DNA of 64,000 nucleotides from Candidatus Hydrogenedentota bacterium (GTDB lineage Bacteria > Hydrogenedentota > Hydrogenedentia > Hydrogenedentales > SLHB01). Both the position numbers and the translations under genes were made by a program. The notes under the pieces were generated by a model. It saw only the letters and a program-made list of their open reading frames with translations. It did not search any database and was not told the origin of the DNA. The stretch lies in NCBI GenBank assembly GCA_029552745.1, contig JAKPDK010000070.1:62001-126000 (forward strand). Reading direction: 5' to 3'. Below, piece after piece: positions 1 through 64,000 of this stretch; position 1 is the first letter of the stretch; every line of letters starts with the position of its first letter.

Positions 1-43
1 CTCCTCACGCAGACGCGGAGCTGTTTCGGTAACGAGGTTCCGT

Positions 44-128
44 GGGCGAGTGGCGGAATTGGCAGACGCGCTGGACTTAGGATCCAGTACCGCAAGGCGT
101 GCGGGTTCAAGTCCCGCCTCGCCCACCA
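44..128 (+). tRNA. tRNA-Leu (anticodon UAG), CCA encoded
   Basis: Acceptor GGGCGAG pairs with CTCGCCC, discriminator A plus CCA; anticodon arm CTGGA-CTTAGGA-TCCAG; long variable arm; T-arm GCGGGTTCAAGTCCCGC. Confidence 0.96.
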
Positions 129-151
129 GAGACTTTCAGTTCGTAATGTGA

Positions 152-1627
152 ATGCAACCAAAAGATAAGCGATTGACAACTATGACAGACAACGAGAGCA
201 AACCGACAACCGATTCCGAACACGAAGATAATTCAACAGCAGATGTGGCTACAGCCGAACATACGCATGCCCACGGAGAAGAAACGGAAGAATTCCAGTT
301 TGTGGAAGACCCTTCTTTTGATGTCTCCTACAAGGGTGACTGTGCTTATGAGGTGAAGGTCGTCATACCGGCAGCGAACGAAGAAAAACAGACGACGGAA
401 CTGTTTGATGAACTGAAGCACGAAGCCACCGTTCCAGGTTTTCGCAAGGGGCGTGCTCCGATTAAACTCATCCAGAAGAAATTTGAAAAATACGTTCGAT
501 CCGAAGTAGAGAGTCGACTGATTTCGGAAGCGTTTCGAAAGCTCGTCAAAGAGCAAGACCTTCATCCGGTTACGACGCCGGATATCGAAGGGATCGACAA
601 GGACCAGGTTCGTCAACCCGGGGAACCTATTTCTGTGACCTTGAAATTTGAGGTTGCCCCTCGAGTGACTCTCGGGAAATACCGTGGTATTGAATTGACC
701 CGAGAGGTGAGAAAAGTCTGCGACAAAGAAGTTGAAGAAGCCCTTGAGAACCTTCGGAACCGCTACGCAGTTTATGAGCCCTTGAACGAGGGCAGTGCGC
801 AGGCGGGAGATCAGGTCGTCATTGATTTTACGGGCACGGTAGATGGTGAGCCATTCCGAGGGGGCACAGCTCAAAATTATCCGTACATTTTGGGGACTCA
901 ACGTTTCTTTCAGGAATTTGAGGACGTTTTATCGGGGGCGCAAGTCGGTGCCGAGTTGGAATGCAGCGTTGCATTGCCCCAGGACTATTTCAACGAGGAA
1001 CTTCGCGGCAAGACGGCTAAGTTTCAGATTCGCGTGAAAGAGCTGCGGCGTAAAAAGATGCCGGAGTTAAACGATGAATTTGCGAAGTCGGTGGGGTATG
1101 AATCAGTGGATGAACTGCGCAAAGCCGTTCGGGATCGCTTGGCCCAGGAATACCAGAATCAATCTCAAGCAGAACTGGAGAATCAAGCCCTCGAAAAGGT
1201 GATTTCAGCGAGTACGTTTGAGATTCCAAAGAGTGTTTTGGATAGTACAACGGAAGACTATTATCAGGAAGAAGTCCGTAATCTTTTGAGAAACCGGGTT
1301 CCCATCGAAACGGTTGAGCAACGCGCCGAAGAAATTCGTAACAGAGCGAGAGAGATGGCTTTGCGTGATGTAAAGGCTTTTGTGGCCCTAAATGAAATTG
1401 CGGAAGCAGAAGGTTTGACCGTTTCGGACGACGATATGGAAGAGCATCTAGAGGCGACATCGGCGCGCATGGGAATCGCGTTGGACAAACTGATGCAGTA
1501 TGTGGGAGAGGACGAAGACCGTCGGTCTTCGTATGCGTCGCGGATTCTGCGCGTGAAAGCGTTGAAGGTTATTATTGATAACGCGAACATCGTAGATCAG
1601 GAAGTTACTGAAGACCAGAGTAAATGA
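152..1627 (+). CDS. tig: Trigger factor (peptidyl-prolyl isomerase/chaperone); start may be 182
   Basis: GFRKGRAP ribosome-binding signature, FKBP-like middle region ([20 protein letters not shown]), C-terminal helical domain; next to clpP-clpX-lon. Confidence 0.95.
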
Positions 1628-2250
1628 ACAGAGAAACTATGCAGAAAAAACCTGTGGAAATCGAGGCGGTAACGATCTACGAACAGACCAGTCGCGGAGA
1701 GCGACCGTATGATATTTATTCGAAACTATTAAGCGATCGGATTGTCTTTCTGGGTATGCCCATTGATGATTATGTGGCAAACTATATCATCGCACAACTG
1801 CTTTATTTGGAAGCAGAGGACCCGGACAAAGACATCATGCTGTATATCAACTCACCGGGAGGGAGTGTGACCGCCGGGCTCGCGATCTATGATACGATGC
1901 AATACATTAAGCCCGACGTTTCAACGTTATGCCTGGGCCAGGCGTCCAGCATGGCTGCCGTTCTGATGAGCGCCGGGACAAAAGGGAAGCGATTCGCTTT
2001 GCCCTACTCGCGGTTTCTTCTTCATCAGCCGATGGGCGGTGTAAGGGGGCAAGCCTCCGACATAGAGATTCAGGCACGCGAAATTGTCCGAATCGGTGAG
2101 ATTATTGACGAAATTCTGGTTCGTCATACAGGTCAGCCCCTGGAGGTTATTCGTCGGGATTCGGATAGAGACTTTTACATGGACGCCAAAGAAGCCCTCG
2201 AATACGGAATTATCGACGAGATCCTGAAACGGGATAAGACCCAAAAGTAG
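1624..2250 (+). CDS. clpP: ATP-dependent Clp protease proteolytic subunit
   Basis: [50 protein letters not shown] motifs; 4-bp overlap with tig. Confidence 0.97.
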
Positions 2251-2458
2251 ATGTTGGGTCATAAGCCTCTCTGAACACATCCCTCTCGAATTTCTGCTCG
2301 CCGCCGGAGGTTTACTATAAAGGCAGTATACGAGGTGGCTATTTGAACGCGCCCAATCCTGTAGGGAACTTTTATATCGGAAACTGACATAAGGGTTGCA
2401 TACTGGGTTGAAAATAGGGCAGAATAAAACTAGGCGTCGAGTGCTGCGAAGAAAACTA

Positions 2459-2486
2459 TTGACAAAGTTGGCCTAAATGTGATAAA
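2459..2486 (+). promoter_or_regulatory. Putative sigma70 promoter upstream of clpX (TTGACA-N16-GATAAA)
   Basis: TTGACA at 2459-2464, GATAAA at 2481-2486, directly upstream of clpX. Confidence 0.5.
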
Positions 2487-2518
2487 AAGAGACAACGCGT
2501 CAACTGAAGGGTAACTAT

Positions 2519-3796
2519 ATGGGGCCAAGCCGATCTCGAAATGATATGCATACATGCTCGTTCTGTGGCAAGCGCCAGGACGAAGTCAACAAAGTCATTG
2601 TCGGTCCGGACGTCAACATTTGCGATGAATGTGTAGCCCTCTGCAGTGAAATTGTGGCGGAAGACCGTGCCCGAAAGGGAGTTACACGTGTTCCTCGTGT
2701 GCCGAAACCCGCTGAGATTAAAGAGTTCCTCGATCAATATGTCATTGGCCAAGAACGTGCCAAACGGATTCTGTCTGTAGCTGTTCACAACCATTACAAG
2801 CGGATAAGTTCCGGCGGACAGATTGATGGTGTGGAGTTACAGAAATCGAATGTCTTGCTGATTGGTCCTTCGGGTTGCGGGAAGACGTTATTGGCGGAAA
2901 CATTAGCTCGAATGCTCGATGTTCCCTTTGCCATGGTGGATGCCACTACGTTAACGGAAGCCGGGTACGTGGGCGATGATGTGGAGAATGCCGTTTTAAA
3001 ACTCTTGCAGGCGGCGGATTTTGACCGGGCTCGCACAGAAACCGGCATTATTTACATCGACGAGATCGACAAGATAGCACGCAAAGGGGATAGCCCTTCG
3101 ATAACCCGTGATGTTTCGGGTGAAGGCGTGCAGCAGGCATTACTGAAACTCCTCGAAGGCACGGTGGCAAGTGTTCCCCCGCAAGGAGGGCGTAAACATC
3201 CGCAGCAGGAATGCATTCAAGTCGACACCAGTAATATTTTGTTTATTTGTGGCGGTGCGTTTAACGGATTGGACAAGATCATCGAAAAACGGACCCGTCG
3301 AAGTGCGATTGGTTTTGGGGCCGATGTTCAATCCCGTCGTGAGCGTCGGATTGGTGAATTGTTGGAGCGGGTGGAGCCGGAAGATCTGATAAAGTTTGGG
3401 ATGATTCCCGAGTTTTGTGGTCGGTTGCCGGTGGTGGCAACCTTGCATGAGTTGAACAAGAACGATTTGATTCGCATCCTTGTGGAACCCAAAAACAGCA
3501 TTGTCAAGCAATACGAGAAACTCTTCGCCATTGAAAATGTAAAATTGCGGTTCCCTCAAGAGACGCTTGAAGCCGTTGCCGAGTATGCTTTGAATAAAGA
3601 TACGGGCGCTCGGGGACTTCGTGCCATTCTTGAAAACGTAATGTTGGACGTCATGTTTGATGTTCCGTCAAGGCAAGATGTGCGCGAATGTGTCATAACT
3701 CCGGGCGTTATTTTTAATAAAGAGGAACCGCTTTTGGTTTATAAGCATGACGTGAATCCGAAGAGCAACAGCGGTCGTTCTACCGCATCCGCCTGA
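2519..3796 (+). CDS. clpX: ATP-dependent Clp protease ATP-binding subunit ClpX; start may be 2546
   Basis: N-terminal zinc finger [26 protein letters not shown], Walker [16 protein letters not shown], Walker [12 protein letters not shown]. Confidence 0.97.
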
Positions 3797-3823
3797 TTGT
3801 TCTGGACAAAGTTGCGCTCAGAA

Positions 3824-3852
3824 CCCTCGTTCAGGTCGCAAGAGGGCTTTTT
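3824..3852 (+). terminator. Rho-independent terminator after clpX
   Basis: CCCTC(G)TT...AAGAGGG stem followed by CTTTTT; a second inverted repeat CGCCGG...CCGGCG lies at about 3857-3882. Confidence 0.7.
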
Positions 3853-3986
3853 GTGGCGCCGGAGGGTACCCACCTTCCGGCGTTACTATTTTGCTGGATT
3901 TTCATTCCAAAGAAGGGCGTTGACCAAGATGTACCGGGACGGGGCTGCCTTGATATAGTATTCTTTTCAAAAGGTGTTGGGAGTCT

Positions 3987-6317
3987 ATGAAGTCTAAAAA
4001 AACAGAAAAAACAGTGCTTGCTTTGCTTCCTTTGAGGGATATGGTGATGTATCCGGGGATGGTCACACCACTATTGGTAGGACGGGCGTCTTCCATTACA
4101 GCGGTTGAGACGTGTCTGGCTCGAGAAGCCCCGATTTTTTTGTGCACACAACGGGATTCCGATGTAGAGATTCCTTATACAAAAGATTTGTATAGCATAG
4201 GTGTGGTGGGGACGATTTTGCAGGTACTCCACACTCCCGAGGGTGCCATGCGGGTGGTTGTTCAAGGGTTGGAACGCGGCCGTGTCGAATCCGTGCGAAA
4301 CTTGCCAGAATACGCCCAGGTGACCATTACCCGTGTCCAGGAAAAAACCGTTGACACAAATGAAATCCTTCCCCACATGAGGTTGGCTTTGCGGGAGTTT
4401 CAGCGGTATGGCGAGCTCAGCCAACGGGTTTCCCCTGAGATTTCCGTTTCTTTGCGTAGTGTCTCCGATGCGGGCACTCTGGCGGACCTCTTGGCTGCTT
4501 ATTTACCCTTATCTACAGCGGAACGACAGGATATTCTTGAAACGCTCGATCACAAAAAACGATTGGAAAAGGTGGTTGCTGCTTTTCTGAGAGAGAACGA
4601 GCTGCTGAAAATTGAAGAAACCGTGCGCGAACGCGTTCGGCAACAGATGGAGCGGGGGCAACGGGAGCATTTCCTGCACGAGCAGCTTCGCGTGATTCAA
4701 CAAGAACTTGGCGAGCGGGGCGAACCTGTGGATGAGTTTGCCGAACTGCGGGAACAAATTGAAAAGGCGCGGATGCCTGCGGAGGTACGAGCCAAAGCCG
4801 AACAGGAACTTGCACGGTACGAACGTATGCCACCGTTGAGTCCGGAAGCAGGAGTGGTGCGTACCTATTTGGAGTGGCTCGTGGAGATGCCTTGGCAAAA
4901 GCGCACGAGAGATGCCATAGATTTGCACGTGGCTCGTCGCGTTTTAGACGAAGATCATTACGGTTTGGACAAGGTCAAGGAACGAATTCTGGAGTTTCTT
5001 GCCGTAAGGAAGTTAAGTAAGAACACCAAAGGTCCCGTGTTGTGTTTGGTGGGTCCTCCAGGGGTGGGCAAGACTTCGTTGGGACAGTCCATCGCGCGAG
5101 CGATGAACAGAAAATTCGTACGAGTGTCGTTGGGAGGTGTACGTGATGAGGCGGAGATACGGGGTCATCGTCGCACGTACATTGGGTCTATGCCTGGGCG
5201 AATCATCCAGTCCATCAAAAAAGTCGGTGTGAAGAATCCGGTCTTTATGCTAGATGAAGTGGACAAGATGAGCATGGATTATCGAGGTGATCCGGCGGCT
5301 GCTTTGTTGGAAGTGCTTGACCCGGAGCAAAATAATGCCTTCAGCGACCATTACCTCGAGGTTGACTTTGACCTACACGAGGTCTTTTTTATAACCACAG
5401 CAAATACCGAATTCGACATTCCCGCACCGCTGCACGATCGGATGGAGATTGTCCGTTTATCGGGGTATACCGCGTATGAAAAAGAGCACATCGCACGGGG
5501 CTTTCTCATACCCAAACAGTTGCAACTGGCAGGGTTGAAAAAGGATAGCGTGGAGTTTACGAAGGAGGGAATTCATCGAATTATCAGCCGATACACGCGG
5601 GAAGCGGGTGTACGCGAGTTGGAACGACAAATCGCCAACATCTGCCGAAAGATCGCTCGGAAAACGGTCGAGTCGGGACAAGAAGAGTATACCCGCGTTG
5701 ATGAGACAAAGGTGACGGACTTGCTCGGTTGCTACGAATATCCGGAAACAAAAGCCGAGGAAAAGCCGCAAGTAGGACTTGCGGTGGGTTTGGCTTGGAC
5801 GTGGTCGGGGGGCGACATTCTTAATATCGAGACCAGTACCATGAAAGGGAAAGGGGATTTGACATTGACAGGCCAACTTGGCGATGTGATGAAGGAATCT
5901 GCCCAGGCAGCATTCACCTACTTGCGTGCCCATGCAAAAGAGCTGCAAATCCCCTTGCGTTTTCACCAAACGTTAGATATCCATGTGCACGTTCCTGAGG
6001 GGGCAATTCCTAAAGACGGTCCCTCAGCGGGGATAGCCCTTGCTGTGTCCATGTTGTCAGCTCTGCGTGGTGCCCCTCCTCAAAAGGGGATAGCGATGAC
6101 GGGGGAGCTGACGCTTCGCGGTAGAGTCCTTCAGGTGGGTGCGGTAAAAGAAAAGATTTTTGCAGCGCACCGCGCCGGGATATATACAATCGTATTACCG
6201 AAGGAAAACGAAAAAGATCTCGCAGATATACCTCAGGAGATACGAAAAGACATGAAGTTCGTTTTTGTGAGAAGCATAGACGAGGTTTTTCGTGTCGCAT
6301 TTCCTAAAAAGGGGTAG
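3987..6317 (+). CDS. lon: ATP-dependent protease La (Lon)
   Basis: LON N-domain [16 protein letters not shown], Walker [16 protein letters not shown], catalytic [19 protein letters not shown]. Confidence 0.97.
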
Positions 6318-6322
6318 CTGTT

Positions 6323-6913
6323 ATGTCTCTGAACGCAATCCTGATCGCGAGTGCGTTGAGCCCTGAGGATTTTCCTCCGGCAAACAAACCGGAAATCGCG
6401 TTCGCCGGCCGTTCCAATGTTGGGAAATCTTCGTTGTTGAACGCGCTTGTTGGGAGGAAAGGGTTGGCGCAAGTCAGTAAGAGTCCCGGGAAAACCCAGT
6501 GCATCCATTTTTATGAAATAGATGGTAAATTCCGTTTTGTAGATTTACCCGGCTATGGGTTTGCGCGTGTTTCCAAGTCACTCAGGCAACAGTGGGGTGT
6601 AGTGATACCGCAATACATAAAGACCCGCCCGACATTACGCGCTGTAGTGCACGTAATCGATTCCAGACACGCTCCCATGGAAAGTGATATCGAATTGTTG
6701 CAATTTCTGCGCGAAATACCCGTTTCGATATTGTTCGCGGCAACCAAGTCTGATAAGCTGAAATCTTCCGAGCGTAGCAAGGTGGTAGATGTTTTGAAAC
6801 GAGGTTTGGCACTAAACGAAGAAGACAGATTTTTTTTATTCTCGAGCGTGACACGAGAGGGATGCCGAGAGCTATGGCGGGCGATTCAGGAAGAGCTCTC
6901 GAAGCCTTCCTAA
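6323..6913 (+). CDS. engB: Ribosome biogenesis GTP-binding protein (EngB/YsxC/YihA)
   Basis: EIAFAGRSNVGKSSLLNALVGRKGLAQVSKSPGKTQ; FVDLPGYGFA. Confidence 0.95.
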   Translation: MSLNAILIASALSPEDFPPANKPEIAFAGRSNVGKSSLLNALVGRKGLAQVSKSPGKTQCIHFYEIDGKFRFVDLPGYGFARVSKSLRQQWGVVIPQYIKTRPTLRAVVHVIDSRHAPMESDIELLQFLREIPVSILFAATKSDKLKSSERSKVVDVLKRGLALNEEDRFFLFSSVTREGCRELWRAIQEELSKPS

Positions 6914-6963
6914 CGACAGAGTAGTTTCTTGTCGTTCTGTAAAAAGAGGAGGAAACGAACACC

Positions 6964-8010
6964 ATGAACACGCAAGGTGATTTATTCTTGACTATTTTTG
7001 GCAGGAATCTGGTTGCCGAACTCCCGAATTTTGTCCATCGTCCTTATGTGGTCGTCACCATGGAAGACCTATGGCCAAAGTTCGAGCAGTACTTTGATTC
7101 GGGTTTGGGCTGTGTGGTTAAGGTCAAGACTATGGAACTGGACGCGGTGCAGAAGGTGATCGCTGATTTACCCGCTTGCAACAGTGTGATTGGACTAGGT
7201 GGTGGCCAAGCCGTTGATTTTGCAAAACTGATCGCTTGGACACGAAGGCTGCCTTTGTTTCAAGTACAGACCGCCATGTCCGTCAATGCGGCATTTGGTC
7301 ATAGGGCTGCGGTTCGGGTTAATGGAAAAGTGCGTTACATCGGCTGGGCGGTTCCGGAAGCCGTGTATGTAGATTTCGACGTAATTCAAAGTGCACCGCC
7401 TCTGCTAAACCGTAGCGGAGTTTGCGACATTCTGTGTTACCACACCGCGCACTTTGATTGGCAACTTGCCCACAAACGCGGCAAAACCGAACCTCAGTGG
7501 CCGTACGATCAACGGCTGGTTGATGAAGCAAAACAGGTTTTGGAAGGGGTTTGGGAAAAACTGGATGAAATCAGTCGTGTGACCGAAGAAGGGATACGTA
7601 CGCTCATGAACGCGCATCGCTGGGGCGGCGCTGCTTTTCATAATGCAGGATGGAATCCACGTCATATCGAGGGTGTGGAGCATTTCTTTTTTTACACTCT
7701 GGAATACCTTACGGGAAAACCTTTTATCCATGGGCAGCCCGTTTGCCTGGGACTGTATATAGGTTCCGCGCTTCAAGAGAATAAAGCCGAAGAGATACTT
7801 GCGGCAATTCATCGGGTCGGCGTTGATATACGTCCTGAAGCGATGGGAGTCACGTGGGCAGATGTAGCGGAAGCCATGCGTCAAATGAAGTCATATACTG
7901 AAAAAGCGGGTTTGTGGTACACCATTGCCAATGAAAAGCCGGTATCCGAAGATTTCATTGAGTCTGTTAAGAGACGTATTGAAGAAGTATACAGTCCCTG
8001 GGGAAGTTGA
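6964..8010 (+). CDS. Glycerol-1-phosphate dehydrogenase/AraM-like iron-ADH-fold protein
   Basis: VIGLGGGQAVDFAKL, SGVCDILCYHTAHFDWQLAHKRG, EGVEHFFFYTLE..HGQPVCLG resemble the G1PDH/Fe-ADH_2 family. Confidence 0.75.
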   Translation: MNTQGDLFLTIFGRNLVAELPNFVHRPYVVVTMEDLWPKFEQYFDSGLGCVVKVKTMELDAVQKVIADLPACNSVIGLGGGQAVDFAKLIAWTRRLPLFQVQTAMSVNAAFGHRAAVRVNGKVRYIGWAVPEAVYVDFDVIQSAPPLLNRSGVCDILCYHTAHFDWQLAHKRGKTEPQWPYDQRLVDEAKQVLEGVWEKLDEISRVTEEGIRTLMNAHRWGGAAFHNAGWNPRHIEGVEHFFFYTLEYLTGKPFIHGQPVCLGLYIGSALQENKAEEILAAIHRVGVDIRPEAMGVTWADVAEAMRQMKSYTEKAGLWYTIANEKPVSEDFIESVKRRIEEVYSPWGS

Positions 8011-8059
8011 GACCTTCTCAAGCCCAACAAAAATGTAGCAAGGTAGTTAGGATTTACCC

Positions 8060-8755
8060 ATGCACCCAGAAGATCGCCCGATTCATTTCTCGACCGAGCT
8101 GTTTTATCCACCGTTTCAAGTGAAGATTCCTGTGTTGCAGAAACTTTACTACGAACTTTCGCAAACGCCGGGAGCGAGTTACCAAAGCGCCGACTTTGCA
8201 ATGCCGGGTCCTCCGCGATTTTTCTCTCGTCGTTCGGGGAATACCCAGTCGATAGTTCTATTTCTCCCTGACAGGTTGGTTGTTGTAGAAGAGTGGGTGG
8301 ATATTCCTCTTGAGAGTTTCTTGAAAAAAGTCCTGGAAGTGGCACGACGCACATTTGACGCATTTGAGCTTACCGCTTTTGTGGCACAAACCGTGACGCT
8401 TCGTACGGTATTTTCTTTGAGTGATTTTCAAGATGCCCGCGCCTTCATGCTGGAACAAATTTGTGGACTGACGGAGGAAAAACTCTCATCGTTTGGCAGG
8501 CCAATAGGCGTTGGGGGCATGCGTTTTGTATTCCCGCCGACGCCGGAGGATCCGGAAGAATTGCATTTGTTGGTGGAGTCTTTTCGGCATAACGTTCATG
8601 AGCTTTTTGTGGAAGTTCAAGCCTTCTTGGCGAACGTGGAAATCAACGGAAAATCCCTAGAGCGAATTGTCGACAATATCCGCCGCGTCAGAGCGTTTAT
8701 TGATGGGCGAGTACGATCGTTTCTGGAACCGTATGATCATAAGTCGGCGCAATAA
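8060..8755 (+). CDS. Hypothetical protein
   Basis: 231-aa ORF between a G1PDH-like gene and GH51, same strand; no family recognised. Confidence 0.6.
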   Translation: MHPEDRPIHFSTELFYPPFQVKIPVLQKLYYELSQTPGASYQSADFAMPGPPRFFSRRSGNTQSIVLFLPDRLVVVEEWVDIPLESFLKKVLEVARRTFDAFELTAFVAQTVTLRTVFSLSDFQDARAFMLEQICGLTEEKLSSFGRPIGVGGMRFVFPPTPEDPEELHLLVESFRHNVHELFVEVQAFLANVEINGKSLERIVDNIRRVRAFIDGRVRSFLEPYDHKSAQ

Positions 8756-8843
8756 CTTCGGGCGGATGTATCCTGAGACCTGATGTTCACGACCCGTCGG
8801 AAAATCGGTTTGTTCGGGGTGGGTTTTTTGTAGGAGAACAGCG

Positions 8844-10316
8844 ATGAGTCAAGCTCAAATTTCGGTGTGGACTGCTCTTCGAGGCGCTTCGATTTCTCCC
8901 AATCTATATGGTCATTTTGCTGAGCATTTGGGGCGCTGTATTTATGAGGGGATTTGGGTCGGCCCGAAATCCCGTATTGCCAACCAGCGAGGACTTCGGC
9001 TGGATGTTATTGCAGCGTTATCTGAACTGCATGCCCCCGTAATTCGTTGGCCGGGGGGATGTTTTGCCGATGCCTATCATTGGCGTGATGGTATAGGGCG
9101 TCCTGAGGACAGGCCGAAAACCGTCAATCTGTGGTGGCGCCAGAGTGAGCCCAACGATTTTGGGACAGACGAGTTCATGCATTTTTGCCGCTCGGTTGGT
9201 GCGGAACCGTATATTTGCCTGAATGTAGGTTCTGGTTCACCTCGTGAGGCGCTGGAATGGTTGGAATATTGTAATTACGGCGGGGAATCTACACTGACGG
9301 CACTGCGAAAGAAGAACGGTCAGTCAGAGCCGTACGGCGTGAAGTTTTGGGGCGTAGGCAACGAGAATTGGGGATGTGGGGGACGTTATTCGGGTGCCGA
9401 CTACGCGAAACAGTACATACGTTTTGCGACTTATCTGCGGGCTTTCGATCCGTCTATTCAGCTCATTGCTTGTGGGCACGGTCCGGGACCCGCTTGGAGC
9501 CACGATTTTTGCGATGCGATGTCACACGCTGACCTAATAGACCATATCTCCGTTCACCGCTATTTTGCCAGGGGTAAAGGCGCGGAATTCTCAGACTCAG
9601 AGTATCGTTCTCTGTTTGGTGACTTGCATACAATGGAGAGGGATATTCAAGCCATCGATCACTTGTTGGGTTATTTTTATCCTGACAAACATGTCGGGCT
9701 CGTTATCGATGAATGGGGGGTGTGGCATCCGGAAGCGCACACGGAAAATGGCTTGGAACAGCCTAATACGCTTCGTGATGCTGTGTTTGCGGGTGCTTGT
9801 CTAAATCTTTTTAACCGATACGCCCGTAGAATTACCATGGCGAACATTGCCCAAACGATCAACGTATTGCAGTGTCTTGCGCATACCAGCGGGGCGAAAA
9901 TGGTATTGACGCCCACCTACCATGTGTTTGAAATGATGCGTCCTCATATGGGCGCCAAACTTCTTATGGACGAGACATCCTGTGATGTTTACGAAACTCA
10001 TCCTGCGGGACTAGGCAGAAAGATGGAAACGGGCTTTATCAGTTCCAGCGTATCGCTCAATGGGAAGCGCGTCTTTTTGACGCTGGCGAATCAGACGCCC
10101 GATATTGATGTCGAGACAAAGATTGTCCTAAAAGATGCAAGTATAGCCACCGTAGCGGGAAGGCTCTTGCACGCCTCCAAGCCTTCCGATGTAAACTCGT
10201 TCACAGAGCCGAAGAAGGTTTATCCTCGCAGAATTAAGCCCGAAGCGAAGAAAAACGAAGTGGTTCTTGTGTTGCCAGCACATGCTTTCGCTTCGATTTC
10301 GATCACCATCGGATAG
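8844..10316 (+). CDS. Alpha-L-arabinofuranosidase, GH51-like
   Basis: YGHFAEHLGRCIYEGIWVG, RWPGGCFADAYHWRDGIG, WGVGNENWGCGG, DEWGVWHP typical of GH51. Confidence 0.93.
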   Translation: MSQAQISVWTALRGASISPNLYGHFAEHLGRCIYEGIWVGPKSRIANQRGLRLDVIAALSELHAPVIRWPGGCFADAYHWRDGIGRPEDRPKTVNLWWRQSEPNDFGTDEFMHFCRSVGAEPYICLNVGSGSPREALEWLEYCNYGGESTLTALRKKNGQSEPYGVKFWGVGNENWGCGGRYSGADYAKQYIRFATYLRAFDPSIQLIACGHGPGPAWSHDFCDAMSHADLIDHISVHRYFARGKGAEFSDSEYRSLFGDLHTMERDIQAIDHLLGYFYPDKHVGLVIDEWGVWHPEAHTENGLEQPNTLRDAVFAGACLNLFNRYARRITMANIAQTINVLQCLAHTSGAKMVLTPTYHVFEMMRPHMGAKLLMDETSCDVYETHPAGLGRKMETGFISSSVSLNGKRVFLTLANQTPDIDVETKIVLKDASIATVAGRLLHASKPSDVNSFTEPKKVYPRRIKPEAKKNEVVLVLPAHAFASISITIG

Positions 10317-12229
10317 GTCGTCGAGGAGACTGCGTCCGAAGTGTTTTGCATGCGTACCATTTTTTCGGCGCCTTTTGGGTTTGCAAGGAGCATCACCTCG
10401 CGGCGACCAACGCCCTGGTGCCGCAGAACAGTTGCCTTTTTGAACTCAGGCTCGAACGCTATTAACCACCGCCAATCTTGCTCTTGGACAAACATAAAGC
10501 CCGGTTCGTTGCCAAAGAAGCTGTCTCGGAATGCTGCCACCTCTTGTGTCAGGGTCTCTTCAAACTTTTTGATAAAGTCTTCATCTTCGCCGCTTTGCTT
10601 ATACACATGTTCTCGTAGCGCGGCTTGTAAAGCATCTATATCTGAATCCTGCACGTTTGTAATGGATTGAATGGGTACAGCTTCAACGGCAGAAATCATC
10701 TTGTCGCGTAAGTTCTTTTGTTTTTTGGCTAAGGCAAGCCGACTCAAGTCCTCCGGCAGAACCATGGGAAGAATGTCTGTGAAAACAGGCTCGTGGAAAT
10801 GCTTTGAGTAGAAAACATACTCCTCGCGGGAAAACCCCACGGAATACAAACGAAATGTTTCACCCTTTTCAGCCAGGAATCGCACCGGTTCGCAGAAGTC
10901 CTTTGCAGACTTGTGCTTGTTCAGTTCTGGAAAGACGAACAAGGCTAAACACAAGAACAGGACCGCGGTCGTTTGAGCAATAACTTGATGGAGTTGCGTG
11001 TAACCTTTTTTACGAAGAAAGAAGAAAATATATACCGCGCATGCCGCCAGAATTGCCGACAGCAAAAACGAGGTGTTGGCGTCAAAGCGGACATCTTCAG
11101 TTACTGTGAAACGAGGTAGAATTGCCATCGTCAGGGCTAAAGCAACAAAGCAGCCGCCCCAAACCCATCCAATGCCCTGCAGCATCTTCTTTCTATCCGA
11201 TTGAACGGCTTCCAAAATACCACGTGCCATAAGGATGGCGAGCGCTGGGAAAATGGGCAGCAAATAAATCTGTCGTTTCCCTATGGATATGCTGAAGAAG
11301 ATGAACGCAGGCACCGTCCACGACAAAAGAAGCCGCATTCGTGAATCTTCCTTCCGTTTCCGCCATGCCCAGGGTAATAGGAACGGTAAGAAAAGCGACC
11401 AAGGAAGCCAGTCTACAGGCAAATTGATGAAAAAGTACCAGGGTCCCTGGACTTTGCTTATTCCAAGGGCAAAACGTCCTACTGTCTGACCCAATATATC
11501 CCACAGAAGAACTTGGCGAGTGGCTTCTTGCGCCGCGGATGTCATGTTCATTCGTGAGGGAATCAGCCAGAGCAAGACACCGACGATTGCGGCAAGAAAG
11601 CCGATGAGCGGGTGGAACCTGCGACGCTCGAGAGGGCGACGCCAGAAATATACAATGAGACATAACAGCGGGAAAACAAGTCCCGGCGGACCTTTTGTAA
11701 ATAGCGCGAGGGAAATGCTGCCGTAGAAAACCAGAAGCCACTGTTTCTGTTCCGTGCTAATAAAATTGTAAAACGCGAAGAGCGCCATGGTGAGAAATGC
11801 AGTAAGCATCATGTCTGTTTGACACGTCCGAGCTTGCCACCAAAAACGCGATGACGTAATAAGGAGTATCACGGCCCAGATAGCGATTTTTTCGTCATAC
11901 ATGCGGCGTGCCAAAGCATACGTGAACAGGAGCACAAGCAACGCCGATAGAATGGAAGGGATTCTCGCTGTCGTTTCTGTAACATCTCCAAACGGCGCCG
12001 ATACCGCAGCAATACTCCAGAAGAGAAGGGGCGGCTTTTCATCGTAAGGTAAGCCGTTCACGTGCAACACGAGCCAATCCTTCGATTGCAGTATCTCTCG
12101 GGCGATTTCAGCATAACGCGGTTCATCTGCAGGCCAGAGGTCGTATTTCCAAATCCCCGCGGAAAACAACACGAGAGCGAGTCCTAGTAAGAGAAGCAAT
12201 GGTCTTTTGTGGCTAAGTGCAGTTTTCAC
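10220..12229 (-). CDS. ArnT-like/GT39-family membrane glycosyltransferase with C-terminal soluble region; GTG start
   Basis: DLWPADEPRYAEIAREIL..DWLVLHVNGLPYDEKPPLLFW is the PMT/ArnT catalytic loop signature; many TM segments. Confidence 0.88.
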   Translation of the reverse strand: MKTALSHKRPLLLLLGLALVLFSAGIWKYDLWPADEPRYAEIAREILQSKDWLVLHVNGLPYDEKPPLLFWSIAAVSAPFGDVTETTARIPSILSALLVLLFTYALARRMYDEKIAIWAVILLITSSRFWWQARTCQTDMMLTAFLTMALFAFYNFISTEQKQWLLVFYGSISLALFTKGPPGLVFPLLCLIVYFWRRPLERRRFHPLIGFLAAIVGVLLWLIPSRMNMTSAAQEATRQVLLWDILGQTVGRFALGISKVQGPWYFFINLPVDWLPWSLFLPFLLPWAWRKRKEDSRMRLLLSWTVPAFIFFSISIGKRQIYLLPIFPALAILMARGILEAVQSDRKKMLQGIGWVWGGCFVALALTMAILPRFTVTEDVRFDANTSFLLSAILAACAVYIFFFLRKKGYTQLHQVIAQTTAVLFLCLALFVFPELNKHKSAKDFCEPVRFLAEKGETFRLYSVGFSREEYVFYSKHFHEPVFTDILPMVLPEDLSRLALAKKQKNLRDKMISAVEAVPIQSITNVQDSDIDALQAALREHVYKQSGEDEDFIKKFEETLTQEVAAFRDSFFGNEPGFMFVQEQDWRWLIAFEPEFKKATVLRHQGVGRREVMLLANPKGAEKMVRMQNTSDAVSSTTYPMVIEIEAKACAGNTRTTSFFFASGLILRG

Positions 12230-12239
12230 GAAGAGTTCC

Positions 12240-12941
12240 TCACTCGGAGACAGTTTTGCCTTTTTTCAAAAGGATTATGTTTCTCAGGTAAACGATTAGT
12301 GTTGTGAACATCCCGACGGAATTCAGCCAGTCCTGACGCTGGAGGAAACTAACACCTTGCAAGACCGCTGCAAAGACACTCAAGTACCAGAAAATGGGAG
12401 GCACAACACTCTCTTTCTTCCATTCGGAAACAATCCACTGGATCAAGAAGCGTAGAAAAAATAACGATTGACCTACCGCCCAGATGCCCAAAAAAATCCA
12501 GTTTTGTTTGGCTGTTTCTACCGGAAGATCTCGATTGGCGAGGTATTCCCGCCACCAGGTGTGAGCAGTCAATGAAACCGCCAGTGTGACGATGAGGGCT
12601 GTGGCGGCGTGAATGGCGAAAGACAGCGCCCGACTCAGTTGACCTTTCTTGCGCCAAATATGGACGAGGTTTCGCGCATACACAATCATGTTGAAACTCT
12701 GTCCAAATGCGGCGCCGGGCTGACGGGTGTACACATTGTAAGATAACAACATGACAGAGCCTATAGCGCTCATATACCAAAACACGGCAGGGACGACGCT
12801 GCGGCGTTTGAATTCGGAAACGATCCACTGAACGTAAAAACGCCCATAAAAAATGGCGCCGCCGAGCCACCAAAGCCCGGTGACCACCGCCATCCAGAAG
12901 TCGGAATTAAGGAGGGGCACGTCAGTTTTCCCCTTCCACAC
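12240..12941 (-). CDS. Tandem LAB_N (lipid A biosynthesis N-terminal-like) membrane protein
   Basis: Two internal repeats: FYGRFYVQWIVSEFKRRSVVPAVFWYMS and FLRFLIQWIVSEWKKESVVPPIFWYLS. Confidence 0.87.
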   Translation of the reverse strand: MWKGKTDVPLLNSDFWMAVVTGLWWLGGAIFYGRFYVQWIVSEFKRRSVVPAVFWYMSAIGSVMLLSYNVYTRQPGAAFGQSFNMIVYARNLVHIWRKKGQLSRALSFAIHAATALIVTLAVSLTAHTWWREYLANRDLPVETAKQNWIFLGIWAVGQSLFFLRFLIQWIVSEWKKESVVPPIFWYLSVFAAVLQGVSFLQRQDWLNSVGMFTTLIVYLRNIILLKKGKTVSE

Positions 12942-13638
12942 GGATAGGTACGTAGCGTTTTTTAAGCCAGGCTACCCCAATCAGATCGTAAATCCCCCGC
13001 CAAAACCTGTCTGAAATTCCATATTTTGATTTGCCGTACTTTCGTGGATGGTGAGTCACTTCGACTTCGGCAATCCGCATGCCTGCTGCTTTCATCATGA
13101 CCCCAAAATACCGGTGCATGCCATTAAACGGGATCATGTGTTCCACACAATACCGTCGGAAACCCTTTGAGCCGCACCCCGCATCACGGATTTGATCATC
13201 AAGCCACCACTGTCTGACACGATTTGCCAATCGACTGGCGATTTTTTTGACCCGGGAGTCTTGTCGTTTCGCTCGATAACCGAAAACGCAGTCATTTTCT
13301 CTCAACAGGTCGAGCATTTTAGGGAAATCACCGGGGTCATTCTGTAGGTCGCCGTCAAGCATCAGTAACAGATCACCCTTTGCCCGTCTCATACCCGCCA
13401 CAATAGCGGCGGACTGCCCGCTGTTTTTTGCCATATGGATTGGGCGAATGTGGCTGTCCTCGCGGGCAAGTTGTTCCAGTTCGGCTCGTGTTCCATCTGT
13501 ACTGCCGTCATTTACAAACACGCATTCGTACTCGTAATCGGGTAATGAATGGAAAACCGCCGCTATCTTCTCCGCCAGCAGGCGTATGTTCTCTTCCTCG
13601 TTGTAAAATGGGACTACCACCGATACCAATGTCTTCAT
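12922..13638 (-). CDS. GT2-family (dolichyl/undecaprenyl-phosphate sugar synthase-like) glycosyltransferase
   Basis: VSVVVPFYNEEENIRLLAEKI, VNDGSTDGT, LMLDGDLQNDPGDFP. Confidence 0.92.
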   Translation of the reverse strand: MKTLVSVVVPFYNEEENIRLLAEKIAAVFHSLPDYEYECVFVNDGSTDGTRAELEQLAREDSHIRPIHMAKNSGQSAAIVAGMRRAKGDLLLMLDGDLQNDPGDFPKMLDLLRENDCVFGYRAKRQDSRVKKIASRLANRVRQWWLDDQIRDAGCGSKGFRRYCVEHMIPFNGMHRYFGVMMKAAGMRIAEVEVTHHPRKYGKSKYGISDRFWRGIYDLIGVAWLKKRYVPIRVEGEN

Positions 13639-13823
13639 TGCTTGGCTCTACCTAATGTTGGGACAGAATAGTTTATCATATCGAAAAGGCGAGAGGAAAC
13701 GACTGGTTACTTGAATAGGATCAAAAAATAGTTTATTACTTGCATCTAGTTGGTTCCAAGACCCGAGGGCTGATCCCCGGAAGGAGTCCGATCATCTAGT
13801 CACCAAATTATAGGAGTGGGAAA

Positions 13824-15848
13824 ATGATGCGTCGTTTTTTCTCTATCGTGTGTGCGGGAGCGTGTTGTCTTGTTGGCATGTGCCCTGTTTATGGTGAGGT
13901 TACGTTTGAGTCGTTACTGCGGGAGATGACCGACCTGGAGCGTTTAACTCGATTTCCGCAACCCGCGTACACGTGCAAACAGTTTTCCAGCTACGACCGG
14001 CGAAGCACCGACAAGAACGTGCCGACCGACGAGAACTGGTTTGCGAACGGTGATCGCGGCCACCATTTGCGTGTGGAAGAACGCAATGGGCAGCAAGAAT
14101 GGGTGATGATGGATGCGGAAGGGCCGGGTGCCATCGTAAGAATTTGGTCGGCAAACCCTCAAGATGCAGGGGTGTTGCGAATCTACCTCGATGGCAGCTC
14201 CGAACCGACCATCGAGATGCTTTTTATTGAGATGTTATGCGGGGAGAAATGGCCATTCGTGTCACCTATTGCCCATTTTGCCTCTGCCGGTTGGAACAGT
14301 TATTTGCCGATCCCCTACGCCAAGCATTGCAAAGTGACCGCCAGCAGCCCGAATTTTTATTACCATATCAACTATCGGACCTATGAAAAAGGGACACAAG
14401 TTATATCTTACAGCGAAGAAATTGCCCGTAAAGCCGATGCGGTGTTGCAGGAGATGGCGAATGCTCTTAAGAAACCTGACCTGCTGAATCTTAAAAAAGA
14501 TGTGCGGACAAAGAACATACACTTCAAGACTTCCCTAAAGCCGCGCGCCGTTTTCTCTCGGGTATTTTCTGGGCCCGGGGCGTTTTATGCTATTGAAACG
14601 ATTGTGTCTGCATCCGACATGGAAGGAGCCTTGAGGGGGTGCGTACTGGAGATCCGTTTCGATGATGCGCGCAAACCACAGGTTTTGGCGCCCTTGGGTG
14701 ACTTTTTCGGCACAGCCCCCGGCGCGAATCGTTATTTGTCTCTTCCCAGTGGCGTGCGTGAGGATGGTTCGCTCTATGCTCATTGGGTAATGCCTTTCCG
14801 ACGAAAAGCTGTTTTTCGCATGCGGAATTTGTCTTCTCAGCCCGTGGATCTTAAGGCGAACATTATTCAAGGTGATTACAAATGGGATGAACGGTCTCTG
14901 TATTTTCATACTACCTGGCGGAGTGAGCATCCCATCCCGACCCATCCTCGTCAAGACTGGAATTATGTCCAAGTTGAGGGCAAGGGGGTCTTTGTAGGGG
15001 ATATGCTGCACGTCACGAACTCCGTCAAAGAATGGTGGGGGGAAGGAGACGAGAAGATTTACGTAGATGGAGAGGATTTCCCTAGCCATTTTGGTACCGG
15101 CAGTGAAGATTATTATGGATACGCATGGTGTTCCCCCCAACAGTTTACCCACGCCTACCACAATCAACCTCGTTGTGATGGTCCCGGTAACTATGGACAT
15201 ACTTGTGTCAGCCGGTTCCACATTTTGGACAATATCCCATTTCACAAATCGTTTCAGTTCGATATCGAAGTTTGGCATGCCAGAAATTGCGAAATCGCGA
15301 TGGCGGCTACCTCTTTCTGGTATGGTACTTTTCATGCTAAAGATACAACCCGTGGCATTGATAAGCGTCGGCTCGTAGTTGTTCCTCCGCATCCTCTTCC
15401 TCCTCCGAGGCGAATTGAGGGTGCCCTGGAAGGAGAGGATATGAAAGTCGTTTCCGTTTCAGGCGGACAAGTACAACCTCAAACGGGTGTAGAGGAAATG
15501 TGGAGTGCCGCAAAACAACTTTGGTGGGTAGGTGGCAAACCGGGGGATAGCCTGGTGCTCGAATTTTCCGCCCCAAAGACTGGCCGGTTCAACATTTCAG
15601 CAAAGTTCACAAAAGCTCCCGATTACGGCGTTGTCCAATTGAAAGTCAACGGTCAACCCGTGGGAGAGCCAATAGATTTCTACAACGAAACAGTAAGGGC
15701 GACACCCTTGCTATTATTAGGTCAATGCGACCTCCACGAAGGGGCGAATACCCTTAGCGTCGAAATTGTTGGGAAAAATGATAAGGCGATTCCCAGCCAT
15801 ATGTTTGGGCTGGACTGCATCGTCATCAACCCGGTTGAAAACCCGTGA
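13824..15848 (+). CDS. DUF2961 (GH172-like) secreted protein
   Basis: Signal peptide; MDAEGPGAIVRIWSANPQDAGVLRIYLDG, HFGTGSEDYYGYAWC typical of DUF2961. Confidence 0.85.
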   Translation: MMRRFFSIVCAGACCLVGMCPVYGEVTFESLLREMTDLERLTRFPQPAYTCKQFSSYDRRSTDKNVPTDENWFANGDRGHHLRVEERNGQQEWVMMDAEGPGAIVRIWSANPQDAGVLRIYLDGSSEPTIEMLFIEMLCGEKWPFVSPIAHFASAGWNSYLPIPYAKHCKVTASSPNFYYHINYRTYEKGTQVISYSEEIARKADAVLQEMANALKKPDLLNLKKDVRTKNIHFKTSLKPRAVFSRVFSGPGAFYAIETIVSASDMEGALRGCVLEIRFDDARKPQVLAPLGDFFGTAPGANRYLSLPSGVREDGSLYAHWVMPFRRKAVFRMRNLSSQPVDLKANIIQGDYKWDERSLYFHTTWRSEHPIPTHPRQDWNYVQVEGKGVFVGDMLHVTNSVKEWWGEGDEKIYVDGEDFPSHFGTGSEDYYGYAWCSPQQFTHAYHNQPRCDGPGNYGHTCVSRFHILDNIPFHKSFQFDIEVWHARNCEIAMAATSFWYGTFHAKDTTRGIDKRRLVVVPPHPLPPPRRIEGALEGEDMKVVSVSGGQVQPQTGVEEMWSAAKQLWWVGGKPGDSLVLEFSAPKTGRFNISAKFTKAPDYGVVQLKVNGQPVGEPIDFYNETVRATPLLLLGQCDLHEGANTLSVEIVGKNDKAIPSHMFGLDCIVINPVENP

Positions 15849-15889
15849 GGAATTTTTGCCGAAGGCGGTGAGAAAGGTGACTTCTTAGC

Positions 15890-16783
15890 ATGAAAGGTAT
15901 CGTATTGGCGGGAGGAGCAGGTACGCGCCTGCACCCCATGACCCGCGCGGTCAGCAAGCAGCTTTTGCCCGTTTATGACAAGCCCATGGTGTATTACCCT
16001 TTAAGTACGTTGATGCTTGCGGGGATCCGTGAGGTTATGGTGATTTCCACGCCATACGATCTCCCTCTGTTTGAACGTTTGCTAGAAGACGGAAGTCACT
16101 TGGGGATGCAGTTTTCCTATGCTGCCCAGCCAAGGCCTGAAGGTATTGCGCAAGCGTTTCTCATCGCGGCTGATTTCATTGGAAATGACGCTTGCTGTCT
16201 GGTGCTTGGTGATAATATTTTTTATGGCCAGGGACTCAGTGCGACGTTAGCCCGCGGCGCAGCGATTCAAGAAGGCGGCCTGATTTTTGGATATCAGGTA
16301 CGAGATCCGCAAAGATACGGCGTGGTCTCGTTTGATTCTTCCGGTAACGTGATAGATATTGAAGAAAAACCGAAATATCCTAAAAGCCGCTACGCAGTTC
16401 CGGGCATATATTTTTATGGTCCCGGGGTTGTTGATGTAACAAGGCAATTGAAACCCAGCGCCCGAGGCGAGCTTGAGATTACAGATCTGAACCGCATCTA
16501 TCTTGGACAAGGAAGACTCCGCGTGGAGCTATTAGGTCGGGGTATTGCCTGGCTGGACACGGGAACCAACAGGAGTCTGATGGAAGCCGGGCAATTTATT
16601 CAAGCCATAGAAGAACGGCAGGGGTTGAAAGTTGCCTGTCTGGAAGAGATTGCTTGGCGTCAAGGCTGGATCAGCGTGGAACAAGTGCGAAAACTGGCGG
16701 AGGGAATGGGAAAAAGCGCCTATGGGGAATATTTAAGGGAGATTGCGGGCGACAATGTTCCTCCCCCATCCGGAAACGATTGA
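15890..16783 (+). CDS. rmlA: Glucose-1-phosphate thymidylyltransferase
   Basis: [53 protein letters not shown]. Confidence 0.96.
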
Positions 16784-17207
16784 AGCGGCACTACCCATTG
16801 TGATAATTTACGATGGCAATTGCCCCGTGTGCACGCGCGCAGCCTCTTGGTTTTTGAAACGTATCCCGGAAACGGTGTTGGAAGCGATCCCATGTCAATC
16901 AGAAAGCCGCACACAACGATTCCCACAGATCTCCGAACACGCTTGTTTGGAGTCCATCCATGTGGTCGCTTTAAAAAGCGGGGTAGAGAATTTATACACC
17001 GGTCCACGCGCCTTGGCGGAGCTTCTCAAGGTCACGCCGCACTATCGGCTTTTAGGAAAATGCCTGTCAATTTCTCTCGTGTCTCGCTTGTTAACGTTTC
17101 CTTATTTTTGGTTTGCACGCAGAAGGTATATCATAAGTGCATTCATGGGAATTACTTGTAAACCAGCAGCCGGTGAATCTGACAAAAATTGCGTCCATAA
17201 ACTCTAG
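16755..17207 (+). CDS. DCC-family (DUF393) thiol-disulfide oxidoreductase-like protein (ORF open from 16743)
   Basis: [21 protein letters not shown] motif; overlaps the rmlA 3' end. Confidence 0.8.
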
Positions 17208-17230
17208 CTGATTATGAGGCAAAAGAACAG

Positions 17231-17758
17231 ATGAAAAGCACAGGAGAAAAGAGGTACTTACCAAATTCAAAACCCTGTTTCGTTTGTGGGGAAGAGAATC
17301 CCGCGGGGTTGAAAACCCGTTTCTACGTCGAGGATGGAGTTGTAAAGGCGCCGCTAAAGGCAAGTCCGCATCATTGCGGTTATCGTGATACAGTTCATGG
17401 TGGGGTGATAGCGGCTTTGATGGATGAAGCCATGGGGTGGGCGGCTGCTCGCGCGACGGGTTTGATGTATGTGACGGCCGAACTCTCGGTGCGTTATTTG
17501 AAACCTGCTCGACAAGGGCTTCATCTTGTTGTTTGTGCTGAAGTGGTTCGTACAAGCAAACGCTTGGCGGAGGCAAAGGCCGTTTTGGTGGACCAAGAAG
17601 GGGTGGTCTATGCTCGTAGTGTGGGTAGATTCATTCCTTTGTCGGCAGAGGCTTCCCTGGAAGTGGATGACAACTTAATTTATCGAGGTGACGAAGAACG
17701 GGTTTTCGAGAGGCTTCGGAAGGAATACGCAGCACAGGCCGGGAAGGAAGTCTATTAG
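17231..17758 (+). CDS. PaaI-type hotdog-fold thioesterase
   Basis: CFVCGEENPAGLKTRF, HGGVIAALMDEAMGWAA. Confidence 0.85.
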   Translation: MKSTGEKRYLPNSKPCFVCGEENPAGLKTRFYVEDGVVKAPLKASPHHCGYRDTVHGGVIAALMDEAMGWAAARATGLMYVTAELSVRYLKPARQGLHLVVCAEVVRTSKRLAEAKAVLVDQEGVVYARSVGRFIPLSAEASLEVDDNLIYRGDEERVFERLRKEYAAQAGKEVY

Positions 17759-19174
17759 ATGGGCCTTTTAGCAATGTCTCCCTTTTTTGTCAAATACCTC
17801 AGAAGTTCTCATTTCAAGCGTCTCACAGTTGTGACTTCAGTACTTGTTCTCAGCTTAGGTTTGAGCACCCCGGCGGAATCGGATTTGGAAAAGCCGAATC
17901 AACGACCGTGGGTAATGCATCACATCAGTGATGAATATTTGATCGCCAATTCCCTTTTTCCAGGAGATGTCAACAAAGATGGTTGTCTTGACTACTCGGT
18001 GATCGACGAAGCTGCTGGCACGCAGACGATTCTGTTCCATCCGGGTAAATCGGGCGATGTACGGCAGCCTTGGTTTCGTTTGGTTTTGGGAAAGACGAAC
18101 AATCCGGAGTATTCGTGTCTTGCTGATTTGGATGGGGACGGTAATCTTGACCTAGTCGTTGTAGAGGGTGATGATAATGAAAAGGGTTTTAAGACGGGTC
18201 TAAGAATTCTGTTTGGTCCTGAAGTTGAAAACATGAAGGATGCATCAAAATGGAAGGATGCGGGGCATGTACCTGGAACGGAAGGTGAACAGTACCTGTA
18301 TTGCGTCCCCGTTGATATTAACGACGATGGAATTACGGAAGTCGTCTTCGGCGGAAGGCGCCACCCTGTCACAAAAAAATATGCAGGTCTGCGATGGCTT
18401 CAAGTGCCTCAAGAAGCGGAAAAGCGCCGAGATCTGAGCCAATACAAGGTCTATTTTATCGACCCGGAGGTGACAAGCGCGCACGGTTTCGTTCCATCAG
18501 ATATTGATGAGGACGGGGACATAGATATTCTGGATGCAAATCCTGATTGGGATACGTCTTTATTTGACCAGGAAGTGTACTGGTATGAAAACCCGGGTGC
18601 TGACAGTCCAGACTTATACAAACCGTGGAAGAAGCATTCCATATGGAAAACAACGCAGTTTTACCCGAAGCCGCAAACCGGCCTAGGCGATGTCAACAAA
18701 GACGGTCATGAAGACATCGTCACATAGACTCAGACCTACGTTTACATTTTTCTGAAAAAGTCTATTCAACCACTCCAATGGGAACATGTTTCAATCATGA
18801 AACCCGATATGATTCAATGGATCTCCCGCCCAATTCTTTTTTGTGATGTTGACATGGACGGAAACCTGGACATTGTGGGGGCACTCATCCACAACGACGG
18901 GAACTTGCCGAAGGATAAAGCGTCTGTCTTTTGGATGAGACATACCGGTGAGGATTTTGCAAAAGGTTGGGAATGTTATCCTATCAAATGGTCTGACGGG
19001 TATAACTCGCACGATCAATGGATTGGCGAGAAATGGGACCATTTATTCCCCACCGATGTGGATGGAGATGGGGATACCGATCTGGTCGGGAACGTAGAGG
19101 AACACTATCGGTGGATCGAAGGGGAGCCGAAATCCTTTTTCAGTGTGGTCTGGTTCGAAAATTCTACCCGCTGA
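17759..19174 (+). pseudogene. FG-GAP/VCBS-repeat secreted protein interrupted by an in-frame TAG (18725-18727)
   Basis: ORFs 17759-18727 and 18797-19174 share a frame; repeats (GDVNKDGHEDIV, CDVDMDGNLDIV, TDVDGDGDTDLV) continue across the stop. Confidence 0.8.
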
Positions 19175-19280
19175 CTTGCTCGTTGGAATAGGCGGGGCAC
19201 TGCCAGTATATACCTCTACCCTGAAGGCATGGTCACTGGTTTACCATGATGGTTTTTTCCATTTGATTTGTCGGAAAGGA

Positions 19281-19309
19281 TTGTCTGGTGTGTCTTCTTG
19301 TGTTACTAT
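19281..19309 (+). promoter_or_regulatory. Putative sigma70 promoter for ftsH (TTGTCT-N17-TACTAT)
   Basis: Spacing and composition upstream of the ftsH start. Confidence 0.45.
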
Positions 19310-19371
19310 TGGTAAAGAAGATAAAATATCGTCTTTATCGACAAAAAGCTTAATCGAGACGAAGTAAAACT

Positions 19372-21342
19372 ATGGACGGATTTTTCAAACAAGTTTCCCT
19401 TTGGATCGTTCTGCTCATCATTTTAATGGTGACGCTGGTCCACCTCTCCAATACGCAAAAACAGCGTGCGGAATTATTTGCTCGTGACCTAGAGGAGCAG
19501 ATTTATTCCGATAATATCAGTTGGTTCGTAGCGGTCGATCGAGGCATGGATCGGCCATACCTTTTTAAGGCGCGTTTTAAGACGCCGGTAAGCGGCAATA
19601 CAAGCATCGAAATTGAGCATCATGAGTTCCCGAAAGAGTGGCAGAAAAAACTCGATGAAAACAAAGTAAACTGGCGAGTCAAGTCTCAAGATAATTTTTG
19701 GACATCTCTGCTGGCGCAGGTCGTACCGTTTGTGCTTATCGTCGGGGTCCTGTGGTTTTTTATGTTTCGTCAAATGCAGGGGGGAAGCAGCAAGGCGCTG
19801 TCATTTGGTAAGAGCCGTGCCCGGCTAATAAGCCATGGCGATAAAGTAGTAACTTTTGACGACGTTGCCGGAGTTGACGAGGCGAAGGAAGAGTTACAAG
19901 AAATAATTGAATTTCTTAAAGATCCGAAGAAGTTTTCGCGTCTGGGGGGTAAAATACCAAAAGGTGTATTGCTTGTAGGACCCCCGGGATCGGGAAAGAC
20001 GCTCTTAGCGCGCGCCGTTGCCGGTGAAGCCAACGTGCCCTTTTTTAGTATCAGTGGTTCGGATTTTGTGGAGATGTTTGTTGGTGTAGGCGCCAGTCGG
20101 GTGCGTGACTTATTTCAACAAGGTCAAAAACATGCCCCCTGTATCATTTTCATTGATGAAATTGATGCGGTAGGCCGTCAACGCGGTGCTGGTCTGGGGG
20201 GAGGCCATGATGAACGGGAACAGACCCTAAATCAGCTTCTTGTAGAAATGGACGGATTCAACACCAGTGAGGGTGTTATTTTGATGGCGGCGACGAATCG
20301 TCCGGACGTTCTTGACAGGGCACTTTTGAGACCGGGGCGATTCGACCGGCAAATCGTTGTGGCGAATCCGGACATTCGAGGAAGAGAGGAAATTCTACGA
20401 ATTCACATTCGAAATCAAAAGGTCCCAATAGGACCCGATGTAGATGTTCGGACGTTGGCACGGGGTACATCAGGTTTTTCGGGTGCCGACTTGGCGAGCA
20501 TGGTGAATGAAGCCGCTTTGCTTGCCGCTCGACGCAATCAAGACGTCGTGACGATGCAAGATTTTGAGGATGCAAAGGACCGGGTTTTGATGGGTCCTGA
20601 GCGGAAGAGTCTGGTTATTAGCGCAGAAGAGAAGCGAAAAACGGCTTATCACGAAGCAGGCCATGCCCTCGTCAGCCGGCTCTTGCCGGAAGTGGATCCG
20701 GTGCACAAAGTCACCATTATTCCACGGGGTCCGGCGTTGGGACTGACCAGCGTGCTGCCGGAGGAGGACAGGCACACGCTTTCCAAGTCTTATTGTCTCG
20801 CAGCGTTACGTATGTTTATGGGCGGGCGCGCTGCTGAGGAAGTCATCTTTAACGAGTTTATGAACGGCGCCGCGAGCGATTTGAAAAGGGCGACGGAATT
20901 GGCACACGCGATGGTGTGTCAATGGGGAATGAGTGATTTAGGCCCGATTTCTTTCGGTAGCAATACGGAAGTCTTTTTGGGACGAGATTTTGTCAAGGAA
21001 CGCGATTTCAGTGAGCAGACGGCGGCTGCGATTGACCGAGAAATTCATCGATTCTTGGAAGAGGCGTATCGCGAGACCAAAGAACTACTAGAGAAACACA
21101 AACCGATACTGGTTGCGATTGCTGAAAAGTTATATGAGCGGGAAACGCTCGAAGCAGAAGAATTGGATGCTATCATTAGGGAATATGGCGGCGAAGAACT
21201 CATCGTGAGGTCGCGCACGCCAAAACCTCCGCATTCCAAGCCGGTGGGTCCGTCTGAAGAACAGCGCGCACGTGCCGCAGCAGCTGAACCCGAAGTAGGT
21301 GGCATGCGTCCGGATACGAATCCCGTGCCCGGTACGGCCTAG
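19372..21342 (+). CDS. ftsH: ATP-dependent zinc metalloprotease FtsH
   Basis: Two N-terminal TMs, [58 protein letters not shown]. Confidence 0.98.
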
Positions 21343-21355
21343 GGAGAGTCGTGCG

Positions 21356-22207
21356 ATGGCATCGAAGCCAATGGTGCCAAGTACGAACGCTCTTCACCGA
21401 TCTCGTACGTTGGTGATGGGCATCGTGAACGTCACTCCAGATTCCTTTTACGATGGTGGTGTTTTTTTGGAACCCACAAAGGCTGTTCAGCATGCCCATC
21501 GGCTTGTTGAAGAGGGAGCGGATATTTTGGACATCGGGGGGGAGTCTTCCAGACCTGGCGCAGAGCCACTGTCAGCTGATGAAGAAAAAAAACGGGTAAT
21601 GCCCGTTCTTGAAAAAACGTTGGAATTGGGTGTACCTATTTCAGTGGATACATACCATGCCGACACGGCAGCGGCGGCTTTGGCGTGTGGTGCGCGCATG
21701 ATCAATGACATAACGGCGCTTCGGGGTGACCCGGAAATGGCACCAGTTATTGCGTCCTATGGGTGTGAATGTGTGCTCATGCACATGCAAGGCAACCCGA
21801 AGACGATGCAAGTGGAGCCCCGCTATGCGGACGTCGTAGAAGATATTTGCAGTTTTTTTGAGGAACGTCTTTCCTTTGCCGTTCGTAATGGTATAAAAGA
21901 AGACAAGATTTGGCTTGACCCGGGGTTTGGGTTTGGCAAGACGGTGGAACATAATCTTACCTTGTTGCGTCGCCTGTCAGAGTTCCGCCGGTTTGGTCGA
22001 CCTGTTTTGATCGGTACATCAAACAAGTCTACGATCGGCAAGGTGCTCGGCGGTCTTCCGGTGGAAGACCGACTTGAGGGGACGGCGGCGACAGTTGCGA
22101 TTGCGATTTGGAACGGTGCCGACGCTGTCCGGGTTCATGACGTCAAGGCTATGGGACGCGTCGCACGGATGTGTGACGCAATTTTGGGGAAGGTTCAGTA
22201 TGAGTGA
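21356..22207 (+). CDS. folP: Dihydropteroate synthase (ORF open from 21299)
   Basis: MGIVNVTPDSFYDGG, DIGGESSRPGAEPLS, LDPGFGFGKTVEHN. Confidence 0.96.
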   Translation: MASKPMVPSTNALHRSRTLVMGIVNVTPDSFYDGGVFLEPTKAVQHAHRLVEEGADILDIGGESSRPGAEPLSADEEKKRVMPVLEKTLELGVPISVDTYHADTAAAALACGARMINDITALRGDPEMAPVIASYGCECVLMHMQGNPKTMQVEPRYADVVEDICSFFEERLSFAVRNGIKEDKIWLDPGFGFGKTVEHNLTLLRRLSEFRRFGRPVLIGTSNKSTIGKVLGGLPVEDRLEGTAATVAIAIWNGADAVRVHDVKAMGRVARMCDAILGKVQYE

Positions 22208-23543
22208 AAGGCTTTTTGGTACAGACGGCATTCGGGGTATTGCGAATATCTATCCAACTACGGTTGAGATGGCGCTGGCAGTAGGCCGAGCGGCAGGCCA
22301 TCTGTTTCAGCAGGAGAAACGTACCCACACGATTCTGATAGGGAAAGATACCCGTCTCTCGGGCTATATGTTTGAAAATGCATTGACAGCCGGATTGTGC
22401 TCCATGGGTGTGAATGTTTTATTGGTGGGGCCATTGCCGACACCCGGGGTATCGTACATCATGCGGAGTCTACGGTGTGACGCGGGCATTATGATTTCTG
22501 CCTCTCATAATCCCTTTCAGTATAACGGCATCAAGTTTTTCGGTCCGGACGGGTTCAAGATTCCTGACGACATGGAAGATGCCATCGCCAGGTTGGTAAC
22601 AACCCATGCCATTGATGATATACGTCCCACAGCGGAACAGATAGGGACGGCGCGGCGCATCGACGACGCCGTAGGAAGGTATATCGAGTTTGCCAAGGCA
22701 AGTTTTCCCAAAGGGATGCGATTGGATGGGTTGAAGATCGTTTGTGATTGTGCCAATGGGGCGTCGTACAAGGTGGGACCGAATGCACTTTCGGAACTGG
22801 GCGCTCACGTGATCCCGATAGGTTGTCAACCGAACGGACGAAATATAAATGAGGACTGCGGTTCGATGCACCCTGAAAATATGCGTGCGACCGTGATTCG
22901 GGAGCGCGCCGATGTGGGAATCGCTTTTGATGGAGACGGCGACCGCATCTTAATGGCTGATGAAGAAGGGCAGCTCCTCGATGGGAATGGTCTCTTAGCG
23001 GTACTTGCTGTTGACCTTTTGGAGCGCAACGCGTTGCCTCAGAACGCTGTGGTGACAACAATCATGGCGAACGGCGGGTTGCAAAACACCCTCGCCGCTT
23101 ATGGGGGTAAGGTTATTTGGACCAATGTAGGGGACCGGTGGGTGGTTGAAACTATGCGTGAAAAGGGTATCTGTCTCGGAGGGGAGCCTTCCGGTCACAT
23201 GGTCTTGCTAGAGTACAATACCACCGGAGACGCCTTGATCGCCGCTTTGCAAGTGTTGGCGACCATGATTCGAAAAGACCTGCCGCTCTCGGCACTGGCG
23301 AGTGCATACCACGCATTGCCCGAGGCACATGCGGCTGTTCCCCTGAACGGCAAAAAACTTCCAGAAAAAACGGCATTAAACCAAATTCAGGTGGAACACG
23401 AAGCCGAAATGAACGGGGCGGGTAGGGTTGTGATACGACCGTCAGGAACGGAACCCGTGATTCGCGTTATGGTGCAGCATGAATCGCACCGGACGGCTGA
23501 AATGGTTCTGAAGAACATCGTGGAGAAAGTCAGCGCGTTGTAG
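22200..23543 (+). CDS. glmM: Phosphoglucosamine mutase
   Basis: MSERLFGTDGIRGIAN, ISASHNPFQYNGIKFFG, FDGDGDRILMAD. Confidence 0.97.
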   Translation: MSERLFGTDGIRGIANIYPTTVEMALAVGRAAGHLFQQEKRTHTILIGKDTRLSGYMFENALTAGLCSMGVNVLLVGPLPTPGVSYIMRSLRCDAGIMISASHNPFQYNGIKFFGPDGFKIPDDMEDAIARLVTTHAIDDIRPTAEQIGTARRIDDAVGRYIEFAKASFPKGMRLDGLKIVCDCANGASYKVGPNALSELGAHVIPIGCQPNGRNINEDCGSMHPENMRATVIRERADVGIAFDGDGDRILMADEEGQLLDGNGLLAVLAVDLLERNALPQNAVVTTIMANGGLQNTLAAYGGKVIWTNVGDRWVVETMREKGICLGGEPSGHMVLLEYNTTGDALIAALQVLATMIRKDLPLSALASAYHALPEAHAAVPLNGKKLPEKTALNQIQVEHEAEMNGAGRVVIRPSGTEPVIRVMVQHESHRTAEMVLKNIVEKVSAL

Positions 23544-23586
23544 TTGCTACTATTTTTAGGAAGGGCGTTTTTCGGGAGGGAAAAAC

Positions 23587-24309
23587 ATGATCGAGCTAGG
23601 TGTGAATATCGACCATGTTGCAACGCTGCGCCAAGCCCGGAGAGGCAAAGACCCGGATGTGATTGCCGCGGCGAAAATCTGCGAGCTGGCTGGCGCTCAT
23701 CAAATCACATGTCACTTGCGTCAGGACCGTCGTCATATCCAAGACAGGGACGTTGAGCTTTTGAAGCAAGTGTTACATGTGCGGTTGAATCTCGAGATGG
23801 CCGCTGTCGATGAGATTATGACTATCGCTCAACGGATAAAGCCGCACACCGTCTGCTTGGTGCCCGAAAAACGCGAGGAAATTACCACGGAGGGCGGTTT
23901 GGATGTCGCAGGTCAACGGAAAAGACTGACAGAAGTAGTGCGGTTTTTCCATGATTCCGGAATAAAGGTTAGCATGTTCATCGATCCCGAGGTCGACCAG
24001 GTCAATGCCAGCGCCGAAACAGGGGCTGATTATGTGGAACTTCACACCGGGGCCTATGCTAATGCAGCCTCAAGCGACATCATGCACGAACTGAACCGTC
24101 TAGCCACTGCTGCTGCACGTGCCATTAACGCGGGACTTGTTTTTAATGCCGGGCATGGTCTGACCGTGCGTAACCTACCTGCAGTGGCGGCAATTCCCGG
24201 ATTGAACGAAGTCAATATCGGACATTCCATTATCTCTCGGGCGGTGTTTATTGGTCTGGAGAATGCTGTGCGGGAGATCATCGAAGTTCTTCACCGCTAT
24301 TCCAAGTGA
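23587..24309 (+). CDS. pdxJ: Pyridoxine 5'-phosphate synthase
   Basis: [52 protein letters not shown]. Confidence 0.97.
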
Positions 24310-24675
24310 ACACGATACGGATTTTCTCCTCCTGTAGCGACGACTTTTCCGAACACAGCATCTTTAGGAGACCTTTCTGCCTTTTCCGATAAAAGTTTCC
24401 GTACAGGTTTCCCCGTAATTTCGACCTGCCGACTTTTTCATACAAAGCATTTCATCGACTTTTTCATCCCCTGTATTGACAGAACAAGATGTGCTTTCCA
24501 GCGATTGTAATCGGAGCCTCAAAACGTGCAAGAAGCCGGATGGATACCAAAATTGGGGTGCAATCTTGTTTCTTCAGCGCGGAACCTGCGGGGTCTAAGA
24601 TTGGGTAGGAAATAATATATGGTGACAGGAATCTCAAAAAACTAAACACTTGATTCGGTACCTCCAAAAAAGTGC

Positions 24676-24704
24676 TTGACAAAATGGGAGACATGTTGTA
24701 TATT
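24676..24704 (+). promoter_or_regulatory. Near-consensus sigma70 promoter (TTGACA-N17-TATATT)
   Basis: TTGACA 24676-24681, 17-nt spacer, TATATT 24699-24704, about 200 nt upstream of the GntR/LacI regulator gene. Confidence 0.75.
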
Positions 24705-24922
24705 GTCATTACAGATGATACATGTTGAACAGTTGGTACAGAGGCGCCGATAAGAGCTTGGGCAGGTCTGGAGCGTAGGATGAGGTCAGCTTGGGCACAT
24801 ATAAAAGACAATCAAAGCACCTCAATCTGTCATTACATAAAATATCAAAAAGAAGCTAACACCTTTTTTACACGTACACATTACCATAAATTCTGTAAAT
24901 GTGATCATGGCACAAGGTAAAC

Positions 24923-26056
24923 ATGACTGACGTTCCGCTGGACATACCCGTATACTCCTACATAAAGCGGGAGCTCAAAAGCCAAATAGAAAACGGCGAG
25001 CTGCCGGAAGGGGCGCGGGTACCGTCTGAACTGGAGCTGGCTCGGCAGTATGGTGTCAGTCGAAATCCTACGCGGCAAGCCTTGCGGGATTTGGAGCTGG
25101 AAGGCTATATCGTACGGGTACCCGGTCGAGGGTCTTTTGTGGCGCCCCGTCAACAGCATCAGCGGGTGTTGAGCGTAAATGGGTGGAGGACGGTCGCGAT
25201 TGCGTGTCCAGAACTGGAGATTCATTACACGCGACTTGTGGTGCGGGGATTTCTTGAGGCAACTGCGGAACAGGGTGTGCATCCGATGGTGTATTTTCTG
25301 CGGCTAAGTAATGAGGCAGAGTTTGAATTCTTAGCCGATCTCCGAAACAGCGGCGTGGAAGGCATCGCTTTCTGGCTGCAGCACCCGGGCGAGCGCACCA
25401 TGGAGTTGTTGAAGAAGTTTCAACGTTCTCAGTTTCCCTTTGTTTTGATTGACCGCTACGTACGGGGTATGGATGTGGATTTTGTTGTGTCCGATAACGT
25501 AGACGCAACATTTCAACTGACGAACATGTTGCTTGCTCGAGGTCACCGGCGTATTGGCTTCATAACAACCGAGCTGAACAACACGGCGACGGAAGACCGC
25601 CTCGAAGGTTATAAAAAGGCGCTGGCTGCAGCCGGTTTGGCATACGAGCCCGGGGTCACGGCAATTTTTGGTAAAGCGGGCGAATCGGCGGGAATGCTGG
25701 TGAGTAAGGTGATGGCGCAGCGCGAACGCCCTACTGCCTTTGTTTGTGCCAATGACGGCGTGGCAGAAAAACTGATTGACAAGCTGAACGTATTGGGTTA
25801 CGAAGTGCCGGTTGATGTGGAGATTGCCGCGGTGGATGACAATGAATTCGCGGAAGCCTCTGGAGTACCGATGATTACCGCGTCGCAAGCGGGTTTTGAA
25901 ATGGGTAGAAAGAGCGCGGAGGTTTTGCTCAATCGGATAAATCGACCGGATTTTCCGAGGCAGCAGTATTTTTTAAAATCTACGGTTCGTTCGACTCTGG
26001 GCGAAGTCAAAAACTCTGTCAGTTTTGTGGAAACGTCCGTGGGTCATAAACCGTAG
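24923..26056 (+). CDS. Transcriptional regulator: GntR-type wHTH fused to LacI/PBP1-type sugar-binding domain (AraR-like architecture)
   Basis: IPVYSYIKRELKSQIENGELPEGARVPSELELARQYGVSRNPTRQALRDLELEGYIVRVPGRGSFV; then LacI-type ligand domain (LLARGHRRIGFI...PTAFVCANDGVAEKLI). Confidence 0.92.
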   Translation: MTDVPLDIPVYSYIKRELKSQIENGELPEGARVPSELELARQYGVSRNPTRQALRDLELEGYIVRVPGRGSFVAPRQQHQRVLSVNGWRTVAIACPELEIHYTRLVVRGFLEATAEQGVHPMVYFLRLSNEAEFEFLADLRNSGVEGIAFWLQHPGERTMELLKKFQRSQFPFVLIDRYVRGMDVDFVVSDNVDATFQLTNMLLARGHRRIGFITTELNNTATEDRLEGYKKALAAAGLAYEPGVTAIFGKAGESAGMLVSKVMAQRERPTAFVCANDGVAEKLIDKLNVLGYEVPVDVEIAAVDDNEFAEASGVPMITASQAGFEMGRKSAEVLLNRINRPDFPRQQYFLKSTVRSTLGEVKNSVSFVETSVGHKP

Positions 26057-26184
26057 TTTTTGTCCGTACTTCATTCTGGAAGGAGGTGGTTAATGGCATA
26101 AAAAAGGGTTAGGAGTAAAGAGGAAGACAAAGGAAATTAAGAGTGTGTCAAATTAACGCAACTTTTAGGAAAGGATGAAAAGCC

Positions 26185-27294
26185 ATGAAAAAGAAAGGGT
26201 TTACGCTAATTGAGCTGTTGGTGGTGATCGCGATCATCGCCATTCTGGCTGCGATCTTGTTGCCTGCGTTGGCTCGGGCACGGGAAGCGGCACGTCGTGC
26301 CAGCTGCCAGAACAATTTGAAACAATGGGGTCTTATCTTCAAGATGTTCAGCGGCGAACAGAAGAGCGGCCGTTTCCCGCAGTGGGCGAGTGTTGTCGGC
26401 GGCTTCAAGATTGACATGTTCGCTCCGGACATGGCAGAGATTTACCCCGAATACTGCACGGATGCCAAAATTACAGTCTGCCCGTCAGATTCCGGTACGG
26501 ACCAGCATGCTTTTGCGAGCACCTGGCCGCCTTTTGAGGCAGGAGAAAAAGACATCCAGTCGAAAATCAGCGCAGGCACAGCAACAAGCCTTTGCTTGAC
26601 CATGCATTACAATGTCGCCCGTTCCTATGTGTACGATCCGTATGCGTTGAAGAACGCTACGCAAGGCAAGATCACGGGCGATGCGGTGGAAAAGGGATGG
26701 CTTACTCCTGGTCTCGACTATACGCAATGGACAACCACATTGACGGCTGCGGACCTGGGCGCTGGCTGCCCGTATCTGACAACTATTGCGTGGTTCCCGA
26801 TCCCTGTTCGGATTGACTGGGAGAAACGCTTTAACATGGCGACGGACGGTACGCAACGCATATTTGAGGGCAGCGGTGATATTCGTACGGCTTTCCGCAG
26901 CACCAACCCGACAAGCACGCGTGTTATTGATGACGCCGGTGTTTACATTGGACCGACGATCTTCCGCATGAAGGAAGGTATTGAGCGCTTCATGATCACC
27001 GATATCAACAATCCGGCTTCCGCGAACATGGCGCAGAGCACGCTTCCGGTCATGTGGGACGGTTGGGGCAATCGGACGGACGTCGGTGGCGTCGAAGGAC
27101 AGAGTGTTGCGATGTTCAACCATATTCCGGGCGGCAGCAATGTTCTGTATATGGACGGTCACGTAGAATTCCTGCGTCTGAAATCCAAGTTCCCGGCGAA
27201 GGACGGTTCGGATGGCACGGATGGCGGCGTGAACAACGACGGTAAGAACTTCTCGAAGACGATGTCGAAGAGAATGATTGACGGCGGCATCTGA
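26185..27294 (+). CDS. Prepilin-type N-terminal cleavage/methylation protein with H-x9-DG motif (pseudopilin-like)
   Basis: [48 protein letters not shown]-terminal [17 protein letters not shown]. Confidence 0.95.
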
Positions 27295-27411
27295 TGATTC
27301 ATTTGTCAGTCAGACGATCAGGGTGAAACCACTGCAAGTGAATCATTGACCTGTGGCTCTGCGGACACCCCCTGCAGAGCCACACCTTCCATTTTAAAAG
27401 GAGTAGATTCT

Positions 27412-27813
27412 ATGAAAAGCTTCCCCAAAAAGGTTTGGGTTTCGTTGGTTGTTTTCTTGGTTGGTCTCACGTTAGTTTTGAGCGGTTGTGGTCAGGGTTC
27501 CTCGCCGTCTGCTAACTGGAAGGCGAAAGCCCCCTCCAATCCCGGCACCGCGGAACAGCTAGCAGGTACCATCTGGGTTGTAGGCGGGGAAAACACCGTT
27601 GCATTTGATAAGGATGGAAGTTTCAAGATGGGCGCTGGCGGCGCCGTAATGCCTGTTCCCGGCGCGAAATGGACTATCGAAAATGGGATAGTTACCGCAA
27701 CCGCCAACGACCGCACGTTGCTGACGGCGACGTTTGATGGTCAGACGCTTATCGTTAATGGTGTTGCAGCCACTCGCTTCGAACCGGGTGGTGGACAATC
27801 TAAGCAACAATAA
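27412..27813 (+). CDS. Small putative lipoprotein (ORF open from 27346)
   Basis: Signal MKSFPKKVWVSLVVFLVGLTLVLSGCGQG with lipobox LSGC; RBS AAAGGAG. Confidence 0.8.
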   Translation: MKSFPKKVWVSLVVFLVGLTLVLSGCGQGSSPSANWKAKAPSNPGTAEQLAGTIWVVGGENTVAFDKDGSFKMGAGGAVMPVPGAKWTIENGIVTATANDRTLLTATFDGQTLIVNGVAATRFEPGGGQSKQQ

Positions 27814-27818
27814 AAAAT

Positions 27819-27844
27819 GGGCGCTTTCTGTTTGGAAAGCGCCC
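27819..27844. terminator. Perfect 10-bp stem-loop between convergent genes; rho-independent in the minus direction
   Basis: GGGCGCTTTC-tgtttg-GAAAGCGCCC; on the minus strand followed by ATTTTTTATTG. Confidence 0.85.
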
Positions 27845-27865
27845 AGGATGCCCTTTTAAGGGCTT

Positions 27866-29443
27866 TTATGCTCCTGCCACACGGACCGGTATGCCGAGAT
27901 GAAGGCACGTGGCTACGAGCTCGTCTAAGATATCGCCGTATCCGATAACGATGTGATTGGACATGTGTGTAGCCATAAGCTCGTCTCGTCCATATCCAGA
28001 GAGTATTGCGTTGGCGATAGGCCATTCGGGGTTTGTCGCTTTCTGCCGTTGCTTTAATTCGTCTTCGGGCAGTTCGATCACCCTTCCTAAGCCGCAGTCC
28101 ATGCCGATTTTCCCAAACGACTGATAGAATCGCGCCCACGTGATGGTGCCGGGTTTGGATACCCCGGAGCAGGTGCCACCGCCGAGTGGGAAATACATCT
28201 TGGGTTGACGATACACTTTGGTGTTCTTCCATCCACCAAAGTGCGCAGGCGGCGCTCCGCCGGAAATCAAAAGCACCCAAACGAACTCCCCGTCGTACGT
28301 TCTGCCCCAACGAACGTCATGTAACGTCGTTTCTGGGGGCATGTTCTTGCGAACGTAGATGTCGTGCATGATGACCTGAGGGATACCGGCCCCCATATCC
28401 CCTTCATTGAAGTGCGGGATGGCTTGCCCCGGTCGGATGATCTGTTTGGTTTCGTAACTCTTCACCGGAGGCCGATCGACGTTGTTTAGCATACCTTCGA
28501 CCAAGTCTGATGCGGGACAGCACCGCACAAGTCCGTATTGATAGGGGATTCCGATGGCGCTAAGACCGTATCGTTCCACAAAGCGGGCGGCGGCAATGTA
28601 CATGCGCATCTGTTCCAGGACTTGCCCATGTGTCAGATGTTCGAATTGGTCGGTGCCCCAGTCGAAATAGGTGCCTTTCTTGACGAGCCAATTCAGACAG
28701 TTTTGCGCTTCTACATCGGTGACGAGTTTCATTTCGGCAAGCAGATCGGACTGGTTCAGCAACTCGACCGGCATACCGATGCTTCCTAATTTGTCTGGGC
28801 CTATCAGCGCATTGAGCATACCCATGGAACAGGGATCGAGTTGTCCCATGATCCGTTTATTCTTGAGGATGTCTTCCGCAAGAGATTTGCCCAGTTGCTC
28901 TGCAGTTGCCGGCAATTTGCGTTTGGCACCGTCGGATAGGTGGGAGGTGCTATACTTAATTTTGCCCGTTTTACACCACTCTTCCAGACGTTTCATGAAT
29001 GCCGGGTCATCCAGGAAGGTTTCGGTCCATAGTCTGGAATGAGGGATACAACAACGCTCAAATGTGGCCGCATGGTTTAGTAGAGCGACGAGTCCGGGAT
29101 AGGTGCCGTCAAAATTTGCCAGAAGCAGGATGGGACCTTTATGGGTTGCCAAAGGGCCTGCCATATGATGCGCATAGCACCACATGCTCAACACAACGAC
29201 CACGGGCGCGTCGGGTTCGATTTGACGGAGCGCCGTAGCCGCTTCCGATTGCCGCGTGATAAAACCGTGTTTGCGTTTTGGATCGTATTTGGGGACAACC
29301 TCGGTCTCCAAGCCCAACTTCTTGAAAGCCAGACGGACCGCCTTCAAGGTTTCTTCCTGTTTGGGCCACGTCGCTACACAAGCGGCATCTCGGAAATCGC
29401 CATTATTAACCAGATAGACTTTCTTTTTGTTTGCAGGAGTCAT
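27866..29443 (-). CDS. L-fucose/L-arabinose isomerase-like family protein
   Basis: Overall layout and motifs (VVVLSMWCYAHHMAGPL, ILLLANFDGTYPGLVALLNHA, C-terminal barrel-like region) resemble FucI-like proteins; pairs with a GH78 gene. Confidence 0.65.
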   Translation of the reverse strand: MTPANKKKVYLVNNGDFRDAACVATWPKQEETLKAVRLAFKKLGLETEVVPKYDPKRKHGFITRQSEAATALRQIEPDAPVVVVLSMWCYAHHMAGPLATHKGPILLLANFDGTYPGLVALLNHAATFERCCIPHSRLWTETFLDDPAFMKRLEEWCKTGKIKYSTSHLSDGAKRKLPATAEQLGKSLAEDILKNKRIMGQLDPCSMGMLNALIGPDKLGSIGMPVELLNQSDLLAEMKLVTDVEAQNCLNWLVKKGTYFDWGTDQFEHLTHGQVLEQMRMYIAAARFVERYGLSAIGIPYQYGLVRCCPASDLVEGMLNNVDRPPVKSYETKQIIRPGQAIPHFNEGDMGAGIPQVIMHDIYVRKNMPPETTLHDVRWGRTYDGEFVWVLLISGGAPPAHFGGWKNTKVYRQPKMYFPLGGGTCSGVSKPGTITWARFYQSFGKIGMDCGLGRVIELPEDELKQRQKATNPEWPIANAILSGYGRDELMATHMSNHIVIGYGDILDELVATCLHLGIPVRVAGA

Positions 29444-29530
29444 AGCGAGTCCCTTTCTTTCTGTTTTCCCATTTATTTACCACGTTTGAAATACAACAAA
29501 CCAGCCTTTTTTGATAGAGGCAAAAGCTTT

Positions 29531-32500
29531 CTACTTTTCCCATGGACCATGAAAATGATATTCCCCTGCACCCAGTTCAAACAAGGCAGCGTTGGGTTCG
29601 AATCCTATCGGCCTTACCTTTTGTTCTGTGTTCGGAGTCGTCTCACAAACCTTTTCTGGCATTGTTGACGGAACACGAAGGGTAGCACAACTGTTGCCTG
29701 GGATGACAACGTGAACGTGAAGGGTATTGTCTTTAATTTGCCATTCACTCAGCACCCGTCCGCAGATAGCGTGATATTCGGCTTTTGCATGAGTGAAGTT
29801 GCCGCCGGGCTGAGGGCACAATTTAATGCGACGGTAGCCGGGGTCCTCCGGCGCGATACCCGCCATGACGCGATAGAGCCATTCTCCGACCGCGCCAAAG
29901 GCATAATGATTGAAGGAATTCATGCCGGGGTCTTGAAACCCTCTGTCGTGTGTCCAGCCATCCCAACGTTCCCACATGGTGGTTGCACCGTGAAGGATAG
30001 GGTACCCCCAAGACGGGAAATCCGTATTCTCTATCAAGCGATATGCGACGTCAATCCGTCCGATTTCTGTCAATGTGGGGAGAAGATACGCGCAACCCAG
30101 AAAACCGGTTGATAGGTGCCAGTCGCGTTCCTTAATACGTTCCACTAAGAGGTTGGCGGCTGCCTCGCGTAGGTTTCCCTCTAGGATGTTAAAATGCAAC
30201 GCTAGCACATAGCATGTTTGCGTGTCGCCGTGGATGCGCCCATCTGGGCTGACATACGCTTGAACGAAGGCACGGCGGATTTTTTCGAACAGTTCTTTGT
30301 ATCGCGACGCGTCTTCTCGTTTGTTTAAAACAACTGCGATTCGATGAAGCAAGTCGGCGCTTCTGGCGAAAAAGGCGGTGGCAACAATTTCATTGGGTGT
30401 ATCTGCCTTGATGGATAACCAATCCCCGTAATCGTTTCCGCGTCTGTTAAGCCAGAGATAGTTGGGGTTGAGCCGCTCCAGATTGTCTACGTATCGGCAC
30501 ATCGCATCGTACGTTTTCTCGAGGAGTCGGATGTCTCCGTACGCTTCGTAGACGCTCCATGGGACGATGATTCCGGCGTCCGCCCAACCGGGTACGTTCT
30601 CTGTGACATGTCGGTAACGGGGGCACACGTCAGAGAAGGCACCCTCTTCCGACTGAGCCTCCAGCACATCTTTCATCCATTTCGTGAAGAACGAGGCGGC
30701 ATCCATATTGAAACAACCCGTGGGTGCGAACACTTGGGCGTCGCCCATCCATCCCAATCTTTCGTCGCGTTGTGGGCAGTCTGTTGGTGTTTCGAAATAG
30801 TTGCCTCGCTGTGACCATTGGATATTCTGTTGCAGACGATTCACAATTTCATTTGAGCATTCGAAAGAGCCCGTGATGGGCGCATCCGAATGTAACACGA
30901 GCCCGGTTACTGCGGTTAAACTAGGCTCTTCCTGGGGACCCGTCCACTCGACATACCGAAAACCGTGAAACGTGAAGCGCGGTTCCCAGATCTCTTCTTC
31001 GTCCGTACGTTTCCAATATTCATCAGTGGCTCGGGCGTTGCGAAGGTTTTCAACATAGAGTGTGCCGTCGGGATTGATGGTCTCACCGAAGCGAAACACG
31101 TGATGAGAGCCTTTTTGTCCGAAAATCTTTGCACGAACGACACCGACCATATTTTGTCCCATGTCAAAAATCCAGCCGCCCTCCGGAGATCGATGTACGG
31201 ATTTTGGGGTCAGCTCCTTTGTTTTTCGAACGGGATTTCCCGCATGAGCTTCGATCTGAATCTTGCGTTTGGTGTCTACGGTCGCCGGTCTCCATGCCGA
31301 GTCGTCGAAATGGGGTTCATTCCAGCCGGGCATTTCCAACCTTGCGTCATACAGTTCGCCCATGTAAATATCGGAACCAATAATCGGGCCGAACGTGGCT
31401 TTCCACGTTGCGTCCGTACCTATTCGCTGTACAGACCCGTCCATGGATTCAATTTCGAGCTGGGCTAAAAGTCGCGGTTGTTTTCCATAGTGGCCGCGCG
31501 TGAAAATGTCAAAGCCCAGGTATCCGCTGTACCAGCCATGTCCAAGAATTGCGCCCAGGGCATTTTCGCCTTGCTTGATCATTTGGGTGACGTCGTATGT
31601 TTGGTATAAGACCCGTTTGGAGTAGTCCGTCCACCCCGGCACAAAACGCAAGTCACCTACTCGTTTTCCGTTGAGATATGCCTCGTATAACCCTAGTGCG
31701 GTGATGTACAGGGTAGCACGTTTTAACGGTTTGTCATAGGTGAAACTTTTTCGGGAGTAAGGGCATGGGGGAACTTCGATGGGTGCGGGCGCTATTTTGC
31801 CGTACGGCGGGTCGTCGGCAGCACACACAACATAGGCGGTAGGCCAAGCGCCGTCATCGAAATCACGATCTGACCAGGAGGTTGTTGGGCTAGAGGCAAC
31901 ACGCCAAGAGGTATCTGTCGTGATTTCTTCCTTGCTACCATCGGCGTAGTCGATAAGTAATTTAACGATTATTCCGGCTGCTGGGGCGTGTAGGAACGTA
32001 TTCTCAACCGCAAGGACGTGTTCTCCCTCTGTAAGATATGGCGTGAGATCAAACTGAGCCGGTCTTATCCAAGCCCAGAAACGGCCGTCGCTCTTGCCCA
32101 CATGTCTACCATCTATATAGAGCGTGAACTGACCCCCAGCGGACAAGGCAAGACGCGCACGTTGAACGTTTGGTTTGATGACGAAGCGGCGTCTAAAGGC
32201 AAGGACGGAATTCTGCTCGGGGGCTTTCGGCGTCTCCGTATTTGAGATCCACGAACAACCCGATAGCGTCATGGGTTGGGGTATCGCCTCATGTGCGGGA
32301 GGCGCTTCATCGAAACCAATCCACTCTGCTTCCCAATCTTCTGGAGTGAGCAGCCCCATTGTCCAGAAAGCAGGTTCAGAGTAGGAACTGGGCTCTCTGT
32401 TGTTATCCCATAAACGAACTTTCCACCAGCACATCATTCTAGATTGCAGCGGTTGTCCTTTATAGACGATATGGAACGTTTGGTCGGAAGTTACGCATCC

Positions 32501-32692
32501 ACTGTCCCACAAGTCACCAGTATCTCGTTCCAGTAACTTTGGGGAGGAAGCTACTAGGATTTGGTAGGCCTTTTGGGCGCCTCCCCGGACGGAGGTTTCG
32601 ACTTCCCAAGAAAATCTTGGCGCTTGTTCGTCCAACCCGAGTGGGTTCACCTTGTACTCAGTTCTCAAATTTACGGGGCGAATACAACTCAT
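29531..32692 (-). CDS. Alpha-L-rhamnosidase, GH78-like
   Basis: GWYSGYLGFD, FETPTDCPQRDERLGWMGDAQVFAPT, GATTMWERWDGW signatures of bacterial GH78. Confidence 0.94.
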   Translation of the reverse strand: MSCIRPVNLRTEYKVNPLGLDEQAPRFSWEVETSVRGGAQKAYQILVASSPKLLERDTGDLWDSGCVTSDQTFHIVYKGQPLQSRMMCWWKVRLWDNNREPSSYSEPAFWTMGLLTPEDWEAEWIGFDEAPPAHEAIPQPMTLSGCSWISNTETPKAPEQNSVLAFRRRFVIKPNVQRARLALSAGGQFTLYIDGRHVGKSDGRFWAWIRPAQFDLTPYLTEGEHVLAVENTFLHAPAAGIIVKLLIDYADGSKEEITTDTSWRVASSPTTSWSDRDFDDGAWPTAYVVCAADDPPYGKIAPAPIEVPPCPYSRKSFTYDKPLKRATLYITALGLYEAYLNGKRVGDLRFVPGWTDYSKRVLYQTYDVTQMIKQGENALGAILGHGWYSGYLGFDIFTRGHYGKQPRLLAQLEIESMDGSVQRIGTDATWKATFGPIIGSDIYMGELYDARLEMPGWNEPHFDDSAWRPATVDTKRKIQIEAHAGNPVRKTKELTPKSVHRSPEGGWIFDMGQNMVGVVRAKIFGQKGSHHVFRFGETINPDGTLYVENLRNARATDEYWKRTDEEEIWEPRFTFHGFRYVEWTGPQEEPSLTAVTGLVLHSDAPITGSFECSNEIVNRLQQNIQWSQRGNYFETPTDCPQRDERLGWMGDAQVFAPTGCFNMDAASFFTKWMKDVLEAQSEEGAFSDVCPRYRHVTENVPGWADAGIIVPWSVYEAYGDIRLLEKTYDAMCRYVDNLERLNPNYLWLNRRGNDYGDWLSIKADTPNEIVATAFFARSADLLHRIAVVLNKREDASRYKELFEKIRRAFVQAYVSPDGRIHGDTQTCYVLALHFNILEGNLREAAANLLVERIKERDWHLSTGFLGCAYLLPTLTEIGRIDVAYRLIENTDFPSWGYPILHGATTMWERWDGWTHDRGFQDPGMNSFNHYAFGAVGEWLYRVMAGIAPEDPGYRRIKLCPQPGGNFTHAKAEYHAICGRVLSEWQIKDNTLHVHVVIPGNSCATLRVPSTMPEKVCETTPNTEQKVRPIGFEPNAALFELGAGEYHFHGPWEK

Positions 32693-32804
32693 GAACGTTT
32701 TCTCCTTAGAATATCGGCTTCAACGCTGAGAACCATCTCACCGTAGGGGAGATCCGACTTCAGTTTGCGGAACCTTTGCGAAAGCATAGTATACTGTTTT
32801 CGAG

Positions 32805-33782
32805 ATGGAATTTCTTATTTGGTTTGGGAGTGACTTCATGTTATTGGTTCGTACTGGAGAGATTTTGGTCGGCGTTGTGTTTGTACTTGCGGCTTTCTTG
32901 AAAGCTATGGACATGCAGTCATTTGCTGTTCAGATTCGCTATTACGGTGTTTTGCCCAGTCTGGAGATGATTCGTTATGCCGCGTTGGGTAGCGTCGTTG
33001 CGGAGACAGTTGTTGGCGCAGCGTTGATTGCTGGGATACGTTTTCGCGGTTGGTTATATGTGGTGGCGCTGCTGATGCTCGTCGGCTTTACAGGTTTGGT
33101 TGCATACGCGGCGGTTTTTCATGATCTGAAAGACTGTGGTTGTTTTGGGGTGGCTATTCCTCTGGGACCCAGAGAGACGATTGCGAAGAATATCGTCATG
33201 GCGGGTATCGTGGCTGTTGTTTGGTGGGTTACTCGGAAAAAAGATTTTTTTGAGTCGTTGGAAGTTCGTCCCAGTAGGGAGGCACTCCGTGCGTTGAGTG
33301 CGTTGGCTTGTTTGGTTTTGGTAGCAGCGACTCTTTACGGCGCAGACAATGCGGCATTTTTCCGTCCTCAGCAAGTGGATTCGCAACGACCTTTTGCCGC
33401 TTTGACAGTCAGTACTACGGATGGGGCGGAAATACGCTTGGGAGAGGGGGAGTATCTTGTTGCGATGTTGAGTGCAACCTGCGATGAGTGTGCAGCTGCG
33501 GTGGAACATCTTAACGAGTTGGTAGAACTGAAAGAGGGTCCCCCTCTTGTCGGATTGGTTTTGGGGTCCGAGAGTGAATTGGAAAACTTCAGGTCGATTA
33601 CAAAGCCCCTATTTCCACTGGGACGCGTAGAACCTTCTCTTTTCTTTTCTCTTATCAGCCCTACGGCTCCTCCGCCACGGTTCTACATAATAAAAGATGG
33701 CAAAGAGGTGCGTCACTGGGACACGTTGACCGCAGATACAGAGTCTTTGTTGCAGTTTGTGAAGGGAGAGGTCCCTTCTTGA
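32805..33782 (+). CDS. MauE/DoxX-type membrane protein with C-terminal thioredoxin-like domain
   Basis: N-terminal 4-TM region with DCGCFG motif; C-terminal LSATCDECAAAVEHL (CxxC). Confidence 0.75.
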   Translation: MEFLIWFGSDFMLLVRTGEILVGVVFVLAAFLKAMDMQSFAVQIRYYGVLPSLEMIRYAALGSVVAETVVGAALIAGIRFRGWLYVVALLMLVGFTGLVAYAAVFHDLKDCGCFGVAIPLGPRETIAKNIVMAGIVAVVWWVTRKKDFFESLEVRPSREALRALSALACLVLVAATLYGADNAAFFRPQQVDSQRPFAALTVSTTDGAEIRLGEGEYLVAMLSATCDECAAAVEHLNELVELKEGPPLVGLVLGSESELENFRSITKPLFPLGRVEPSLFFSLISPTAPPPRFYIIKDGKEVRHWDTLTADTESLLQFVKGEVPS

Positions 33783-33798
33783 CGTTCTTTCTATGCTG

Positions 33799-34365
33799 TT
33801 ATGATTTTTCCGAATTTTCTTTCGGTGGGGCTGCGAGTTTCTCGAGTGTTTGCTCGAACTCCTTTTCCAGCGGATGCCCTTCCCATACTATTTTGCCGTC
33901 TTTACCGATGATATAAGCGTGAGGAATGCCCTGGGCGCCCGATGCTTCCATGTACGCTTCTTCTGTTTTGCCGTTATCGTCTACGGCTACATGGTACACC
34001 ATTTTGTCCCCTGCTTTTTCCACGAATTCCTTAACGGTTCCTTTATCCTCTGAAGAGATACCCACGATCACAATGCCTCGGTCTTTGTACTTAGCTTGGA
34101 GCTGGGTGAGGTGGGGAATACTGGCTCGGCATGGCGGGCACCAAGTTGCCCAAAATTCCACCACGACGGCGGACTTCCCTTTCTGTGCCTCGAGATCGAC
34201 AGCATCGCCTTTTACCCATTCAGAGACCTTCAAAGGAGGCGCCGGGTCTCCGACCTTAAGGTTCGGCGTGTTTCCAGCCGTTTCATTTTGTGCCATGGCG
34301 TATCCTGCAAAGAAAAACAAAGCCCCAACCGTCAGACAACCTAATATCACCACTCTATTATCCAT
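33799..34365 (-). CDS. TlpA/ResA-like thiol-disulfide oxidoreductase (ORF open from 34410)
   Basis: Signal anchor; VVEFWATWCPPCRASIPHLTQLQAKY. Confidence 0.92.
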   Translation of the reverse strand: MDNRVVILGCLTVGALFFFAGYAMAQNETAGNTPNLKVGDPAPPLKVSEWVKGDAVDLEAQKGKSAVVVEFWATWCPPCRASIPHLTQLQAKYKDRGIVIVGISSEDKGTVKEFVEKAGDKMVYHVAVDDNGKTEEAYMEASGAQGIPHAYIIGKDGKIVWEGHPLEKEFEQTLEKLAAPPKENSEKS

Positions 34366-34498
34366 GTTTGCGTCCTTTCCTAACCACATTGCCCTGTATT
34401 GTCTGCTCACTTTCTTTCATTACAAAACGTCAACGTTCAGTGTACCACATTTGTTCCCTTTTCGTACCTAGTAAACGTTTTTTGTCGCGCACCTATTC

Positions 34499-35440
34499 TT
34501 AAAGGTTAAGGTGTTGAATCATATCTTTTAGGACTTGTGCAGATTGTTTCAGGGCGGACAATTCTTCCGGTTCCAGGTGGGGTAGAATACAACCCTCGAC
34601 GCCGAGATGTCCCACGACGCAAGGCAAACTCAAACACACATTGGAAATGCCGTATTCGCCATCTAGATGGACGCTCACGGTCAAAACTGTGTGCTGGTCA
34701 TCGAGAATGGTTTCGACTAATTCAGCAATTACCAAACCTATTGCCGCACTGGTGAAACCCTTTCGTGCGATAACTTCTTTGCCGGCAAACCGGACGTCTT
34801 GAAAAAGCCTGTCTAAGGAGGCTCGGTCGGTTTCTTTCCCAAGGACTGGTCCCTCAAAGATTCTCAGGGCGCCAATCGATACTTTGCTCCAGATAGGCAC
34901 CTCGGAGTCTCCGTGTTCACCGAGAATATAGGCATGTACGCTGCGGGGGTCTACGCCGTAGTATTTGCCCAGTAGTGCCCTGAAGCGGGCGGTGTCCAAC
35001 ATGGTACCCGTGCCGATAACCGTACGAGAGGGACGTTGACTAAGTTTTTGAACGACATACGTGACGATATCAACAGGGTTTGTGGCAATAACAAGTATGG
35101 CGTTCGGTGCAAACGTGTCTAGTTGTTGCACAATGTCACGCAATATCGTCACATTGCGGTTTAAGAGGTCCAGCCGTGATTCGCCTTCTTTGCGCGGTGT
35201 GCCTGCCGCCATGACGATGACCTGTGCTCCAGCAAGGTCCTCAAACGTTCCAGCACGGACATTCACGGGCTCCGCGAATGCCTGGCCATGCATCAGGTCC
35301 ATGGCTTCCCCCTCTGCGCGGCGGGGGTCTTTATCTACGAGAATGATGTCGCTCGCAACATCGCGGTTGAACAAAACATAAGCCGCGGCGGATCCGACAT
35401 TGCCGCACCCGATAATTCCGACTGTTCTTTTTTGAATCAT
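34499..35440 (-). CDS. ldh: L-lactate dehydrogenase (LDH/MDH superfamily)
   Basis: VGIIGCGNVGSAAAYVL, GEAMDLMHGQAF, VIGTGTMLDTARFR, AYILGEHGDSEVPIWS. Confidence 0.85.
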   Translation of the reverse strand: MIQKRTVGIIGCGNVGSAAAYVLFNRDVASDIILVDKDPRRAEGEAMDLMHGQAFAEPVNVRAGTFEDLAGAQVIVMAAGTPRKEGESRLDLLNRNVTILRDIVQQLDTFAPNAILVIATNPVDIVTYVVQKLSQRPSRTVIGTGTMLDTARFRALLGKYYGVDPRSVHAYILGEHGDSEVPIWSKVSIGALRIFEGPVLGKETDRASLDRLFQDVRFAGKEVIARKGFTSAAIGLVIAELVETILDDQHTVLTVSVHLDGEYGISNVCLSLPCVVGHLGVEGCILPHLEPEELSALKQSAQVLKDMIQHLNL

Positions 35441-35489
35441 TTTTGTATTCCTCCGTGTTAGGTCTTTTCCCTCAGCGAGCTGGAGAAAA

Positions 35490-36725
35490 TTACACTTTGT
35501 ATACGCTTTTACAACGAGGACATGTCACTGTAGGTCTATTATAATTAGGCGGTATTTTGATCTTGAGGCCACAGGAGCAATCGATGAATTTATAGTTATA
35601 CGCCTTTCGAACCGTGTCGAAGGCTTCTCGTGCGGGATTTCGGGGACTTGCGAGAGGAACGGCAGAGGCGACCGTTGCGCTGGGGGACATCTGCGGAGAC
35701 GGGGCGCGAGTCTGGGCAGCATTAAATAGGGGCGTGCCGTTTGTATATTGCGGTTTGACCGCAGGGTTTGAACGTGCCCACGCGCTGAGATACGAGGGCA
35801 TAGAAGTCACACCGCCTGCCATGCTTCTGAGTATTTTGATTCTTTCTTCCGTCGGAGGGTGCGTGCTAAACAAGCCCAGGGATAAGCCACTCGCTTGTAA
35901 AGGATTGACAATGAATAGAGGGGCGGTAGCTCGATTGGCGGTTTCAAGGGGGACATACGCATTAGCGGCTAACACCTCAAGGGCGGAAGCCAGCCCTTCT
36001 GGATAACGAGTTAGAACAGCGGCGCCAGCATCGGCAAGGTATTCTCGGCGGCGGGATGCAGCGAAATAGATGATTTGCGCTAATAGGGGGGCGAGGATAG
36101 CCAAAACAAGAGCCAAAATTAACATGACAAGCTGGGCTTGTCCTTCGCCACGGGAAGACGAACGGGATCGCCGGATTCTTCTGCCATAAAATAACCCACG
36201 TAGGAACACTTCAGAAATCATTACAATGGAACCCAACATGACGCTTAACAACGTCATGAAGAGTATGTCACGATGAACGACGTGCGAGATTTCGTGCGCG
36301 ATGACGCCTTGCAATTGGTCACGGTTAAGTTGCGTTAGTAATCCGGCGGTTACAGCCACTGCCGCATGTTCCGGGTCTCGGCCTGTGGCAAACGCATTTA
36401 GCGCCGGGGAGTCTATGATGTAGATGTCAGGTACTCTGCTCATGCCCGACGCAATAACCATTTCTTCGACCACGTTGAAAAGAACCGGATTATCTTCTTT
36501 TTTAATCCGGCGTGCCCCCGAAACGGCCATCAAAATATTACCACCCTGGAAATAGGCGATTAGGGTCATGATCAACCAAACACCTACGGCTATGGCTACG
36601 CCGATGGGTCCGGCGCCGGGTTCAGATGCCTCACCGATGACAAACCCCAGTGCCGTCAAAAGCAATGCCATGGCGGCAACCAGATAGACAGACCGTCTTT
36701 TATTTAGCCGAATTTGCTCCCACAT
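35490..36725 (-). CDS. htpX: HtpX-like M48 metallopeptidase with C-terminal zinc ribbon
   Basis: GVIAHEISHVVHRD, YLADAGAAVLTRYPEGLASAL; C-terminus CSCGLKIKIPPNYNRPTVTCPRC. Confidence 0.92.
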   Translation of the reverse strand: MWEQIRLNKRRSVYLVAAMALLLTALGFVIGEASEPGAGPIGVAIAVGVWLIMTLIAYFQGGNILMAVSGARRIKKEDNPVLFNVVEEMVIASGMSRVPDIYIIDSPALNAFATGRDPEHAAVAVTAGLLTQLNRDQLQGVIAHEISHVVHRDILFMTLLSVMLGSIVMISEVFLRGLFYGRRIRRSRSSSRGEGQAQLVMLILALVLAILAPLLAQIIYFAASRRREYLADAGAAVLTRYPEGLASALEVLAANAYVPLETANRATAPLFIVNPLQASGLSLGLFSTHPPTEERIKILRSMAGGVTSMPSYLSAWARSNPAVKPQYTNGTPLFNAAQTRAPSPQMSPSATVASAVPLASPRNPAREAFDTVRKAYNYKFIDCSCGLKIKIPPNYNRPTVTCPRCKSVYKV

Positions 36726-36734
36726 AGGCTCGGT

Positions 36735-37298
36735 TTAGCCGAAATTCGTGCTTGGCGCATTTCGGGCGTTAGCGTCTTCGATTTGAAAATATTCGAGAGG
36801 CTGAAACCCAAAAAGCTGGGCTATTATGTTGGTTGGAAAAGACTGGAGTTTTGTGTTAAGACGCATAGCAGAGTCATTGTAAAACTGTCGAGCAAACGCG
36901 ATCTTGTTCTCCGTCGAGGCGAGCTCTTCTTGCAGTGCGAGGAAATTTTGGCTCGCTTTCAGGTCCGGATAGGCTTCGGCGACGACACGCAGTTGGCCTA
37001 GCGCCCGCGTCAGTAGATTCTCGGCTTGAGATTGTGCGGCAATTCCTTGAGCTTGCATTGCATTTGCTCGGGCTTTTGTTACCTGCTCAAAGACTTCTCG
37101 CTCGTGTTTTGCATACCCCTTGACCGTTTCCACGAGATTCGGGATGAGGTCATGGCGCCGGCGCAACTGGACATCAATATTGGACCAGGCATTCTTGGCT
37201 TGGTTGGTTAAACGGATAAGACTGTTGTACAAGAAAACGACGGTGAGCGCCACCACTACGGCAATCAGGATTATGACATAGAACAGATTAATCAGCAT
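36735..37298 (-). CDS. LemA family protein
   Basis: [43 protein letters not shown]. Confidence 0.96.
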
Positions 37299-37710
37299 GA
37301 TTCTGCTCCTTCAGGCTTGCCGGCCCGTGGAAAATGTTCTGGAGAAAATTGACAAGAACATCCCTTGCTGCCGTGTGGTTGCTAGATGAGACAATTGCTT
37401 TTAGTTCCCCTTTGTCGAACCAAAACCCGTCGTTTTCGGGACAGGCATCAAAAACGACTGACGGCAGATAACTCGAAAAGACTTTTTGCATACGTAAGGT
37501 GCATCTCGGACACTTGTATGACCGTTCCTTTGACTTTTTCAGTCTCTGAAGCTGGCTCAGTAAGGGCGCTTGCTCAGTCCCATCGTCTTTCAAAAGGAGT
37601 TCTAGTTCACCGGCATCGAGCCAAATTCCTTCACAATGCGGACAATAATCTATCTCAATGGCGTCATACTCGATAGCTAGCATAGGTTGACGGTCAACGG
37701 GGCAAATCAT
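37288..37710 (-). CDS. TFIIB-type zinc-ribbon (zf-TFIIB) protein
   Basis: [37 protein letters not shown]; second ribbon YKCPRC...[17 protein letters not shown]. Confidence 0.9.
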
Positions 37711-37843
37711 GTTCCTTTCCTCTCTCTCTAACTGTAACCCGAAGAAACGTGATTGTCAACGCAGTGTATTCGGCCGGTACCTTTGGCACTTTTGGAGCTC
37801 GATGAAAAGCGCTGGAAAAAAGAATATCCGTTCTTTTGTTCAT
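37694..37843 (-). CDS. Possible 49-aa small ORF leading the zf-TFIIB/lemA/htpX operon
   Basis: AAAGGAGGT SD about 9 nt before ATGAACAAAAGAACGG; hairpin just upstream. Confidence 0.35.
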   Translation of the reverse strand: MNKRTDILFSSAFHRAPKVPKVPAEYTALTITFLRVTVRERGKEHDLPR

Positions 37844-38114
37844 AAGGTGTACCTCCTTTCTAATGGTGTCCCGAAAGACACCAGGTGCGTGCTTTGAAGT
37901 TGTGGATGGGAACATGTTGGAAGGGCTGCACAGGTAGAATCATTTTGCCATTTTCATATAGTATACTTTTTATTCAGGCACCATGATGAAAGTATTAGCC
38001 TACTATTTTAGTTGTTTCGGTGTTGAGAAAAGAGTAGAATTAGCACAGTGAACGTTCCCCTTCCGGTTTTTGGGGGCGGTGAGACACGGAGAAAGCAATT
38101 CCGCGTGGGTAATT

Positions 38115-39194
38115 ATGCCTAAGAGAAAACGTCCAACAATTAACGATGTGGCACGAGTGGCTGGCGTAAGTCGTCAAACCGTCTCTCGGTACATCAATAA
38201 TGCAGGTCCTGTTTCCAGGAAGGCGGCTGAACGTCTTCAGAAAGCCATTGAGAACTTGAGATATCACCCAAGTGCGTCGGGAAGAAACCTGCGGCGAAAA
38301 CGCTCCATGACGGTTGGGCTTGCCTTGTACAGTGCCAATGATTTGAGCACAGAACTTAGTGAATTGTATGCGTTGAAATTGAGCGGCGTTTTGGAAGTGC
38401 TCGGACCGCGAGGATATGCGCTCCAGGTGGTTGAAACCAACTTGTCCGCGGCGCAGCAAGGCAGGGGCACCTACTATCTGGATAAGGTGAGAGGCGGGGA
38501 ACTTGACGGGCTAATTATCAGTGACTTTCACCTGACGGCGGAAGAAATACGCCATCTTCACGAGATGCGTTTCCCTTTCGTTATGATTGACCGTCTCAGT
38601 GAGGAGTTTCCTGGGCGTTGTGCGATCACAGACGTCTACACGGAGGGTCTGCTCTTGACCAATGCCTTGTTGGAGAAAGGACATCGCAGATTGGCGTACT
38701 GTGGCTGGCCGCCTCATCGTGGACTTGCGTATCGGTTTTTGGAGGGGGTGAAGAGTGCCGTTTCTCGGTCTGCAAGCGGAGCAGTGTTGTTAGATGAGGT
38801 CTATCCTTTACCGGGCGACGTCTCGGCTACTTTAGACCGATTTAGTCGTCTGGTCAGCCGCGCAGATGGACCTACCGGGGTGATATGCAATGATGACTGG
38901 ACGACGGGGATGATAGCCCTGTTGGCGGAGCGTGGTGTGCCGTATTCGGACCAGTTTCAATTGGCGGGCGTGTCTTTACGACCGCATTATCTCGATGCGG
39001 CACGTGTAGTACTTGTCGCTACGCCGATGGACCGCGAACTTGGAATTGCCGGGGCGGAACTTCTACTCGATTTAATCTCCGGTAAGCCCGAACGGTCAGA
39101 GCCGGTAAGTGTGGGAGTGGCAAAATTTATTTCGCCGGTGTTTCCGTATCGAGTGCATTTTCGACGCGGGACGAAAGCTTCCACGTCAGTGTAA
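38115..39194 (+). CDS. LacI-family transcriptional regulator (ORF open from 38070)
   Basis: PTINDVARVAGVSRQTVSRYINNAGPVSRKAAERLQKAIENLRYHPSASGRNLRRKRSMTVGL. Confidence 0.95.
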   Translation: MPKRKRPTINDVARVAGVSRQTVSRYINNAGPVSRKAAERLQKAIENLRYHPSASGRNLRRKRSMTVGLALYSANDLSTELSELYALKLSGVLEVLGPRGYALQVVETNLSAAQQGRGTYYLDKVRGGELDGLIISDFHLTAEEIRHLHEMRFPFVMIDRLSEEFPGRCAITDVYTEGLLLTNALLEKGHRRLAYCGWPPHRGLAYRFLEGVKSAVSRSASGAVLLDEVYPLPGDVSATLDRFSRLVSRADGPTGVICNDDWTTGMIALLAERGVPYSDQFQLAGVSLRPHYLDAARVVLVATPMDRELGIAGAELLLDLISGKPERSEPVSVGVAKFISPVFPYRVHFRRGTKASTSV

Positions 39195-39302
39195 GTAGAG
39201 GCTTGTCTTTTTTGGGTTTTCCATCGTATTTGAGAGAAATATAACAGGTTTTTCTTTGTGCTTTTTTTAGATGGTAGGGAATGTGTGTTTTTTTATTTTT
39301 TA

Positions 39303-39332
39303 TTGTGATCGTTCACATTCTTTTGGTATAAT
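39303..39332 (+). promoter_or_regulatory. Promoter with embedded LacI-type operator TGTGATCGTTCACA (operator 39304-39317; -35 TTGTGA; -10 TATAAT 39327-39332)
   Basis: Near-palindrome TGTGAwCGwTCACA overlapping -35; 17-nt core identical to the site at 49356-49372. Confidence 0.8.
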
Positions 39333-39414
39333 CTAGCCATTGCGCTACTCGTGAGGAAAGGTTTACTAGCCACGACGTAACCGGAAACGGCTAAAACAAA
39401 AGCAAGGTTCGCAC

Positions 39415-41721
39415 ATGCTTAAGTTGGAAAACGAAAGTTTCCATTTAGGTTTTCATGCTGAAAACGGGGCGCTGTGTTGCGTTGAAAACTTGCTGACCAG
39501 TGACCAGTATCTAAAAGGTCCTTCTTCTCATCATATGCCTTTTCGAATTTATTCGGATCTGACAAAAGAGTTTGAAATCAATATCAACGACAAATTCCAG
39601 TTGGTATTTGAAGATCCGTTAATCATTACCAAGAACCACTTTTCTCCCGGTACTGCGTGTTTTTCTTCCGTACAATTGGAAAATGCCCTAGCACTTCAAT
39701 ACGTGATGAACGGGTTGATTGCTGGGGTCTATGTGGAGTTGGGTGACGGACCATGCGTTTCTAATTGGTATTTGAGGGTCACAAACACCGGAACAGTATC
39801 TCGGGACTTTCTGGTGAGTTTTCCCTATTTTAACGGGGTGGTTCTGGGTTCCGACACGGAGAATAACTTGGCAACCGCGATGGATATGGGGGGCTTGGTA
39901 GTACCCGCATGGGAACGTCCGGGTGGGGTCTTGGGGGAAAGTAACCAGTTTTCCATGCAATGGCATGCGGTTTGGGATCCCCACTGTAAGAGTGCAATGG
40001 GCTTGATTTTTCGCGACGCTGATGTCAAGCCTAAACGTCTGGTCTTGCGGAAGGAAGACGCTTCCATCGACTTACAATACTTTCCTCCGGTAAATCTTTC
40101 GCCTGGAGAGTCGGTTGATTTTCCTTCCTTTCACCTCTTGGTTTATGCGGGAGATTGGCGTCCTGCAGCGAGGGCGTACCGAGCGTGGTACCGGCAAGTC
40201 TATCCGCATGTCGAGCCACCGGAATGGTTTCGGTTATCTGATGGCAACGTGGGTGTGCATTTCAAAAAAAGGAGTGCGGAGACTCCACCGACATACTCAG
40301 GGGGTCAGTATGTGATGGGTAGTTTTGCGGAGCTTCCTGCGTTTCACCTGCGCCGTCCTGTCGATAATAGCGAATATGCTTTCTTCTGCGCCGGCTCGAT
40401 GTATCAGGATGCTACAGGTTTTAGTCCGCACACAGACGGGGAAAATATTATTCGAGAGGACTTAGGCGGAGCAGAAGGATTGCGTGCCGGTATTGCTGGG
40501 CTGCATCGTCTCGGTTTTCACGCGACGCTATATGTCGAAGGATACCTAATGCACAAGGACTGCGGTCTTGCGCGTGCGGGAAAAGGGGAGCGTTGGGCGG
40601 TAATGCATAAAGACGGGACTATTATCGGTCCCTATAGTGAACAAGGCTTTTATCACATGTGCCCCGGCTGCGAGGAGTGGCAGGACCATTTGGCGCAGAT
40701 GGTGAAGAGATTGCTTCGCGAAACGCATGCGGACGGCATAAGACTCGATTCTCTGGGTTTTTATTATTTGCCGTGTTATAACCCGGAACATCGTCATCGG
40801 GACCCCTTTGGTTACAACGAATGGATAAAGCAACTGCTCGCCAAAGTACGTCAAGCGGCTGTTGCGGTCAAGCCGGATGTTCTTCTTTTGACGGAAGGTC
40901 CGGCGGACTGGTTTGGACAGTGGTTTCACGGTGCTCTCACGGCTCGTTGCCCTCGTGAGCTTTCCCTAATGCGCATTGCCGTAGAGCCGTTTCGACCTTA
41001 TGTCTACGCATCTGGAGCGTTATGGGGGGCATTGTCTGGGTTTGCCGGTGGCGGCTGTGATTCTCCCGATATCACGCATATCGATTGGAATTGGGTTTGT
41101 GCACGTTACACGGCTCATTCTGCGCTGGTATGGGGAGACGTTGAGGATAAAGATCCGGAAGCATCAGACCCAGAAATAGTCACGCGTTGTTTCAAAGGAG
41201 ATGGGTATTGGGCATTGGTCGCGGCTAGACCGGCATGTCAGGAGCCAATTTGGCCTCGAGGAACGGGAATTTCAGAAAAACATAGATTGTATACCGTTAC
41301 GTTATCTGGGCTGGCGCCAGTGATTGAGAATGCAGTTCTTTGTGACGTTGAGAAACTGAATTGGTGTGCGCTCGACCTACAACGCAAGGGGAATGATCTG
41401 CAGCTACAACTCTCCTCGAACTGGGCGCTGGTAATTCTACGAGAGTTTTGCGGTCCGGGCATCGTCTGTTTTGACTCCTTGCCTGCATTGCACCCGGGAG
41501 AGTCCGTGATGATTAGTCCAAGGCTGTTGACGACGCTTCCTAGTCGTTTCCAATTGGAATTAGATGCCCCGGGTTTGCAGGTGAGGCGAAAGGATGCCCA
41601 GGGGATTTCGGAATTTAAACTTCATGTTCCTAGCGACGCCCTATCTGGACATTACAAGGTTGTACTAAAGGGCGAAGGCGTGTTGGGCACGAAGAGATTT
41701 CTCAGTGTTGATGCAGGGTAG
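39415..41721 (+). CDS. DUF6259-like glycoside-hydrolase-type protein
   Basis: N-terminal beta-sandwich; TIM-barrel motif THADGIRLDSLGFYY..KPDVLLLTEGPADWF. Confidence 0.7.
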   Translation: MLKLENESFHLGFHAENGALCCVENLLTSDQYLKGPSSHHMPFRIYSDLTKEFEININDKFQLVFEDPLIITKNHFSPGTACFSSVQLENALALQYVMNGLIAGVYVELGDGPCVSNWYLRVTNTGTVSRDFLVSFPYFNGVVLGSDTENNLATAMDMGGLVVPAWERPGGVLGESNQFSMQWHAVWDPHCKSAMGLIFRDADVKPKRLVLRKEDASIDLQYFPPVNLSPGESVDFPSFHLLVYAGDWRPAARAYRAWYRQVYPHVEPPEWFRLSDGNVGVHFKKRSAETPPTYSGGQYVMGSFAELPAFHLRRPVDNSEYAFFCAGSMYQDATGFSPHTDGENIIREDLGGAEGLRAGIAGLHRLGFHATLYVEGYLMHKDCGLARAGKGERWAVMHKDGTIIGPYSEQGFYHMCPGCEEWQDHLAQMVKRLLRETHADGIRLDSLGFYYLPCYNPEHRHRDPFGYNEWIKQLLAKVRQAAVAVKPDVLLLTEGPADWFGQWFHGALTARCPRELSLMRIAVEPFRPYVYASGALWGALSGFAGGGCDSPDITHIDWNWVCARYTAHSALVWGDVEDKDPEASDPEIVTRCFKGDGYWALVAARPACQEPIWPRGTGISEKHRLYTVTLSGLAPVIENAVLCDVEKLNWCALDLQRKGNDLQLQLSSNWALVILREFCGPGIVCFDSLPALHPGESVMISPRLLTTLPSRFQLELDAPGLQVRRKDAQGISEFKLHVPSDALSGHYKVVLKGEGVLGTKRFLSVDAG

Positions 41722-41758
41722 AGTAAATGGTGAAGAGAACAGGAGGATAATTCAATTC

Positions 41759-42520
41759 ATGACAGACGAGAGTGTCGTGGGTGTCATTCCGTGTCGATAT
41801 GGTTCTACGAGACTTCCTGGAAAGCCATTAAAGCTTATTCAGGGTAAGCCTATGATTCAGTGGGTATATGAGAGGGCATGTCAAGTTAATGTCATGCAGG
41901 AGGTTTATGTTGCAACGGATGATCCGAGAATCGTAGAGGTTTGTCGGAAATTTGGGGCAAGGGCGATCATGACCTCCCCAAATCATCGGAGCGGTACGGA
42001 CCGAATCGCAGAGGCAATTCGGCACATTCCGGCGGACATTATTGTCAACATCCAAGGTGATCAGCCGTTCTTTGATCCTGTGATGGTGGAAGAAGCCGTC
42101 AGACCTCTTCTGGAAGACCCCTCCCTGAAGATGACTACGTTAATGCATCCTATTACGCATCCGGAGAGTCTTCATGATCCGAGTGTAGTGAAAGTAGTAA
42201 CTGACCTTAAAGGCAATGCCTTATATTTCTCTCGCTCCCTTATACCTTTCCCGCGGGAATCCGTGGTTCATCAAGTCTATGAGCATGTGGGTCTTTATGT
42301 ATATCGTAGAGAGTTTTTGCTTGCGCTCACTCAATTGCCGCAGAGTGTTTTGGAACAAGTGGAGTCGCTGGAACAGCTTCGAGTTCTTGAGTACGGTTTT
42401 CCTCTTCGTGTAGTCCAAACAAAGACCCTTGATCATGAGTTTTCTGGGTTTAGTGTGGACACGCAACAGGACTTGGAGCGAGCGGAGCAGATGCTGACGG
42501 AACGAGGTATAAAAAGTTAG
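41759..42520 (+). CDS. kdsB: 3-deoxy-manno-octulosonate cytidylyltransferase (ORF open from 41705)
   Basis: GVIPCRYGSTRLPGKPL, YVATDDPRIVEVCRKFGA, VNIQGDQPFFDP; AGGAGG upstream. Confidence 0.96.
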   Translation: MTDESVVGVIPCRYGSTRLPGKPLKLIQGKPMIQWVYERACQVNVMQEVYVATDDPRIVEVCRKFGARAIMTSPNHRSGTDRIAEAIRHIPADIIVNIQGDQPFFDPVMVEEAVRPLLEDPSLKMTTLMHPITHPESLHDPSVVKVVTDLKGNALYFSRSLIPFPRESVVHQVYEHVGLYVYRREFLLALTQLPQSVLEQVESLEQLRVLEYGFPLRVVQTKTLDHEFSGFSVDTQQDLERAEQMLTERGIKS

Positions 42521-42544
42521 TTTTTCATATAGGAGCGCCAAATG

Positions 42545-43762
42545 ATGAGCCAATTTGATGCCGTGAAGTCCTTGGAGAGCCTTTTAGATTCTACTATGGT
42601 GGAGCGCGTACGGCAGGCCGCTGATGCTGTGGTTGCGGCAAAAGAGCGGGGCGGTAAGGTCGTTGTGGTAACGGGCAGTGGCCCGAACTTGCACGAGGGT
42701 GTCACCACGTTAATAGCGGAACTTATGCGGCTAGGGGTTATTGACGGTGTGACAACAAGTTCTGCCGTTGTCTCCCACGAAATGGGAGGAACACTAGACA
42801 AGGTGAAGCGGGTGGATGGTAGGTCAGTAGGAGTGGATCCTTTTTTCTTGCCGCGCGGGGGGGAATTTGAACTTACACTGACCGACTCGCTCGTGCTGCA
42901 AGAAGTGACCCAATACATGCCGGTGGATACAAAGTTGATGGAGCGGATGGAGAGGGCGGCGGGCAAGGTGATTATCAAGGCGGCGGGCAATTTGGGCTAT
43001 CCTGTCGGGCTTTGGCTGGAGCGACTGTCATGGGAAATCCTGACGTTGGCAAAGTCGCATGGCATGACTTTTGAAGAGGTGGTGGGGCTAGGCGCTGACG
43101 AGCGCACGATGATTGGTATCGCCGCGGCAAAGGGTTTGCCTGTGGTTGTCACGATTCCACAGTTGATAGGCGGTGGTATGGTAGGCTTATGTATCGGGGA
43201 TAGTGTTCCCATAACCGAACGGGCGGCGCGCCTTGCGCATTTGCTGGATAGCGCCGACGTCATCATCGAGTCGGCCGTGGTGCTCACCCAGGAGGTCCAC
43301 GACGGACCCTTTGAGCGCTACACGGGGCATGGTCTATGGAGTGCCTGGCAGGGACACTATACATATAGCCTCGAGGGTAAGAAGCTTGTGCGTATTGACC
43401 TCGACCCCAACTTGGAGAAGGTCTGTGAGGTCGAGCGTGAAAATGCCGCTGTTCAGAATGCCATTGCGGACGGTTTGCCCAAAACAAAACTCTTCGGGGT
43501 ACCGTTTCGTATGGAAATGTCGGGTTTTGCGCGACACGAAGGTAGCATTGCAGTCATAGGCGATATCGGCGTTGTGTGGCCTATCATGGTGGCGCGTATC
43601 GCCGAACGACTTGGGCTGGAATTGCGGTTCATGTCTTATCCGCAGCATACGGAGATGGGGAAGGCAATGAGAGAAATGATCGTACGAGAAGTTAGGCCAG
43701 TTAGTCGTCAGAAGATGCTGGAGCGACTGGCGTTACGGGGACGCAAGGAAGCTCGCAGTTGA
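42545..43762 (+). CDS. Conserved-looking protein of unrecognised family, Rossmann-like N-terminus (ORF open from 42542)
   Basis: VVVVTGSGPNLHEGVTTLIAEL; 406 aa, downstream of kdsB. Confidence 0.7.
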   Translation: MSQFDAVKSLESLLDSTMVERVRQAADAVVAAKERGGKVVVVTGSGPNLHEGVTTLIAELMRLGVIDGVTTSSAVVSHEMGGTLDKVKRVDGRSVGVDPFFLPRGGEFELTLTDSLVLQEVTQYMPVDTKLMERMERAAGKVIIKAAGNLGYPVGLWLERLSWEILTLAKSHGMTFEEVVGLGADERTMIGIAAAKGLPVVVTIPQLIGGGMVGLCIGDSVPITERAARLAHLLDSADVIIESAVVLTQEVHDGPFERYTGHGLWSAWQGHYTYSLEGKKLVRIDLDPNLEKVCEVERENAAVQNAIADGLPKTKLFGVPFRMEMSGFARHEGSIAVIGDIGVVWPIMVARIAERLGLELRFMSYPQHTEMGKAMREMIVREVRPVSRQKMLERLALRGRKEARS

Positions 43763-43908
43763 GCGTAGGATTTGTGGGTAGGTCGTGATCGCGTGCCAAT
43801 TGAACTACACGAGAAAGTAACTTCCTAGAGCGAGCGGTGCTCCGTGTTTTATCTGGTGAACATACGCAAGATCAGAACTAGATTGCACACCGTGAGAGGA
43901 CGAATAGA

Positions 43909-45489
43909 ATGGAACCTATAGACATTTTGGTCCTTGTCGTGTATTTCGTATCCATGTCGCTGACTGGCCTTTTTTTTGCACGTAGGGCAACGAGTACCGA
44001 AGGTTACTTTGTGGGGAACAGGGCCTATCCGGGGTGGTTGATAGGTTTCTCTTTGTTTGGGACGACCATAAGTTCGATCACATTTGTCGCGTACCCCGCA
44101 GATGCGTACAAAACTGCGTATCTTCGCTTACTCCTTTGTTTTACGCTCCCTCTTGGTGTATGGATAGCATCCCGCTACTTCGTTCCTTTTTTTCGTCGAG
44201 GAAAGATTACTTCGGCGTTCCAGTATCTTGAGAAACGGTTCAGTCCTACCACTCGGGTCTACGCAGCTAGCGTTTTTATCGTGGCGCAGTGCATACGACT
44301 GAGCCTGATTCAATTTCTTGTCGCCATGCTCATGCACGAAATTACGCACTGGGACGTAACCGTTTGTATCTTGTTGGGCGGTATTGTGACTGGGTTCTAC
44401 ACGATTATGGGAGGTATTGAGGCTGTTATTTGGACGGATTTTATCCAGTCCATTATTTTTACATTAGGGGGCATCTTGATTCTTTCTACTATTCTGATCA
44501 AACTTCCCGGCGGACTCAAGCAGATTATTGACGTGGGGATGGCGGACGGCAAGTTCATGTTTGGTGATCTCGACGTAGCGACAGGGCAATTGCGTCCCGC
44601 GCCTTTAGGATTTTCGTTGCGTGAGAAAACGGTGCTTATGCTGTTGATAGTAGGCCTTTTTCAGTGGTTAGCCGAGTATAGCAGCAACCAGGAAGTTATT
44701 CAGAAGTATTGCACCTCTAAGTCTGCCGATGAAGCTCGGAAAGCCATGTGGATTTGTTGTTGGTGCTCGTTGCCCACATGGTGCTACTTCATGTTTTTGG
44801 GAACTGGTTTGTATGTCTTTTTTAAGGTTTTTCCGGATCCCAAAGCCGCAGAAATGCTTACGGGGGCACGCAAGGCGGAGCAAATCCTGCCCTATTTCAT
44901 CATCAACTACATGCCGCACGGGTTTTCAGGAGTCGTCATTGCAGCTGTCCTTGCTGCCGCGATGTCCTCTATGTCATCTGCGATGAATTCCATATCTGCT
45001 GTCGCTGTGACCGACATCTATGGCCGTCATCTTGTCAAGAACAAAAGCGATCGACACTACGTTCTTGCCGCGAAATGGATTACATTGGCGAGTACCGTGG
45101 TCATGGTGATAGGGGCGTACATCTTGGTCAAGACGGACAGCAAAACCCTCCAACATTTGGCAACCGAATTTGCGTCAATAATTGCCGGGGGCGTGCTGGG
45201 GTTGTACATGTTGGGATTTTTAACCACGCGTGGAGATGGCCGTTCTGTGTTGGTGGGGATTTTGGCGGCCGTTGGATTTTCGGCGTTTATTTCCTGCGCG
45301 GGCTTGGGTTGGTTGCCGACTCGGCTGAATGAATGGGTCAATGAACATTTTGAGACGTACTATACCGGCGTCGTAGGAAATATCCTGATGTTTTTGTTGG
45401 GATTTCTTCTCACCTACCTGTTGCCCGAGCGTCCACGGGATTTAACCAATCTCACTGTTTGGACTCAAGACGGGTCCCCGCTCGATTAG
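43909..45489 (+). CDS. Sodium:solute symporter (SSS family)
   Basis: EGYFVGNRAYPGWLIGFSLFGTTISSITFVAYPADAY; AAAMSSMSSAMNSISAVAVTDIY; about 13 TMs. Confidence 0.92.
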   Translation: MEPIDILVLVVYFVSMSLTGLFFARRATSTEGYFVGNRAYPGWLIGFSLFGTTISSITFVAYPADAYKTAYLRLLLCFTLPLGVWIASRYFVPFFRRGKITSAFQYLEKRFSPTTRVYAASVFIVAQCIRLSLIQFLVAMLMHEITHWDVTVCILLGGIVTGFYTIMGGIEAVIWTDFIQSIIFTLGGILILSTILIKLPGGLKQIIDVGMADGKFMFGDLDVATGQLRPAPLGFSLREKTVLMLLIVGLFQWLAEYSSNQEVIQKYCTSKSADEARKAMWICCWCSLPTWCYFMFLGTGLYVFFKVFPDPKAAEMLTGARKAEQILPYFIINYMPHGFSGVVIAAVLAAAMSSMSSAMNSISAVAVTDIYGRHLVKNKSDRHYVLAAKWITLASTVVMVIGAYILVKTDSKTLQHLATEFASIIAGGVLGLYMLGFLTTRGDGRSVLVGILAAVGFSAFISCAGLGWLPTRLNEWVNEHFETYYTGVVGNILMFLLGFLLTYLLPERPRDLTNLTVWTQDGSPLD

Positions 45490-45574
45490 GCGTTTCGCAA
45501 GAAGTAGCAGTTATCATCATTGTGGACTGTTTTTCAAATGCTTCGTCTCGAAGTTAGAGCGTAATCCCTTTCGT

Positions 45575-47980
45575 TCAGGGAGAGCCAGACTGCGAGGGGA
45601 TGAGCCATATCTCTGCCACTTGGCAACCTCTCCCTTCTACGAGAAGCCATTCCAGGTCTAAGCTGCCTCCTGCAGTGCATGCCTTCGGGATGGGGAACTC
45701 CAACGGGTCAGGTTGCTCGGGTTGTGAGAGAGCTCCGTGGATTTCATATATACCGTTTGCCAGGAGCTTCATGGTGGGGCGAAATCGTCCGGTATATACC
45801 ACCCGTAACGTGTACAAGTTGTCTGGTTGCAACCCATCGAAATGGACTTTTAACGGCGTACCATAAAGTGTTTGTGCCTGGTCAAGCCAAGAGCGGCGCC
45901 AGTTCTCTCGTCCAACTATTTCAATAAACTCGTTTTGGGGAGAGTGAACATACCCAGGATCGTCCTTCCAAGAAATTGCTTGGACTAAGTGGGGTTGTTT
46001 GGAGGGATTGCCCAAGTCGTCGTAATAACCTCCCTCTCCAGGATTTTCCCATTCCAAGATCTGTTTGATGGCTTGTGCTTTTTGTGATTCTTTGGCCATT
46101 GCCAGGATTTTTTTGAATTGATTCTCCATCCAAGGGCTATCTGTAAGCGGCGTGTCGAGAGCGTCTAGTACCGCGCCACGTTCCCAATTTGCCGCACCGT
46201 ATTTAGAAACACTCATCTGAATACCAATATTGTCAAAAAGAGACTTACCAAGTCCTTCTATTTTCTCTCGGAATTGCTGGATTTCTGGCGAGAGGGACGT
46301 GTTTTTCAAGATTTCCCTCGCCCGAGCAATGGCGACATCTACGCTAACGATGTTGGCCTGTTTCAACTGTTCCAGGGCTTCCTGTTCTTTTTGGGTTTCT
46401 GACAAGAGACGATGATAAATGTAGGCATCGTAATATGCGCGAAATAACGCCATTTGAAGGCGCCAGTGGGTTGGATTCATTGCATGAGGTAATTTTTCTT
46501 CTATGTGACGCCACCGCGCTAGTGTCTTTTCAATCTGCCCATTGTGGCTCAACGGCCCTTTCCAGTTACTTTCCAGTTCTTTCAGTCCGGCAGCCATCGG
46601 TTCTTCAACTTCTTCTCCGCCAAAAATACGGCTGTAGTCTTTTAGAATCGTATCGAGTTTTGCTTCGGGATCCCAACCCTTTTCAGCCCAGATAACTTTG
46701 TTTACATCATCATTGACACCGTCCGAGTAACCAATAAATCCGGCTGTGTCTGGCGAGGTAAAATGAAAGATATATTCCATCGCTTTGGGTCTGGGATTTA
46801 TGGGTTCTCTTCCCAGCGTGAACGCAAAAGCCCGGTCCCAGTCCGGAACAGGATACTGGCACTCGATGCAATGGGTTATGTCTACATATTGGATCAACGG
46901 GTACTGTTCGGGAACTGCTTTGCGCATATCTTTGAGGCTCATTTTCACCCAGGTTCCAAACACGAGACCTGTGAGCCATGCCGGTCGTTCTGTTTGAAGA
47001 AACTCAAATAGGTAGTTGTTCCATTCTTGGGGCATATCTTCGTTGGATAGCCACACGTCAGCCGAAGGATGAGATTCGTGTAATACGGTAGCCAATCTTT
47101 GAACCCAAGGGAGTAACACACGTGGATGAGCATCGCCGGGATCGCCCCCAGGCACGAATATGGCATCAATCCTCGGACAGCTGCGGAACAAATCTCCACA
47201 TAAACTCAAAGTTTCTTCGGTGGTTGATTCTGCAAATGCCCTGTTTCCGGGAGGCAACCATATCCAGACATTGAGTCCATAAGCATTCAGTAATTCGGCA
47301 AGTTTGGGTGTTCTTTCCCACACGGTTTCGGTCATGTGGGGACCTTCTTTGTCCATATGATCCAGTTCACACACGAGTTGAATCGTGTTTACACCGAAAA
47401 CCGCCAATTCACGTATGTATTTTTCGAATTGTTCCATATTCCAGGCGTCATATGTATTTGACTTGTTGCGGTATCCCAGTTCGTGACCTCGAATGGGATA
47501 GTGCGGGGCTGAACTCAGCGTGAAAGGTAAATCTAATGAGACGTTACCTGGGCTCATGTGAAGGAGACGAAACAACTTACCAGCGCCAAAAAGAACACCA
47601 CGTTCATCTCTACCACAAATCACCACCACAGGAGTCCCGTTTGATGTCCTATCCGCCCAAATGGCATACGCCTCAGCTTTTTCTGGAACAGAGATGTCGG
47701 AAGGTATCTGGGGCAGGTATTCTGGCATCTCGCCTACCTTCCCAAGGACAATCCGCGGAATGTCTTGGGCATTGACTTCCGTCTGACAAGGGAAAAACAG
47801 GCCGGTGCGTTCTTGGATCATGTCCTGCAATAGATGTGCTGCCTTCATAATGGGAGTTGACGTCTCTTTCTTTGTGAAAATAATACCGGCGCGAATGCTT
47901 GCTGTATCTCCAACTGCGTGGTAAGGGAAAAACAGCAGCGTCAGTAGCAGGACAAGTACTTTGGACCGGGACATGAACAA
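45575..47980 (-). CDS. Secreted glycosidase-like protein (GH20/GH67-type N-terminal domain plus TIM-barrel-like region)
   Basis: Signal peptide; IMKAAHLLQDMIQERTG..GRDERGVLFGAGKLFRLL; PIRGHELGYRNKSNTYDAWNMEQFEKYIRELAVFGVNTIQLV. Confidence 0.65.
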   Translation of the reverse strand: MFMSRSKVLVLLLTLLFFPYHAVGDTASIRAGIIFTKKETSTPIMKAAHLLQDMIQERTGLFFPCQTEVNAQDIPRIVLGKVGEMPEYLPQIPSDISVPEKAEAYAIWADRTSNGTPVVVICGRDERGVLFGAGKLFRLLHMSPGNVSLDLPFTLSSAPHYPIRGHELGYRNKSNTYDAWNMEQFEKYIRELAVFGVNTIQLVCELDHMDKEGPHMTETVWERTPKLAELLNAYGLNVWIWLPPGNRAFAESTTEETLSLCGDLFRSCPRIDAIFVPGGDPGDAHPRVLLPWVQRLATVLHESHPSADVWLSNEDMPQEWNNYLFEFLQTERPAWLTGLVFGTWVKMSLKDMRKAVPEQYPLIQYVDITHCIECQYPVPDWDRAFAFTLGREPINPRPKAMEYIFHFTSPDTAGFIGYSDGVNDDVNKVIWAEKGWDPEAKLDTILKDYSRIFGGEEVEEPMAAGLKELESNWKGPLSHNGQIEKTLARWRHIEEKLPHAMNPTHWRLQMALFRAYYDAYIYHRLLSETQKEQEALEQLKQANIVSVDVAIARAREILKNTSLSPEIQQFREKIEGLGKSLFDNIGIQMSVSKYGAANWERGAVLDALDTPLTDSPWMENQFKKILAMAKESQKAQAIKQILEWENPGEGGYYDDLGNPSKQPHLVQAISWKDDPGYVHSPQNEFIEIVGRENWRRSWLDQAQTLYGTPLKVHFDGLQPDNLYTLRVVYTGRFRPTMKLLANGIYEIHGALSQPEQPDPLEFPIPKACTAGGSLDLEWLLVEGRGCQVAEIWLIPSQSGSP

Positions 47981-48054
47981 CTCCTCCCCTGTGATGAGTT
48001 CAGTTTCTCGATGAATACATAGTTCAACGTGTTTATTCGTACCCGGAAGATGGG

Positions 48055-48087
48055 AAGGGCGCCCTCTCTTTGTTACGGAGCGCCCTT
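48055..48087. repeat. Inverted repeat AAGGGCGC...GCGCCCTT between pseudopilin and glycosidase genes; possible terminator or processing hairpin
   Basis: Perfect 8-bp arms, 17-nt loop, no T-tract on either side. Confidence 0.5.
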
Positions 48088-48145
48088 ACCACAAAAGGTC
48101 GAACACGAAGCAAGGATCTTTACCATAACTGACCGACCATTACGG

Positions 48146-49173
48146 TCATCTTGCCCATAGGAACAGCGCGGTCATGGGATCTGGATACCGCTTGAATTCA
48201 ACATGTCCATCCATGTACAAGCAGTTGGAACCACCCGGAATGTGAGACGCTTTCCATTTCTCTAAAATGTCAGGCGTATCGCCCGAGCTGGTCATGTTTT
48301 GATCCCACATGACTGGCAAAGTGCTTTGGGCTTTTGCTGCTCCTGAAGGATTATTGATGTCCGTAATCAAGAATCTCTCAATGCCCTCTTTGAACCGATA
48401 TACCGTCGTCGACCCAGCTGTACCTGTTATGGTCAGTGAATCGGTGATTGGCGTGGTACTGCCGATAGGCCAATAGAAGCAGATTCTTGTTCGGTACGTT
48501 TCAATGCGGTTCTGGATGCGGCTTCTCAAGTCCGATTCAGTGAACTGGTTCCAGTTAAAGTTATTGTTTAACTTAACTTTCACCTGATTCGGAGTAAACG
48601 TGCCGTTGAGCGGTCCACGATGGCCACAGTTGTAGTCCGATGCAATCTGCATGGTCGCGTATTCGTCAACTGTGGTCGCTATGTACCCGTAATATTCATA
48701 GGACATGTCATCCTCAAACCATACGGGGTCAAGCGTACCACCCGAACTCGGAGGTACTCCTGGAACGCCGACACCCGGTACCGAATAGAACTTCCAACCG
48801 TTTGGCCCAATATAATCTTCTTTGTTGACGTTCTGGCGGGATGGACACCACCAAATGTTGATATCCGTCAGATACTCCGGATAGATGGCTTGGCCAGAGG
48901 GAACAGCCCAAATATCATCGACTGCTCCCACCGTATCCCACGTAGCCGGTACGTTTGGTCCATTCAGACCAATGGCGGCGGGTGGAAAGAGATCCTTGTT
49001 TTCACTGGAAAACATCTTGAAAATCAGACCGAACTGCTTGAGATTATTCTGGCAGCTCGATCTTCTTGCTGCTTCGCGGGCGCGAGCCAACGCCGGCACC
49101 AAAATCGCGGCTAGAATGGCAATAATCGCAATAACCACGAGCAGTTCGATCAAGGTGAAACCTTTATTTTCAT
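48146..49173 (-). CDS. Second prepilin-type H-x9-DG protein (pseudopilin-like); apparent 1-nt frameshift just after the expected ATG (ORF open from 49345 in the body frame)
   Basis: [55 protein letters not shown] and [26 protein letters not shown] precedes ATGAAAATAAAGG. Confidence 0.88.
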
Positions 49174-49309
49174 CGCTACTTCCCTCCCTTTTAAAGGTTG
49201 TTTGGTTTGCCGATTCTCTACGCGCACACAGCACATTAATTAGCTGTTTTATGTTTTTCCTGCCGTGAACCTCTTTTCTTTCGTCGCTTTCGCTACAAGC
49301 CCTGAAGAA

Positions 49310-49323
49310 TGTGAACGTTACCA
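49310..49323 (-). promoter_or_regulatory. Second, degenerate LacI-type operator (TGGTAACGTTCACA)
   Basis: 12/14 match to TGTGAwCGwTCACA; 48 bp centre-to-centre from the main operator, just downstream of the predicted start site. Confidence 0.5.
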
Positions 49324-49343
49324 CTCTTCTGTTAACTGCACTC

Positions 49344-49372
49344 ATTATAACAAAAAATGTGAACGATCACAA
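49344..49372 (-). promoter_or_regulatory. Promoter of the second pseudopilin gene with LacI-type operator (49358-49371) overlapping -35
   Basis: Minus strand TTGTGA-N17-TATAAT; operator core identical to 39303-39319. Confidence 0.8.
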
Positions 49373-49669
49373 GAACTTTTTTGGGGACCTCATGGAGCCG
49401 CGGGAAGCTGCCCTTGTCCAAACCAATTTATTACAGTTGGGAAGGAGATAACTCCGGAGTCTGCAGAAGACGGAAATGTTGGATTCTTACTTTTGGCGAG
49501 AAGGGAAATCGGGTATTGTGAAGGGTAGAGGTCTTATCATTTGGAAAAACGGGGAATTATTGCTGTGCTGAAAAAAGATGTTTGTCATTTTGGTTTGTTG
49601 GATAGTTTCTAGAAAAAGTATACGATTTTGAAGTGTGGAAAATGCGATCCTGAGGAGGGATAAAGGGCC

Positions 49670-52600
49670 ATGAGTATTGCGTTCTTGTATTCGATGTCAG
49701 TGTACTGCTTCTTTTCTAGTGGTCAGGCCGTTGATTTTCCAACATGCTTGGAAAATGAATATTTGCGGGTACGTTGGAATGATCAAGGGGACCTTATTGA
49801 AATTGAGGACAAGGAAAAGAATATCGCACTTAGAAGCCCGGCAGATGTAGCTCTCCAAGGTTTCAGCCTAGTTCTTCAGGACGGTGACACTAGAACGGAG
49901 GTTTCTTGCAACGACCAAGAAAAGCCGAAGTTCATTTTTAAAGGTAATGCGTGTAGGGTCGTATGGCGGGAACCTTTGAGAAGCTCCGTAGGAGAGGTAT
50001 TCAGGCTTTCTTTGGAAATGAGATACGAGTTGCTTGGGGACAGGCTTGTTATAACGGGAAAGCTTTCTAACAAATCGAGCGCGTCTGTTGTGGAAGTTCG
50101 GTACTCTCAAATTGGAGGGTTAACGCAACTGCGAGCATTGCCAGATGGAGAGCCGGCAACCATTGGCCCGCCCTTTGACGGAAAGCGTTTGGCGTTGCCG
50201 TTTGAGACGACGGTTCTGGGCTATCCGGGGCATCTTAGTATGGGTTTTTTGAGTGTTGCGAACGAACGTTTGGGACGGGGATTGTATCTTGGGGCGTACG
50301 ACCAAGTGGCGCGCTACAAACAATGGCACTTTGAGACGGTAAAAGGAACAAGTGCAGAAGATATTGCAGTCAAGCTGGTGTTTCTCCCGTTTGTCGGTTC
50401 TGGGGCTACCTGGTCCGGTTGCGACTGGGCGGTCGCTTTTCATGACGGCGACTGGGTCGAGGCAGGTCAAATCTATCGAGAGTGGTTTTTGGAAACGTTT
50501 GGTTTGCGAGACGCGGAAAAAGACTGGATACGACGTGAAAATTGTTTTCAGATGGTTATGATGATGTTGCCGGAAGGGAACATTAATTTCAGGTTCCGAG
50601 ATGTGCCGGAACTAGCGCGTCAAGGAATGCAATACGGCATTGACTCTCTCCAGCTCGCGGGATGGCAGTTGGGAGGGCATGATAATGGTTATCCTTTTTA
50701 CGAGCCCGATCCGCGTCTTGGGACATGGGATGACGTTGCTTGGGCAATTAACGAATGCCACAAAATGGGGGTTCGTGTGTACTTTTTCGCCAATCTTCAT
50801 TGGGCGATGAATGATCTGCGCTGGTTCGAACGAGAACTGCATGAGTATGTGTCTCTCAATGCTTTGGGGAAAACGAACTGGATAGGTTATTGGGGGATGG
50901 GGACAATTGCCTCGCGCATGGGGTATACGCCACCAACGATGTCTTTGCTGGATGTCAATTTTCCTGGCATTGCTGACCCCACTGTAACGTATTTTCGTAA
51001 ATTGGCTGAGGTGGGTGCTGATGGTATTCATATCGACAAGCTCATGCCGGCAGCGCTAGAGTACAATCCTCGTGTTGCCGAGTTGGGGATGAGCCGAGAC
51101 ACCGCAGGATTACAAGGCACAATTAATTTGATGGACCGAATTATTAGAGAATGTACTGCGGTGAAACCGGACTTCGCCTTGTCTTGTGAAGCCTTTTGGG
51201 ACCGTGTCTTTTCATATGGAAGGGCGACGTGGTGGGTAGGCTACATGCCCCTAACTCGCTGGGTTTTCCCTGAAAATGCGGAGACAAAAGGTCAATACTG
51301 GCCTTATGACTTTTTCGGGGTCAATGATGCAGTGCGAGACGGGTCCATACTCATGCTTTCCCCTCATAAATTCAACTATGGAATTGGGTATCCCGTTTGG
51401 CGCCGCATGGCAGCGTATGTAGGTGAAGCCAACCGTATCCGGAATGTCTATGGCAATTATATTTTCTTCGGCCGCAAATGTTCTCCGAATACGATACGTT
51501 TGAAATCAACCAAACTACCTTCGAGCCTTCAGTACGCCGTTTGGGCAGACCTGGATTCGAACCGCCGTGCCGCTGTCTTTACGAACACCCATCGAGAGGA
51601 TATTGCGGTTGAAATTGAGGGTTTTCGAGGTTCCGTGGCTAAGGCTTGCCGAGTCGTGAGGCCTTTTAGGGAAGAGCGTGTATTTTCTTTGCCGGCGACC
51701 GTAAAGATTCCAGGTGAACAATATGCGGTAATCATTGAGGAAACGGAGGAATCAAGCGTTGTAGCCGATGACGAAGCGGGTCAACCAGCTTGTGCACCCA
51801 TTTCTGAAAAGGAAGGTATCACCTTCGATTTCGAAAGTGGTGATTTCAAAGGTTGGCAGGCTGATGGCAACTGGACAGTGGATGACAACACTGCTGGCAA
51901 CTGGTATACGGGGTGGCAAGGGAGGTTTTTTGCTTGGAGCGGCAAAGGAGGAGAGGCCGCAACGGGCAAGCTGCGGTCAATGCCGTTTGTCTTGGACAAA
52001 GACGGGGTTGAAGTGTTGATTGCGGGTTGGGCGGATATTAAAGGCAGGAGTGCCAACCGTTGGAACTATGTGACACTTAATCTAGAAAATGGCAAGGAAT
52101 TGGATCGTGTCTACGCGCCAAACACGACAACTTTCTCCCCCATGATCTTGGATGGAAGCGGTTATCGAGGCCAACGTGTGTTTCTTGAGGCTGTAGACGA
52201 TGCACCGGAAGGTTCCTATTCGATGCTGTGCATTGATAGTATCCGCACAGTTGAAATTCCCACAGGACCTTCTTTCCCCGTGCTGGAACCTAAAGATTAC
52301 ATTCAAATTGAAAACGATAACTTGCTAGTTGCTGTGAGAAAAACGAACGGGGCTATTGCGCGAATCTTTGATAAACAAGGGAAGTCCGACCTCATTCTTG
52401 AACCCAGGCTGGCGGACAACTTTGCTTTTACGTTGCCGATTGTCGGTAAAGAGGCATGGACCAATACCGAAGCGAATCAAATTCGCGGCACGTCGCAACG
52501 GCTTACCTCTTATGCCATTCAAGGCGATACGCTCACATTGCAGTGGGAAGGACCTCTTGTCTCTGTGTTTGGAGTGTATTATGACGTTTCCGCAGAAATG

Positions 52601-53845
52601 AAAATCGTTTTGGAGTGGAGTCAAATCACCTTCACCTTGAAAATAGACAACAGGACAGACCTGGAAATTGGCGAGGTTTGTTATCCCATCATCGGAGGAA
52701 CCAAGGGGCTAGGTAGCAATGAGTTGCAGAGGAAAGCGACACTACGGATCGTACCTGTTGGCAGCGGCATGGATGTGCAACCGATTTACCGTGTATTCAA
52801 TAATATGACGTGGCTCGGGGAACCCTTACCGGAACAGCTTTATGTTTATCCGCACACACTCTCTACGCCTTGGATGTATTTGTATTTGTATAATCCAAAG
52901 AACAAAAGAGGCGTCTATTTTGCAGCTCATGATCCTATTCGTCGCGTGAAAGCGGTCCAGCTACAACAATATCCTGGTTTGGCTTCCTACCGAGTGGACG
53001 GTAATTGGCCTAGACCTGAAGAACTAGAAGGTATGCCCTCAGGGGTTTCCGTGAATTTTGTCCATCTGGTCTACCACCCTCCCAAACAAGAGTTTGTGAC
53101 CAGTCCTGTCGTGCTGCGATTTCAGTCGGGGGACGCAGAGGAGGCGAAACGTACATACCTCAGTTGGTTTGAATCTGTTTTTGGTAAGGCGGCGAATCCC
53201 CACACTGTGAAGAAGCTTAAGCGGGTCGGTCGAATACCTTTTGCGGAAATTGCGAATTTGGTGGAATCATGTAAAGCAGAAGGTGTGGACGCGATCTGTT
53301 TGGATGACTGGAAAATAGGCGGCCAACACAATGGTGTACCGACTTTTACGCCAGCCCCGGAATTGGGAGGTGCGGAAGGTCTTCGTGAGGCTGGGAAGGC
53401 GTGCCACGCAGCGGGCGCACGTCTGTATTTGCGTTTTAACGTCCAGTTTTGTAACCCGGATAGTGAATTATTCAAGTCCTTTCTTGCACCGTATTGCAGC
53501 CGTGACCGATGGGGCGTTCCATTTACTCGGCCGGGGGACCGCTGGGTATTTCTAAATTTGGCGGTTCCCGAGGTGCGAGATTTCCTTGTGGGACAAGTAG
53601 GTGTTTTGGCGCAGGCAGAGGTAGATGGCCTCTATGTTGTTGACTTTTTCAACGACAAACTCGATTTCAATCACTTTAGCGGGATGACTCCAGACCGTTC
53701 CGATTGGGACGGAGGCCTTCAAACTTTGGAGAATTTGTTACATGTCGCCCGGCAGGTCAATCCTGATTTCAGTTTGCTAACGGAAATGTTTCGAGATCAT
53801 TTAACATTGCTCGCGGAAGTGCCTGAGTCTCAGGGTATACCGTGA
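49670..53845 (+). CDS. Large secreted DUF6259/alpha-galactosidase-like protein, two barrel modules with an intervening CBM-like segment
   Basis: YGIDSLQLAGWQLGGHDNGYPFYEPDPRLG and GVDAICLDDWKIGGQHNGVPTFTPAPELG are internal repeats; DFESGDFKGWQADGNW segment between. Confidence 0.75.
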   Translation: MSIAFLYSMSVYCFFSSGQAVDFPTCLENEYLRVRWNDQGDLIEIEDKEKNIALRSPADVALQGFSLVLQDGDTRTEVSCNDQEKPKFIFKGNACRVVWREPLRSSVGEVFRLSLEMRYELLGDRLVITGKLSNKSSASVVEVRYSQIGGLTQLRALPDGEPATIGPPFDGKRLALPFETTVLGYPGHLSMGFLSVANERLGRGLYLGAYDQVARYKQWHFETVKGTSAEDIAVKLVFLPFVGSGATWSGCDWAVAFHDGDWVEAGQIYREWFLETFGLRDAEKDWIRRENCFQMVMMMLPEGNINFRFRDVPELARQGMQYGIDSLQLAGWQLGGHDNGYPFYEPDPRLGTWDDVAWAINECHKMGVRVYFFANLHWAMNDLRWFERELHEYVSLNALGKTNWIGYWGMGTIASRMGYTPPTMSLLDVNFPGIADPTVTYFRKLAEVGADGIHIDKLMPAALEYNPRVAELGMSRDTAGLQGTINLMDRIIRECTAVKPDFALSCEAFWDRVFSYGRATWWVGYMPLTRWVFPENAETKGQYWPYDFFGVNDAVRDGSILMLSPHKFNYGIGYPVWRRMAAYVGEANRIRNVYGNYIFFGRKCSPNTIRLKSTKLPSSLQYAVWADLDSNRRAAVFTNTHREDIAVEIEGFRGSVAKACRVVRPFREERVFSLPATVKIPGEQYAVIIEETEESSVVADDEAGQPACAPISEKEGITFDFESGDFKGWQADGNWTVDDNTAGNWYTGWQGRFFAWSGKGGEAATGKLRSMPFVLDKDGVEVLIAGWADIKGRSANRWNYVTLNLENGKELDRVYAPNTTTFSPMILDGSGYRGQRVFLEAVDDAPEGSYSMLCIDSIRTVEIPTGPSFPVLEPKDYIQIENDNLLVAVRKTNGAIARIFDKQGKSDLILEPRLADNFAFTLPIVGKEAWTNTEANQIRGTSQRLTSYAIQGDTLTLQWEGPLVSVFGVYYDVSAEMKIVLEWSQITFTLKIDNRTDLEIGEVCYPIIGGTKGLGSNELQRKATLRIVPVGSGMDVQPIYRVFNNMTWLGEPLPEQLYVYPHTLSTPWMYLYLYNPKNKRGVYFAAHDPIRRVKAVQLQQYPGLASYRVDGNWPRPEELEGMPSGVSVNFVHLVYHPPKQEFVTSPVVLRFQSGDAEEAKRTYLSWFESVFGKAANPHTVKKLKRVGRIPFAEIANLVESCKAEGVDAICLDDWKIGGQHNGVPTFTPAPELGGAEGLREAGKACHAAGARLYLRFNVQFCNPDSELFKSFLAPYCSRDRWGVPFTRPGDRWVFLNLAVPEVRDFLVGQVGVLAQAEVDGLYVVDFFNDKLDFNHFSGMTPDRSDWDGGLQTLENLLHVARQVNPDFSLLTEMFRDHLTLLAEVPESQGIP

Positions 53846-53997
53846 GACACTTGGAGAGAACCTACATTATTTTCAGACTATTGCGCAAATTCGGAAGAGC
53901 ATGATCACTCGGGTGATGACCTCTTCTGCCTCAAAACTGGAGTTGTACAGAACGGGTTTGCATAAGGCAACGCGCCCTTATTTTAGGAGAAAGCAAA

Positions 53998-56072
53998 TGG
54001 GAAGCACAGCGCACGGATTTATGAAGCATCGAGGTGTTCCTATATGGCTACTATTTTTGGGCGCGTTAACTTGCCACGTTCTCGCTGAGGACGAGGTACA
54101 GGTTTGGGAGCGTTGGGAACACGTTTTGGTGAGCGATTGGGAGTATGAAGACCCTTGCCGGGAGGTGTGCCTGCGTGTACGTTTCATTTCGGATGATGGA
54201 ACTACGCTGGAAGGAATGGGCTTCTGGGATGGGGAAAAGACTTTTGTCATCCGAAACGTTTTTCCGGCGGCTGGTGTATGGACCTGGCTGACGCAATGCT
54301 CGGATGAAAGCAATGGGGGGCTTCATAATCAGAGAGGGACGATACGGGTGAACCCTTCGAAGGCGTCAAGCCCATTTTGCAAGCACGGCTATGTACGTGT
54401 TTCTGACGATGGACGATTACTTGTCTTTTCAGATAGTACACCCTTCCTTTGGATTGGCGACACGTGTTGGGCGGCGCCTGTGCATGCAACGGCAGATGAG
54501 TGGGAACGATACGTGCGCAACCGCGTGTCGAAAGGATACTCGGTTTTGCAGATGGCAATTTCACCTGATTGGGCGCTTGAACATTCCCGTCGTGGAATTC
54601 AGCCGTTTTTGTCTTCACTGCCTGACATTTCGAAGCCGAATCCGCGGTTTTTTCAAGAACTTGACCGCATGGTTGGTCAGGCAAATGATAGTGGTTTGCT
54701 GGTGCTGTTGGTGGGGCTCATGGAGACACCCTATAGATATCCACCACCTGAACAGATCAGATTGTTCAGCCGTTATGTTGCGGCACGGTATCGTTCCTAC
54801 GCTGTCGTCCTTTCCCCAAGTTTCGATAGTCCGATCCGTGAAGAGGAAACGTTTGCTTCCGTGCGGGGAATTCGCGAGGCGGCGCCTTCCGCGCTTATTA
54901 CGATGCATATGGGCACCGGTGTTGGTCCTCAGTTTCACGCTGAGGATTGGCTTTCTTTCGATATGTTTCAAAGTGGTCACAATGGCGGCGATAGGGCGCG
55001 GCAGTCTGCGCGTGCTATTGGTATGCCGCGGGATATCTTATCGATGGAGCCGCGCAAACCAATAATTAACGGAGAGGCGATCTATGAAGGGGAACTGGGA
55101 TCAGCCTATGACGTCCGCCGAACGGCTTGGCTGAGTTTTCTTTCCGGAGCGGTGGGATATACTGCGGGGATTGACCAAATATATCGGTGGGATGAAACCG
55201 CCACGGCCAGTATGAATTTCCCTTCCAGTGTCCAAGTCTCTCTGTTGGCGAGGTTTTTGCGTCTCTTGCCTTGGTGGACGTTGCAACCGGCTCCGGAGCG
55301 TATCTTAAATCAACCTAAGGACAAAGCGAGGAATATGGCTTTTGCAATGAGTGACGACAAGAGTTTCGGGGTAGCGTATTTGCCGGAGAACGAAAAGATC
55401 GTTCTCGATTTGACGGGTTGTGCCGAGTCGTATGAAGCGCATTGGGTAAGTCCTATAACGGGTGCCTGCGTTTCTGGAACTATGCGGCGCGATGCTGATC
55501 GGGTAATCTTGGCTCCTCCCGATGCCAGAGACTGGGCTCTTTTAATAGGTACTCCGGGTCGGTTTGACCTGACTACCTTGCGAGGGAAATTGGCAGCGGG
55601 TTCCTCGCACCGTGGTTCGAAGGCGGAAATATCGTTTTCCAAAGATAGCGAGGCGAAAGGGCTTGTCTTAAAATCCGCCGCCGATGGACACTTTATTAGG
55701 GAAGTGTTCGGGGGAATTGTATGCGTGGCTAACGAAACCCCAAAACGGGATCAATACCTTTACGTTGATGTTGACGACGCGCTGGCGTTCCGGAATAGGG
55801 TACGTAAAATGATTTTGAAAGCCGATGTGCACGCGGAGGAACCGTTGCAGGGTGTTCAGCTTCAATATGACGTGGGTGGTGATGCAGAAATTGCAAACAT
55901 TTACCGTTCTTTGTCGCCCTTTTCGGTAAGTAGAAACGGAACTTGGACAACCCTCGAGTTTCTTGTAGAAAACCCTTACTTCGGAAATCGACAAAATGCG
56001 GGAGCCGATTTTCGGCTTTATTGGGGTGGGCTGCGGTGTTTTGTTCGAAGCGTGGAGGTCTGTTTGAAATAG
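53998..56072 (+). CDS. Secreted DUF5060/DUF4038-like glycosidase-type protein (ORF open from 53901)
   Basis: AGGAGA SD; signal peptide; N-terminal VWERWEHVLVSDWEYEDPCREV..; barrel motif LVFSDSTPFLWIGDTCWAAPVHATADEWERYVRNRVSKGYSVLQM. Confidence 0.72.
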
Positions 56073-56164
56073 ATTAGCGCTAGAAAGGCAGCGTTTCCCT
56101 CTTGCCAAGGTGGCATTAGATACGTAGTAGTATTTCAAAACACAGCTCGGCTTTAAAATATGTT

Positions 56165-56194
56165 TTGACTATGACCCTGTTTTTGTGGTATAGA
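56165..56194 (+). promoter_or_regulatory. Putative sigma70 promoter (TTGACT-N18-TATAGA)
   Basis: Elements upstream of the small zinc-binding ORF. Confidence 0.5.
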
Positions 56195-56273
56195 AATAGG
56201 GCTTGTGTGCATTTCAGGTACTGGGCGGAAAAATGTCTTGAATAGACCTAGGAAGGGAGGTGTATTGGCGAGT

Positions 56274-56423
56274 ATGCGTATGAGAACGGCGGTATGTGCA
56301 TTTTGTAATGAAGTCATTGAGCCTGTAGACATTCAGTTTGGCGATGTTCGAATTGTGAATGGTGAGTATTGGCACCTGGATTGTTACGCCGAATACTTTG
56401 ATGAAGTTCTTGAAGAGGCGTAA
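56274..56423 (+). CDS. Small LIM/zinc-finger-like protein (49 aa; ORF open from 56205)
   Basis: VCAFCNEVIEPV...EYWHLDCYAEYF (CxxC..HxxC); SD GGGAGGTG. Confidence 0.65.
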   Translation: MRMRTAVCAFCNEVIEPVDIQFGDVRIVNGEYWHLDCYAEYFDEVLEEA

Positions 56424-56575
56424 TTCTTAGCCCAATTGGACCCCGCGCTTTTCTCCCAAATGACGACTCGTGGTACAGGTGTTTTCTGTGGGCTTGATTT
56501 TTGTGTGCGTTTTCGCTACAAAATGATAGGATTCAAACAGTTTAAAAACAAACCGGAACCAAGACATCATCGCCT

Positions 56576-57637
56576 ATGGATGTGCCATACGGTGCTATAT
56601 GTTTCGAAGGGTCCGGGGAAATTGGAGTACCTGACTTGGCCGAGAAAACACAAGCTCGTCTTTCATTAGACCAGTGTCTGCCTTTCGAGCGACGCTTGGT
56701 TGAGTTAGAGAAGACAATGGAGAAGACGGAGTCTCCCGAAGAGCGTGAACGGCTTGAGCGGGAGCTTCGCGAGGAGCAAGAAAAGGTTTTTGCTCACCTT
56801 ACTCCCTGGCAACGGGTCCAATTGGCAAGACATCCTCTCCGACCGAGAATGTTGGATTATACTTCCCGAATTTTGGAAGACTTTGTTGAACTTCACGGTG
56901 ATCGTGCTGTGGGCGATGATCCGGCGATGGTGTGCGGTATAGGCCGGTTTCGGGGACGAACGATAGTGGTTGTAGGCCAGCAAAAGGGTGTAAGCACCGA
57001 TGAGAAGGTGCGGCGTAATTTTGGTATGGCACACCCGGAAGGTTACCGGAAGGCGTTGCGGCTTTTTGAGATGGCGGAACGGTTACGCCTTCCCGTTATT
57101 ACCTTTGTGGACACGCCTGCAGCACATCCCGGTATTGAAGCGGAGAAGCGTGGACAGGGTCCTGCCATTGCGAGGAACCTTTGGGCGTTGATGCGTCTCC
57201 AAACACCGGTATTCTGCAGCATTCTCGGGGAGGGGGGCAGCGGCGGTGCACTTGGTATAGCCGTGGGTGATTGGATCGCGATGTTTGAGCACGCTATCTA
57301 CGTAATATGTCCACCGGAGCGCTGTGCGGAGATCCTCTGGCGCGATGCAGAAAAGAAAGAGTTGGCGGCGTGTGCGCTTAAAGTTACTGCTGCCGATCTG
57401 AAGTCTTACCATGTAATTGATTCGGTTATGCCGGAGCCTCTGGGTGGGGCACATCGCAACCCGGATGCTGCAGCAGAGACGCTGGCATCGGAAATAGAGA
57501 GTTTTTTGGTGCGGTGCGAACGTGGGGAGTGGAGTGTATCGGCACGCCGTGAGAAGTTCGCGCGCATGGGTTCTTGGCAAGAAGGCGAGCCGCCGCAAGT
57601 AACGGCAGATTCCTCAGATGACGGCACGGTTGGGTAA
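56576..57637 (+). CDS. accA: Acetyl-CoA carboxylase carboxyltransferase subunit alpha
   Basis: RPRMLDYTSRILEDFVELHGDRAVGDDPAMVCGIGRF, FGMAHPEGYRKALRL, DTPAAHPGIEAEKRGQG, GEGGSGGALGIAVGD. Confidence 0.96.
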   Translation: MDVPYGAICFEGSGEIGVPDLAEKTQARLSLDQCLPFERRLVELEKTMEKTESPEERERLERELREEQEKVFAHLTPWQRVQLARHPLRPRMLDYTSRILEDFVELHGDRAVGDDPAMVCGIGRFRGRTIVVVGQQKGVSTDEKVRRNFGMAHPEGYRKALRLFEMAERLRLPVITFVDTPAAHPGIEAEKRGQGPAIARNLWALMRLQTPVFCSILGEGGSGGALGIAVGDWIAMFEHAIYVICPPERCAEILWRDAEKKELAACALKVTAADLKSYHVIDSVMPEPLGGAHRNPDAAAETLASEIESFLVRCERGEWSVSARREKFARMGSWQEGEPPQVTADSSDDGTVG

Positions 57638-57944
57638 AGGCGAGGAGGCGCCATCGCCAACTGGACCGGCTCTTGCACGAATAGCAGTTCTTGTGCAGCC
57701 GCGGGCATCTCGAAATCAGTTTTCTTTCGGCCCAGATGGCCAAATAAAGGTAGCCCTTACGGCTCCCCCTGTCGAGGGAGAGGCTAATAAGATGCTTTGT
57801 GCCGTGGTGGCTGACAAACTAGGTGTAGCGAAATCCAACGTCAAGGTAATAGCGGGGCAGCGGGGGAGGCGCAAGATCGTTGAGATTCGCGGTCTGAGCA
57901 ACCGAGAAGTCAGCAACATCTTGGATAGCCTTCTGAAGGACTAA
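57618..57944 (+). CDS. DUF167/YggU family protein
   Basis: VQPRASRNQ..IKVALTAPPVEGEANKMLCAVVADKLGVAKSNVKVIAGQRGRRK. Confidence 0.92.
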   Translation: MTARLGKGEEAPSPTGPALARIAVLVQPRASRNQFSFGPDGQIKVALTAPPVEGEANKMLCAVVADKLGVAKSNVKVIAGQRGRRKIVEIRGLSNREVSNILDSLLKD

Positions 57945-58093
57945 TTCTGTGATCCAGACAGGGTAAGGATTATGTCTGGAAACCTCGGGCGGATTTTTCC
58001 TCTGAAAGCGTGAGGTCGGGGTTTCGGCAAATGAGGGGAGGAAATCTGTTGCGGGAACTTTGTTTTTGTCTTTGGACATTGATAGAGAAGGTT

Positions 58094-58122
58094 TTGAAAT
58101 TGAGATTGCTTTTGTCTAATAT
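58094..58122 (+). promoter_or_regulatory. Putative sigma70 promoter (TTGAAA-N17-TAATAT)
   Basis: Elements upstream of the PIN/TRAM gene. Confidence 0.5.
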
Positions 58123-58179
58123 GGTTTGTAGAGAATGCGGCTCTTGGGGTGAGAGCAGCTAAGGGGAAACGACGGGCAT

Positions 58180-59211
58180 ATGCTTATTCGAATTATCCGG
58201 GTGTTATTTGTAGCGGGGTGCGGCATTATGGGCGCTGTTTGGGCGGTCTATATTGTCAATGCAGTCGCGGATCGGTCTTCTTTTTGGTACGAAAAGGGTC
58301 TGGGTGTTGCTGCGGGAATCATAACAGGCCTGGGCGTTTTGTTCTTGCTACGCTTAATTACTCAAGAAGTCTTCGAGAAGATTTATCCCGCGCTCATAGC
58401 CATTACACTGGCGCTGGTTTTTGGTTTTACACTGGGTCAGTGGTTCATAAATATGTATTTCGAGCATACCGACAACGTTTTTAAGACGTTTTTGGTCTGT
58501 ACGCTGGTGCTGGTATTTGGCTTTGTCGGTGTTTCTCTGGGCTTGACAAGGGCGTCTAATTGGGAAACCCTTATGAAGGCGGTGCAGCGTAAAAACTTCG
58601 TAGGGGTTTCGCCCAAAGTTGTGGACACGAGTGTGATTATTGATGGGCGGATTGCAGACATTTGTGCGACAGGTTTTATTGAGGGTGTTTTGGTTGTGCC
58701 CCGGTTTGTTCTCAAGGAGTTACAGAACATTGCGGATTCTAGCGACGTTCTTCGCCGCGCGAGAGGTAGACGCGGGCTGGATATACTTCACGCCTTGCAA
58801 GAACCGGATAGCAAAGTGACGGTGCATATTATTGAAGATGATCCCCCGGACCTTTCAGAAGTGGACGAAAAGCTTGTTCGGGTGGCGCGACAATACAATG
58901 CCAAGATCTTGACCAATGACCTAAACCTGAACAAAGTGGCGCAAATAGAAGGCGTCCAAGTGCTAAACATTAATGACTTAGCGAACGCATTGAAACCGGC
59001 GGTTTTACCGGATGAGTTCATGAAAGTGCGAATCGTGAAAGAAGGGAAGGAATCGTTCCAAGGTGTTGGGTATTTGGACGATGGAACGATGGTCGTAGTT
59101 GATGGCGCCCGCGATTTTGTCGGAAAAGACGTTTCGGTGATTGTGACAAGTGTTTTACAGACTTCTGCGGGACGAATGATCTTTTCAAAGTTGCAGAGCG
59201 TTTTGTCGTGA
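58180..59211 (+). CDS. PIN/TRAM-domain membrane protein (YacL-like)
   Basis: 4-TM N-terminus; VVDTSVIIDGRIADICATGFIEGVLVVPRFVLKELQNIADSSDVLRRARGRRGLDIL; TRAM-like C-terminus. Confidence 0.94.
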   Translation: MLIRIIRVLFVAGCGIMGAVWAVYIVNAVADRSSFWYEKGLGVAAGIITGLGVLFLLRLITQEVFEKIYPALIAITLALVFGFTLGQWFINMYFEHTDNVFKTFLVCTLVLVFGFVGVSLGLTRASNWETLMKAVQRKNFVGVSPKVVDTSVIIDGRIADICATGFIEGVLVVPRFVLKELQNIADSSDVLRRARGRRGLDILHALQEPDSKVTVHIIEDDPPDLSEVDEKLVRVARQYNAKILTNDLNLNKVAQIEGVQVLNINDLANALKPAVLPDEFMKVRIVKEGKESFQGVGYLDDGTMVVVDGARDFVGKDVSVIVTSVLQTSAGRMIFSKLQSVLS

Positions 59212-59897
59212 GTGTTCAGACGATCGTTCCCGCCGCAGGTGCGGGGACACGCTTAAAATCTGAGAAACCGAAAGCCCTTGTCGATTTAGGTGGTAAACCC
59301 CTTCTGGTGAGGACGTTGCTACGGCTCCAAAAAGCCGGTATTGCAGAAGACGTTATCGTATTGGCTCCACCGGATAATCTGGACTTGTTTCAGGAGGTAT
59401 TGGAGGGCGCTGGTCTCGATTTTCGGTGGCGTCTTGTTCCTGGGGGGAGCGAACGCCAGATTTCGGTCAGTCGTGGAATTGAAGCCCTTCCATCACATGT
59501 TGAATGGGTGGTGATCCATGATGCGGCACGACCCTTTGTTCCCGTGAATTGCATTCACCAGGCTCTTGAGGCCGCCCGCGCCGTTGGTGCTGCCACGGTT
59601 GCTATACCTTGTACGGATACGATATTAGTCGCGGATTCTGATTGTTTTCTGGTGGAGACGCCGGAACGGAAACACCTTTGGGCGTGTCAAACCCCCCAAG
59701 TGTTTCGTGTTGACATTATTGTGGAAGCTCACCGCTGGGCAACGGAGCATCGGTTCTTAGCAACAGATGATGCTACATTGGTGCGGAGTTTGGGGAATCC
59801 TGTCAGACTGGTAATGGGTTCGACACTAAATTTCAAGATCACAACACCGACGGACCTTCTGATGGCAGGTCTTTTAATTGAAAGAGGTTTTGTCTGA
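59208..59897 (+). CDS. ispD: 2-C-methyl-D-erythritol 4-phosphate cytidylyltransferase
   Basis: VPAAGAGTRLKSEKPKALVDLGGKPLLVRTL, VIHDAARPFV. Confidence 0.95.
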   Translation: MSVQTIVPAAGAGTRLKSEKPKALVDLGGKPLLVRTLLRLQKAGIAEDVIVLAPPDNLDLFQEVLEGAGLDFRWRLVPGGSERQISVSRGIEALPSHVEWVVIHDAARPFVPVNCIHQALEAARAVGAATVAIPCTDTILVADSDCFLVETPERKHLWACQTPQVFRVDIIVEAHRWATEHRFLATDDATLVRSLGNPVRLVMGSTLNFKITTPTDLLMAGLLIERGFV

Positions 59898-60373
59898 TGC
59901 GCGTAGGACATGGGTATGACCTTCACCGTTTGGCGAAGGGGCGACGGTTGGTCTTGGGGGGAATAGTTATTCCTCACGATAGAGGTCTGGAAGGACATTC
60001 CGATGCGGATGTCCTCGTTCACGCGATAATAGATGCCCTTTTGGGGGCTGCTGCCTTAGGCAATATCGGTCAGCATTTTCCGGACAATGATCCCGCTTAC
60101 AAAAACGCAGACAGCATCATGCTGTTGAAGAAAGTCATGGCGCTTATCCTTGATAAAGGTTACGTGGTGGAAAACGTGGATGCGACTCTCATTGCGGAAA
60201 AACCCAAGCTTAATCCTTTTCTAGATACGATACGGACCAATCTAGCGGCTTGTTTGAATGTGGATCTAGACTGTGTCTCCGTTAAAGCGAAAACGAACGA
60301 AAGAGTGGGGCCCGAAGGGCGAGAAGAGGCGATAAGTGCGCACGCCGTGGTATTGTTGTCCCTCAGGACGTAA
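59897..60373 (+). CDS. ispF: 2-C-methyl-D-erythritol 2,4-cyclodiphosphate synthase
   Basis: MRVGHGYDLHRL, GHSDADVLVHAIIDALLGAAALGNIGQHFPD. Confidence 0.97.
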   Translation: MRVGHGYDLHRLAKGRRLVLGGIVIPHDRGLEGHSDADVLVHAIIDALLGAAALGNIGQHFPDNDPAYKNADSIMLLKKVMALILDKGYVVENVDATLIAEKPKLNPFLDTIRTNLAACLNVDLDCVSVKAKTNERVGPEGREEAISAHAVVLLSLRT

Positions 60374-61186
60374 TTGCAAGCTCTGCTTCAACACATCGTG
60401 ATGAGGAAGGGAAGATCCCATCCAGATAAAGGACAAGGTTCTTGTTTTGCTGATGCGAGCAAAGAAAGGCTGGACATTTTGGTCCAGCGCCAGGCGGGAG
60501 TGACGCGTGCCGTCGCTCAATCCCTCATCATCAGGGGGTTGGTCTACGATTCCGAAGGAAACAAACTGGACAAGTGTGGACTTCGCCTCCCCGACGGTAC
60601 ACCGTTGCAAATCCGCGGATCTCGCAAGTATGTGAGTAGGGGTGGGGAAAAACTTGAGGCCGCTCTGACTGCCTTTTCGATTAATCCGGCAGGTCGTGTC
60701 GCCATAGACGTGGGGGCTTCGACTGGTGGGTTTACGGACTGTCTTTTACAGCACGGAGCCTCAAAAGTCTACGCCGTTGATGTGGGATACGGCCAATTGG
60801 CGTGGAAACTTCGAAACGATCCGCGGGTAGTTGTAATGGAACGTACGAATATTCGCCATTTACAGGCGGAGGAGTTGTCGGAGCTTCCCTCGCTGTTTGT
60901 TATAGATTGCTCCTTTATCTCCTTGCGCCTCGTGCTTCCTTGTGTGAAGAATCTGCTTTCCCCCAATGCGGAAGGTGTTGCATTGATCAAACCCCAATTC
61001 GAGGCGGGCAAGGACAAGGTGGGGAAGGGAGGAGTGGTGCGAGATGAGAATATCCACCGCGACGTGATTGAACAAATAAAAGAGGCTGCGGAAAATCAGG
61101 GTTTTCGTCCTGGTGGCGTTATCCCTTCTCCTCTTTTGGGTCCCGCAGGTAACCGCGAATATCTGATGTACCTAAAGTGGGGCTAG
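60374..61186 (+). CDS. TlyA family RNA methyltransferase; start likely 60401
   Basis: S4-like N-terminus (RLDILVQRQAGVTRAVAQSLIIRGLV), RKYVSRGGEKLEAAL, AIDVGASTGGFTDCLLQHGASKVYAVDVGYGQL. Confidence 0.94.
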   Translation: MQALLQHIVMRKGRSHPDKGQGSCFADASKERLDILVQRQAGVTRAVAQSLIIRGLVYDSEGNKLDKCGLRLPDGTPLQIRGSRKYVSRGGEKLEAALTAFSINPAGRVAIDVGASTGGFTDCLLQHGASKVYAVDVGYGQLAWKLRNDPRVVVMERTNIRHLQAEELSELPSLFVIDCSFISLRLVLPCVKNLLSPNAEGVALIKPQFEAGKDKVGKGGVVRDENIHRDVIEQIKEAAENQGFRPGGVIPSPLLGPAGNREYLMYLKWG

Positions 61187-61329
61187 TGGAAAGCGTCTAA
61201 TCCTGTGGGCTTCCGTTTGGACCGTGTTTTTCAAATGTTCTTGTTTGCGAACCTACCCGCTACTTTGGGACAATTTGCTTTAGTGCTTTTATAACGCTGG
61301 TAATCCTTATTAGACAAGAGGGTGGTTTC

Positions 61330-63000
61330 GTGCTTGAGGCGCTACATGTAAGTAACTACGCGCTCATTGAAGAAGCCCGAGTCGAATTCACGGGTGGGCT
61401 CAACGTTCTTACGGGCGAAACGGGAGCGGGAAAATCTATTCTTGTTGGCGCCCTGAACCTTGTTTTAGGTGCACGTGCCTCTTCTGAGGTTGTGCGGTCT
61501 GGTGCGGATAAAGCCCAGATCGATGCCGTATTTCGTATCAAAAGTCCTTCATCTCGACTGAAACGACTCCTGGAAGAGTACGAAATCGATTTGGAAGAGG
61601 ACACGTTGTTGTTGTCGCGGAGTGTGGCGCGCGATGGCCGTAGTCGGGCGTATGTTTCGGGTAGGCTGGTGCCTTTGGCGGTACTATCTCGATTTGGCGA
61701 CGAACTTGTGGATTTTCACGGTCAACATGATCACCAAAGCTTATTAAAGACAGACCTTCAACTGGATTTGCTCGATGCCTTTGCGAGAGCGGAGCAAGAT
61801 GCCGCGAATCTTGCAGCTCAAGTAGAGCTGCTGCGGGAAGTGGAGCGCGAACTAAAAGAGCTCGAAACTGAAGATCGGGAACGGGAACGGCGCTTGGAAT
61901 TTCGGCGTTTTGAGTTAAACGAGATCCAGTCTGCTAATCTTGTTCCCGGCGAAGAAGAGGAACTCAAAAGCCGCAGAAACCTGATCACCAACATGGAGAC
62001 CATTGTGCGACTTGCTGCGGACTGTTACGCCGCGTTGTATGAAGCTCAAGGAACGGCGGCGATAGACCAATTGAATGCTAGCCAAAGGGCTCTGGCGGAG
62101 CTAGCAAGTTTTGACCCTGTATTTCGTGAGATGGCCGAAGAGCTTGACTCAGCGCGTACCGTGATAGAAGAAGTGGCGCGGCGTGTACGCCAATTTGCGA
62201 CAAATACGGAATTTGATCCGAATGAATTGAACACCATCAATGAGCGCCTGGCGCAAATTGGTACACTGAAACGAAAGTACGGTACGTGCATTGAAGAGAT
62301 TTTGGAATATGCCGCGGTTGCAAAGAAAGAGATCGAGAATTTCGAACAACGAGACGAAAAGATTTTAGAGCTCCGCAGCAAAAGGGAAAAGATACAGCAG
62401 GAAGCGTTAAGTCTTGCTGCAAAGTTGTCGGAAAAACGCCGCAAGGCAGCACGTCAGCTCGACAGAAACGTCACAGCGGTTTTAACGGAGCTGGGGATGG
62501 GAGGCGGTGGGTTTGCCACTCATTTTGAGAATGTAGAACTTCGTAAGCGTGGCACGGAACAAGTGGAGTTTCTTCTCAGTGCTAATGTGGGCGAACAGCC
62601 CAAGCCTTTGCGTATGGTTGCATCGGGTGGGGAGATCTCTAGGGTCATGCTCGCTATCAAAAGTGTCCTAGCCCAAGCAGACCAAGTGCCGACACTTGTT
62701 TTTGATGAGATTGATGCAGGAGTTGGGGGGGCGACAGCGAACAAAGTGGCAGCGAAATTGGCGGAGTTGGCGGAAACTCACCAAGTGTTATGTATCACCC
62801 ATTTGCCCGCGATCGCTGCTGCAGGCAAGACGCATATTCTTGTGACGAAGAACGAGGAAGGCAACCGTGCTCTGACGCGGATTGTAACCCTACAAAAAGA
62901 GGAACGAGTAAAGGAAATCGCCCGTTTGCTTGACGGAACGGTAAGTGGGGTGAGTCTGGAACACGCGAAAAAGTTGCTTCGCGATAGTGTTAGAAAATGA
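61330..63000 (+). CDS. recN: DNA repair protein RecN
   Basis: MLEALHVSNYALIEEARVEFTGGLNVLTGETGAGKSILVGAL, SGGEISRVMLAIK, FDEIDAGVGG. Confidence 0.97.
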   Translation: MLEALHVSNYALIEEARVEFTGGLNVLTGETGAGKSILVGALNLVLGARASSEVVRSGADKAQIDAVFRIKSPSSRLKRLLEEYEIDLEEDTLLLSRSVARDGRSRAYVSGRLVPLAVLSRFGDELVDFHGQHDHQSLLKTDLQLDLLDAFARAEQDAANLAAQVELLREVERELKELETEDRERERRLEFRRFELNEIQSANLVPGEEEELKSRRNLITNMETIVRLAADCYAALYEAQGTAAIDQLNASQRALAELASFDPVFREMAEELDSARTVIEEVARRVRQFATNTEFDPNELNTINERLAQIGTLKRKYGTCIEEILEYAAVAKKEIENFEQRDEKILELRSKREKIQQEALSLAAKLSEKRRKAARQLDRNVTAVLTELGMGGGGFATHFENVELRKRGTEQVEFLLSANVGEQPKPLRMVASGGEISRVMLAIKSVLAQADQVPTLVFDEIDAGVGGATANKVAAKLAELAETHQVLCITHLPAIAAAGKTHILVTKNEEGNRALTRIVTLQKEERVKEIARLLDGTVSGVSLEHAKKLLRDSVRK

Positions 63001-63068
63001 CGTTATCGGAAAGATGTCCCGCGGTAACAGAAACAGGCTTGTAGATTCATCCAACAAGGACAATCAAC

Positions 63069-64000
63069 TTATTGCAAGTATCCGATACTTTTGAGCTGCT
63101 GAATGGCGGTGTCGTCCAAGGTTGTCCGTGTGGGAGTGCTGCCAGCTAGCGGATGTTTGCCGTTGTCTTCAAAATGTTTCATTAGCAATTCATACAATTG
63201 GCGTTCCTTTTCCTCATCGGAAAGAGGCGTCGTCTCGCCACCAGTTTTTCCAAGATAGTAAAGTGTCTTGTCTCCCGTGTTGCGGTTCACGATAAGTTTG
63301 TAGTCTTCTAGACGAACCGCGGTAAGAAATAGATTGGCGGTGGGCAAAGAACCGCGGGTTTCGACAAAAATCGGGCGAGGCTCGTGAGTCATTGGGGGAT
63401 CGCTCAGCAAACTACGCCCTTGCCAGTGTTCATGAGATGGCAAACGAAGATGTTCGGCCAGAGTGGGTAAGATGTCGATCAATTCGACATCACGGGAAAT
63501 AATCCTAGGCGTTTTTCCCGGGAAACGGATTAGTAGCGGGACATGCGCGAGTTCTTCGTAGACTGTCTTGCTGTGTCCAACAGAGCCATGTTCCCAAAAC
63601 TCCTCCCCATGGTCTGCTGTGATGATGATGGTGGTTTCGGGAGCATTTTTCTCCAGCCAATTCAATAGCCGTTCCATTTCGTCGTCCGTATATCGTGATT
63701 CTGCCGCGTACATGTATTTGAGGTATTCTCTGCCATTTTCCGAAATATCACCGAATTGCCTGCTAGACTTTAACCCGAGCTGAAAGAAAACCTTGTCGAG
63801 ATAGTACCCCATTGTGAAGTTACGGATAAGTTCTTGGTCGGTATCGGAGAGCTGGGGAGGTTCCCCGAAAATGTGGTGGTACGATTCCGGCGGCTTATAG
63901 GGATGATGGGGGTCCATATAATGGAGGTACAAAAAGAAAGGCGTTTTAGATACCGAGATGTGGTCGAGGGCGAGGTCAGTGGCTTCATGGGCGTCGCCAT
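63069..64000 (-). CDS. Sulfatase-family protein, C-terminal part (5' end beyond window)
   Basis: FFLYLHYMDPHHPYKPP, TTIIITADHGEEFWEHGSVGHSKTVYEELAHVPLLIRFPG; open to the window edge. Confidence 0.92.
   Translation of the reverse strand, partial: GDAHEATDLALDHISVSKTPFFLYLHYMDPHHPYKPPESYHHIFGEPPQLSDTDQELIRNFTMGYYLDKVFFQLGLKSSRQFGDISENGREYLKYMYAAESRYTDDEMERLLNWLEKNAPETTIIITADHGEEFWEHGSVGHSKTVYEELAHVPLLIRFPGKTPRIISRDVELIDILPTLAEHLRLPSHEHWQGRSLLSDPPMTHEPRPIFVETRGSLPTANLFLTAVRLEDYKLIVNRNTGDKTLYYLGKTGGETTPLSDEEKERQLYELLMKHFEDNGKHPLAGSTPTRTTLDDTAIQQLKSIGYLQ

Follow-up and report, generated by a model that had tools for sequence, protein, structure and literature searches.

Two promoters with one operator

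The window analyzed here, a stretch of 64,000 nucleotides of Candidatus Hydrogenedentota DNA, raises the question of whether one LacI-type regulator controls both a glycosidase-like gene and the gene of an H-x9-DG/DUF1559 pseudopilin, a type of protein for which no established role was found. An earlier note had proposed an identical operator in both promoters. The window sequence confirms this, with TTGTGATCGTTCACATT on the plus strand at 39303-39319 and its reverse complement at 49356-49372. The promoter features are listed below.

39303..39319, plus strand: operator 1, TTGTGATCGTTCACATT, over the -35 box of the DUF6259 promoter; same position in genomes G002 and G019; PWM score of 25.1 bits
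39327..39332, plus strand: -10 box TATAAT of the DUF6259 promoter; spacer from TTGTGA of 18 bp; read from the sequence
49310..49323, minus strand: partial second operator in the pilin leader, 2 mismatches; third-best PWM match in the window, 13.0 bits
49344..49349, minus strand: -10 box TATAAT of the pilin promoter; spacer from TTGTGA of 17 bp; read from the sequence
49356..49372, minus strand: operator 2, over the -35 box of the pilin promoter; same place in G003 and G020 and, with 1 mismatch, in G002; PWM score of 25.1 bits

As the earlier note had described, the operator overlaps a TTGTGA -35 box at both promoters (39303-39308 for DUF6259 and, on the minus strand, 49372-49367 for the pilin), and TATAAT follows 17 to 18 bp on. 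Most sites in relatives likewise have TTGTGA, 17 bp, and then TATGGT, TATGCT, TATACT, TAAAAT, or TAGAAT, the exceptions being the weak sites and the G002 pilin site, which has 1 mismatch and lacks a clear -10 box. An operator over the -35 box is the layout of a repressor that would exclude RNA polymerase.

The core of the operator, TGTGAWCGWTCACA (TGTGAwCGwTCACA), is a near-perfect palindrome with even spacing and the central CG noted previously, and the G003 version, TTGTGAACGTTCACAA, is a perfect 16-bp palindrome. A scan of the 4,355,843-base genome (4.36 Mb), which had been suggested as a check, located exact copies of the core at 39304 and 49358 and nowhere else, which places the exact motif in these two promoters only. 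About 0.07 exact copies per genome are expected by chance (our own arithmetic with uniform bases), and the reversed pattern, which served as a control, had no exact match in any genome scanned. With up to 2 mismatches, the core was found at 32 places in the genome versus 13 for the reversed pattern. Of these relaxed sites, 27 were classified, and 19 fell inside called genes, including the only 1-mismatch site and also the partial site at 49310, which truly lies in the pilin leader and was miscalled from an artefactual ORF start. The exact sites are thus conspicuous, and most of the relaxed sites are background. The 1-mismatch site (C109:83611) was dropped as a regulon member because it lies inside a gene, and a site 171 bp before another pilin gene (C120:77443) is not palindromic and is unproven as an operator. 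Under a PWM built on ten footprinted sites, which include both window operators themselves, these two operators rank first in the window, and the score of the partial site at 49310 is within the range of the best matches in shuffled sequence.

Genes of the two predicted transcription units

The genes behind the two promoters are as follows.

39415..41721, plus strand: DUF6259 glycosidase-like gene; PF19773, E value of 2e-22; weak GH66 similarity
41705..42520, plus strand: kdsB-like cytidylyltransferase of the DUF6259 unit; order kept in G002
42542..43762, plus strand: conserved protein of the DUF6259 unit without a Pfam match; order kept in G002, with 72% identity
43909..45489, plus strand: sodium:solute symporter, possible further member of the unit; PF00474
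45575..47980, minus strand: GH67-like enzyme, secreted, encoded by the second gene in the pilin unit; profile-based match to GH67 structures, E value of 1e-08; also behind the pilin in G002, G003, and G020
48146..49162, minus strand: H-x9-DG pseudopilin, from GFTLIELL to stop; PF07963, PF07596, and TIGR04294 (21.7 bits, cut-off of 19); start codon uncertain

The DUF6259 gene starts at 39415, as had been reported. The protein at 42542-43762 shows only weak similarity, to TIGR00300 (ornithine cyclodeaminase). In G002, the symporter gene is encoded on the opposite strand, with a weak site in front of it. The presence of kdsB suggested KDO as a substrate, but the gene is not diagnostic because the genome has a second kdsB; this other copy, at C102:401475, scores better, and the one at 41705-42520 sits in the unit predicted to be under LacI control.

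The prepilin N terminus, the DUF1559 domain, and the H-X9-DG C terminus of the pseudopilin all score over their cut-offs (PF07963, PF07596, and TIGR04294, respectively). Its H-x9-DG identity in the earlier note therefore holds, whereas the start proposed there, 49173, is not in the reading frame of GFTLIELL. The interval 48146-49173, with 1028 nt, does not form an open frame; a good ribosome-binding site precedes an ATG at 49173, the frame of which yields MKIKVSP and then a stop. GFTLIELL is one base off this frame (window positions 49160-49175), and the corresponding ATG is in frame in G003, G020, and G002. An assembly indel, a poorer start codon upstream, and a damaged gene are possible explanations. 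An AlphaFold model of the pilin, built on three sequences, had a mean pLDDT of 32 and was unusable.

The second gene of the pilin unit is named GH67-like only because its profile match is limited to the N-terminal part of GH67 alpha-glucuronidases and its GH67N score (17.4 bits) is under the cut-off of 24.3, so that the full GH67 domain set does not score over cut-off. Its family, which has eight members in the source genome and is represented in 51 of the 68 genomes of the order, has no Pfam model of its own and looks like an unnamed glycosidase family. The predicted second target of the regulator is thus the unit of pilin and GH67-like gene and not the pilin alone, which would tie the two promoters more closely than the earlier note supposed.

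Conservation of the operator in relatives

A search of 59 other genomes for orthologues of the window's LacI protein (E value of ≤1e-30) found them in only three, G002 and G019 (genus g3) and G003 (genus g4), with 61 to 65% identity; in each of these, the motif lies beside lacI. Sites stand before lacI in G002, G019, and G003; before the DUF6259 gene in the source genome, G002, and G019; and before the pilin and GH67-like genes in the source genome, G002, G003, and G020. The cluster of G002 reads site, lacI, site, DUF6259, kdsB, homologue of the gene at 42542, symporter (opposite strand), site, pilin, and GH67-like gene. In G003, lacI and the pilin gene are divergent, with an exact site for each, and the GH67-like gene follows; in G020, an exact site precedes the pilin gene and then the GH67-like gene. 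No lacI was found in G020, a genome that is 81% complete and whose contig continues for only about 85 bases past the site, and the contig of G019 breaks off shortly after the site downstream of lacI. G004, G055, and G056 also have exact sites, which adjoin no cluster gene and were rejected; that of G004 lies within a 567-amino-acid ORF.

The phylogenetic footprinting called for by the earlier note hence found the motif kept at orthologous promoters, across genera g1, g3, and g4, and traveling with the LacI orthologue, as judged from only four other genomes that bear on the regulon, two of them close. The scatter of two-mismatch sites, mostly inside genes, would suit a match between the promoters that arose by chance or by recent copying of promoter DNA. 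However, the DNA flanking the operators differs between the two window promoters, and other genera also have exact sites at the orthologous promoters, so that this explanation is already contradicted by the footprinting and is scarcely credible.

LacI regulator and predicted regulon

The regulator gene lies where the earlier note had placed it, just before operator 1.

38115..39194, plus strand: LacI-family regulator, predicted repressor; PF00356 (59.5 bits) and PF13377 (30.8 bits), each above its cut-off; orthologues in G002, G019, and G003

The protein combines a LacI helix-turn-helix (PF00356) with a sugar-binding sensor domain (PF13377). Its recognition helix, SRQTVSRY, is identical in all four orthologues, and those of three aligned paralogues of the source genome are TPSTVSRI, SKAAVSYV, and SAKTVSRV. 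The helix of Escherichia coli LacI is SYQTVSRV, which reads TTGTGAGC half-sites; because QTVSR pairs with such half-sites there, it fits the TTGTGA-C half-site here. A candidate site before the lacI gene of the source genome (38047) has 3 mismatches, which makes autoregulation doubtful in this genome.

The operator could be real and yet be read by a LacI paralogue or another dimeric helix-turn-helix protein, with the neighboring LacI acting elsewhere, since the source genome has four further LacI genes and G020 keeps the site with no lacI detected. We consider this unlikely, as the site adjoins lacI in every genome with a LacI orthologue, the aligned paralogues have different recognition helices, and the half-site matches the QTVSR helix. 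Control of both promoters by the local LacI protein, as first proposed, is instead well supported by the exact sites, the footprinting, and the invariant helix.

Very probably, then, the locus is a local LacI repressor regulon that joins glycan enzymes and a pseudopilin through TTGTGAwCGwTCACAA operators. The evidence, all of it read from sequence, is the sites, their conservation, their overlap with promoters, and their association with the LacI orthologue. LacI (38115-39194) would bind operators over the -35 boxes of at least two transcription units, one predicted to comprise DUF6259, kdsB, and the gene at 42542, perhaps with the symporter, and the other the pseudopilin and the GH67-like gene; in relatives, it would also cover the promoter of its own gene. 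When no inducer is present, LacI would keep RNA polymerase off, and a sugar freed from the target glycan may release both promoters, with joint production of glycan enzymes and a dedicated pseudopilin as the expected result. We read the locus as a local LacI regulon that is apparently ordinary apart from one unusual member, the substrate-linked pseudopilin. The coupling of glycan degradation to this pseudopilin, which the earlier note had suggested, stands as far as the shared operator is concerned; the pseudopilin may help to secrete the enzymes or to capture the target glycan. An operator common to glycan enzymes and one pseudopilin gives that pseudopilin an expression condition and a likely task, which makes the question of H-x9-DG pilin function directly testable.

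Pseudopilins and sugar regulators in the family

A search of nine genomes from the family returned 34 LacI genes that passed the cut-off and 346 matches to DUF1559, with 14 to 66 H-x9-DG/DUF1559 pseudopilins per genome. A pilin lies within 2 kb of 13 of the 34 LacI genes (0.91 expected; Poisson probability of ~2e-11) and within 8 kb of 22 (3.7 expected; ~7e-11), where the null is random placing only, the loci are partly interdependent, rounded genome sizes were used, and pilins were found by motif near LacI and by profile genome-wide. In the source genome, the gene immediately upstream of the pilin encodes a sugar-type regulator in 8 of 23 cases (3 LacI, 2 GntR-PBP, and 3 AraC), and genes for a GH42-like enzyme, a rhamnosidase, a sugar ABC transporter, and PfkB kinases are among those on the other side of regulator-linked pilins. 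Judged from these gene neighborhoods, the link between LacI and pilins looks general.

The window contains a second pair of this kind, in which an H-x9-DG-type pilin (26185-27294) directly follows a regulator with a GntR helix-turn-helix and a LacI-type sensor domain (24923-26056). When the other LacI-pilin loci were scanned for central-CG palindromes, convincing ones were found only in G009:C39 and G002:C108, the latter exact in G002 only. The palindrome of G009, of the TTGACACCGGTGTCAA type, lies between divergent lacI and pseudopilin genes. TTGACACCGGTGTCAA and its one-mismatch forms occur near LacI genes in G009, G014, and G037 (L190:1501-1516; also L191 and L186), and those in G014 and G037 are not near pilins.

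About half of the 23 pilins in the source genome have no sugar regulator or glycan gene adjoining, which would agree with a pseudopilin that is coregulated only through its convenient position and has no part in glycan handling. This reading is possible but the less probable one, since four genomes from three genera share the order of operator, pilin, and enzyme, with the rest of the cluster rearranged, and since LacI genes lie near such pilins far more often than under random placing. If the pseudopilin is instead substrate linked, the wider pairing would predict substrates for other pseudopilins. More tentatively, many Hydrogenedentota glycan loci might have their own H-x9-DG pseudopilin, induced by the LacI, GntR-PBP, or AraC protein of the locus, as an exchangeable, substrate-specific subunit of a pilus or type II secretion system-like fiber that captures the glycan or secretes enzymes for it, which would make it a functional counterpart of SusD in Bacteroidota.

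Comparison with known systems

The literature search, whose coverage was incomplete, returned nothing relevant on a LacI-pseudopilin link. The regulator resembles E. coli LacI acting on the lac operator in the QTVSR of its recognition helix and in the TTGTGA-C half-sites; it differs in the first contact residue (Arg in place of Tyr), in the even rather than odd spacing, and in its targets. Planctomycetes have proteins of the same DUF1559/PF07596 family as the pseudopilin, also in many copies per genome, which have been described as solute binding and stress responsive, and the accessible part of that report describes no link to a sugar regulator (PMC2754498). The MUL2 locus of Akkermansiaceae, a reported precedent for glycan use that involves pilin-like proteins, is similar, by description, in that a pilin-like protein, MUL2A, is tied to glycan attachment and uptake. 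However, according to the accessible part of the account, it belongs to another phylum, has another pilin type and a PilM partner, and is described with no LacI control (PMC13174399).

The closest likeness is to the local sugar regulons of the LacI family. Operators in this family are mostly even palindromes with a central CG (PMC4052901; Ravcheev et al., 2014), and nearly 90% of its regulators are local and 72% autoregulated (PMC4052901). The window regulon shares with them a LacI helix-turn-helix with a periplasmic-binding-type sensor, an even central-CG palindrome, few and neighboring targets, glycan genes, and, as predicted from sites in relatives, autoregulation. That survey uses neither the term pilin nor the term secretion, and the regulon described here differs from those of PMC4052901 in that its predicted targets include a pseudopilin, which heads a unit with a secreted enzyme.
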